A stretch of 40,291 nucleotides of DNA from contig JAFGWA010000021.1 in the NCBI GenBank assembly GCA_016937715.1, positions 1 to 40,291 on the forward strand. Direction: 5' to 3'. Below are positions 1-40,291 of the stretch, piece by piece (within the stretch, counting starts at the first letter, position 1; every line of letters starts with the position of its first letter). A program made the position numbers and the translations under genes. The notes beneath the pieces are model-generated. The model was not told the origin of the DNA. It worked only from the letters and a program-made list of their open reading frames with translations, and ran no database searches. The DNA comes from Candidatus Goldiibacteriota bacterium (GTDB taxonomy: Bacteria > Oederibacteriota > PGYV01).

Positions 1-730
1 AAACAAGGCGGTCAAAGGCACAAATATACATAAGGTATAGGTCGCCCCCCGCGCGGGGGCGTGGATTGAAACTTTCGTCGCCATATTTATATAATAAAAA
101 CACGAGTCGCCCCCCGCGCGGGGGCGTGGATTGAAACAGCTTGTTTTCCTAATTCTTCAAGCGCGGCCATGTCGCCCCCCGCGCGGGGGCGTGGATTGAA
201 ACATTACCTACCGGTACAGATATAAGAAATTTGGATGTCGCCCCCTGCGCGGGGGCGTGGATTGAAACCCGTTCCTATTGCATACGCGCCAGCGACAGCG
301 AGCGTCGCCCCCCGCGCGGGGGCGTGGATTGAAACAGACAATGGGAGAAAAAAGAGAACTGACAAGAGGGTCGCCCCCCGCGCGGGGGCGTGGATTGAAA
401 CCGTTGTAGCAAGTATGATTTCAAAATGGTCAACACGTCGCCCCCCGCGCGGGGGCGTGGATTGAAACGGAGTAAATAAATTAATAAACTTTTTACAGGT
501 AAAGTCGCCCCCCGCGCGGGGGCGTGGATTGAAACCGCTACAATTTTGGATATTCGGGCCGCCGCTATGTCGCCCCCCGCGCGGGGGCGTGGATTGAAAC
601 TCAGCTGTTGCTCATAGATGCTGAAAAAGCAGACGTCGCCCCCCGCGCGGGGGCGTGGATTGAAACTTAACGCCCTTAAAGTCTAAAATAAGCTGGCAGG
701 TCGCTCCTGCGCGGGAGCGTGGATTGAAAC
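1..730 (+). CRISPR. CRISPR array, type I-C-like repeats, leader end outside the window
   Basis: Eleven repeats start at 41, 106, 171, 237, 304, 370, 437, 504, 569, 635 and 700. The 32-nt repeat begins GTCGCCCCCC, continues GCGCGGGGGC and ends GTGGATTGAAAC. The window opens with AAAC, the last four bases of another repeat, followed by a 36-nt spacer, so the array continues leftward. Spacers are 33-36 nt and all different. Each repeat can form a 6-bp GC stem (GCCCCC with GGGGGC) around a 5-nt loop. The repeat at 237 has one C-to-T change in the loop; the one at 700 is 31 nt with changes on both stem sides. The ATTGAAAC end and rightward decay put the crRNA strand on plus and the leader to the left. 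Repeat type is inferred from sequence resemblance to I-C repeats; no cas genes are visible. Confidence 0.97.
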
Positions 731-956
731 GGTTATCAGGGTAGATATGACGAATACCGTCGGCGTGTTTCCATTGTGAATAGGTATTATTTGAATTAGT
801 GGAGACAGGCTGTGGATTGAAACAATAAAAAAGGCGGAGTGGGAAAAACCACAAACTATCGCCTTCGCACAGGTCGGTGGATTGAAACGCCAAAGGCATA
901 CTGATAATAACGGGCAGGAAAGCAGTCACTCTTTGTGTGCGGGGATGTTATTGTGG
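731..956 (+). repeat. Decayed trailer end of the CRISPR array (three fossil repeats)
   Basis: Beyond the last good repeat, positions 792-823 and 857-888 end in a perfect GTGGATTGAAAC, but their first 20 bases no longer match and cannot form the stem. A third fossil, about 925-953, keeps the 5' part instead: it starts GTCACTCTTTGTGTG and differs from the repeat mostly by C-to-T and G-to-A transitions. The intervals 824-856 (33 nt) and 889-924 (36 nt) have normal spacer lengths, which supports reading all three as former units. The 61-nt interval 731-791 has no recognisable repeat. Confidence 0.75.
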
Positions 957-1014
957 AATAAATAACTACTAAATAGTTATAAGATTTATTTTTAAGATTT
1001 ATTATTTTTATTTC

Positions 1015-1043
1015 TTTTATATAAGATAAACCTTTGATATAAT
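1015..1043 (+). promoter_or_regulatory. Candidate promoter of structured RNA copy 1
   Basis: A perfect TATAAT lies at 1038-1043. A weak -35-like TTTTAT sits 17 nt upstream at 1015-1020. The same arrangement, within a conserved stretch, is found 211 bp downstream ahead of the second RNA copy, which supports a real promoter. The predicted start is near 1050. Confidence 0.55.
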
Positions 1044-1049
1044 TTCAAA

Positions 1050-1147
1050 TATCAATAAACAGTTAAAACCGATTATATAGCCCGAAGGATCTCCGGCTAC
1101 TAAATCCCTCCCAAGATTCTATTAGCCACCTTCGGGCTTCTTTTTTT
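1050..1147 (+). ncRNA. Structured small RNA, copy 1 (unrecognised family)
   Basis: A predicted transcript of about 98 nt runs from the TATAAT at 1038 to a T run at 1141-1147. Its 3' half folds as nested helices: a perfect 10-bp outer stem (AGCCCGAAGG at 1079-1088 with CCTTCGGGCT at 1129-1138), an inner GGCTA/TAGCC stem, and an AATC/GAUU stem around a C-rich loop. The outer stem plus T run also looks like an intrinsic terminator, but the conserved inner stems and loop exceed what termination needs. I found no coding frame and do not recognise a known riboswitch or RNA family. It could be a small RNA or an attenuated leader without a gene. The end points are inferred. Confidence 0.5.
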
Positions 1148-1225
1148 GTATGCTTGTAATAAAAAATGATATTTATAGAATCGGAACGGTAATTGTAAGG
1201 TGGACAATTATTTAAAGATTTTTTC

Positions 1226-1254
1226 TTTTATAAAACATAAAGCTTTGATATAAT
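1226..1254 (+). promoter_or_regulatory. Candidate promoter of structured RNA copy 2
   Basis: TATAAT at 1249-1254 is preceded 17 nt upstream by TTTTAT at 1226-1231, the same arrangement as at 1015-1043. The flanking bases CTTTGATATAATTTCAAATA are shared by both copies. Confidence 0.5.
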
Positions 1255-1260
1255 TTCAAA

Positions 1261-1357
1261 TATAAATAGACATATAAAGCATATTCCATAGCCCGAAGGA
1301 TCCCCGGCTTCTAAATCCATCCCAAGATTCTATGAGCCACCTTCTGGTTTCTTTATT
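1261..1357 (+). ncRNA. Structured small RNA, copy 2 (tandem paralogue)
   Basis: This is a diverged duplicate of the RNA at 1050-1147. The core CTAAATCC, CCCAAGATTCTAT and GAGCCACCTTC is kept. The inner stem has become GGCTT/GAGCC, so a U-A pair is replaced by U-G and still pairs. The outer stem (AGCCCGAAGG at 1290-1299 with CCTTCTGGTT) now has one mismatch and one wobble, and the T run is weaker. Copy 2 may therefore read through toward the membrane-protein gene at 1516, which would make it a possible leader for that gene. Function unknown. Confidence 0.45.
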
Positions 1358-1515
1358 TCGTGATTTTCTGCGGCTGTAATGAAAATCTGATGCAATTTGC
1401 AGATATAGGACAGTTGAAATCCTACACTTTTATAAAAACCTCTTATTTTAAAGGTAATAACTCCGGTATGTTTATTGCTACATAATAGGTATATAAACAA
1501 TGCGGAGGAGTAAAA

Positions 1516-2139
1516 ATGAACAAAATAACAAAAGGGTTTAAAGTTTCACTGGTGATATTAGCAGCGGCGGTAGTTTTTTCTGCAGTCTCTAATTTAATGA
1601 TTACATCTCAGGAAAATAAGATTGCAGTGCTGGTGTCGCAGGATAAAAAGATATATTCAGAAGCCATAATGTTAAGAAAAAATATATCAGAATTGGTTTC
1701 AATGCAGGCTGAAGCGGCGGTGGTACCGGCCGGGGTAAATGAAGTTTTCAAGAATATAAAAGAAACACTTAACTATTTTGCCAAAGTAAGCCCGCAAAGA
1801 ACCGCGGAAATTAACGCTCTTTACAAAGGCGTGAATAAGCTGAAGGATAACGCGCTTAACGGCGCTTCTGCCGCAGGCGCGTGGAGGATATTCGGGCAGG
1901 CGGATGAATTTGTAGGTAATACAATTAAGTCTGTATCCGGCAAAAGTTACAAATTACCGGCATGGGTATTTATATTGCTTTTTATCAGCAGAATAATATG
2001 GGCGGCGTTTTTTGCGGTGTTTGCCGGTTTTGTTTATTACAAAGTGTCAGGTTTATATAAAGAAGGTGTATTTGAGAGGTTTACTAAGAACAATCCGGTT
2101 GTTTTAGGATTATCAAGGTTTATAAATTTGCTAATGTAA
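1516..2139 (+). CDS. Hypothetical protein with two membrane segments
   Basis: This 207-residue protein is not one I recognise. It has an N-terminal hydrophobic segment (about residues 9-30), a mostly helical polar stretch of about 115 residues without cysteines, and a strong second membrane segment (about 148-177) followed by a short basic tail. The layout, an external helical domain between two membrane helices, resembles sensory input modules, but no signalling domain follows. The start is well supported by GGAGGAG at 1503-1509. It stands alone between the tandem structured RNAs and a terminator at 2212. Confidence 0.8.
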   Translation: MNKITKGFKVSLVILAAAVVFSAVSNLMITSQENKIAVLVSQDKKIYSEAIMLRKNISELVSMQAEAAVVPAGVNEVFKNIKETLNYFAKVSPQRTAEINALYKGVNKLKDNALNGASAAGAWRIFGQADEFVGNTIKSVSGKSYKLPAWVFILLFISRIIWAAFFAVFAGFVYYKVSGLYKEGVFERFTKNNPVVLGLSRFINLLM

Positions 2140-2211
2140 TAAAGACGAACTGTGTGCGAGTGATACAATCAGTGAGTGGCTAAGACAAACGGTGAACGAG
2201 CGATAAAAGAG

Positions 2212-2248
2212 CCGCGGCATAAGATTCACATGAGCCCGCGGTTTTTTT
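2212..2248 (+). terminator. Intrinsic terminator after the 1516 gene
   Basis: CCGCGG at 2212-2217 pairs with CCGCGG at 2236-2241, with CAT/ATG extending the stem inward, followed by seven Ts (2242-2248). The 70 bases before it contain an imperfect direct repeat: GACGAACTGTGTGCGAGTGATA-like at 2145 and GACAAACGGTGAACGAGCGATA-like at 2184. Confidence 0.8.
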
Positions 2249-2272
2249 ATTTTTAGGTATTTGTATTTTAAT

Positions 2273-2342
2273 GTAGAGGCGGAATATATTGCGCCTCGTT
2301 TTTAAAAACACAAACCTTAGACGCATCATGATGCGTCTCTAC
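2273..2342. repeat. Double-palindrome intergenic element, copy 1
   Basis: Two palindromes about 20 bp apart. The first is GAGGCGGAATATATTGCGCCTC-like (2276-2297); the second is GACGCATCATGATGCGTC (2321-2338). Two more copies occur at 27795 and 27892. Here the first palindrome has GAGGCG/CGCCTC where the others have GAGACG/CGTCTC, so both arms changed together. The preceding TTTGTATTTTAAT is shared with the 27795 copy, and both sit just after an intrinsic terminator. Confidence 0.75.
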
Positions 2343-2377
2343 GATAAAAGATAATATAAAAATCACGCTGTACTTTT

Positions 2378-2422
2378 AAATCCTCCTTATGATATTGTGG
2401 TTAATATTATTAAGGAGGATTT
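2378..2422 (+). promoter_or_regulatory. Inverted repeat enclosing the ribosome binding site
   Basis: AAATCCTCCTTA at 2378-2389 is the perfect reverse complement of TAAGGAGGATTT at 2411-2422, giving a 12-bp stem with a 21-nt loop. The right arm contains the whole AAGGAGG ribosome binding site of the gene starting at 2430. If transcription begins upstream of 2378 the site would be buried. The left arm also contains CCTCCTTA, which resembles the 3' end of 16S rRNA. There is no T run directly after the stem, so a terminator is less likely. Confidence 0.65.
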
Positions 2423-2429
2423 TTATATT

Positions 2430-2807
2430 ATGAAGAAGAATAAAAGAAGAAAATTCAATAAAAGTTTTAAATGTCAGGCGTGCGGGGACTGCTGCAAAGT
2501 GGAAGGGTATATTCACGTCACTAATACTGACATTAAAAATATCAGCCGCCACCTTAAAATGACAGAAAAACAGTTTCGGGATAAATACGTGCGATGGGTG
2601 CATCACATCGGGCGGGTATTGCCCGCGGGGGTTAACAGTTCCTGCATATTTTTGAAAAACGGCAGGTGCGAAATATACAAGGCAAGGCCTGTCCAGTGCA
2701 GCTCTTTTCCGTACTGGGATATGATATTAAATGACAATGACGAATGGGAATACGCAAAAAGCTACTGTAAAGGGTGCAGGGAAATGGGCGAAATTATTAT
2801 TAAGTGA
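2430..2807 (+). CDS. YkgJ-family Cys-cluster (zinc/iron-binding) protein
   Basis: The 125-residue product carries the family pattern: CxxCxxCC at residues 15-22 (CQACGDCC), then C72, C80 (CIFLKNGRC), the IYxxRPxxC block ending at C90 with FP after it, and a C-terminal CxxC at 113-116. Members of the YkgJ/PF03692 family are thought to bind zinc or an iron-sulfur cluster; their reaction is mostly unknown. The start at 2430 is chosen because AAGGAGG (2412-2418) lies 11 nt before it; an in-frame ATG at 2397 lies upstream of that site. Translation may be controlled by the inverted repeat at 2378-2422. It appears to be a single gene. Confidence 0.85.
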   Translation: MKKNKRRKFNKSFKCQACGDCCKVEGYIHVTNTDIKNISRHLKMTEKQFRDKYVRWVHHIGRVLPAGVNSSCIFLKNGRCEIYKARPVQCSSFPYWDMILNDNDEWEYAKSYCKGCREMGEIIIK

Positions 2808-2919
2808 TATTCTTTTTAAATAACAGCATACTATCCGGCAAAAAAAGCATCCAAAAAAATAATGACTGTTTTATCCGGAACAGCCCGCCAAAGTTTCCTT
2901 TTTAAATAAGGCATTTTTT

Positions 2920-2950
2920 TTGTTCATAAACTGTGCATGTGTGATAAAAT
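2920..2950 (+). promoter_or_regulatory. Weak candidate promoter for the trehalose operon
   Basis: TAAAAT at 2945-2950, within GTGATAAAATTA, is 27 bp before the treZ start. TTGTTC at 2920-2925 gives a long 19-nt spacing. The same GTGATAAAATTA string forms the -10 of the promoter at 32812. Confidence 0.35.
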
Positions 2951-2976
2951 TATTTATAAATAAAAAAGGGGGAACG

Positions 2977-4728
2977 ATGAAACACGGCGCCTTTTTTAAG
3001 GGCGGCGCCTGTGAGTTTTGTGTATGGGCTCCGCTTAAAGAACGGATAGAGCTTGTGATAAATGGATATCCGCGGCCCATTCTGTATATGGAAAAGGATA
3101 AGGGCGGCTATTTCAGGGCAATGGTGCCGGATGTAACCGTTGGGATGGAATACATGTATCTTATTGACGGAAAAGATAAAAGGCCGGATCCCGCGTCTTA
3201 CTGGCAGAATCAGGGCGTTCACGGACCTTCTGTTATATATGATCAGAACATGTTTCCGTGGAGTGATGAAGGTTTTTCACCTCCGGATTTAAAAAAAATG
3301 ATAATCTATGAAGCCCATATAGGGACTTTCACGCCTGAAGGCACCTTTGATTCCGCTGTTTTAATGATACCGTACCTGAAAAAACTGGGGATAAACGCGC
3401 TGGAAATAATGCCTGTGGCGCAGTTTCCGGGCGGCCGCAACTGGGGATATGACGGCACATACCCTTTTGCCCCGCAGGACACTTACGGCGGCCCGGAAAA
3501 ACTTAAATATCTTATCAATGAACTTCATAAAAATAATATCGCTGTTATTATGGATGTTGTTTACAATCATCTTGGGCCGGAAGGAAATTATACCGGCAGT
3601 TACGGGCCGTATTTTACGGACAGATATAAAACGCCGTGGGGGGATGCGGTTAATTTTGACGGGGAACACAGCGAGGGTGTCAGGGATTTTTTCATTCAGA
3701 ATGCCGTGTTCTGGATAGAAAGCTTTCACGTGGACGCGTTAAGGCTTGACGCGGTACACGCTATTTTTGACAACAGCGAAAAACACATATTGCGAGAGAT
3801 AAAGGAAAAAGTTTCGGATTTCTGCATGGCAGGGCAGAGAAAAGCTTATGTAATTGCTGAAAGCGACCTTAATGACAGCCGCCTTGTAAAAGATATTCAG
3901 AGCGGCGGATACGGCCTTGACGCGCAGTGGTCGGATGATTTTCATCACGCCGTGCACAGCGCGCTTACAGGGGAAACCGGCGGTTATTACGGAGATTTTA
4001 ATGGTGCTGCTGACGTGGCAAAAGCTATGGAAAGTGTTTTTGTTTATGACGGGCAATATTCAAAGTTCAGGAAAAAAGAACACGGCACTTCCGTGCGCGG
4101 TATAGATCCCGGGCGGTTTGTGTCTTTTATTCAGAACCACGACCAGATTGGAAACAGGGCCGAAGGAGACAGGCTGATTTCCATATGCGGTGAAAAAAAG
4201 GCAAAGCTGGCTGCGGCCGCGTGCCTGCTTTCCCCCTTTGTGCCGCTTTTATTTATGGGCGAAGAATACGGCGAAACAAAGCCGTTTTTATATTTTGTCA
4301 GCCATACGGACAAAGGGCTTATAGAAGGGGTAAGGGAAGGCCGCAAAAAAGAGTTTTCGGGATTTTTACAAGGCGGCAAAGAACCGCCTGATCCTTTCTC
4401 TGAAAATACTTTTTATAATTCGTCCCCTGATTTTTCAAAACATGAAAAAGGCGCGGGCGCGGAAATGTTTGATTTGTACACGCGGCTGATTGAAATACGC
4501 AAAAAAACACGGTGTTTTAATGATGAAAAAACACGCAGGCAGGTAAGCCTTAAAGAATCCTGTGTTATAATTGAATATGAATGCGAAACGGGAAAAAGCG
4601 TGCTTGCGCTTAATTTTGGGGAGGCAGCGTATAAGCTTAACGCGGACGGATACACGCTAAAGGCTGGAGACGGCGGCTTGATAATAAACCCTTTATCTTT
4701 TGGATTTTATGTTAAGGAGGATAAATGA
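2977..4728 (+). CDS. treZ: Maltooligosyltrehalose trehalohydrolase (TreZ)
   Basis: The 583-residue GH13 enzyme hydrolyses maltooligosyltrehalose to release trehalose. It starts with the family's N-terminal beta-sandwich (about residues 1-95, FCVWAPLKERIELVI). The four GH13 regions follow: DVVYNH at 193, the nucleophile D258 in RLDAVHA, the acid/base E295 in VIAESD, and D389 in FIQNHDQIGN. FMGEEYGE and a C-terminal beta domain complete the family layout. The start at 2977 follows AAGGGGGAA; the in-frame ATG at 2920 adds an unlikely 19-residue tail and has no ribosome binding site. It overlaps the next gene by ATGA at 4725-4728, so translation is probably coupled with the GH57 and treY genes. 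Confidence 0.95.
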   Translation: MKHGAFFKGGACEFCVWAPLKERIELVINGYPRPILYMEKDKGGYFRAMVPDVTVGMEYMYLIDGKDKRPDPASYWQNQGVHGPSVIYDQNMFPWSDEGFSPPDLKKMIIYEAHIGTFTPEGTFDSAVLMIPYLKKLGINALEIMPVAQFPGGRNWGYDGTYPFAPQDTYGGPEKLKYLINELHKNNIAVIMDVVYNHLGPEGNYTGSYGPYFTDRYKTPWGDAVNFDGEHSEGVRDFFIQNAVFWIESFHVDALRLDAVHAIFDNSEKHILREIKEKVSDFCMAGQRKAYVIAESDLNDSRLVKDIQSGGYGLDAQWSDDFHHAVHSALTGETGGYYGDFNGAADVAKAMESVFVYDGQYSKFRKKEHGTSVRGIDPGRFVSFIQNHDQIGNRAEGDRLISICGEKKAKLAAAACLLSPFVPLLFMGEEYGETKPFLYFVSHTDKGLIEGVREGRKKEFSGFLQGGKEPPDPFSENTFYNSSPDFSKHEKGAGAEMFDLYTRLIEIRKKTRCFNDEKTRRQVSLKESCVIIEYECETGKSVLALNFGEAAYKLNADGYTLKAGDGGLIINPLSFGFYVKEDK

Positions 4729-7151
4729 ACAAATACATATGCGTGCACGGCCATTTTTATCAGCCGCCAAGGGAAAATCCGTGGCTAAGAGAGATAGAAC
4801 TTCAGGACTCCGCGTTCCCATACCATGACTGGAATGAAAGGATAACCGCGGAATGTTACGCTCCGAATGCCGCGTCAAGGATACTGGATGATGAACGTAA
4901 AATAATTGACATTGTGAATAATTATTCAAAGATAAGTTTTAATTTTGGTCCCACGCTTTTATCCTGGATGGAAAAGAAAAAACCTGAAGTATACAGGTCC
5001 ATAATTGAAGCTGATATCTTAAGCCGCAAGAATTTTGGCGGGCATGGGTCAGCTCTGGCGCAGGTGTATAATCATATAATAATGCCGCTTGCGTCAAAGC
5101 GGGATAAAGAGACTCAGGTAAGATGGGGTATCGCGGATTTTCAGCACAGGTTTGGAAGGTATCCCGAAGGCATGTGGCTTGCTGAAACCGCGGCGGACAC
5201 AGAGACCCTTGAAGTGCTGGCGCAGGAAAATATAAAGTTTACAATACTGGCGCCAAGGCAGGCTTCAGAAGTAAAAGAAATTAACGGGACAGAATGGGAA
5301 AGCGTAAGCGAAGGCAGGGTTGACCCCAAACGGCCTTACAGGTGTTTTCTTCCTTCGGGAAAGTTTATTGATATATTTTTTTATGACGGCCCTATATCGC
5401 AGGATATCGGTTTCGGCGGGCTGTTAAGCAGCGGAGAGGCTTTAAGGGACAGGCTTATGGGGGCTTTTTCCGCGGAAGAAACCGGGCCGGAAATCGTAAG
5501 CATAGCCACAGACGGAGAGACCTACGGCCATCATCAGGTGCATGGGGACATGGCGCTTGCGTACTGCGTTTATGAAATTGAAACAAAACAGCTGGCAAAG
5601 ATAACTGTTTTTGGGGAGTATCTGGAGAAATTCCCGCCTCAGTATGAAGTCAGAATATATGACAACAGTTCGTGGAGCTGTATACACGGCGTGGAAAGAT
5701 GGAAGTCGGACTGCGGCTGTAATTCCGGGACAAAGCATGGCTGGGAACAGAAGTGGCGTGAACCTTTAAGGGAAGCTTTTGATATCGCAAGGGATAAAAT
5801 GGCGGATTTTTATGAAAAAAGCGCCGTGAAATATTCGCAGCAGCCGTGGAAATTAAGGGATGATTACATAAAGGTAATATTGGAACCGGGGGAAGATTCA
5901 ATTCAGAAACTGCTTCAGGAACATTCCGGCAGGAAAGTGGAAGGCAAAGAACTGACAGAGGCTGCAAGGCTGCTTGAACTTCAGCACAACGCGCTTTTAA
6001 TGTACACAAGCTGCGGCTGGTTTTTTGACGAAGTATCAGGGATAGAGACAACGCAGATAATGCAGTATGCCGCAAGGTCCATACAGCTTTTAAGGCAGTG
6101 CGGCGGCCCTGACCTGGAACCGGAATTTGTAAACACAATAGCAAAAGCAAGGAGTAATATTCACGAGTACAAAGACGGGGCGCGCGTGTTTGAAAAGTTT
6201 GTAAAACCCGCTATGATAGACCTTTTCCGCGTAAGCGTGCATTTCGCGGTTTCGTCGCTTTTTGAAGAGTACAAAGAAAATCCAAAAGTTTACTGTTATT
6301 CCGTAAACGTGGGAAGTTTTGAAAAACTGGAAGCCGGAAGGCAGAGGCTTGCCATAGGATACGCCGACATGAAGTCTGATATTACTTTTGAAGAGGAAAA
6401 AGTAAGTTTTGCCGTGCTGCATCTGGGGGACCACAATATTGTGGCAGGGGTAAGGCCGTATACCACGGAAGAAACGTTTAATGAAATGCAGAAAAGCATA
6501 AAAGAAGCGTTTTTAAGCAACAGTGTGCAGGATTCGGTAAGGGCGATTGATGAAAGGTTTGAAAAATATAACTATTCGCTGTGGCACCTGTTTAAAGCGG
6601 AGCAGAACGATATTTTAAACAAAATATTCCAGCCCATCATGAACAATATTTCCGCGCTTTATTCACAGATTTACGAATCCAATTACCAGATTATGTCGGT
6701 GATAAAAGAAAAAGGCATTTATGTGCCCAAAGCTTTTTTAACTTCCGTGGAATTTGTATTAAATGAATGGATGAAAGAGCTGATGGAAACAAAAGAGCCG
6801 CAGCCCGAAGAACTTGGGCGTGTTGTAACGGAAATAAAAAAGTGGGGGGTTGAACCGGACAGGAATATCATGAGAATGGTTGTGGGCGGCGAAATAGCGG
6901 ATATAATGGAAATGGCGCTGGAAGAAACAGACGGCACACAGCTTATGGAAAAAACAAAAGAGACCCTTGAAGTTTTAAATGATATGAAAAAGGATATTAA
7001 TTTCTGGCGCGCCCAGAATGTTTATTACAGGATGGGAAAAAGGCTTTACGGATTGTATTCGGAAAAAGCGGCATCCGGCGATGCGGACGCCATGAAGTGG
7101 CTTGACGCTTTTAATTCAATCGGGGAACTTCTTGGAGTAAGGGTGTTCTGA
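4725..7151 (+). CDS. GH57 glycoside hydrolase with DUF3536 C-terminal region
   Basis: The 808-residue protein begins with a GH57 domain: VHGHFYQPPREN (residues 7-18), GMWLAETAAD with predicted nucleophile E154, and TDGETYGHHQ with predicted acid/base D263. A long C-terminal region with a conserved GVERWKSDCGCNSG stretch is typical of DUF3536 proteins. GH57 members cleave or rearrange alpha-glucans. Lying between treZ and treY suggests it trims or debranches glycogen-type glucan to supply linear chains, but its exact specificity (amylase, debranching, transferase) cannot be read from the motifs. No signal peptide, so cytoplasmic. The ribosome binding site AAGGAGG is at 4714-4720. It overlaps treY by one base (TGATG at 7149-7153). 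Confidence 0.88.
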   Translation: MNKYICVHGHFYQPPRENPWLREIELQDSAFPYHDWNERITAECYAPNAASRILDDERKIIDIVNNYSKISFNFGPTLLSWMEKKKPEVYRSIIEADILSRKNFGGHGSALAQVYNHIIMPLASKRDKETQVRWGIADFQHRFGRYPEGMWLAETAADTETLEVLAQENIKFTILAPRQASEVKEINGTEWESVSEGRVDPKRPYRCFLPSGKFIDIFFYDGPISQDIGFGGLLSSGEALRDRLMGAFSAEETGPEIVSIATDGETYGHHQVHGDMALAYCVYEIETKQLAKITVFGEYLEKFPPQYEVRIYDNSSWSCIHGVERWKSDCGCNSGTKHGWEQKWREPLREAFDIARDKMADFYEKSAVKYSQQPWKLRDDYIKVILEPGEDSIQKLLQEHSGRKVEGKELTEAARLLELQHNALLMYTSCGWFFDEVSGIETTQIMQYAARSIQLLRQCGGPDLEPEFVNTIAKARSNIHEYKDGARVFEKFVKPAMIDLFRVSVHFAVSSLFEEYKENPKVYCYSVNVGSFEKLEAGRQRLAIGYADMKSDITFEEEKVSFAVLHLGDHNIVAGVRPYTTEETFNEMQKSIKEAFLSNSVQDSVRAIDERFEKYNYSLWHLFKAEQNDILNKIFQPIMNNISALYSQIYESNYQIMSVIKEKGIYVPKAFLTSVEFVLNEWMKELMETKEPQPEELGRVVTEIKKWGVEPDRNIMRMVVGGEIADIMEMALEETDGTQLMEKTKETLEVLNDMKKDINFWRAQNVYYRMGKRLYGLYSEKAASGDADAMKWLDAFNSIGELLGVRVF

Positions 7152-9925
7152 TGAAGATACCGCGCGCTACATACAGGTTTCAGTTTAATAAAGATTTTCC
7201 GCTGGCACGGGCCGCGGAGCTTGCCGGATACCTGTCTTTGATGGGATTTTCCGATGTTTACGCTTCTCCTGTTTTTAAAGCCGCTGAAGGTTCCACGCAC
7301 GGTTATGATGTCACTGACCCCGGGAAAATAAGCTGCGAAATAGGCGGCATCACCGGGTTTGAAAAAGCCGTAAAAGAGTGCGCGGGGCAGGGAGTGTCAT
7401 GGGTTCAGGATATTGTGCCCAATCACATGGCGTTTACAAATGATAATTACATGCTTATGGATGTGCTTGAAAGCGGCATAGATTCCAAATATAAGGATTT
7501 TTTTGATATAAACTGGGGCCATTCATTTGAAAGTATGCACGGCAGGCTTCTGGCGCCTTTTCTTGGAGAACCCTACGGCGAAGCGCTTGAGAGCGGAAAA
7601 ATAAAGGTTCAGTATTCAAAAGACGGGCTTACCGCCGGTTATTATGAACACTCTTTTCCCATAGCCATAAAATCATATTATTCTTTCTTTACCGGCGGAA
7701 TTGATGAACTTAAAAAAAAGCTGGGCAGAAAAAATAATGACTATATGCGTTTTACGGGCGCGCTTTATGTGCTTAAAAACCTTAAAGGTATTGATGATGT
7801 CACCGAAAGAAAAGAGCAGATAGATTTTGTAAAATCCATCCTGTGGGAATTGTACGAAGCCGGCGGGGAAATAAAAACATATATTGACGGGATTGTAACT
7901 TTGTATAACGGCGAACCGGGCAAACCTGAATCATTCAACCTTCTGGACGCGCTTTTAAAAGAGCAGTATTTCCGCTTGGCGCTGTGGAAAGTGGCGTCTG
8001 AAGAGATAAATTACAGAAGATTTTTTAATATAAACGGCCTTATATCCGTAAAGGTTGAAGAACCCGAAGTGTTTAACGCTGTTCACAGGCTTATTCTTGA
8101 ACTTGTATCCAAAGGGCTGATATCAGGGTTAAGGATAGACCATATTGACGGGCTGTATGACCCCACCGCGTATATCAGAACTTTAAGAAAAGCGGCGCCT
8201 GAAGCATATATAGTTGTGGAAAAGATACTGGAAAGCGCTGAAAAACTTCCCGCTTACTGGACAGTTCAGGGGACTACGGGATATGATTTCATGAATTACG
8301 TGAACGGTATTTTTATAATGCAGAAAAATGAAAAAGAGATGACAAAAGCGTATGAAAAATTTACAGGCGCGCAGTTTGATTACTATGGAATGATGACCGC
8401 CAAAAAAAGGCTTATAATAGGAAAGAGAATGGCGGGCGATGTGGATAATTTAGCCTCTGCTATCAAGGATATAATGTCCAAGTACAGGCATGGAAGCGAC
8501 ATTACAATGTATGGAATAAAGCGCGCCCTTGTGGAGGTGCTTGCATTTTTCCCCGTTTACAGGGCGTATGTAAATAATGAATACGTAACAGACAAGGACA
8601 CGGCATACATAAAGGAAACAATAGAAGCCGCAAAAAGAAACGCGCCCGGGCTGTCGTACGAACTTGATTTTATGAAAAAATTTTTACTGCTTGAATTTGA
8701 TGATTTTATGGATGAAGAGGCCAAGCAGGGATGGATTAAAGTGGTTATGAAACTTCAGCAGTTAACCGGGCCGCTTATGGCAAAGGGATTTGAAGACACC
8801 TTTTTATATATTTACAACAGGCTGCTGTCGTTAAATGAAGTGGGAAGCAGCCCTGATAAATTCGGGATAAGTATAAAAGAATTCAACAATTTCTGCCTGG
8901 AACGCGCCAGGCTTTGGCCGCATACCATGAATGCCACGTCCACCCATGACGTAAAAAGGGGGGAGGATTCAAGGGCAAGGCTTAATGTACTTTCGGAAAT
9001 GCCGAAAGCGTGGTATGAAAGGGCAAGAAAATGGGCGTCTGTAAATTACGCGATAAAGCCGGCTGTGATAAGCAAAAATGACGAATACATGGTGTATCAG
9101 GCCCTGTTGTCAGCATGGCCGTTTAATGAAGAAGAAGTGCCGGGTTTCAGGGAAAGGGTTAAGGATTTTGTGATTAAAGCGGTAAGGGAAGCAAAAGTAT
9201 ACACGGCATGGATAAAGCCTGATGAAATATATGAAAATGCCGTAATTGATTTCGCGATGAAGATAACAGACCCTGTAACCGGAAAAGATTTTCTGCACGA
9301 TTTTCTGCCTTTTGTAAAAAAGGTTTCTTTTTACGGTGTTTTAAATTCATTATCGCAGGCCTGCATAAAAATAGCGGCGCCGGGAGTTCCGGACTTCTAC
9401 CGCGGCACAGAACTTTGGGAATTTGCTTTTGTGGATCCGGATAACAGAAGGGCTTTGGATTATACCGTGATTCAAAATAATGCCGCGGCCATTAAAGAGA
9501 AAGAAAATGACGCTTCTTTTGCCTCGGAAATTCTAAAAGGGTATAAAAGCGGGCTTGTAAAGCAGTTCTTAATATTTAAAATGCTTAACGCAAGGCGCAA
9601 AGAAGAACAGCTTTTTACAAACGGCGGGTTTGTAAGTTTAAGAACCGCCGGCAGGCACGCGGATAAGGTTATTACGTTTGCAAGGGATAAAGATAAAAAA
9701 CTTGCCGTGATTGCGGCGCCAAGGTTTACTTCTATGATGGTACGCGAAGATGAAATGCCGGCAGGCGAACACGTCTGGGGCGATACTCACATAATACTGC
9801 CCGAAGATCCGCCGCAGGTTTTTACGTGCGCGATAACAGGTAAAACGGTAAAGGCGGACGGAAGGAAATTATATTTAAGGGATGTTCTGGCGGTATTCCC
9901 GTGCGGGCTTGTTATATCGGAATAA
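7151..9925 (+). CDS. treY: Maltooligosyltrehalose synthase (TreY)
   Basis: The 924-residue GH13 enzyme isomerises the reducing-end alpha-1,4 bond of maltooligosaccharides to the alpha,alpha-1,1 bond of maltooligosyltrehalose, the substrate of TreZ. It opens with the family's ATYRFQFNKDF and YASPVFKA segments. Catalytic regions are DIVPNH (residues 93-98), nucleophile D330 in LRIDHIDGL, acid/base E357 in VVEKILE, and D600 in STHDVKRGED. PGVPDFYRGTELW near the C-terminus is also typical. Length is slightly above the usual 700-900. It ends the operon. The next gene lies 16 bp away on the opposite strand, and I see no clear terminator between them. Confidence 0.96.
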   Translation: MKIPRATYRFQFNKDFPLARAAELAGYLSLMGFSDVYASPVFKAAEGSTHGYDVTDPGKISCEIGGITGFEKAVKECAGQGVSWVQDIVPNHMAFTNDNYMLMDVLESGIDSKYKDFFDINWGHSFESMHGRLLAPFLGEPYGEALESGKIKVQYSKDGLTAGYYEHSFPIAIKSYYSFFTGGIDELKKKLGRKNNDYMRFTGALYVLKNLKGIDDVTERKEQIDFVKSILWELYEAGGEIKTYIDGIVTLYNGEPGKPESFNLLDALLKEQYFRLALWKVASEEINYRRFFNINGLISVKVEEPEVFNAVHRLILELVSKGLISGLRIDHIDGLYDPTAYIRTLRKAAPEAYIVVEKILESAEKLPAYWTVQGTTGYDFMNYVNGIFIMQKNEKEMTKAYEKFTGAQFDYYGMMTAKKRLIIGKRMAGDVDNLASAIKDIMSKYRHGSDITMYGIKRALVEVLAFFPVYRAYVNNEYVTDKDTAYIKETIEAAKRNAPGLSYELDFMKKFLLLEFDDFMDEEAKQGWIKVVMKLQQLTGPLMAKGFEDTFLYIYNRLLSLNEVGSSPDKFGISIKEFNNFCLERARLWPHTMNATSTHDVKRGEDSRARLNVLSEMPKAWYERARKWASVNYAIKPAVISKNDEYMVYQALLSAWPFNEEEVPGFRERVKDFVIKAVREAKVYTAWIKPDEIYENAVIDFAMKITDPVTGKDFLHDFLPFVKKVSFYGVLNSLSQACIKIAAPGVPDFYRGTELWEFAFVDPDNRRALDYTVIQNNAAAIKEKENDASFASEILKGYKSGLVKQFLIFKMLNARRKEEQLFTNGGFVSLRTAGRHADKVITFARDKDKKLAVIAAPRFTSMMVREDEMPAGEHVWGDTHIILPEDPPQVFTCAITGKTVKADGRKLYLRDVLAVFPCGLVISE

Positions 9926-9941
9926 AAAAGGCCGGCCATCC

Positions 9942-10478
9942 TTAACTGAAGTGGAACATTGAATATAAGTCATTTCCCTTTGTATCATCTATAACCACTG
10001 CGTAAAAATCTTCCACTTCCAGTTTGTAAATTGCCTCCGGGCCAAGTTCCGCAAAAGCCACAACTTCGGACTTTATAACAGACCTGGCGTATTCAGCTCC
10101 TAAGCCGCCAAGAGCGGAAAAATACACAGCTTTATTCTTTGCAATAGCGTCTTTTACCGGCGTGGTACGTTCGCCTTTTCCTATCATTCCCTTAATTCCA
10201 AGCTGTAAAAGCATAGGGGTGAATTTATCCATGCGCGATGATGTTGTGGGGCCGCAAGAACCTATCACGTTTCCCTCGCGCGCGGGTGTGGGGCCGCAGT
10301 AATAAATAATCTGGTTTTTAAAATCAAGAGGAAGTTTTTCCTTTTTTTCCACCATTTCCGCTATCCTGGCGTGGGCCGCGTCGCGCATTGTGTATATGGT
10401 GCCGGAAATAAGTACTTCGTCGCCGGTCGTTAAATCCTCTATTGTCTCCGCGTCAAGCGGGGTTGTAATCTTTTTCAA
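9942..10478 (-). CDS. Fumarate hydratase class I, beta subunit
   Basis: This 178-residue protein matches the C-terminal (beta) half of class I fumarases and tartrate dehydratases: GDEVLISGTIYTMRDAAH near the start, YYCGPTPAREG and GSCGPTTSSRMD in the middle, and GKGERT before the C-terminal part. With the alpha subunit it interconverts fumarate and malate using a [4Fe-4S] cluster. The start is TTG at 10478, supported by GGAGG six bases upstream and the conserved N-terminus. It is last in the minus-strand TCA operon, 18 bp after the alpha subunit. Tartrate or another hydroxyacid is an alternative substrate, but malate dehydrogenase next door favours fumarase. Confidence 0.9.
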   Translation of the reverse strand: MKKITTPLDAETIEDLTTGDEVLISGTIYTMRDAAHARIAEMVEKKEKLPLDFKNQIIYYCGPTPAREGNVIGSCGPTTSSRMDKFTPMLLQLGIKGMIGKGERTTPVKDAIAKNKAVYFSALGGLGAEYARSVIKSEVVAFAELGPEAIYKLEVEDFYAVVIDDTKGNDLYSMFHFS

Positions 10479-10496
10479 AACGTCCTCCGGATAAAA

Positions 10497-11333
10497 CTAT
10501 ATTGTTATAGATTTGTGCCTTGAAGAATGGCACTGAATATTTACTGCGACAGGCAGGCTTGCTATGTGGCACGGGAAAGTTTCCACCATTACCGATAATG
10601 CCGTGGTTATTCCGCCGAACCCAAGCGGGCCTATGTTAAGTTTGTTTATCAGTTTAAGTGTCTTTTTTTCAAGTACCGCGGCTTCTTTGCTTGTATTTGT
10701 GCTGCCTATTTCGCGCAGCAGCGCTTTTTTGGCAAGATACGGCGCGCGTTCAAGGTTGCCGCCTATGCCTATTCCTATTATATAGGGCGGGCAGGCGGAA
10801 GCGCCGGCCTTTTTAACCGTTTCCAGCACAAAATTAATTATTCCTTCTTCGCCGTCGGCGGGGGTAAGCATTTTAACCGCGGATTTATTTTCCGCGCCCG
10901 CGCCTTTGGTCATAATGGAAATTTTAAGCATATTGCCCGGCTTTATTTCCGTGTGCACCACGCAGGGTGTGTTGGTGCCGGTATTTTTTCTTGTCAGCGG
11001 GTCAGCCACGGATTTTCTTAAAAAGCCCTTATTATATCCGGCTTCCACTCCGCGGTTTATGGCTTTGTAAATGTCGCCCTCTATTTTTACGTCGTTTCCC
11101 ACTTCCAGAAAAACCACCACAATGCCGGTATCCTGGCACAGCGGGTATTCGCCTTTTTTGGCGGTCTTGTAATTCTCCACAATTTTATAAAGGACGTTTT
11201 TGGCTTTTCTTTCTTTTTCTTCCCCGGCGGCTTCTTTTACCGCTGAGACTATGTCATATGGCAGGAAGTAATTGGCGTCAATTACAAGCTGTTCAATTGC
11301 CTCTGATATCTTTTCCGAACGCAGTAATCTCAA
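10497..11333 (-). CDS. Fumarate hydratase class I, alpha subunit
   Basis: The 278-residue subunit carries the cluster cysteines: C66 in PLCQDTG, C181 in SACPPYIIGIG, and a C-terminal pair, C255 and C268, of which one is the likely third ligand. This is the two-subunit class I form common in anaerobes and archaea; oxygen-labile [4Fe-4S] fumarases fit an anaerobic lifestyle. Translation appears to start at TTG (11331-11333), because MRLLRSEKI aligns with the family start and no ATG is available; the site upstream is a modest AAAGGA. It follows malate dehydrogenase by 11 bp and precedes the beta subunit by 18 bp, so the genes are surely co-transcribed. Confidence 0.92.
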   Translation of the reverse strand: MRLLRSEKISEAIEQLVIDANYFLPYDIVSAVKEAAGEEKERKAKNVLYKIVENYKTAKKGEYPLCQDTGIVVVFLEVGNDVKIEGDIYKAINRGVEAGYNKGFLRKSVADPLTRKNTGTNTPCVVHTEIKPGNMLKISIMTKGAGAENKSAVKMLTPADGEEGIINFVLETVKKAGASACPPYIIGIGIGGNLERAPYLAKKALLREIGSTNTSKEAAVLEKKTLKLINKLNIGPLGFGGITTALSVMVETFPCHIASLPVAVNIQCHSSRHKSITI

Positions 11334-11344
11334 ATTATTATCCT

Positions 11345-12277
11345 TTAAAAACGCGGGTTTATTTTGTCAATCTGTTCTTTTATGGCTGCCGCGGATTTTT
11401 TAAGCTTTTCTGTTTCCTGCGCGGTTAATTTAAGGGTAACTATTTTTTCAACGCCGTTTTTACCAAGTACGGCGGGCAATCCCACGTATATTCCGTCTAT
11501 GTCAAAATTACCTTCCGCAAGCACAGAACAGGGGATAACGGATTTTTTATCCTGAATAATTGCTTCCAGCATTTTAACCACGGATGCCGCGGGCGCGTAA
11601 TACGCGCTTCCGGTTTTTAACAGCGCCACTATTTCAGCCCCGCCGTTGGCTGCTTTATCCGCAAGCGCGGCTGCTTCAGCTTGCGGTATGACAGTTTCAA
11701 GCGCTTCGCCGTTAACAAATGTGTGGGATAAAAGCGGAACCATAGTGTCGCCGTGAGAACCTAAAATTATTGACTGCATATTGTCCGCGGCGGCACCGGT
11801 GGCGTTCTGTATAAAGTGAAGAAAGCGGTATGTGTCCAGCACGCCCGCCATTCCAATCACGCGTTCTTTAGGGAAACCCGTGACTTTCTGCATGGTATAA
11901 GCCATAACGTCAAGGGGGTTGGAAACCACTATTACAACAGGGTTCTTTTTTGATTTTTTAAGTTCATTTGCCACGCCTTTTATGATGTCAAAGTTGGCAA
12001 AAAGAAGGTCATCACGGGACATTCCCGGTTTTCTGGCAAGGCCTGCCGTAACCACCACGTAATCGCATTCCGCGATTTTAGCGTAATCCCCGCCGCCTTC
12101 CACCATGCAGTCTGAACCCAGAAGAAACTTGCTCTGGTTTAAATCTATGGCTTTGCCTTTTGCAAGGTCCGCGTAAAGGTCAAGCAGATAAATATCGCCA
12201 AGGTTTCTCATCAGTGAGATATGCGCGACAGACGCGCCTACGTTTCCTGCGCCAACAATTCCTATTTTTGGTTTCAT
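11345..12277 (-). CDS. mdh: Malate dehydrogenase (NAD-dependent, LDH-like family)
   Basis: The 310-residue enzyme has the nucleotide-binding GAGNVG (residues 9-14), D33 in LLDLYADLAKG for NAD preference, substrate arginines R82 and R88 in ARKPGMSRDD, VSNPLDVMAY, and the proton-relay H175 in GSHGDTMVPL. R82 points to malate rather than lactate. It interconverts malate and oxaloacetate, giving the substrate of the citrate synthase in the same cluster. ATG start with GGAGG at 12288-12292 on the minus strand. A 7-nt repeat array fills the 170-bp gap to icd, so readthrough from icd or a promoter inside the array is needed. Confidence 0.95.
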   Translation of the reverse strand: MKPKIGIVGAGNVGASVAHISLMRNLGDIYLLDLYADLAKGKAIDLNQSKFLLGSDCMVEGGGDYAKIAECDYVVVTAGLARKPGMSRDDLLFANFDIIKGVANELKKSKKNPVVIVVSNPLDVMAYTMQKVTGFPKERVIGMAGVLDTYRFLHFIQNATGAAADNMQSIILGSHGDTMVPLLSHTFVNGEALETVIPQAEAAALADKAANGGAEIVALLKTGSAYYAPAASVVKMLEAIIQDKKSVIPCSVLAEGNFDIDGIYVGLPAVLGKNGVEKIVTLKLTAQETEKLKKSAAAIKEQIDKINPRF

Positions 12278-12301
12278 AATAATAAACCTCCGGGAGATAG
12301 A

Positions 12302-12450
12302 TAAGTAACAAGTTACAGGTTACAAGTTACAGGTATCAACTAACAACTGACAGGTGACAGTTAACAGCTAACAGGTTACAAGTTACAGCTGAAAACTTGT
12401 ACTTTAACCTGATAGTTGTAACTTGTAACCTGTTACTTGTAACCTGTTAC
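12302..12450. repeat. Heptamer array with inverted arms (RGTTACA type), block A
   Basis: The left arm is built of 7-nt units in register from about 12305 (AAGTTAC, AGGTTAC, AAGTTAC and variants such as AACTGAC, AGCTAAC). The right arm from about 12414 carries the reverse complement (GTAACTT, GTAACCT, GTTACTT). The whole block could fold into a long imperfect hairpin. Its right end includes the icd stop codon. Read on the minus strand, icd ends TAA then CAGGTTACAAGTAACAGG. Blocks at 32711 and 33403 use the same unit. Confidence 0.85.
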
Positions 12451-13670
12451 ATGCCAGTTGCTATAAGCTTCATGTTTTCAACAATCTTTTTTCCGTATTC
12501 CGAGCATTTAAGTTCAACAGCGCCTTCCATCTGGCGCGCAAGGTCGTATGTCACTGTTTTGTTTGAAATTGTGCGTTCAATTCCGTCAATGGTAAGTTTG
12601 CCGGCTTCCGGCCAGCCAAGGTGTTCAAGCATCATAACGGCCGACAGCATAAGGGAGCCGGGGTTTACTTTATCCAGGTTCGCGTATTTAGGCGCGGTTC
12701 CGTGCGTGGCTTCAAACACGGCGTATTTGCCTATGTTTGCGCCGGGCGCCATTCCAAGTCCGCCTACCTGCGCCGCCGCGGCGTCTGACAGGTAATCTCC
12801 GTTTAAGTTAGGCGTGATGATAATGTCATATTCCGACGGCCTTAACAGAATCTGCTGAAACATGGCGTCCGCTATTCTGTCCTTTATTAATATTTTGCCG
12901 TCTGTTGATATGCCGGCTGCGGCTTCGGATTCTTTTACAATTACATCCCTGAAGTTTTCTTCCGCTTCGCGGTAACACCATTTTGCAAACGCGCCTTCGG
13001 TAAATTTCATGATGTTGCCCTTGTGGACTATGGTGATGCTTTTATTTTTATTTTTTATTGCGTGCTGAATAGCCATGCGCATAAGGCGCCTTGTGCCAAA
13101 TTCACTCATGGGCTTGATGCCTATGCCGCTTTCGGAAAGGATGGTCTTGTTAAAATTAGTGTTGATAAAAGAGATAACTTTTTTGGCGTCTTCGCTTCCG
13201 GCTTCCCATTCAATCCCGGAATAAACGTCTTCTGTGTTTTCCCTGAATATAATTACATTTAAATCCTGAGGTTTTTTGACAGGGGAATCAACGCCCTGAA
13301 AATAACGCACCGGCCTGATGCACGCGAAAAGGTCAAGGCGCTGCCTTAAAGTAACGTTAATGCTGCGTATGCCGCCGCCTATCGGTGTTGTAAGCGGGCC
13401 TTTTATTGCAACTGTGTATTCTTTTATCGCGTCAATTGTCTCTTCCGGAAGGTAGGAATCTGTTGCGTTTTTTGCCTTCTCGCCGGCAAGTATCTCTTTC
13501 CATTCTATCTTTCTTGCGCCGCTGTAGGCGATTTCAACTGCAGCGTCCACGACAGACTGCGTGGCGCGCCAGATGTCGGGGCCTATGCCGTCGCCTTCAA
13601 TAAAACATATTATGGGGTTGTCGGGCACTTTAAGTTCATGTTTTTCGTTTACGGTAATTTTTTCAGCCAT
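12447..13670 (-). CDS. icd: Isocitrate dehydrogenase, NADP-dependent
   Basis: The 407-residue protein oxidatively decarboxylates isocitrate to 2-oxoglutarate. It is close to the E. coli-type enzyme (416 residues): GDGIGPDIW near the N-terminus; the substrate loop S103, N105, R109 and R119 in [12 protein letters not shown]...CIRPVRY; the metal-binding region [12 protein letters not shown]; and HGTAPKYA, whose lysine-tyrosine pair is the usual marker for NADP over NAD. ATG start, 3 bp after the citrate synthase stop, so the two are tightly coupled. Aconitase, the step between them, is not in the window. The stop codon lies inside heptamer block A. Confidence 0.95.
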
Positions 13671-13673
13671 GTT

Positions 13674-15074
13674 TTACACTCCTACGTTTGGTCCGAATTT
13701 TTTATAAATCTCGGGAAGGAATTCCTTCACCCATGTTATCATCTCTTCATCGGCAATGCCGATTATTCTGCCGTCCACATACTGTTTGTCCACGATATCT
13801 TTTATTTTTACAACGCCGGCGTTATCTTTGGCAAGTTTTTCGCCGTCGGGAATTTCAAAGAAAGAATTTATCCAAAGCGCTATTCCGGACACGCCGGACT
13901 TATCAGTGATACCGACCATGACAGGCCTGTTTAAAACTTTCTTGGTGTCAAATATGTTGTAAATTTCTTCGTTCTTCATCAGCCCGTCGGCGTGTATGCC
14001 TGCCTTGGTCACGTTAAAGTTTTTGCCCACAAGAGGCTGTTTGGCGGCTATTTCAATTCCCATCTTCTGGTTCATGTAGCGCGCTATTTCCGTGATAATT
14101 GTTGTATCAAGAGTTTCTTTTCCTTCGCGCCCGCGGAACGAGATATATTCCATGATAAGCGCTTCAAGCGGCGTGTTGCCTGTTCTTTCGCCTATGCCAA
14201 GCCACGCCGCGTTTACAGAGCACGCGCCGTACATCCACGCGTAAATGCCGTTTGTAAGCCCGCGGTAAAAATCGTTGTGCCCGTGCCATTCAAGCCATTC
14301 GGAAGGCACGCCGGCAAAATGGTGCATTGCGTAAACGATGCCGTTGACATTTCTTGGAAGGGCGGCGCCGGGCATTGCGATTCCGTATCCCATGGTGTCG
14401 CACATCCTTATTTTAACGGGCATATTGTATTCTTTGGAAAGTTTCATAAGTTCGTTGGCTAAGGGGACCACAAAACCGTAAATATCCGCCCTGGTAATGT
14501 CTTCAAAGTGGCAGCGCGGAATTATGCCGTTATCAAGCGCGGTCTTTGCTATCTTCAGGTAATTGTCCATTGCCTGCCTGCGGGTCCATTTAAGTTTTAA
14601 AAAGATGTGGTAGTCTGAAACAGAGGTTAAAATTCCTGTTTCTTTCAAGCCCATGGCTTTAACAAGCTTAAAGTCAGATTCCACGGCGCGAATCCAGCCG
14701 GTAATTTCCGGGTATTTGTATCCGCGCGCAAGGCATTTTTCAATGGCAGCGCGGTCCCTTTCCGTGTATAAAAAGAATTCTGTCTGGCGTATTAAACCTG
14801 TATTGCCGTCAAGTTTGTGCATAAGGTCATAAAGGTGGACAATATCATCAACTTCAAAAGGGGGAAGCGACTGCTGCCCGTCGCGGAAAGTGGTATCCGT
14901 AATCCAGATATCATCCGGCGGGTCCATAGGCATGACCCGGTTGTTGAAAACTATTTTGGGGACATCATCATAAGGAAAGAAGTCCCTGTAAAGCTGGGGT
15001 TCAGTTACATCCTGAAGCTCATAATGGTAAAATTCTTCCTCGAAAAGTTTCCTTGATTTGTTGTATTGAAGCAT
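13674..15074 (-). CDS. Re-type citrate synthase (HMGL/isopropylmalate synthase-like)
   Basis: The 466-residue protein belongs to the DRE-TIM metallolyase family: TTFRDGQQ (R64, D65) at the start of the barrel, RCHFEDITRADIYGF, and the metal motif EWHGHNDF near residues 261-268. The segments QTEFFLYTERDR, YPEITGWIRA and TGILTSVSDYHIFLK match what I recall of the Clostridium kluyveri-type Re-citrate synthase rather than homocitrate or isopropylmalate synthase. Lying first in an operon with icd, mdh and fumarase supports citrate formation from oxaloacetate and acetyl-CoA. I choose ATG at 15074 because GGAGG (15082-15086, minus) fits it; the in-frame ATG at 15092 overlaps that site. Homocitrate synthase is the main alternative. 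Confidence 0.82.
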   Translation of the reverse strand: MLQYNKSRKLFEEEFYHYELQDVTEPQLYRDFFPYDDVPKIVFNNRVMPMDPPDDIWITDTTFRDGQQSLPPFEVDDIVHLYDLMHKLDGNTGLIRQTEFFLYTERDRAAIEKCLARGYKYPEITGWIRAVESDFKLVKAMGLKETGILTSVSDYHIFLKLKWTRRQAMDNYLKIAKTALDNGIIPRCHFEDITRADIYGFVVPLANELMKLSKEYNMPVKIRMCDTMGYGIAMPGAALPRNVNGIVYAMHHFAGVPSEWLEWHGHNDFYRGLTNGIYAWMYGACSVNAAWLGIGERTGNTPLEALIMEYISFRGREGKETLDTTIITEIARYMNQKMGIEIAAKQPLVGKNFNVTKAGIHADGLMKNEEIYNIFDTKKVLNRPVMVGITDKSGVSGIALWINSFFEIPDGEKLAKDNAGVVKIKDIVDKQYVDGRIIGIADEEMITWVKEFLPEIYKKFGPNVGV

Positions 15075-15164
15075 AATAAAACCTCCGGGCATAACGTAAA
15101 CTGCATAAGTAAGTCAAAAAATTATAACCTATTTAAAACCCCGCGTCAATGAATAGAACGTGAA

Positions 15165-15348
15165 GGACGGATGCACGGAGGGACGGAGGGACAGAGGGAC
15201 GGTATTGAACGTGAGGAACAGAGGTACGGTTTAGATTTGGTAGGCGCGGGCTTTAGCCCGGGGCAGTTGTCTTTGATGTTTGGTCTTACTTCCGTCCCTC
15301 CGTGCATCCGTCCCTCTGTCCCTCTGTTTTGTCCTCTGTCCCTCTGTT
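15165..15348. repeat. Octamer array with inverted arms and central hairpin (GGGACGGA type)
   Basis: The left arm (15165-15212) is made of 8-nt units such as TGCACGGA, GGGACGGA and GGGACAGA. The right arm (15292-15345) is the inverse (TCCGTCCC, TCCGTGCA, TCTGTCCC). In the middle, 15239-15268 is GGTAGGCGCGGGC, TTTA, GCCCGGGG, a short hairpin found again at 25452 and 30111. The 345-bp gap it occupies separates the divergent citrate synthase and LysM/M23 genes and must also contain their promoters; a TATAAT-like TTATAATAAA lies near 15390. Confidence 0.85.
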
Positions 15349-15419
15349 TTTCCCCTTGCTTTCCCCCTAAATATGCTATATATTTTTAATTATAATAAAA
15401 ACAGACAAGGACGGGTGAA

Positions 15420-16442
15420 ATGTTACAGAATTTTATTAAAAAGCATTTAAAAAACGTGTCGCTGCAGAGAGTGGCGGTGCTTTTTGTATTTATAGCTTTT
15501 GTTATGGTAATTACTTTCGCGGGTATCCTGTTAAGCGCGGGCGACAGCGCGGCAAACGCCCCTTTAAGGCCAAAGACATCAGGAAATACGCTTCTTTCAG
15601 ATAGCAAGCAGGACTATTCAGAGCTTATGAATGACAGCTATGCCGATGTCTGCAGCCGCGATATGGAACTTGCCCTTGTTTACCTGAATAAAAAATCGCT
15701 GGCAAAAGAAGCCAGATTTTCAGTGCATGAAATTAAAGCCGGGGAAAACTTCTGGGGTATTGCCAAGAAAAGAAATTATACGATAGATACGATAGTGGGC
15801 TGCAACCCGCAGTTTAAAAACCTTACAGCAAGCCTTGGCGAACAGATAATGATTCCAAGCCTGGGCGGTACAATTCATCAGGTAAAAGCGGGGGAAACAT
15901 TAAAAGAAATTGCCGAAGCGTATAATGTGACAGAAGACTATATTAAGCAGTATAATAAAATAGGATTAAGGCTGAAAACAGGGGATATACTTTTTATACA
16001 GGGAAAGAAACCGGTTTTTTTAAATGAAGACATGTCAAAACTTTTTGCCACAAGGCGCCTTTTCAGGTCGCCTTTGGCCGGCGAATATACCTCTCTTATA
16101 GGCACAAGAAACGACCCTTTGATACAGGGAGTTACAAAATATCATAACGGCGTTGACATCCGCGCTAAGATAGGCACGTGGGTCGGCGCTGCCGCCGCAG
16201 GAAGAGTAACAGAGGCGGGATGGGCAAACGGGTACGGATATTACATACGCATTCAGCACGATAACGGGTATTCAACATTATACGGCCACTTAAGCAAGAT
16301 ACATGTAAAACAGGGGCAGCGCGTTAAAGCGGGCCAGCTTATTGCCAAGTCCGGAAACACGGGGCGCACCACAGGGCCGCACCTGCATTTTTCCATTTTC
16401 AGAAACGGCGCTGTAAAAAACCCGCTGGATTATCTGTGGTAG
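15420..16442 (+). CDS. LysM-domain M23 metallopeptidase, membrane-anchored
   Basis: The 340-residue protein has one N-terminal membrane segment (about 18-39), two LysM peptidoglycan-binding modules (about 103-147 and 153-195), and a C-terminal M23/LytM domain (about 215-340). The zinc ligands are present: H242 and D246 in YHNGVDI, and H323 in GPHLHF; H290 (YGH) and H321 complete the active site, so it should be an active endopeptidase cutting peptide cross-links of peptidoglycan in the periplasm. The start follows a GGACGGG-like site. It lies 25 bp before a radical SAM gene on the same strand. A second M23 protein occurs at 34094. Confidence 0.92.
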   Translation: MLQNFIKKHLKNVSLQRVAVLFVFIAFVMVITFAGILLSAGDSAANAPLRPKTSGNTLLSDSKQDYSELMNDSYADVCSRDMELALVYLNKKSLAKEARFSVHEIKAGENFWGIAKKRNYTIDTIVGCNPQFKNLTASLGEQIMIPSLGGTIHQVKAGETLKEIAEAYNVTEDYIKQYNKIGLRLKTGDILFIQGKKPVFLNEDMSKLFATRRLFRSPLAGEYTSLIGTRNDPLIQGVTKYHNGVDIRAKIGTWVGAAAAGRVTEAGWANGYGYYIRIQHDNGYSTLYGHLSKIHVKQGQRVKAGQLIAKSGNTGRTTGPHLHFSIFRNGAVKNPLDYLW

Positions 16443-16467
16443 AAATAATACCAAGAAGTAATTAACC

Positions 16468-17934
16468 ATGCGTTTTGCCGTTATTTATCCCCCAACAAAC
16501 CGCGGCGGAAAAATTCCGCTTTTAGGGCAGAACAGGCAGTTTAAATTCACCCATTCAAGGCAGATAAAAATATACCCTTTAATACCCGCGCACGCCGCAT
16601 CCAATTTAAAAGCACAGGGGCATCAGGTGCTTTTTCTTGACGGAATAAACGAGGGCATGACAGAAGGCGGCTTTGACGGACGCCTTGACGCTTTTGCGCC
16701 GGAAATAGTAATGGTGGAAACCAAGACTCCTATAATTAAATTTCACTGGGAATGGGTAAAAAAATTCAAGTTAAAATATCCCGCGTGTAAAGTAATACTG
16801 TGCGGCGACCATGTCACGTATTTTCCCGAAGAGTCAATGAACAGCTGCCCGGCGGATTTTATTTTAACCGGCGGCGATTATGATATTCTGGCAGTACAGC
16901 TTGCGGCGCATCTGTCCGGCAAAAGGGAAATGCCCGCGGGGGTTTATTACAGGGAAAACGGGGAAGTAAAAAATTCAGGCAGGTTTAAACTTGATGATAA
17001 TCTGGACGCGCTTCCGTATATTGACCGCGATTTGACAAACTGGAAAACTTACGGCGAAGCGTATCTTTTAAGGCCGTGCGCGTATATTTTAACGGGGCGC
17101 GGCTGCGGCCGCGAAGGAAAAGAAACAGGCGGAGTCTGCACGTTCTGCATCTGGCAGCACGCGTTATGGGCAAGAAAAGCACGGTTGCGCAGCGCCGCTA
17201 ACGTGGCGGGCGAAGTGGAAATGCTGGTAAAAAAATACGGCGTGCATGAGATATTTGACGATAATGATTCCGGCGCTGTTTGGAATACGGCGTGGATGCA
17301 GGAATTTTTAATTGAAATTGAAAAACGCGGGATTAAGGGAAAATTTGCAATAAGTTCCAACGCGCGCGCGGAAAACCTGACAGAGGAAAAATGCGTGCTT
17401 ATGAAAAAAATAGGTTATAGATTGCTGAAGGTTGGCCTTGAATCCGGCGATACTGCCACACTTCACAGGATAGGCAAACTTGAAAAAATTGAAGATATCA
17501 TAGAAAACGTAAAAAGGGCAAAGCGGTACGGGTTTAAAGTGCTGCTGACAATGATGGTGGGTTACCCGTGGGAAAATGAAGACGCGGTAAAAAAAACATA
17601 CGCCGCCGCAAAAGAACTTATGCTGTACAAGACACACTTTGGGGATTCCATGCAGGCGTCAATCATAATGCCGTATCCCGGCACCCCGCTGTACAAAGAC
17701 GCGGAAAACAACGGCTGGCTGACAGAAGACGGCAAAGATTACGAAAAGATGGATATGGAACATAATATACTAAAGTCCAATTATAATAATGAATACTGGT
17801 GCAAGAAGATGTGGAACATTCACAAACACCCGCTGTTTCTGTTAAAAAGCTTATTATCCATACGAACCCCGCGCGAAATTGCCCTTGCCTTCCGCGGAGT
17901 TAAATCATTAATGGGGCATACAAAAGATTATTAA
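16468..17934 (+). CDS. B12-binding-type radical SAM protein with extended Cys motif
   Basis: The 488-residue protein begins with a Rossmann-like domain (about 1-150) as in B12-binding radical SAM enzymes, then a radical SAM barrel. The cluster motif is GRGCGREGKETGGVCTFC, i.e. C213, C224 and C227 with ten residues between the first two cysteines instead of the common three. Other landmarks are FDDNDSG, KVGLESGD (SAM-binding strand) and MVGYPWENED. Substrate unknown; such proteins often act in lipid, cell-wall or cofactor modification. No close ribosome binding site beyond AAGAAG is visible. It may be co-transcribed with the LysM/M23 gene 25 bp upstream. Confidence 0.82.
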   Translation: MRFAVIYPPTNRGGKIPLLGQNRQFKFTHSRQIKIYPLIPAHAASNLKAQGHQVLFLDGINEGMTEGGFDGRLDAFAPEIVMVETKTPIIKFHWEWVKKFKLKYPACKVILCGDHVTYFPEESMNSCPADFILTGGDYDILAVQLAAHLSGKREMPAGVYYRENGEVKNSGRFKLDDNLDALPYIDRDLTNWKTYGEAYLLRPCAYILTGRGCGREGKETGGVCTFCIWQHALWARKARLRSAANVAGEVEMLVKKYGVHEIFDDNDSGAVWNTAWMQEFLIEIEKRGIKGKFAISSNARAENLTEEKCVLMKKIGYRLLKVGLESGDTATLHRIGKLEKIEDIIENVKRAKRYGFKVLLTMMVGYPWENEDAVKKTYAAAKELMLYKTHFGDSMQASIIMPYPGTPLYKDAENNGWLTEDGKDYEKMDMEHNILKSNYNNEYWCKKMWNIHKHPLFLLKSLLSIRTPREIALAFRGVKSLMGHTKDY

Positions 17935-17979
17935 GTTTGTTTTGTGGGTGTTTTTATAAATTGTATTTTTATGCCTTGG

Positions 17980-18179
17980 TAGCCGCACCCTTTTAGGGTG
18001 CGTGGTTTTAGACTTGTACTTGTTTTGTTCTGTACTGGTTGGAGCGAGCCTGCGAGCGGAAATCCCGGCAATGAAGCGAGTTTGCGAGCGAAAGAAGGCG
18101 GGATAGCCGCACCCTTTTAGGGTGCGTGGTTTTAGGATTTGTACTTGTTTTGTTCTTGTTGGATCGAACCTGCGAGCGG
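17980..18179. repeat. Tandem duplication carrying GGTAGCCGC hairpins
   Basis: Two copies (17980-18059 and 18104-18179) share TAGCCGCACCC, TTTTA, GGGTGCGTGG, then TTGTACTTGTTTTGTTC and TGCGAGCGG. The hairpin is GCACCC/GGGTGC with a TTTTA loop. The 44 bases between them hold a further GCGAGTTTGCGAGCG. Related hairpins are at 19597, 25901 and, inverted, 30160. No gene is visible in this 274-bp gap. Confidence 0.8.
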
Positions 18180-18208
18180 TTTTTAATTAAATTATCGGGA
18201 CGGGGAAA

Positions 18209-18760
18209 ATGAAAAAACATTTTGTAAATCTTCCGGTGCTGGAAACAAAACGGCTTATTCTGCGTCCTGTACAGGCGGATGATTATAATGCGGTGTTTGA
18301 ATTTGCCTCTGACCCGGATGTGGCAAAATACACTTCATGGGACGCCCATAAAACAATTGAAGATTCAAAAGTGCTGGTAAGGTTTATCACAAAACGTTAC
18401 GCGGATAACAAACCTTCCAACTGGGCGGTTATTCTTAAAGAAAGTAATCAGTTAATAGGCACCTGCGGTTTTGTTTCGTACTACTCCGCCAATAAAAGGG
18501 CAGAGATAGCGTTCGCCATCCGCAAAGAGTGCTGGAATAAAGGGTACATGACAGAAGCAGTTGCCAAAACAATTGAATTCGGGTTTAATGAAATAAAACT
18601 AAACCGCATAGAAGCATACTGCGACGCGGAAAATGACGCATCCGCGAAAGTACTGGAAAAATGCGGAATGAAATGCGAAGGGGTCTTAAAACAATACGCG
18701 TATAAGGGAAGCAGCTTCAGGGACATGAAAAGCTACGCAATATTGGCAGGGGAGTATTGA
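18209..18760 (+). CDS. GNAT-family N-acetyltransferase (RimJ/RimL-like)
   Basis: The 183-residue protein has the Acetyltransf_3 layout: LETKRLILRPVQADD at the start, the central IGTCGFVSY strand, the acetyl-CoA loop region IRKECWNKGYMTEAV (pattern RxxxxxKGYxxEA), and ENDASAKVLEKCGMK toward the C-terminus. It transfers an acetyl group from acetyl-CoA to an amine; family members modify ribosomal protein N-termini, antibiotics or small molecules, and the substrate here cannot be told. The start has GGGACGGGGA upstream. The following gene starts with GTG directly after its stop, so the two are likely translated together. Confidence 0.9.
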   Translation: MKKHFVNLPVLETKRLILRPVQADDYNAVFEFASDPDVAKYTSWDAHKTIEDSKVLVRFITKRYADNKPSNWAVILKESNQLIGTCGFVSYYSANKRAEIAFAIRKECWNKGYMTEAVAKTIEFGFNEIKLNRIEAYCDAENDASAKVLEKCGMKCEGVLKQYAYKGSSFRDMKSYAILAGEY

Positions 18761-19534
18761 GTGGAAAGGAAAATATATAAGTTTAATTTTGGATATATTT
18801 TGTTGCGGATTCTACCATTACCTGTTTTGATAACTGCGGATGCTTTATTAAGAAATAGTATAGATTTAGGAGTGTTTAAAGTGGTAGCGGCGATTGTGTC
18901 CTTTTTTTTAATATGGGGCGTAATTCTTTCATTCAGAAGAGTCGTTATAGATCAGGATGAGATAGAATTCAGGGGTATATCAGGCAAGAAGACCGTTAAA
19001 TGGAGTCAGATTAAATATTTGCGTGAAAATATTACGATGAGGCGCATTGATTTACTGGATGAAAATAAAAAAAGACTTTTGTTCGTTGATTATCAAATGA
19101 AAAAATATGATGAATTGGTTAATGAAATATTTGACAGAGTGAGTTTAATTCCAAAATTAACAAAAGTCCCTATAAGGTCTGGTATTAAAACAAGAAACAC
19201 AAAGACCATTAATAGGAATGGATTTTCATACGTCGAGATTAACGACAATGGGTTGATACTTGAAAATGCGTGGCAAAAATTAAATATTGAATATAAAAAT
19301 ATCAAAGAACTTAAGTATGGCAGTGAAATGTTTGATTCTGCGCGTATTTATATTACTACTGCTAACTGGGACGATAAGTATATGATATACAACAAACATA
19401 GTTTACCGTATTTATATTTTGCTATCAAAGCCGGAATGTCAAATGGTATCTGCAGGCAATGCGGTTTAATAAACCGAAATGACAGCAAGTTTTGTGGTGA
19501 GTGTGGAAACTCTTTTACGGAGCGAAAATATTGA
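18761..19534 (+). CDS. Membrane PH-like protein with C-terminal zinc ribbon
   Basis: The 257-residue product has two hydrophobic segments at the N-terminus (about 10-28 and 35-56), a middle region resembling bacterial PH domains (strands such as RRVVIDQDEIEFRG and TVKWSQIKYL), and a C-terminal zinc ribbon with C231, C234, C245 and C248 (CxxC-x10-CxxC). I do not recognise a named family. The GTG start follows the GNAT stop codon with no gap, with AGGGGAG upstream. It is AT-rich compared with the genes before it, marking the start of a probable accessory patch. The PH assignment is inference. Confidence 0.7.
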   Translation: MERKIYKFNFGYILLRILPLPVLITADALLRNSIDLGVFKVVAAIVSFFLIWGVILSFRRVVIDQDEIEFRGISGKKTVKWSQIKYLRENITMRRIDLLDENKKRLLFVDYQMKKYDELVNEIFDRVSLIPKLTKVPIRSGIKTRNTKTINRNGFSYVEINDNGLILENAWQKLNIEYKNIKELKYGSEMFDSARIYITTANWDDKYMIYNKHSLPYLYFAIKAGMSNGICRQCGLINRNDSKFCGECGNSFTERKY

Positions 19535-19596
19535 ATCGGCGCGATTCCGGCGGGGGAGTATTTTGACAGGTAAGAGTGTGGTTTAATTTTTGTATT

Positions 19597-19625
19597 GGTA
19601 GCCGCGTCCCTTTAGGGCGCGTGTT
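19597..19625 (+). repeat. GGTAGCCGC hairpin element
   Basis: GGTAGCCGCGTCCC, TTTA, GGGCGCGTG: a short stem with one T-G wobble. It is preceded by TTTTTGTATT, as is the copy at 25452. The rest of the 19535-19694 gap shows nothing else clear. Confidence 0.75.
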
Positions 19626-19694
19626 TTAAGAAGTAAGGTTTTTAATAAAAGAAGCATCAATTTATGTTCTGTTGATTAATATATAGGAGTTTAC

Positions 19695-20729
19695 ATGAAT
19701 TTAGCAGATGAACTTAATGAACAATTTGGAATTATACAGGATGAACAGCCGGAAATAATTAAGACGCTGTTAAGCGTTGGAATCAATTTAACAGAACATG
19801 GATGGGGTGGTTTCCATGAATGGGCTGTATCAAAAGAACAGGCGCTTGAAATTATAAATAAATGCTCGGAATTAGGAATAGCTGTACTTGGTGGAGATGT
19901 AATTGAAATAATTAACGGCAAACCCGTACATATTACTGAAGAGGGGGAAAATAAATACGGATGGTGGTTTGGTGAAGAATGGGAAAAAGATTATGTGGTT
20001 TTTGCCCGGAAAAGCGCAGATTATTCAAAAAAATATATTTCTTCATATAAACGCAGTTCTAAAAATATAGAATACTTTAATTTGATATTAATGACGGAAG
20101 AAGAGTTGAAAAAAGATAAAGAAAGACGATTGAAAGAGAAAGAAATAATTGAATCGCAAAATGCAGTGAAACTGCTTGATGGGAGAGAAAAGGGGAAACA
20201 GCTTTCCGGAGGGATTTTGGATATTGTAAAAAAAATATTGCATGCATTTCAGATTAGTTGGATTGGTGCGCTTTTTATAGGTGCGGTTTTTGCGATGACA
20301 ATCGGAGAAAAGTTTTATCCGTTAGCAATTTTTGATCCGTTTGTTTTGACTGTTGCATTGCCATTTATTCTCCTATCGGCAATAGCAATTACTCCGTTTA
20401 CCTACTTGGCGTATCATCCAAGTAAACACAAACATGGATTGGTGCTGCTTTTTTTGTTAACAGTATATACTGTAGTGACGAATTTGATTGGATTTAATTA
20501 TGCTATATTTGCAGATAAGTTTATTGCAGGGGCATTAGGCCTTATCATAATTATTGTCATGAATATGATAGACGGTATGAAAACTCTCTCTGGTTCGCAA
20601 AATGAATTGGTGATAAAAAATCGCAAATTTATTAATAAGCTTTTTATTTGTTCTATAGTTGTATTGCTTTTAGACGTGCTTGTTATTGTATCTATTATTT
20701 TAATACAGTCTGCAGGATATTGTTCATAA
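19695..20729 (+). CDS. Imm40-like immunity domain fused to a membrane domain
   Basis: In this 344-residue protein, residues about 22-120 resemble Imm40 immunity proteins of polymorphic toxin systems: LLSVGINLTEHGW, EWAVSKEQALEIINKC, GIAVLGGDVIEI and a tail ending SADYSKKYISSY. A charged helical linker (about 134-180) leads to about five membrane helices (187-203, 213-240, 248-270, 274-292, 315-338). Imm40 proteins are usually short and soluble, so the membrane fusion is unusual. No toxin gene is next to it. The ribosome binding site is weak (AGGAGT at 19685). The small membrane protein follows 14 bp later. The Imm40 match is from memory of the family pattern. Confidence 0.65.
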   Translation: MNLADELNEQFGIIQDEQPEIIKTLLSVGINLTEHGWGGFHEWAVSKEQALEIINKCSELGIAVLGGDVIEIINGKPVHITEEGENKYGWWFGEEWEKDYVVFARKSADYSKKYISSYKRSSKNIEYFNLILMTEEELKKDKERRLKEKEIIESQNAVKLLDGREKGKQLSGGILDIVKKILHAFQISWIGALFIGAVFAMTIGEKFYPLAIFDPFVLTVALPFILLSAIAITPFTYLAYHPSKHKHGLVLLFLLTVYTVVTNLIGFNYAIFADKFIAGALGLIIIIVMNMIDGMKTLSGSQNELVIKNRKFINKLFICSIVVLLLDVLVIVSIILIQSAGYCS

Positions 20730-20743
20730 AGGGGATGGGAAAC

Positions 20744-21127
20744 ATGCAGAAGAATACTTATAGTGTTATAAGTAAGGGGTCGATAGTGATGTTTTTTATT
20801 ACGGCATTAGTTTTTTATTTGTTTATGATGGTGCCTCAGTTTTTAAGCGGTTCATCTTATAGTTATTCGGAGTCATTATTGTTTTATTTTACTTTTATAA
20901 ATCCGCTTACTTTAATTAGTGTTATTGTTAAAGACGGCAAATTTATATTTTCTATTTATCTTTCATTGACAATAGTTTTATTGTTATTATCTGTTAGCTT
21001 GTTTGTAATATCTATTAAATCATCAAGAGTATTATTTGTGGTTTTAACACATATTTCTCTTTTAATCCATTTTTTGTTAATATTAGCATTGCCATTTGTA
21101 GCAATGTTGTTTTATCCTCCAAACTAA
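20744..21127 (+). CDS. Small four-helix membrane protein
   Basis: A 127-residue protein made almost entirely of four hydrophobic segments joined by short loops, with no recognisable motif. It is AT-rich like its neighbours. I place the start at ATG 20744 because GGGG (20731-20734) lies nine bases upstream; ATG at 20735 is the alternative and adds three residues. It probably shares a transcript with the Imm40-like gene and may act with its membrane domain; that is inference from spacing only. Confidence 0.65.
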   Translation: MQKNTYSVISKGSIVMFFITALVFYLFMMVPQFLSGSSYSYSESLLFYFTFINPLTLISVIVKDGKFIFSIYLSLTIVLLLLSVSLFVISIKSSRVLFVVLTHISLLIHFLLILALPFVAMLFYPPN

Positions 21128-21269
21128 ATTAAAAGCGGGCTAAAGTTACGCGGATGCCAAATCGATAAAAATACACCCTTAAAAACTAACAAAATCTTAT
21201 TTTTGCACAAAAATTGGATATTCGTGTAGACAACGAAAGCGATTTCGGATATAATTTGCTTAGACACTC

Positions 21270-21501
21270 TGATCTTACACCCAAAAATCGGACCACTTGA
21301 AACTAGAGTAATTAAGTGTTAAAACTACCGGTATCAGGAGGTTTTGATATGAAGAGAAGCGGGTTCGCAGAAGCACAGATTTTTAGAATTTTGAAAGACG
21401 CGGAAGCCGGAGTATCTGTCGCGGAACCGGCAGGGATAAATATCCGTTTATACGAAAAAACGAAGCCGATGAAATTATATTTTTATAAAATTTTGATATA
21501 A
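21270..21501 (+). pseudogene. IS3-family insertion sequence remnant (left end and truncated orfA)
   Basis: From 21270, TGATCTTACACCCAAAAATCGGACCACTT-like sequence resembles the left terminal repeat of IS3-family elements. After a ribosome binding site CAGGAGG comes ATG 21349 and a reading frame starting MKRSGFAEAQIFRILKDAEAG, the typical N-terminus of IS3 OrfA. Similarity stops after VAE near 21425; the expected helix-turn-helix continuation and all of orfB are missing, and the frame runs into unrelated AT-rich sequence to a stop at 21501. It is an inactive relic. The right border cannot be placed. Confidence 0.75.
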
Positions 21502-21561
21502 TTATAATGCATTTTCAGAAGGCTATAATTTCTTGTTGTGAAATTGTAACAGAGGTAAAAT

Positions 21562-21852
21562 ATGAGTAAAAATAAAATACTTAAAGTCTTAGAGAGCGAA
21601 AAAGACACACTCCGTAAAGAGTTTGGCGTTGTGAAAATTGGTTTGTTTGGTTCATATGCCAGAGGCGATCAAAAAAGGAACAGTGATGTTGATTTATTTG
21701 TTTCATTTGATAAAAAGGCAGACCTGCTAAGCTTAATCGGCGCGTCTGATTATCTTGGAAAAAAACTAAGGAAAAAAGTTGATATTGTAACGCCCAACGG
21801 CGCGTCAAAGCGCCTTGTACAGGAAATATCCAGGGAATTAATCAGTTTATAA
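21562..21852 (+). CDS. Minimal nucleotidyltransferase (MNT/MntA-like)
   Basis: The 96-residue protein is a stand-alone MNT-fold nucleotidyltransferase: G30-S31 in LFGSYARGD, D42 and D44 in SDVDLFV, and a third acidic residue D74 in KVDIVTP, so the catalytic set is complete. MntA proteins usually pair with a HEPN RNase as a toxin-antitoxin system in which the MNT adds nucleotides to the HEPN toxin. Here no HEPN gene is adjacent: the 216 bp downstream hold no gene and an IS relic lies upstream. It may be an orphan, or the partner may have been lost. Ribosome binding site AGAGG at 21551-21555. Confidence 0.85.
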   Translation: MSKNKILKVLESEKDTLRKEFGVVKIGLFGSYARGDQKRNSDVDLFVSFDKKADLLSLIGASDYLGKKLRKKVDIVTPNGASKRLVQEISRELISL

Positions 21853-22068
21853 ATTAAGTATGAAAATGAAATGTGTTAATAAATTTTTTTATATTATGAT
21901 GAAAAACCTGCGTGTGTCAAAAAAACCAATCAGATTATGTTTATGTATAAGAATAAATTATTTTTATAGAATGTGAAAGTTATAGCCGCGGCAATTTGTG
22001 AATTTACAAAAATCCCCCCGGGTGTTATATTCAATCTGTAAAACATAAATCAAGTATGGGAGAGCGTT

Positions 22069-23580
22069 ATTTTAAAACTTAAAGTAATGTTTATTAACCC
22101 GCCGCGGGTGGATGGTTATCCTGTGGTAAGGGAAGAGAGATTTGAACACAAGGATATGGGGTCTGTATATCCGCCGCTTTCATTATTATATATGGCTTCA
22201 ATGATTAATAAAGACTCTGATTACGAGGTAAAACTGATTGATGCTAACGGGTTTGATGTTACGATTCAGACGGTGACAGAAGAAATAATAAAATTCTCCC
22301 CTGATATTGTAGTTTCGCGCTGCGGTTTTGATACGCAGGAACAGGATCTGGAAATTTTAAAAATAGCGCACGGACTTGGCGCTTTGACTGTGCTTAGAAA
22401 TAAGATAATCGCGGATGTTCCGGAGATTAGGGATTCAATTTTTAAGAAGAATTTTGTGGATGTTTTTATAGATTCGGAACCTGAAGCTGTAATAAGTAAA
22501 TTATGTACAGAAGTGTTTGGCTATAAAAAAACAAAAGAAATGCACCCTGATGAATGGCTTTTAAGCGCTGCAAACAGGGCTAAAGGGTGTTTAACTTTTC
22601 TGGAAAAAGTGCCCGGCATATCCTTTCACTGCGGCGGGCGCGTATCTACAAATGAAAAAGCCGCGGAAATAAGCGACATAAATAACCTGCCTTTTCCAGC
22701 TTATGAATTACTGCCGTCGCTTAAACCTTATCATACCGGTGTTATGTCCGCTCCCTTCGCGCTTATTCAGACAACCCGCGGCTGCCCGTTTAACTGCACG
22801 TTCTGTGCTTATGGAAAGTCGCGCTGCAGGGAAAGGCACATTGAAAGCGTAATTCAGGAAATTAAATATTTAAAGGCAAATTTCAGCATAAAATCATTCC
22901 TGTTCTTTGACGATACCATTTCCATTAAAGGCGGCAGGGTGGAAGAGCTGTCTAAAAGGATGGAAGAAGAAGGGCTTAATACGCTTGAATGGGTTTGCTG
23001 CACGCGGGCAAACCTTGTAACATATGAAATGTTAAAAGCCATGAAACGCGCGGGCATGAAAGAAATAGCAATAGGGGTGGAAACCGGCTCCGCGGAAATC
23101 CTGAAAAACATTAAAAAAGGCGTGACGCTTGATGATATACGTCAGGCCGCCAAATGGTGCAAGGAATTAGGAATAATGTTTTACGCGCTTGTGATAATAG
23201 GGCTTCCGGGCGAGACAAAAGAAACCGTTAACGAAACAATAAAATTCATAAAAGAGATAGACCCGTTCTACACGCAGGTATGTTTTTCCACGCCTTTTCC
23301 CAATACGGATATTTATAAATATTACGAAGAAAACGGCTTTCTGCTGACAAAGGACTGGTCAAAATATTTTCCTTTGGCGGAAGAACCCGTAATAAGGACT
23401 CAGGCGCTTACGGCGGATGATTTAAAGGGATTAAGGAATCACATATATAAAAAACTTCTCTTTAGGCCTTTATACCTGCTGCGGAAAATAAGGCCCTTTG
23501 ACTGGAAATGGAACATTGAAGGGGCAAAAAAAATAATGCAGCGGATAGCCGCGGTTATTATGAAGAAGCCTGTAAGATGA
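22069..23580 (+). CDS. B12-binding domain radical SAM protein (possible ATT start)
   Basis: The protein has an N-terminal B12-binding-type domain and a radical SAM domain with the standard RGCPFNCTFC motif (C233, C237, C240 counting from ATG 22087), FFDDTIS, AIGVETGS and IIGLPGETKET. Substrate unknown. The first ATG, 22087, has no ribosome binding site and cuts the first beta strand. In frame upstream lies ATT 22069 followed by LKLKVMFINPP, which restores the usual N-terminus and sits six bases after GGGAG (22058-22062). I therefore prefer ATT, though 22087 is possible. Its stop overlaps the deacetylase start (ATGA, 23577-23580), suggesting both act on one envelope or sugar substrate. Confidence 0.82.
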   Translation: MLKLKVMFINPPRVDGYPVVREERFEHKDMGSVYPPLSLLYMASMINKDSDYEVKLIDANGFDVTIQTVTEEIIKFSPDIVVSRCGFDTQEQDLEILKIAHGLGALTVLRNKIIADVPEIRDSIFKKNFVDVFIDSEPEAVISKLCTEVFGYKKTKEMHPDEWLLSAANRAKGCLTFLEKVPGISFHCGGRVSTNEKAAEISDINNLPFPAYELLPSLKPYHTGVMSAPFALIQTTRGCPFNCTFCAYGKSRCRERHIESVIQEIKYLKANFSIKSFLFFDDTISIKGGRVEELSKRMEEEGLNTLEWVCCTRANLVTYEMLKAMKRAGMKEIAIGVETGSAEILKNIKKGVTLDDIRQAAKWCKELGIMFYALVIIGLPGETKETVNETIKFIKEIDPFYTQVCFSTPFPNTDIYKYYEENGFLLTKDWSKYFPLAEEPVIRTQALTADDLKGLRNHIYKKLLFRPLYLLRKIRPFDWKWNIEGAKKIMQRIAAVIMKKPVR

Positions 23581-24293
23581 GTATTGATTACAGGGCTATG
23601 GTAAGCCTGACCTATGATGACGGCCTTGATTCGCAGTTAAAATACGGCGTCCCGGCATTAGATGAATTTGGATTAAAAGGCACTTTTTTTGTATCAGGAG
23701 AGGCTTTAAAAAATCCCGCCAAATATCCGGCGTGGCGCGGTGCTGCCGGCGCCGGCCACGAAATAGGAATTCACACCATAAACCACCCCTGCGACATCTC
23801 TTTTGATTTTGTGCCAAAGGGCTTCGCGCTGCAGGATTATGATATGGCAAGGATGCGTGAAGAGATAGATGAAAATTTAAGGATAGTTAATAATGAATTT
23901 AATTACAACGCTGATAAATATGTATTTGCTTATCCCTGCGGACAGAGCTCGCTTGGCAAAAACAGGGAGATAAGCTATAAACCCCTGATAAAAGAAAAAT
24001 TCGCGGCTGCAAGGGGTATTTATAGTATTTACGCTGACCCGGTATCTGTTGACCTGTACGAAGTGCCGTGTTTTGGCGTGGAATGTAATAGTGCCGAAAT
24101 GATAGAAATGGTAAAAAAAGCCGCGCAAAACGGGATGTGGCTTGTATTTTTATTCCACGGGATTGAAGGCGACTATATCTCCGTCACAAAACAGGCGCAC
24201 AGGGAGCTTGTGCAATATTTATCCGATAATAAAGACACAATCCTGACAGACACCTTCGGCAATATCTCCTCGCGAATTTCCGCAAAAAGATAA
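23577..24293 (+). CDS. Polysaccharide deacetylase family protein (CE4/NodB-like)
   Basis: The 238-residue protein shows the NodB pattern: SLTYDDG with D14 (predicted base) and D15 (metal), GTFFVSGEAL, and HTINHP with metal ligands H66 and H70 (HxxxH). A later AYPCG and LVFLFHGIEGD fit motifs 3 and 5. There is no signal peptide, so it may act on a cytoplasmic lipid- or nucleotide-linked sugar rather than on exported polymer. It removes N- or O-acetyl groups in characterised relatives. It overlaps the radical SAM gene by four bases, so the two are probably translationally coupled. Confidence 0.88.
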   Translation: MSIDYRAMVSLTYDDGLDSQLKYGVPALDEFGLKGTFFVSGEALKNPAKYPAWRGAAGAGHEIGIHTINHPCDISFDFVPKGFALQDYDMARMREEIDENLRIVNNEFNYNADKYVFAYPCGQSSLGKNREISYKPLIKEKFAAARGIYSIYADPVSVDLYEVPCFGVECNSAEMIEMVKKAAQNGMWLVFLFHGIEGDYISVTKQAHRELVQYLSDNKDTILTDTFGNISSRISAKR

Positions 24294-24360
24294 ACAGATA
24301 AAAAAACTTGATGTTTTATATTTTTTTGTTAATATTATAAAAAAATATGGAGGGGTGTCT

Positions 24361-25332
24361 ATGAAAAATTTTTTTGTTGTGTCTCTGTTGTTTTTTATCT
24401 TTGTTATTCCGGCTTTTTCCGCTGAACCTGTTATTCATGCCGTCAAGAACCTTGATGAAAATAAATTGATTTTTAAAGACTCAAAATATAAAGAGATAGC
24501 TGTATGGACATATAAGGATGACGGAACTGTCCAAAAAGAAGGGCAGGCTTTAAATGGGCTTGCTGAAATAGAATGGGAGTTTTCATACGCGGAACACCGG
24601 CATGCCAATGTTGTTTTTAAAGACAATGAATTTGCTGACGGTAAAGTTTTGTGGACAATTGGCAGAGATACGCCTTTTCTGGAAGAAAATTATAAAAACG
24701 GAAAACTTGACGGCGCTGTAAAGACTTTTTACAGCCGCTGTAAAGGCTGCGTTGAATGTGAATACGGTTATTCCGCCGGAAACGCTTCTGGTTTTAACTG
24801 TTATTATCAAAATGGCAATAAAAGTGTAAACGGGAAAATGGCGGATAATAAAAGGGAAGGCGTCGCGCAGGTTTATTCGGAAGAATTTAAGAATCAACCC
24901 ACGGATGAAATTGTTTATATGGAAGGCAAACGCGTGTTATGGGTAAAGGCTGATAAGGCGCCGGAAGGTTTTTATGAAGATTTAAGAGGCGCTGTTGACG
25001 GTTTAAAAAAAGCCGGTTTAACCTTTAAAATAGAACAGGATGAAGATATGGAACAATATGGTTCAATTGCCCTTAGATCGCCGTCATATCTTGTGTTTTT
25101 AGGATGGGCAAAAGACAAGGATAATATGAAAAAGAAGTTAAAGTACATTTCTGAACAAAAGTTAAGTTTTTACGGTAATTTTTACCCCGGACAAAATATA
25201 AGAAACGCGAAGATAAAATACTATTCAAAGATGCCATTTGTAATCGGCATCGCCGCGGAAAATGAAAACACAATAAAAGAGGTAAAAGAAAAGGTTTTTA
25301 AAGCGCTGGGTAAGATGAAGGAAAACAAGTAA
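24361..25332 (+). CDS. Secreted protein with MORN-variant (YwqK-like) repeats
   Basis: The 323-residue product has a clear signal peptide, MKNFFVVSLLFFIFVIPAFSA, with cleavage after residue 21. The following region has repeated short motifs of the MORN-variant type (YKDDGTVQKEGQALNG, YKNGKLDGAVKTFY, YQNGNKSVNGKMADNK), as in the YwqK family. These repeats are structural and their role is unknown. Residues from about 205 to the end form a separate alpha/beta region that I do not recognise. The start at 24361 is chosen for GGAGGGG (24349-24355); a GTG two codons upstream overlaps that site. Octamer repeats begin seven bases after the stop. Confidence 0.75.
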   Translation: MKNFFVVSLLFFIFVIPAFSAEPVIHAVKNLDENKLIFKDSKYKEIAVWTYKDDGTVQKEGQALNGLAEIEWEFSYAEHRHANVVFKDNEFADGKVLWTIGRDTPFLEENYKNGKLDGAVKTFYSRCKGCVECEYGYSAGNASGFNCYYQNGNKSVNGKMADNKREGVAQVYSEEFKNQPTDEIVYMEGKRVLWVKADKAPEGFYEDLRGAVDGLKKAGLTFKIEQDEDMEQYGSIALRSPSYLVFLGWAKDKDNMKKKLKYISEQKLSFYGNFYPGQNIRNAKIKYYSKMPFVIGIAAENENTIKEVKEKVFKALGKMKENK

Positions 25333-25338
25333 ATAATT

Positions 25339-25556
25339 GAGGGACGGATGTACAGATGCGCGGATGGTCGGGAAAATCTCTGTTACTCATTAATTTTTAT
25401 TCGGGTTATGCATATTTTTTCAGCGCACGCATTAAGTTTATGGAATTTTTGTATTGGTAGACGCGGGTCTTCAGCCCGCGCGGTGTTGTTTTGTATGTTT
25501 GGTATTACTTCCGTCCCTCTGTCCCTCTGTGCATCCGTCCCTCGGTTTCTCGGCTT
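25339..25556. repeat. Octamer array with inverted arms and central hairpin, second copy
   Basis: The left arm is short (GAGGGACGGATG at 25339). The centre at 25456-25480 is GGTAGACGCGGGT, CTTCA, GCCCGCGC. The right arm, 25509-25556, has TCCGTCCC, TCTGTCCC, TCTGTGCA, TCCGTCCC. TTTGGTATTACTTCCGTCCC here parallels TTTGGTCTTACTTCCGTCCC at 15280, so these are two copies of one composite element. The 25380-25440 stretch shows nothing clear. Confidence 0.8.
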
Positions 25557-25557
25557 T

Positions 25558-25752
25558 CTAATTCTCGCTTATATAAACTGTCCTTAAAGACCGGGAGGAA
25601 ATCTGGACTATTTCAGTGGAGAATGCATCTTTATCAAGGTCGCAAAGTGTGCCCAAAAACGGCTCTTCTACTGCATCAAGTTCAAGAAGTTCTTTTAAGG
25701 TAATCTCTGAAGGCTTTTTCTGAATGTTTATTTTGGCTATTTTTACCTTCAT
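25558..25752 (-). CDS. Small hypothetical protein, 64 residues
   Basis: A short reading frame on the minus strand starts with ATG at 25752, preceded by CGGAG nine bases upstream. The product is soluble and acidic in its middle, starts MKVKIAKINIQKK, and contains KELLELDAVEEPF. The composition is protein-like rather than random, and no overlapping frame on the other strand is convincing. Its last codons abut the octamer repeat. No family recognised; it stands alone. Its C-terminal half could resemble short peptides from modified-peptide systems, but I see no partner genes. Confidence 0.5.
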   Translation of the reverse strand: MKVKIAKINIQKKPSEITLKELLELDAVEEPFLGTLCDLDKDAFSTEIVQISSRSLRTVYISEN

Positions 25753-25843
25753 GGCCGCACACTCCGTTGTAAAGCGTCACGACTTGTGTTCTTCATTATA
25801 TTAGACACTGTAATAAGGTAAAAGGTTGCGGGATATTTTTTAA

Positions 25844-26055
25844 AGACTTATCCCATAACCGTTTAACCAATATCCCATAAGTAAGTATGGGTTAATTAGT
25901 GGTAGCCGCGTCCTTTTAGGGCGCGTTGTTTAGATTTTAGCTGTACCTGTTTTATAGTTATATAAATTCGCTTCAGGGTGTGGATTTTCACTGCGCATGA
26001 CCGCTTCAACCAGATTTTCCAAGCATCCAAGCATCCAAGCCTCTAAGCATCCAAC
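25844..26055. repeat. Mixed repeat block upstream of gpmI
   Basis: This block holds three repeat types: CCCATAA units in both orientations (25850-25895, e.g. ATCCCATAAG and TATGGGTTAA), a GGTAGCCGC hairpin at 25901-25927 (GCGTCC, TTTTA, GGGCGC), and octamers AAGCATCC at 26020-26054. The same octamer appears inverted (GATGCTTG) at 30070. No gene is visible in 25753-26161; the gpmI promoter should lie here but I cannot place it. Confidence 0.75.
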
Positions 26056-26161
26056 GGCGAAGCCCGTTGTTTACATAACCCCGCCTTTGTTGTATTATAT
26101 GACCTGCTTAAAAACTGCGGCTTGCCTGCGGCAATCTGCGATAATAACCGGAGGTTTTGAT

Positions 26162-27712
26162 ATGTCAAAAAAAGTAATTCTTATTATCCGCGACGGATGG
26201 GGTATAGGGCCGGATTCAAAATTTAACGCCGTGAAAAAAGCGAATAAGCCGTATACTGACGCGTTTTTAAAAAAATATCCAAATACAGTTCTTGAAGCGT
26301 CCGGATTATCTGTAGGTGTTCCTGCGGGATATATGGGAAGTTCAGAAGTGGGACATCTTAATATGGGCGCGGCAAGGATTGTAAAGCAGGAAGTTGTGCG
26401 TATCAATGAGGCTATTGAAGCCGGCACGGTATTCGGCAACCCAAATATGAAACGCGTATTTGAAGCGGCAAAAAAATCAGGCGCCCTGCATGTAATGGGG
26501 CTTGTACAGGACGAAGGCGTTCACGCGCATCAGGAACATCTTTTCGCCATAATAAAGGAAGCCGCGGCGCAGGATATAAAAAACGTTTATGTGCACTTCT
26601 TTGCTGACGGCCGCGACACATACCCGCGTTCTTCGCTTACCTATCTTGAAAAACTGGAAGCAAAATTTAAGGAATATAATAAAGGCGTTGTAGGTACTGT
26701 GATGGGCAGATATTACGCAATGGACCGCGGTAAACAGTGGGACCTTACAGACAAGGCGTTTAATTGCATTGTAAAATGCGAAGGCAGAAAAGCAAAAACA
26801 GCGCGCGAAGCGATTGAATTAAGTTATAAAAATGACAAGGTTCCGGACGGCACAGACATGACGGATGAATACATTCCGCCTACAGTAATTGATAATTACC
26901 CCGGAATAAAAGACGGCGACGGCGTCATTCACTTTAATTACAGGCAGGACCGCGCTATTCAGCTTACCAACGCTTTTGTAGATGACGTGTACCCCGGAAA
27001 AAGGGATAAAAAACCGGACATCGCGTACTGCGGGCTTACAAGGTATTATGACGCGTTTAAGTTTAATGTACTGCCCCCGCTTGACGAAGGCGGCGATATG
27101 GTGAATCTTGTGGGTGAAGAGATATCTAAAAAAGGCTTAAAGCAGCTGCGCATCGCGGAAACACAGAAGTTTAAACACGTAACTTCATTTTTTAACGGCA
27201 AGATGCTGGAACCGTATAAAGGCGAGGACCGCATAGAAATAAAAGGGCGTTTTGACGCGTCCGCCTACGCGGAGCATCCGGAAATGGAAGCGTATATTGT
27301 AAAAGACAGGGTGATTGAAGAGATAAAAACAGGTAAATATGATTTTATCGCGATTAATTTTGCAAACGGCGATATGGTGGGGCATACGGGAGTTTTTGAA
27401 GCGGCAAAAAAGGCTATTGAAGTTGTGGATGAATGTACAGGGCTTGTCACACAGGCAGGGCTTGACGCCGGTTACGCGGTATTAATTACAGCTGACCACG
27501 GCAACGCTGAAGAAATGGCTGACGAAAAAACAGGCGCCGCAAAGACCGCGCACAGCACGTATCCGGTAGAGCTTATTTACGCCGCAGATGACGCGGACAG
27601 GATAAAGTTAAGGCCTAAAGGGATTTTGGCTGACATTGGCGCCACCATACTTGATCTTCTTGAAGTCCCAAAACCAAAAGAAGCAACCGCAGAATCATTA
27701 ATTATTAAATAA
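26162..27712 (+). CDS. gpmI: 2,3-bisphosphoglycerate-independent phosphoglycerate mutase
   Basis: The 516-residue protein interconverts 3- and 2-phosphoglycerate in glycolysis and gluconeogenesis through a phosphoserine, using two divalent metal ions. Visible signatures are D11 in IIRDGWGIG (metal), the nucleophile S61 in GSSEVGHLNMG, DGRDTYPRS, GRYYAMDR, FNYRQDRAIQ and the metal site TADHGNAEE. The length is the family's usual 510-515. The start at 26162 follows GGAGG (26151-26155); the longer in-frame extension to 25997 runs through the octamer repeats and is not coding. A terminator follows. A cofactor-dependent mutase of unrelated fold is 1.6 kb downstream. Confidence 0.96.
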   Translation: MSKKVILIIRDGWGIGPDSKFNAVKKANKPYTDAFLKKYPNTVLEASGLSVGVPAGYMGSSEVGHLNMGAARIVKQEVVRINEAIEAGTVFGNPNMKRVFEAAKKSGALHVMGLVQDEGVHAHQEHLFAIIKEAAAQDIKNVYVHFFADGRDTYPRSSLTYLEKLEAKFKEYNKGVVGTVMGRYYAMDRGKQWDLTDKAFNCIVKCEGRKAKTAREAIELSYKNDKVPDGTDMTDEYIPPTVIDNYPGIKDGDGVIHFNYRQDRAIQLTNAFVDDVYPGKRDKKPDIAYCGLTRYYDAFKFNVLPPLDEGGDMVNLVGEEISKKGLKQLRIAETQKFKHVTSFFNGKMLEPYKGEDRIEIKGRFDASAYAEHPEMEAYIVKDRVIEEIKTGKYDFIAINFANGDMVGHTGVFEAAKKAIEVVDECTGLVTQAGLDAGYAVLITADHGNAEEMADEKTGAAKTAHSTYPVELIYAADDADRIKLRPKGILADIGATILDLLEVPKPKEATAESLIIK

Positions 27713-27726
27713 TAATATAACAGGTT

Positions 27727-27774
27727 TAAAGCCGTGGGTATGTGTGTCGCACGTACCCGCGGCTTTTTTTTTTG
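27727..27774 (+). terminator. Intrinsic terminator of gpmI
   Basis: AAGCCGTGGGTA pairs with TACCCGCGGCTT, one G-U/T-G mismatch, across a loop of about 15 nt, followed by at least nine Ts. Confidence 0.85.
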
Positions 27775-27794
27775 CGGACGGTTTGTATTTTAAT

Positions 27795-27963
27795 GTAGAG
27801 ACGCAATATATTGCGTCTCTGTTTTTAAAATTTCAAATGCAAGACGCATAATGATGAGTCTCTATGTTAACGAACACTAGATGTCTTTAATGTAGAGACG
27901 CAATATATTGCGTCTCCTGCTTTTAAAATTTCAAATGCAAGACGCATCATGATGCGTCTCTAC
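27795..27963. repeat. Double-palindrome intergenic element, copies 2 and 3 in tandem
   Basis: Copies at 27795-27864 and 27892-27963 each contain GAGACGCAATATATTGCGTCTC-type palindromes, a spacer TTTTAAAATTTCAAATGCAA, and a second palindrome around GACGCATCATGATGCGTC. Copy 2's second palindrome is damaged (GCATAATGATGAGTC). A third copy is at 2273-2342. Like that one, this pair begins shortly after an intrinsic terminator. Confidence 0.85.
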
Positions 27964-28004
27964 TTTAACGGATAAGAATATATTCTGCTGCACCCCCCAA
28001 AAAC

Positions 28005-28052
28005 TTGACTTTTCAATATACGCCTGCTATAATATCACTACAAAGGTGATAT
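28005..28052 (+). promoter_or_regulatory. Strong promoter with overlapping inverted repeat, msrAB
   Basis: TTGACT (28005-28010), a 17-nt spacer and TATAAT (28028-28033) form a near-consensus promoter with a predicted start near 28040. ATATCAC at 28032-28038 and GTGATAT at 28046-28052 are perfect 7-bp inverted arms around a 7-nt centre that spans the start point, a plausible operator. Confidence 0.8.
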
Positions 28053-28065
28053 ACAGGAGAATTAA

Positions 28066-29091
28066 ATGAAAAAAATTATGGTAATCACAGCGGTTTTGGT
28101 TTTAACAGGTGCAGCCATATTGGCGAAGGGAGCGGTGAATAATATGAATAAAACAGCGGTATTTGCGGGCGGATGTTTCTGGTGTATGGAAGGCCCGTTT
28201 GAAGCGGAAAATGGCGTGATTGATGTAAGGGCTGGTTATACCGGGGGGTCTACAAAAGACCCCTCGTATGAAGAGGTTTCCACCGGAAGCACAGGGCATA
28301 TAGAGGCAATAAAAGTTACATATGACCCTGAAAAAGTATCATACGAAAGGCTGCTTGAAATATTCTGGCATCAGATAGACCCTACTGACGCTAAAGGCCA
28401 GTTTGCGGATAAGGGCAGCCAGTATATCACTGCTGTGTTTTATCTGGATGAAGAGCAGAAAAAAGCCGCGGAAAAATCAAAAGCTGAACTTGAAAAATCC
28501 GGGATATTTAATAAACCAATTGTGACGTCAATCAGGGCGGCATCGGAATTTTATGATGCCGAAGAATATCATCAGGATTATTACAAGACAAATCCTTTTC
28601 ATTATGGGATGTACAAAAAGGGCTCCGGAAGGGAAGCGTTTTTAAAGAAAACATGGAAAGATGAAAAAAAACCGGACCTTAAGAAAAAACTTACTCCTTT
28701 GCAGTATAAGGTGACGCAGGAATGCGGCACAGAACCTCCCTTTAAAAATGAATACTGGGATAATCACAAAGAGGGTATATATGTTGATGTGGTGACGGGA
28801 GAGCCGCTGTTCAGTTCAAAAGACAAGTTTGATTCGGGCACAGGCTGGCCGTCATTTACAAAGCCCATTGATAAAGCATCAGTAATAGAAAAAGAGGACA
28901 AAAGTGCATTTATGACGCGCGTTGAAGTTAAAAGCAAAAAAGGCGGCTCGCACCTTGGACATGTGTTTAACGACGGGCCTAACCCCACAGGAGAGAGATA
29001 CTGTATCAACTCCGCTTCATTAAGATTCATACCCAAAGAAGATTTATATAAGGAAGGGTATGGGGAATACATAAAATTATTTAACCCATAA
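28066..29091 (+). CDS. msrAB: Exported MsrA-MsrB fusion, methionine sulfoxide reductase
   Basis: The 341-residue fusion repairs oxidised methionine: MsrA acts on the S and MsrB on the R sulfoxide. A hydrophobic N-terminal segment (about 5-20) indicates export. The MsrA domain (about 30-185) has the catalytic C37 in GGCFWCMEG; the MsrB domain (about 205-335) has [25 protein letters not shown] and catalytic C313 in [11 protein letters not shown]. The zinc CxxC pairs of some MsrB proteins are absent, as in other fusions. SD AGGAGA at 28053-28058. The last codons AAC CCA TAA are identical to the CCCATAA repeat that follows. A strong promoter and possible operator precede it. Confidence 0.95.
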
Positions 29092-29281
29092 ATACTTATC
29101 CCATAAACTATTAACCCATAACCCATAGATGAAGATTTAACCCATAAATTAATCCCATAACCCATATATAAAAATTTAAATAATAAATATGGGATAAGTG
29201 TTTATGTTTCTTGGATATGGGATGACAGTTTATGGGATAGGTACTTATATATGGGATATGGGTTAAAAGTCTATGGGATAA
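29083..29281. repeat. Heptamer-type array with inverted arms (AACCCAT type)
   Basis: The left arm from 29083 has repeated AACCCAT(AA) and ATCCCATAA units; the right arm from about 29189 has the inverse, TATGGGATA, ATATGGGTT. The array starts within the msrAB coding sequence and includes its stop codon; it ends 30 bp before gpmA. No gene or clear ribosome binding site is inside. Confidence 0.85.
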
Positions 29282-29298
29282 ATTTGTCTCATTTGTTG

Positions 29299-29310
29299 TA
29301 TAATAAAATT
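29299..29310 (+). promoter_or_regulatory. TATAAT immediately before gpmA, possible leaderless start
   Basis: TATAAT at 29299-29304 lies six bases before the gpmA ATG, and there is no ribosome binding site between them. If it is a -10 element, transcription would begin at or next to the start codon. No good -35 is visible. Confidence 0.35.
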
Positions 29311-30057
29311 ATGTATAAACTTATATTGTTACGCCATGGGGAATCACAGTGGAATAAGGAAAACCGGTTTACGGGGTGGACTGATGTTGACCTGTCTGAA
29401 AAAGGGGTGAGTGAAGCCCACGCTGCCGCCGGCGCCTTAAAAAAAGCGGGTTTAAGTTTTGGCATAGCTTTTACTTCAAGGCTTATCCGCGCGCTTAAAA
29501 CCCTTTCAATTGTCATGGACGATATGGATATAAAACTTATAAAAATCGTAAAGGCTTGGGAATTAAACGAACGCCATTACGGCGCGCTTCAGGGATTAAA
29601 TAAGGCTGAAATGGCGCAAAAATTCGGCGAAGAACAGGTTAAAATATGGCGCAGAAGTTATGATATACGGCCGCCGGCGCTGGAATTAAGCGACCCGCGC
29701 CATCCTGCCAATGACGCGCTTTATAAAGACCTTGACCCGGCATTATTACCTTCAACAGAGTGCCTTAAAGACACGGTTGCAAGGGTTGTGCCTTACTTTG
29801 AGAAAAATATCGCGCCCCGCGTAAAATCAGAAAGGACAGTTATAATATCGGCGCACGGCAATTCCCTGCGCGCGCTGGTAAAATATTTCGATAATATCCC
29901 GGATGAGGAAATAACAGAGGTTAATATACCAACAGGCATACCTTTAATTTATGAAATGGATGACAATTTAAAGGCTGTAAATCATTATTATCTTGGCGAT
30001 CCCGAAGAGATAAAAAAGGCGATAGAAAAAGTGGAAAATCAGGGGAAGAAGAAATAG
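29311..30057 (+). CDS. gpmA: 2,3-bisphosphoglycerate-dependent phosphoglycerate mutase
   Basis: The 248-residue protein closely follows the E. coli GpmA pattern: [10 protein letters not shown] with the phosphorylated H9, [35 protein letters not shown], and the second catalytic histidine H182 in [15 protein letters not shown]. It interconverts 3- and 2-phosphoglycerate through a phosphohistidine. The in-frame ATG at 29251 lies in the CCCATAA array, so 29311 is the true start by alignment. It duplicates the reaction of gpmI at 26162. Octamer repeats begin at its stop codon. Confidence 0.95.
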
Positions 30058-30184
30058 AGGGACGGGTAGATGCTTGGAAGTTTGGATGCTTGGATGCTTT
30101 GTTTAGATCTGGTAGGCGCGGGCTTTAGCCCGGGGCAGTTCAAACGCGAAATAAAAACAACGCGCCTTAAAAGGCGCGGCTACC
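30056..30184. repeat. Composite repeat block: octamers plus two hairpin elements
   Basis: Starting at the gpmA stop codon: GAGGGACGGG, then octamers GATGCTTG with variants (30069-30100), then GGTAGGCGCGGGC, TTTA, GCCCGGGG (30111-30136) identical to the centre of the 15165 block, then an inverted GGTAGCCGC hairpin (30160-30184, GCGCC, TTAAAA, GGCGC). No gene seen. Confidence 0.8.
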
Positions 30185-30236
30185 AAAACGAAAAAATTGA
30201 TACTAATACCGGAAACCTGTGTGAAAAGGAGTTTAA

Positions 30237-30998
30237 ATGAAATTGATTTCCTGGAATGTTAACGGAATAAGGGCGGTGCATAATAAAAGTATATTAATGC
30301 CGTTTATTGAAAAAGAGAATCCGGATATATTTTGCGTGCAGGAAACAAAGGCGCAGGAAGATACTTTTCCTGAAGAACTGAAAAATATCAAAGGATATAA
30401 CTTTTGCATGTCATCGGCTGTCAAAAAGGGGTATAGCGGGACGGCGCTGTGGTCAAAACAAAAACCTGTAAACGTAAAATACGGCCTTGGCAAACCGCAG
30501 TTTGATGACGAGGGAAGGACAATAATAGCGGAGTATGAAACGTTCTTCCTGTATAACATCTATTTTCCAAACGGCGGCAGGGGCCCGGAATTTGTTGAAA
30601 AGAAACTGGCCTTCTATGAAGAGTTTCTGAAAAATGCCGAGAAAAACAGAAAGAAAAAGAATATTATTATCTGCGGCGATGTGAATACGGCACATAAGGA
30701 AATTGACCTTGCGCGGCCGAAAGAAAACAGGGAAACATCAGGTTTTCTGCCGCAGGAATGCGCGTTTCTTGATAAACTTGTGTCTAAAGGTTATGCGGAC
30801 ACGTTCAGGATGTTTCATAAAGACGGTAATAATTATACCTGGTGGGATTATAAAAGCGGAGCCCGGCAGCGCAACATTGGCTGGAGGATAGACTACTTTT
30901 ATGTTAATGAAGAATTAAAATCAAAGGTAAAATCAGCCGGTATATTAAGCGATGTGACCGGTTCTGACCACGCCCCGGTATTTGTGGAGATTAAATGA
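30237..30998 (+). CDS. xthA: Exodeoxyribonuclease III / AP endonuclease
   Basis: The 253-residue enzyme belongs to the exonuclease III family, which nicks DNA at abasic sites and trims 3' ends in base excision repair. Key positions are N7 in SWNVNGIRA, metal-binding E36 in CVQETKAQ, ICGDVNTAHKEIDL with the catalytic D and N, WWDYKSGARQRNIGWRIDYF, and the C-terminal SDHAPV. Length equals the family's usual 250-270. SD AAAGGAG. Its stop codon overlaps the start of the next gene (ATGA, 30995-30998), which encodes a cell-wall-type enzyme; the coupling is probably only transcriptional convenience. Confidence 0.95.
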   Translation: MKLISWNVNGIRAVHNKSILMPFIEKENPDIFCVQETKAQEDTFPEELKNIKGYNFCMSSAVKKGYSGTALWSKQKPVNVKYGLGKPQFDDEGRTIIAEYETFFLYNIYFPNGGRGPEFVEKKLAFYEEFLKNAEKNRKKKNIIICGDVNTAHKEIDLARPKENRETSGFLPQECAFLDKLVSKGYADTFRMFHKDGNNYTWWDYKSGARQRNIGWRIDYFYVNEELKSKVKSAGILSDVTGSDHAPVFVEIK

Positions 30999-31708
30999 AA
31001 AAGGTATTAAAACTCACGGGGAAGGCATTGCTGATTGTTATTGCTGCGGTTATTATTTATTATTCCACTGTTGTCTTAAAGGCACGTTCTGATACCCCCG
31101 CGATTGTAAAACCGCTGCTTGAAAACGCGGTAATTACTTACGCGGATTTAAGCAAAGAGCGGCTTGACGCCATACTGGCAATTGAAGACCCGGCTTTTTT
31201 CACGCACGACGGAATAGACTTAAAGTCACCCGGAGCGGGCATCACAACAATAACCCAGGGGCTTGGCAAAAAGTTTTATTTTAAAAAGTTTAAACCCGGC
31301 ATAAGAAAGCTTAAACTTATGCTTGTGTCAAAATACGCTTTAAACGCGCTGGTTTCAAAAAACGACCAGCTTACGCTTTTCTTAAATCAGGCTTATCTTG
31401 GAAAGCATAATGGCGCCGTTATAATCGGTTTTGAAAAAGCGGCGCGGGCTTTTTATGGAAAATCATTTAAAGAAATCCATACAGAGCAGTTTTTGTCAAT
31501 ACTGGCAATGGTCATAGCGCCGGAGACTTTTCATGTGATAAATAAACCGGAAGCCAATAAGCAAAGGGTTGAACGCATGAAGAAAGTGATATCAGGGGAG
31601 TACAAACCCAAAGGGCTTATGGACTTGTATTACGGGGAGCTTAACGAAGAAGAAGCAAAAAGCGGGCTTGCGCCCGCTTCGTATTTTCCTGAAATTTATA
31701 AAAAATAA
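30995..31708 (+). CDS. Divergent GT51 peptidoglycan glycosyltransferase (MtgA-like)
   Basis: A 237-residue monofunctional-type glycosyltransferase with an N-terminal membrane anchor (about 10-28). Motif 1 is intact: E64, D65, F69 and H71 in IEDPAFFTHDGID. Motif 2 is altered (ITTITQGLGKKF). Motif 3, normally RKxxE, reads RKLKL with L108 in place of the second catalytic glutamate, and motif 4, normally ILExYLN, reads QLTLFLN with T127 in place of glutamate. It should lie on the periplasmic side and either polymerise lipid II inefficiently or have become a non-catalytic relative. It overlaps xthA by four bases. Confidence 0.8.
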   Translation: MKKVLKLTGKALLIVIAAVIIYYSTVVLKARSDTPAIVKPLLENAVITYADLSKERLDAILAIEDPAFFTHDGIDLKSPGAGITTITQGLGKKFYFKKFKPGIRKLKLMLVSKYALNALVSKNDQLTLFLNQAYLGKHNGAVIIGFEKAARAFYGKSFKEIHTEQFLSILAMVIAPETFHVINKPEANKQRVERMKKVISGEYKPKGLMDLYYGELNEEEAKSGLAPASYFPEIYKK

Positions 31709-31729
31709 TTTTTAAGTTTTATAACAAAA

Positions 31730-32161
31730 TTATTTTTGTATTGCAGTTTTATTTTTCTTAAACCATGTATTGGAACTCTTTGAAAAAAGCAGCATTATGG
31801 CAATAAGTACAAAAACTGTCTGAAGTATACTGGAAGCCGCCCCTATAAGGTCGCTTTTAAACTCCTCTTTCACTATCGGCACAAGTGCCAGCAGCCCAAG
31901 AAAGAAAAATACCGTAAACAGTATTCTTGCCCAGTTCTGCTTTTTTAAAAACAGAATCATGAATATAAAATTTATCGCAAAACCGATTATCGCCGTCATC
32001 TCATAATTTTCCATTTCTATAGTCTGCTGTCCTATTCCGGCAAGTTCAAGGATGAATTCTGTCATTCCCGTCATAATCGCCAGAAACGTAAACAGCACCG
32101 CCAGTTCAACCGTTTTTGGCGTTTTGGGTGTTTCTTTTAATGATGCATTTTCTTCAGTCAT
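31730..32161 (-). CDS. Four-helix membrane protein, unknown
   Basis: A 143-residue protein with a polar N-terminus of about 15 residues and four hydrophobic segments (about 17-43, 55-72, 78-97 and 106-125), ending in a basic tail. No motif identifies it. SD GGAGGG precedes the ATG. It lies 12 bp downstream of the lipoprotein gene on the minus strand, so they are likely one operon. It converges with the GT51 gene; the 21 bp between them hold no obvious terminator. Confidence 0.75.
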   Translation of the reverse strand: MTEENASLKETPKTPKTVELAVLFTFLAIMTGMTEFILELAGIGQQTIEMENYEMTAIIGFAINFIFMILFLKKQNWARILFTVFFFLGLLALVPIVKEEFKSDLIGAASSILQTVFVLIAIMLLFSKSSNTWFKKNKTAIQK

Positions 32162-32173
32162 TATTACCCTCCG

Positions 32174-32677
32174 TTATCTAAGTTTTTTTATTCTGTCCCC
32201 GTAAAGGGCGAAAATTGAAGTTGTGCTGACAGTGGGATTGTTTTTTTCATCATCAGCGCCGTGCGTTAAGTACTGAATTCCTATCTTTTTATTGCCTATC
32301 TTGACAGTTTTAATTTTTATCCTGTCGCCTAAAAGCGCGCTGGCTTTATATTTATACTCTTCTCCGGATTTTACAAGTATGTACAGATAATAATATGTGC
32401 CGTCCCCGGAGCCTGAAACCGCGATTACAGATGCCATATCCTCTACGGAATCGCCGTCAAGGTCGCCGTGCGCCCCGCAGATATATGAAGACTGTGCCAT
32501 ATTCATAGAGCCGGGTTTTAATTCCTGTTCAAAATAGCCGTCTTCCATTTTTATCAGGCCGGATGCCGGAATTTTATTGGGGTAATTAAAATTTTTAAGG
32601 GTATTTTCATAGTCGGACATAGAGGCACATGAAATAAAGATAAAGCACAGAATAAAAGCAGGTATTATTGTTTTCAT
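32174..32677 (-). CDS. Predicted lipoprotein with a calcium-loop-like motif
   Basis: The 167-residue protein begins with a lipoprotein signal, ending IFISC with the lipid-attachment cysteine at residue 17. Near the middle it has HGDLDGDSVEDMASVIAVSGSGDGTYYYLYIL, resembling the FG-GAP/EF-like calcium loop (DxDxDxxxD) of VCBS-type repeats, followed by a beta-rich part. It is expected on the periplasmic face of a membrane. Function unknown. Strong SD AGGAGG upstream. The heptamer block at 32711 separates it from the divergent LiaF-like gene. Confidence 0.8.
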   Translation of the reverse strand: MKTIIPAFILCFIFISCASMSDYENTLKNFNYPNKIPASGLIKMEDGYFEQELKPGSMNMAQSSYICGAHGDLDGDSVEDMASVIAVSGSGDGTYYYLYILVKSGEEYKYKASALLGDRIKIKTVKIGNKKIGIQYLTHGADDEKNNPTVSTTSIFALYGDRIKKLR

Positions 32678-32710
32678 TTTTCGCCTCCTGAAAATAATAT
32701 AACAAATGTA

Positions 32711-32805
32711 AGATTAAGTTACAAGTTGCAAGTTACAAGTGGCAGGTAATAAGTAACAAGTTTTCAGTTGTAACTTGTAACCTGTCACCTGTCACTTGTC
32801 ACTGA
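32711..32805. repeat. Heptamer array with inverted arms (RGTTACA type), block B
   Basis: From 32716 the sequence can be cut into thirteen 7-nt units without breaking register, including across the centre: AAGTTAC, AAGTTGC, AAGTTAC, AAGTGGC and so on, turning over to AACTTGT, AACCTGT, CACCTGT. The two arms could pair. It lies between two divergent genes, in their promoter region. Confidence 0.85.
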
Positions 32806-32811
32806 TTTTAT

Positions 32812-32839
32812 TTGACAAACGCGAAAGCGGTGATAAAAT
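32812..32839 (+). promoter_or_regulatory. Promoter of the LiaF-like gene
   Basis: TTGACA at 32812-32817, a 16-nt spacer, and TAAAAT at 32834-32839 within GTGATAAAATTA. The predicted start is about 30 bp before the ribosome binding site GGAGGAGG. Confidence 0.7.
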
Positions 32840-32877
32840 TACTTTATGTAAAATAATTTAATATGTGGAGGAGGAAA

Positions 32878-33405
32878 ATGAAAATGCATGTGTGGTCACT
32901 GTTTTGGGGGGTTTTTTTCATACTTATCGGGATAAGCATTATGCTGAAGGCTTTTGGCATAATACTGCCGCTTTTCAGAATTCTGTTTGCCGCTTTTGTA
33001 ATTTTTGTGGGTATAAGTATTCTATTTCCGGGAGCTTTCAAAAAGTGCTGCGGAATATCACAGAGCGGAAGGGAAACAATGTTTTCTGAAAGCAACATTG
33101 AAGGTAATGATATTTCCGGCGAATACTCAACAATTTTTGGTGCATCAAATATTGATTTAACTCAGGTACAGCCCGGCGGGGCAAGAATTGAACTTAACGC
33201 GGTTTTTGGCGGGGTTAAGGTGAAAATTGACAAGGCAAAACCATATAAAATAAAGGGAAGCGCGGCATTTGGGGGCGTAATGCTTCCAAACGGCAACACT
33301 GCGGCTTTTGGAACAACTATCTATCATACAGATTCCTATAAAGAAGGTTCTCCCGCGATTGAAGTTGAAGCAAACGCGGTATTTGGCGGGATAGAGATTA
33401 GATAA
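32878..33405 (+). CDS. LiaF-like membrane protein (C-terminal beta domain)
   Basis: The 175-residue protein has two hydrophobic segments near the N-terminus (about 5-22 and 28-48) and a C-terminal region of repeated short strands with AVFGGVKV, AAFGGVML and AVFGGIEI, the pattern of the LiaF C-terminal domain (cell-wall-active antibiotic response family). In Firmicutes LiaF restrains a two-component sensor; no sensor is near here, so the role is open. Start at 32878 fits GGAGG six bases away; ATG 32884 is also possible. The TAA stop is the first TAA of heptamer block C, just as the icd stop is in block A. Confidence 0.8.
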   Translation: MKMHVWSLFWGVFFILIGISIMLKAFGIILPLFRILFAAFVIFVGISILFPGAFKKCCGISQSGRETMFSESNIEGNDISGEYSTIFGASNIDLTQVQPGGARIELNAVFGGVKVKIDKAKPYKIKGSAAFGGVMLPNGNTAAFGTTIYHTDSYKEGSPAIEVEANAVFGGIEIR

Positions 33406-33594
33406 CAGGTAACAAGTTACAAGTAACAGGTTACAGGTGAGAAACTGCAAGTAACAAGTTACAGATTGCAAGTTACAGGTGAAACAAACCTATAATTTGT
33501 AATCTGTAACTTTTTTTATTGTTTGCTTGTTATTTGTAAGCTGTAACCTGCCACTTTTACCCTGTAACCTGTTACTTGTAACTTGTTAACACCT
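33403..33594. repeat. Heptamer array with inverted arms (RGTTACA type), block C
   Basis: Beginning with the stop codon of the LiaF-like gene, twelve 7-nt units run in perfect register: TAACAGG, TAACAAG, TTACAAG, TAACAGG, TTACAGG, then variants such as TGAGAAA and CTGCAAG. After about 33491 the inverse form appears (GTAATCTGTAACTT, GTAACCTG, GTTACTTG). The 320-bp gap to 33728 otherwise holds only the promoter region of the next gene. Confidence 0.85.
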
Positions 33595-33727
33595 GTTTTG
33601 CATTAAGAAACTCCATGCCCTGCCATGCAAATGATAAACTATTGACAATACCCATATAATTGACTTATAATAAATTTATTGAACAGGAATATGTATAAAC
33701 TAAAATTATTCTTTAAGGAGGCTTAGA

Positions 33728-34024
33728 ATGGGCGCAACGCAGGCAGAAGCAATTGCTGAAAGGTTGAAAAATGAGGCGAAAAGGCTTTATCCGGGGTCGC
33801 TTGTAAGGGTTTCACTTGAACCTTATCCGAATGATGACGGCGCTGATGTTTATATTTACGCTCCCAGAAAATATGCTGATATGCTTTTAACAAAGCTTAA
33901 AGCGGCTAAATTAACATTCCTTAAGGGCACAAAAGTTGACGGCGGAAAAGTTAAGATATTAATGGAAGATATTGAAAATATTTCTCCTGAATTAAAAGAA
34001 AAACTTGTTGAAGCAAACAAGTAA
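33728..34024 (+). CDS. Hypothetical protein, 98 residues
   Basis: A soluble protein with an N-terminal helix (EAIAERLKNEAKRLYPG), two or three strands (LVRVSLEPYP, DVYIYAPRK), a helix (ADMLLTKLKAAKL) and a charged C-terminal helix. The alternating alpha/beta layout resembles a small ferredoxin-like fold, but I recognise no family. Excellent ribosome binding site AAGGAGG at 33715-33721. The M23 peptidase gene starts 69 bp later on the same strand, so it could be the first gene of the M23-bactofilin operon. Confidence 0.75.
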   Translation: MGATQAEAIAERLKNEAKRLYPGSLVRVSLEPYPNDDGADVYIYAPRKYADMLLTKLKAAKLTFLKGTKVDGGKVKILMEDIENISPELKEKLVEANK

Positions 34025-34093
34025 AATAAACTGTTTGTCTGAATGGCGGATTAATCAAGGGCGGGGGCCCGCGGTACCGTCAGGGGGTAAGTA

Positions 34094-35017
34094 ATGAAGC
34101 TTAAAAAGAGGGAAAAGCATCTGACAATTATGCTTGTTCCCGACGACAATTCTAAAGTGGTAAGTGTCAGATTAAGCGGAATCGTTTTTGCCGCACTTTT
34201 ATTATTATGGGTGTCCGGAATAGCTGTTTCCGCTTTTATCATATCAAGGCATGCCAATTACAGGGCCACAATTGAATACAACAAATACCTTAATCAGAAG
34301 CATAAAGTTTTCACCGCGGAAGTCTTAAGGGCCAGGGAAGCTGTAAAAAGAATTTCAGAGCTTGACGGGCAGCTTAGGGGAATGCTTAAACTGAAAAGCA
34401 GGGAAGGCATAATTAAATATACAGGTTTCGGCGGGCCCACAAATATAGATTCGCAGATGCTTGAAAAGCACATTAAAGACAGGGACAGCAGCATAGAAAC
34501 AGATTCATTCGCGCTTGCCGCGAAATTTATTGACGAAGAGTCGCGAAAGTCAGAGCAGAGCTACCAGCAGATAATAAAATACATAACCGAACAGCGGGCA
34601 AGGATGACAGCTGTGCCTTCGGGTTGGCCCGTTAAAGGCTGGATAACCGCGGGTTTTGGTTCAAGAATGGACCCTTTTACAGGCGCGCTTACTTTTCATG
34701 AAGGTGTGGATATAGCAAATGATGAAGGCACGCCGATTAAGGCGCAGGCAGACGGCGTTATTACAGGCGCCGGGTTTGAGCGCGGATATGGTAATGTTGT
34801 CCTTATAAATCACGCGAACGGTTATACCACCCGTTACGGGCATTTAAGAAATTTTGTGGTGACAAAAGGGCAGCATATTAAGAAAGGGCAGATACTTGGA
34901 TATATGGGCAGCACCGGAAGGTCAACCGCTTCGCATCTTCATTATGAAGTAAGGCTTAACGGAGTTGCGGTTAACCCTGTAAGATATATGCGCGAAGAAA
35001 CCGCGCTTAATAAATAA
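34094..35017 (+). CDS. M23 metallopeptidase with coiled-coil stalk
   Basis: The 307-residue protein has a short cytoplasmic tail, one membrane segment (about 27-50), a helical, probably coiled-coil periplasmic stalk (about 60-172) and a C-terminal M23 domain (about 178-300). Zinc ligands are H202 and D206 in FHEGVDIAN and H283 in SHLHYEV, with H250 and H281 as further active-site residues, so it should be an active peptidoglycan endopeptidase. M23-bactofilin gene pairs shape cells in several bacteria (for example Csd1 and CcmA of Helicobacter); the bactofilin gene follows after 10 bp here, so a cell-shape role is likely. Confidence 0.93.
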   Translation: MKLKKREKHLTIMLVPDDNSKVVSVRLSGIVFAALLLLWVSGIAVSAFIISRHANYRATIEYNKYLNQKHKVFTAEVLRAREAVKRISELDGQLRGMLKLKSREGIIKYTGFGGPTNIDSQMLEKHIKDRDSSIETDSFALAAKFIDEESRKSEQSYQQIIKYITEQRARMTAVPSGWPVKGWITAGFGSRMDPFTGALTFHEGVDIANDEGTPIKAQADGVITGAGFERGYGNVVLINHANGYTTRYGHLRNFVVTKGQHIKKGQILGYMGSTGRSTASHLHYEVRLNGVAVNPVRYMREETALNK

Positions 35018-35027
35018 GGCGGACAAA

Positions 35028-35369
35028 ATGTTTTCATCATCAAATGTGGCCACTGTTATTGCCAGGGATTGTGAAGTAAAAGGCAATATAAATACCAAAG
35101 GCACAATACGCATAGACGGCAAAGTGGAAGGCAATGTCACAACTGATGCCGGAGTCATAATAGGCGAAAACGCGGTTATTAAAGGCGATGTTGAATGCAA
35201 ATTTGCCGTAATCGCGGGCAAGGTAACGGGCGATGTAATTGCCGCGGCAAAACTTGAACTTATGCATACCGGAAAACTTTACGGAGACATTAAAACCCCA
35301 AAGATAGTCATGGCGGAAGGCGTAATATTTGAAGGCAGCTGTGAAATGGAATCTGCCGCGCAGAAATAA
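35028..35369 (+). CDS. Bactofilin
   Basis: The 113-residue protein has the bactofilin core: VIARDCEVKGNINTKGTIRI, DGKVEGNVTT, VIIGENAVIKGDVE and further hexapeptide-like strand repeats that form a small right-handed beta helix, with short polar tails. Bactofilins polymerise without nucleotide into membrane-associated filaments and recruit cell-wall enzymes. It lies 10 bp after the M23 peptidase gene, the standard pairing, and is followed by a terminator. Confidence 0.95.
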   Translation: MFSSSNVATVIARDCEVKGNINTKGTIRIDGKVEGNVTTDAGVIIGENAVIKGDVECKFAVIAGKVTGDVIAAAKLELMHTGKLYGDIKTPKIVMAEGVIFEGSCEMESAAQK

Positions 35370-35396
35370 AAAACGGTTAATTATTAAAAATATGCG

Positions 35397-35425
35397 GCCG
35401 GCGATATAAGCCGGCTGTTTTTATT
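35397..35425 (+). terminator. Intrinsic terminator after the bactofilin
   Basis: GCCGGC (35397-35402), a 7-nt loop, GCCGGC (35410-35415), then TGTTTTTATTT. Confidence 0.8.
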
Positions 35426-35503
35426 TGTAAATATTGCGGTTTGCAGCCGCTATAGCTTAACTGCTTAAACTGTTAAAGTGCTGTTTTTAAAAAGGAGATT
35501 ACA

Positions 35504-36952
35504 ATGATTAAAGTCCGTTTTGCGCCAAGCCCCACAGGATACCTTCACATAGGCGGTGCAAGGACCGCGCTTTTTAATTACCTTTTTGCCAAAAGGCAGG
35601 GTGGTAAATTTGTGTTAAGAATAGAAGACACGGATAAAGAACGTTCCACAAAAGAGTCGGAACAGGAAATACTTGATTCTTTAAAATGGCTTGGCCTGGA
35701 CTGGGATGAGGGCCCCGGAAAAAGCGCGGATGATTCCATGTATTACCAGACTAAAAGGCTTGATGTATATCATAAACACGCGGAAAAATTAATCGCGGAC
35801 GGCAAGGCGTATAAATGTTTCTGCACAAAAGAAGAACTTGATGCCGAAAGAAAAAAAGCGGAGGCTGAAAAAAGGGCTTTTAAATATGACAGCAGATGCG
35901 CGCTTTTAACGCCGGAGCAGGTAAAAGCAAATGAAGCTGCGGGTAAAACATATACTGTAAGGTTAAAAGTACCCAAAGACGGCGAAGTAATAGTGGAAGA
36001 CATGATAAGGGGCGATGTGAAAACAGCCAATTCCGTTTTGGATGACATGATAATTTTGCGCGCGGACGGCATGCCTATTTATAATTTTGTAGTCGTGGTG
36101 GACGACGCGGATATGGGTATTACCCACGTCATACGCGGCGAAGACCACCTTTCAAACACACCAAAGCAGATACATATGTACAAAGCGCTGGGATATCAGG
36201 TGCCAAAATTCGCGCACATCCCCCTGATACTGGGAAGGGACAAAAGCAAGCTTTCCAAAAGGCACGGCGAAACAGCGGTATTAAATTACAGAAAAATGGG
36301 TTATTTAAAAGAGGCAATGGTTAACTATCTTGCATTTTTAGGCTGGTCGCCGGAATCAGGCAAGGACATTATGACAATGGAAGAATTAATATCCGAATTT
36401 GACCTTACGCGCGTGCACAAAGCGGGCGCCATGTTTGACGACCAGAAACTTCAGTGGATTAACGGCATGTATATAAGAAAGAAAAGTATTGATGAATTAA
36501 CAGACCTTTGCATTCCGCAGCTTATAAATGACGGGTATATAACGCAGGCAGAAGCGGTGTCAAAAAGGGATTATCTTAAAAAAGTGGTTGCAGTACAGCA
36601 GGAAAAATTAAAACTGATAAACGAAATCGGAGCGCTGTCGTCGTACTTTTTTAGGGATGATGTTGAAATGCAGCCGGAAGCGCAAAAGGTATGGGAAAAG
36701 AATTCGGAAGAGCGCTTAAAAGTGCTTGAAGTGTTATTGAAAATAGTTGAAGAAGAAGGAACGGAAGATAAAGCCAAAGTTGAAGAACGCGTAAGGGTGG
36801 ATATGGAAGCCGCGGGCATAAAATCAAAAGTGTACATGCATGTGATAAGGGTTGCGTTAAGCGGTGTCACGCAGGGGCCGGGATTGTTTGACTTAGTTGA
36901 AATTGTGGGTAAAGACAGGTGCGTAAAAAGAATTAAAAAGTTAATGGTTTAA
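35504..36952 (+). CDS. gltX: Glutamyl-tRNA synthetase
   Basis: The 482-residue class I synthetase attaches glutamate to tRNA(Glu) and, in organisms without glutaminyl-tRNA synthetase, also to tRNA(Gln). The N-terminus RFAPSPTGYLHIGGARTALFN contains the HIGH motif (HIGG, 15-18), and the KMSKS motif is KLSKR (249-253). LRIEDTDKERS and VVVDDADMGITHVIRGEDH are also standard. C-terminal anticodon-binding region present, length normal. SD AAGGAG. The nitroreductase gene follows 13 bp later and is probably co-transcribed. Confidence 0.97.
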   Translation: MIKVRFAPSPTGYLHIGGARTALFNYLFAKRQGGKFVLRIEDTDKERSTKESEQEILDSLKWLGLDWDEGPGKSADDSMYYQTKRLDVYHKHAEKLIADGKAYKCFCTKEELDAERKKAEAEKRAFKYDSRCALLTPEQVKANEAAGKTYTVRLKVPKDGEVIVEDMIRGDVKTANSVLDDMIILRADGMPIYNFVVVVDDADMGITHVIRGEDHLSNTPKQIHMYKALGYQVPKFAHIPLILGRDKSKLSKRHGETAVLNYRKMGYLKEAMVNYLAFLGWSPESGKDIMTMEELISEFDLTRVHKAGAMFDDQKLQWINGMYIRKKSIDELTDLCIPQLINDGYITQAEAVSKRDYLKKVVAVQQEKLKLINEIGALSSYFFRDDVEMQPEAQKVWEKNSEERLKVLEVLLKIVEEEGTEDKAKVEERVRVDMEAAGIKSKVYMHVIRVALSGVTQGPGLFDLVEIVGKDRCVKRIKKLMV

Positions 36953-36965
36953 ACCGGGAGATTTT

Positions 36966-37793
36966 ATGCAGAACGCAATTCAGATAATGAAAGACAGGGC
37001 TTCGTGGCGCACGTTTAAGGATATGGACATAGAACAGGAAAAAATAAACGCGTTAAAGCAGGCAATTGAAGGGGATAAAACAGGCCCTTTTGGCGCTAAA
37101 GTCCGCATGGTACTGGTGGATATAGAAGCTGTGGATGCTGATAAGGCGATGAAACTGGGAACTTACGGGACAATTGAAGGGGCAAAAGTATTTATTACAG
37201 CGGCTGCGGAGAAAAAAGACAAATCGCTTGCGGATGTAGGTTATATTCTTGAAGAAGTGATACTTTTATGCACATCACTGGGATTGGGTACGTGCTGGAT
37301 GGGTGTAACATACGATAAAGCTGGTTTCAGCGCTGCCATGAACCTTAAAGAAAATGAAGAGTTGATAGCGGTAACGCCTGTGGGTTACGCCGTGGAAAAA
37401 AGGCGGCTTAAAGATAAAGCCATGAGGGTCTTTGTAAAATCTGACACGCGTAAACACTGGAATATGCTGTTTTTTGAAGGTGATTTTACAAAATCTTTAA
37501 ATAAAGAAGCCTCGGGCGGGTTTGAGCAGGCTCTTGAATGCGTAAGAATAGGCCCTTCGGCATCCAACCAGCAGCCGTGGAGAATTATAAAAGCCGGCAA
37601 TACATTTCATTTTTATCTTGAATATACACCCGCGTATAAATTTCAGTTTGGGCAGACAATAGACATTGGCATAGCCATGAAACACTTTGAACTTGCCTGC
37701 AATGAACTTGGGATAAAAGGAAAGTGGCAGTTTGCCAAACCGGCAATAGAATGCGGGGAGAAAAAGTATTATTCCACGTACGTCACGGAATAG
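36966..37793 (+). CDS. TM1586-type nitroreductase-like protein
   Basis: The 275-residue protein is made of two halves with the nitroreductase fold: an N-terminal half starting with RASWRTFKDMDI and containing LGTCWMGVTY, and a second half with RIGPSASNQQPWRII, the signature of the TM1586/putative TM nitroreductase family. These are probable FMN proteins with unknown substrate. The usual N-terminal phosphate-binding RRSxR is reduced here to RASWR. SD GGGAG. It lies 13 bp after gltX and converges with truB. Confidence 0.87.
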   Translation: MQNAIQIMKDRASWRTFKDMDIEQEKINALKQAIEGDKTGPFGAKVRMVLVDIEAVDADKAMKLGTYGTIEGAKVFITAAAEKKDKSLADVGYILEEVILLCTSLGLGTCWMGVTYDKAGFSAAMNLKENEELIAVTPVGYAVEKRRLKDKAMRVFVKSDTRKHWNMLFFEGDFTKSLNKEASGGFEQALECVRIGPSASNQQPWRIIKAGNTFHFYLEYTPAYKFQFGQTIDIGIAMKHFELACNELGIKGKWQFAKPAIECGEKKYYSTYVTE

Positions 37794-37816
37794 GGTTTAA
37801 TTTTTCGGATAATATA

Positions 37817-38671
37817 TTAAATCTCTATTCCTCTGTTTATTTTTAAAACACTTCCTTCAACCGTGCACATGGCCAATACTTTGCCGTCAAATACTGTTTT
37901 GATTACTTCACCGGGCTTAAAACCAAACCTGTTCTTTAACGCGATCCCGTTTTTTAACATTAACTGCTCCGGCGCGCTTATAGGGGCTTCTTTTACGTTA
38001 TATAGGGTGTCGTTGATGGAAATTATGTGTTTTTGTAAATCTTCAATAGCCGATAATGTCAGGGCGTTGTCACTGCTGAATTTTCCTATTCTGGTACGTT
38101 TTAAATATGAAAGGTGGCCGCAGGTATTAATGGCTTCTGCTAAATCGCGGGCAAGGCTTCTCATATACGTACCGGAAGAACATGCCACCTTAAGGCGGGC
38201 TGTGGTTTCAAGAACTTCTAAAACTTCAATTGAAAATATTTCCACTGCCCTGGGCTCCGGTTTTACTTCTTTGCCGGCGCGGGCAAGTTCGTACAGTTTT
38301 TTTCCGTCTTTTTTAATAGCGGAATAAGCGGGCGGAATCTGCATGATTTTGCCTGTAAAATCAGGTATTTTAGCGTTTATTTTATCCGCTAAATCCGCGG
38401 GCACCGGCAGGGTGTTTATCTCTTTGCCCATGGCGTCATCTGTATCAGTTGACGCGCCAAACTGAATCTGCATTTCGTACTCTTTGGTATCATCCACATA
38501 ATCCGCTATCTTGGTAGCGTTACCCAAAAGCACAACCAGAAGGCCTTCTGCCATCGGGTCAAGGGTGCCGGTGTGCCCAATTTTATTTATTTTAATCTGT
38601 TTTTTAACCTGCTCTATGGCTTTGAATGAAGTGGGCCCTTTTTCTTTGTATAAAAGTAAAATTCCGTCCAT
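37817..38671 (-). CDS. truB: tRNA pseudouridine-55 synthase
   Basis: The 284-residue enzyme converts U55 of the T-loop of tRNAs to pseudouridine. It has KEKGPTSF near the start, the catalytic D38 in GHTGTLDPMAEGLL, IQFGASTDTDDAMG, IPPAYSAIK, and CSSGTYMRSLARDLA, followed by a small C-terminal PUA-like region (KPGEVIKTVFDGKVLAMC). The start at 38671 is taken because AAGGCGG precedes it and MDGILLLYKEKG is the usual N-terminus; the in-frame ATG at 38701 adds ten unlikely residues. Confidence 0.95.
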   Translation of the reverse strand: MDGILLLYKEKGPTSFKAIEQVKKQIKINKIGHTGTLDPMAEGLLVVLLGNATKIADYVDDTKEYEMQIQFGASTDTDDAMGKEINTLPVPADLADKINAKIPDFTGKIMQIPPAYSAIKKDGKKLYELARAGKEVKPEPRAVEIFSIEVLEVLETTARLKVACSSGTYMRSLARDLAEAINTCGHLSYLKRTRIGKFSSDNALTLSAIEDLQKHIISINDTLYNVKEAPISAPEQLMLKNGIALKNRFGFKPGEVIKTVFDGKVLAMCTVEGSVLKINRGIEI

Positions 38672-38782
38672 GTTACCGCCTTGTTGTTTTTTGCAGGGCA
38701 AATGATATCACAATATGGGTAAAGTGGAAAGTATATTTAAGTGTTAAGGGAGGAGAACCGGAAGCCTGTACTTTTATTAATA

Positions 38783-40129
38783 TCAATCCCAGAAAAACTT
38801 TGTTGTTAAAGAAAAATTGAATATATCCGCCCGGGTATTGTTATAAAGGTCAAAATAATCATATGTGTCAATTACGGGAGTCCACTTGCAGGATAAATCG
38901 CATTTAAAATTGCTGTTTTTAAAACCAAATCCGCCTGTAATAAATATGTCTTCATAAGAAGGATGCATATCCGCGGTATCCACAGAATACGGGCTGTATA
39001 AAACATATTCTGATTCTGTTTTGCCTGCTCCTAATCTTAATATAAAGTTATCAATGAATTCTGTTTCTATGCCGGCATATTTGTTACGCCTGTTAATTTC
39101 AATACAGGCTTTAACGGCGGAACTGGTATATTCAAGCCCAAGGGTCAAACCTTCCTGCGCAAATACGCTGTAAATATTAAGCCATTCGGTCATTCTCCAC
39201 CTGGCTTTCAGTTCGGACAGCAATTTATCTGCAGGGCTATAATAGTCATTTTGTTTTTCGTATGTTGTTATTCGGGGTGATATTTTAAATGAAAGCTCAA
39301 ATGATTCTTCACGAATCCCTGCGCCCAGATCAAAAAATATCTGTTCGAAAACATGTATGGAATCATAGTTTTGGTGCAACGGGATATCCTGATAAACATG
39401 CAGATTTTTTGACTCTCCGTGCAGAAAGCCGGTATTCAAAGAAACATTTAAAATGGAAAATTGAGATGCAGCGCTAAACAGAAAAGTTGTTAGGCGGTCT
39501 TCGTTTATATGGATTCCGGAATATAAATAAGATTCTCCGGTTCCTGAGATAGCATTTTTATATGTTGAATATTCAGATTCTCTGTAATTAAAATAATTGG
39601 AAACTCTTATGCCAAAACTTAAATCATTCAAATCTAATATGTATTCAATACTTCCCGTATTAAAATATTTTGAATCGGATGAAGAATCTCCGGCTGCTGT
39701 GTAAGTGGTGTCGTTATAAGATGAGTAAGATGAATAAGGGTTAGTATAAGGGTAAAATCTGCCGGGTTCATACTCGCGGTTATATCTCCAGTCAGCGTTT
39801 ATTACATTATTCTTGTCAAACCAGTAAGTGATTGAATTTGTATCACTGCCGAAAATCATCCTTAACGGTTCGGGGGAGGTCTGGTAGTTTGTGGAAAGGG
39901 AGATAACATTTTTTCTTGTCCGTGTCACAAAAGCGGCAGGAAACCCCATATTATAAAGGTCAAAAGTGTTATTGCCGTCTTCAAAGCCATACGCAACCGT
40001 TCCTAAAGCAAGGCGTTTTGTATAACTGCCTTCCCACCAGTTGTTTAATGTATAAAGTCCGGAGGTGTCCTCCGCCAATATTAATGAAGATACGGCGAGC
40101 ATAAGCGTCAGTAAAATTGTTTTTTTCAA
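38783..40129 (-). CDS. Predicted outer-membrane beta-barrel protein, TTG start
   Basis: The 448-residue protein has a signal peptide (MKKTILLTLMLAVSSLILA, cleavage near residue 19) and then many alternating polar/hydrophobic strands rich in Tyr, Ser, Asn and Phe (e.g. LSFGIRVSNYFNY, SFELSFKISPRI, LTLGLEYTSSAV, NFILRLGAG), ending TTKFFWD with aromatic residues close to the end, as barrel proteins do. No conserved family recognised. The start is TTG at 40129, supported by AAAGGGG about eleven bases upstream and the signal peptide beginning there. It is a single gene. Confidence 0.75.
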   Translation of the reverse strand: MKKTILLTLMLAVSSLILAEDTSGLYTLNNWWEGSYTKRLALGTVAYGFEDGNNTFDLYNMGFPAAFVTRTRKNVISLSTNYQTSPEPLRMIFGSDTNSITYWFDKNNVINADWRYNREYEPGRFYPYTNPYSSYSSYNDTTYTAAGDSSSDSKYFNTGSIEYILDLNDLSFGIRVSNYFNYRESEYSTYKNAISGTGESYLYSGIHINEDRLTTFLFSAASQFSILNVSLNTGFLHGESKNLHVYQDIPLHQNYDSIHVFEQIFFDLGAGIREESFELSFKISPRITTYEKQNDYYSPADKLLSELKARWRMTEWLNIYSVFAQEGLTLGLEYTSSAVKACIEINRRNKYAGIETEFIDNFILRLGAGKTESEYVLYSPYSVDTADMHPSYEDIFITGGFGFKNSNFKCDLSCKWTPVIDTYDYFDLYNNTRADIFNFSLTTKFFWD

Positions 40130-40233
40130 TCCCTTACCCCTTTAATTGTTTTACAGATAATACCATGTATTAATACTTTTTTATATAGATTTATGGGTTG
40201 TTTTTCGCGGTTTCCAATCTGTAACAGCAACGT

Positions 40234-40273
40234 GATAATGTCCTCTTGTGGCAAAGTAATAATGTCCTCTTTT
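40234..40273. repeat. Two direct repeats at the right edge, possible insertion-sequence end
   Basis: ATAATGTCCTCTT occurs at 40235 and again at 40258, 23 bp apart. Repeated terminal boxes of this kind occur at the ends of some insertion sequences (IS21- and IS481-like). The window ends before any transposase could be seen. Confidence 0.35.
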
Positions 40274-40291
40274 CAAATTGTGGGATAATAG

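Follow-up and report, generated by a model that had tools for sequence, protein, structure and literature searches.

A well-supported family of structured RNA hairpins with an invariant C-rich loop, putatively anti-Shine-Dalgarno, in one order of uncultured bacteria

Two tandem hairpins near the start of the 40,291-nucleotide contig analysed here, which we refer to as the window, are members of a structured RNA family that has so far gone uncatalogued; this family is well supported and, as far as searched, confined to one order of uncultured bacteria. Judging from the sequences, we consider it fairly probable that these are multicopy, trans-acting small RNAs, the exposed C-rich loop of which would serve as an anti-Shine-Dalgarno seed of the UCCC type; the base-pairing mechanism and the targets are those that we infer below. 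The window elements would then be two small non-coding RNA genes arranged in tandem, diverged members of the family. The species of the order are referred to as G000 to G013.

The two window copies are direct repeats (positions 1008-1147 and 1219-1358) that are 86% identical over 140 bp, and their spacing of 211 bp agrees with that given in the initial annotation. Each copy is laid out as a promoter-like site, the sequence TTTGATATAATTTCAAATA, about 30 less conserved bases, a hairpin of about 60 nt and a T-rich tail (Table 1). The identical stretch pointed out earlier corresponds to TTTGATATAATTTCAAATA at positions 1033-1051 and 1244-1262, and the TATAAT reported for each copy is preceded by TG, as in an extended -10 element, with a sigma-70-like score of 10 out of 12; these are predicted promoters, from which both copies would be transcribed. 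Only the two window copies have this identical promoter stretch: TTTGATATAATTTCAAATA was not found without mismatches elsewhere in the genome, and a plain-sequence search of the 2.59-Mb genome yielded no third copy of the window element.

Table 1. Features of the two window copies, and boxA-like sites at other members
Feature	Position	Strand	Basis or remark
Copy 1 promoter-like site, TTTATA-16-TATAAT, TG before the -10 (extended -10)	1016..1043	+	hexamers identical in copy 2
Copy 2 promoter-like site, TTTATA-16-TATAAT with TG	1227..1254	+	promoter scan
Copy 1 predicted RNA, about 95-99 nt	1050..1148	+	putative start 7 nt past the -10; putative end at the T tail
Copy 2 predicted RNA	1261..1358	+	start and end predicted as in copy 1
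Copy 1 family hairpin	1079..1138	+	fold; R3 match of 63.1 bits; covariation
Copy 1 outer stem, AGCCCGAAGG / CCTTCGGGCT	1079-1088 / 1129-1138	+	fold
Copy 1 inner stem, GGCTA / TAGCC	1095-1099 / 1123-1127	+	fold
Copy 1 loop core CCCTCCCAA, UCCC / anti-Shine-Dalgarno-like	1106..1114	+	invariant columns, 28-member alignment A5
Copy 1 T-rich tail TCTTTTTTT, immediately 3' of the stem (terminator tail)	1139..1147	+	sequence
Copy 2 family hairpin	1290..1349	+	fold; R3 match of 52.3 bits
Copy 2 outer stem, one mismatch and one G-U	1290-1299 / 1340-1349	+	fold
Copy 2 inner stem, GGCTT / GAGCC	1306-1310 / 1334-1338	+	fold
Copy 2 loop core CCATCCCAA	1317..1325	+	alignment A5
Copy 2 interrupted T tail TCTTTATTT (weak terminator)	1350..1358	+	sequence
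boxA-like sites at L096, L053, L097, L099, L110, L107, L050	26-43 nt upstream of hairpins

Compared with shuffled sequences, copy 1 folded with a z-score of -4.3 (equalled by 0 of 200 shuffles) and copy 2 with a z-score of -2.2 (equalled by 5 of 200). The three helices described earlier were recovered in the folds, although only the outer stem is a feature of the family, and the compensating change of the inner stem, from GGCUA/UAGCC to GGCUU/GAGCC, was correctly identified as a replacement of A-U by U-G. The terminal T run, in contrast, holds for copy 1 and is broken in copy 2. Because the outer stem of copy 2 is also damaged, with one C-U mismatch and one G-U pair, this copy should be the poorer terminator; it is either degenerating at stem and tail or reads through. 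Neither copy was called in a terminator scan, since the scan allows short loops only.

The membrane-protein gene at window positions 1516-2139, the product of which had no match in a Pfam/NCBIfam search, is kept in two sister species at 55% to 58% identity. The hairpin pair is absent upstream of the orthologue in both, and is therefore no required leader of the gene; it has been gained or kept only in the present genome, and duplicated. Given this absence and the damage to copy 2, these two window copies could be decaying.

No Rfam match was obtained for either copy, in keeping with the earlier statement that no known family was recognised, and none of the Rfam 15 covariance models reached its gathering threshold in the window. 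A covariance search seeded with both copies had been set beforehand as the test by which the structured RNA could be refuted, and it recovered homologues with stem covariation. The model built from the two copies (R1) gave one full-length match in 384 genomes (E=1.6e-5), which was located in G005, a species of another family in the same order; the only other match, in G098, was a plain terminator. Rebuilt with G005 added (R2), the model identified relatives of 64-69 nt in the same genus and order, which have the C-rich loop ACCCCUCCCAAACCCC in common and GC stems that differ in sequence. R2 together with the loop pattern recovered orthologous hairpins in three sister species and more members in other genera of the order, and a scan of 44 genomes of the phylum with the loop pattern, followed by reading of the sites within the order, gave 28 hairpins. 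A third model (R3) was built from 12 of these on a structure-true alignment; all of its matches at E<=0.01 in the 384 genomes fell within the order, and laxer filters added G003, with a tandem triplet, G004, G009 and others. In total, the family comprises about 40 hairpins in 13 of the 14 genomes of the order, with no genome having more than about seven; the source genome contains seven, including the two in the window.

Several other candidates were rejected. Three R3 matches outside the order (E 0.03-0.05) had no good hairpin or no loop core and look like chance. R2 matches of 59-73 nt (L051, L057, L059-L061, L063-L065) were dropped because they had no such loop, and those of about 40 nt are as long as plain terminators are. 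The single blastn match of copy 1 among 59 relatives, in G008, was an AT-rich chance alignment within a gene. Exact and gapped patterns gave nothing in viral and genome contigs, or chance matches without a proper hairpin. Phage matches in three Mammaliicoccus records (E=8e-3, 58 nt) were not credible, and the plasmid search gave nothing credible. In 14 member loci, the sole Rfam match was a TPP riboswitch in L096 (positions 10003-10101, minus strand), which is located between a family hairpin and a gene that resembles ThiF in sequence.

The sole invariant stretch in the family is CC[C/A]UCCCAA, which is present in 28 of the 28 aligned members (A5), and CCCUCCC or a close variant is retained in most of those identified later. 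Its UCCC lies single-stranded in the loop of all 28, being unpaired in the predicted folds of the window copies and explained by the enclosing stem alone in the folds of the other members. The members are single hairpins with loops of 17-41 nt around the core, the least certain being G007 C77 and G010 C85, which have a small extra hairpin inside the loop. For the stem, 97.9% of the cells in an alignment of 27 distinct rows were paired, compared with 61% after shuffling, and 9 of 9 stem pairs had changed on both sides. The covariation of the stem in these 27 rows, aligned by fitting to the model, was 0.94, as compared with 0.24 in shuffled and at most 0.30 in slid alignments; in a MAFFT alignment of 12 sequences that was unfitted to any model it was 0.88, as compared with 0.26. 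The proposal that the loop is conserved beyond the needs of a terminator is thus borne out by an invariant loop and strong stem covariation in homologues across the order. The orthologous hairpins of sister species are almost identical, whereas their flanks drift. The near-identity of orthologues, the invariant loop and the preserved pairing therefore indicate that both the loop sequence and the pairing of the stem are under selection.

The tandem arrangement recurs outside the window, as pairs and as one triplet. The triplet (L148, positions 1084-1567, in G003) has a spacing of 203-227 bp and is located between genes for an ArsR-like regulator and a cysteine-synthase-like protein. In three genomes from two families, the hairpin is identical over 54 bp (L149, 1188-1241; L150, 1265-1318; L151, 1315-1368); these copies, from G004, G009 and G011, have unrelated or strongly drifted flanks, which suggests either extreme constraint or horizontal spread.

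Promoter-like sequences define two groups of members. Group A (G000, G001, G002, G007 and G013, from two families) has TTGACT-16/17-TATAAT, with TATATT in G013, ending about 66-77 nt upstream of the hairpin, and group B has TTGCAA-16-TATAAT directly ahead of it; in both groups the promoter sequences are conserved while the remaining flanks drift. For about half of the members, no convincing promoter was found within 120 nt upstream. Downstream of the hairpin, several members have a separate ordinary terminator and others a ribosome-binding site with a start codon, and still others are located in 3' regions. The family thus probably includes both free-standing and UTR-borne RNAs. The genes beside the hairpins vary between groups and encode, for example, a D-2-hydroxyacid dehydrogenase, a sigma-54 activator, an HD/GAF protein and a ferredoxin-type protein, a diversity consistent with action in trans. 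A boxA-like GYTCTTTA was observed in 8 of 42 stretches upstream of members, with 0.13 expected from shuffles, the matches including orthologues and so being non-independent; boxA is the NusB/NusE antitermination signal of rRNA leaders.

In the mechanism that we propose, each RNA would display the near-invariant CC[C/A]UCCCAA as a single-stranded C-rich loop atop a GC-rich stem, the sequence of which changes by locus while pairing is kept. The loop would pair in trans with G-rich Shine-Dalgarno sites of the form GGGAGG or GGAGG in a set of mRNAs and block ribosome binding, the stem, together with its T tail or a downstream terminator, would end and protect the RNA, and copies with separate promoters could connect different signals to one target set.

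The target statistics draw on the window, on other contigs of the same genome that total about 315 kb and on a few member loci. In the window and these contigs, GGAGG is present at 22% of the translation starts, compared with 1.4% of internal ATG contexts. For copy 1, the apical loop favoured starts over internal ATGs by 2.0 kcal/mol, compared with 0.4 for shuffled loops, none of 60 being as strong; the 16S tail behaved likewise (2.3 versus 0.5). Full-length loops were non-significant in this duplex test (z=-1.0 for the 33-nt loop of copy 1, z=-1.4 for that of the canonical member), and the test provides weak evidence because any C-rich loop tends to pair with Shine-Dalgarno sites. Some of the best predicted partners carry GGGAGGG, and TTGGGAGGG occurs, for example, at G000 C5, L165 start 15424. 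The gene at 1516 did not stand out among the predicted targets of the window RNAs, ranking only 98 or 158 among 277 starts. Lipoprotein starts scored better on average (p=0.001), which we treat as a lead only because the 16S tail showed the same tendency (p=0.006); GGGAGG was present at 3 of 12 lipoprotein starts versus 6 of 297 others, a difference confounded by start-site calling and generally stronger Shine-Dalgarno sites. It would be a speculative extension, which we regard as unlikely, that the family forms an order-wide post-transcriptional network in which several RNAs with separate promoters, some of them carrying a boxA-like leader, use one shared anti-Shine-Dalgarno loop to jointly tune targets with GGGAGG sites, possibly enriched for lipoproteins.

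The main rival to an anti-Shine-Dalgarno riboregulator is that the C-rich loop is the site of an RNA-binding protein, such that separate transcripts would act as sponges and UTR copies as cis-acting sites. Hairpins that occur in many copies and combine an invariant loop with stems of differing sequence, as in the present family, are typical of protein sponges, and the loops of CsrB and RsmZ are recognition sites for CsrA. Several members are located in UTRs beside unrelated genes rather than on free RNAs, and the conserved stretch ACCCCUCCCAAACCCCUUAU is longer than the match to the Shine-Dalgarno sequence. However, the loop core is a near-perfect anti-Shine-Dalgarno sequence, a property that a protein site would not require, and we give this explanation roughly a one-in-five standing, as a serious but unlikely one.

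More improbable is that the hairpins are terminators or attenuators with an unusually long loop, the RNAs being the ends of upstream transcripts or leader attenuators. A T tail directly follows the stem in the window copies, G005, G007 and some others, and the G005 hairpin is located downstream of a methionine-synthase-like gene. This explanation has largely been refuted by the members without T tails, such as GGGGGTCTAAAAAAAA: a GC stem with a direct U tract is seen in the window copies and G005 but not in L050, L054, L055, L096 or L149. Moreover, a separate ordinary terminator follows some members, a terminator does not need an invariant loop, and with R1 and R2 the scores of ordinary terminators reach about 26-30 bits at most.

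We have even less confidence in an element acting as DNA, either a dispersed palindrome of the REP or MITE type or a C-rich loop with a G-quadruplex on the opposite strand. The reverse strand of many loops, as read from the sequences, fits a four-tract G-quadruplex pattern, tandem copies exist, and the hairpin that is identical in G004, G009 and G011 has unrelated flanks. Yet there are at most about seven copies per genome, orthologous positions are kept between species, conserved promoter sequences are located at a fixed distance from several copies, and it is the loop and not the stem that the loci have in common, the opposite of mobile palindromes.

The trailer end of a CRISPR array is located at window positions 40-889 (13 copies of the repeat GTCGCCCCCCGCGCGGGGGCGTGGATTGAAAC, of which the last two are degenerate), its leader end lying past the contig end. 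That the pair represents a tracr-like or array-derived RNA of this system is scarcely credible: the pair adjoins the degenerate trailer end of the array, but it has no evident similarity to the repeat, and the family distribution already contradicts such an origin. The link to CRISPR suggested in the initial annotation is unsupported and the array is probably an incidental neighbour, because among all fetched loci the repeat motif was found in the window only.

We favour the anti-Shine-Dalgarno riboregulator because of the duplex preference and because of known RNAs with comparable loops. UCCC loops have been reported to block Shine-Dalgarno sites in LhrC, RNAIII, RsaE, SprD and FsrA (PMC4132741). 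Listeria LhrC1-5 likewise constitute a multicopy family with UCCC in the loops, including the terminator loop, and LhrC has been shown to block a Shine-Dalgarno site (PMC4132741). However, the three UCCC sites of LhrC are spread over two stem-loops and a linker, whereas the window RNAs have one long GC stem, one C-rich loop with a single UCCC core and no Rfam match; neither homology to LhrC nor its two-stem-loop architecture was found, and the bacteria are unrelated. The rhizobial RNAs SmelA075 and SmelA099 have an invariant anti-Shine-Dalgarno CCUCCUCCC loop on freely varying stems in repeated hairpins (PMC3927594), but belong to a different lineage and carry three or four hairpins per transcript with the motif CCUCCUCCC, rather than single hairpins with the core CC[C/A]UCCCAA. 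In the mycobacterial 6C sRNA, or B11, C-rich loops bind G tracts in mRNA leaders, but there are two such loops per RNA (PMC10470900), and the present RNAs have no Rfam match. The catalogue of RNA families thereby gains a well-supported member from uncultured bacteria, with a covariance model and a clear prediction. On the reading that we favour, the family would be convergent with LhrC, the rhizobial CCUCCUCCC-loop RNAs and 6C. If the mechanism is true, stems of freely varying sequence topped by C-rich anti-Shine-Dalgarno loops evolved independently in at least one further distant lineage, and such loops would represent a recurrent design for bacterial riboregulation.
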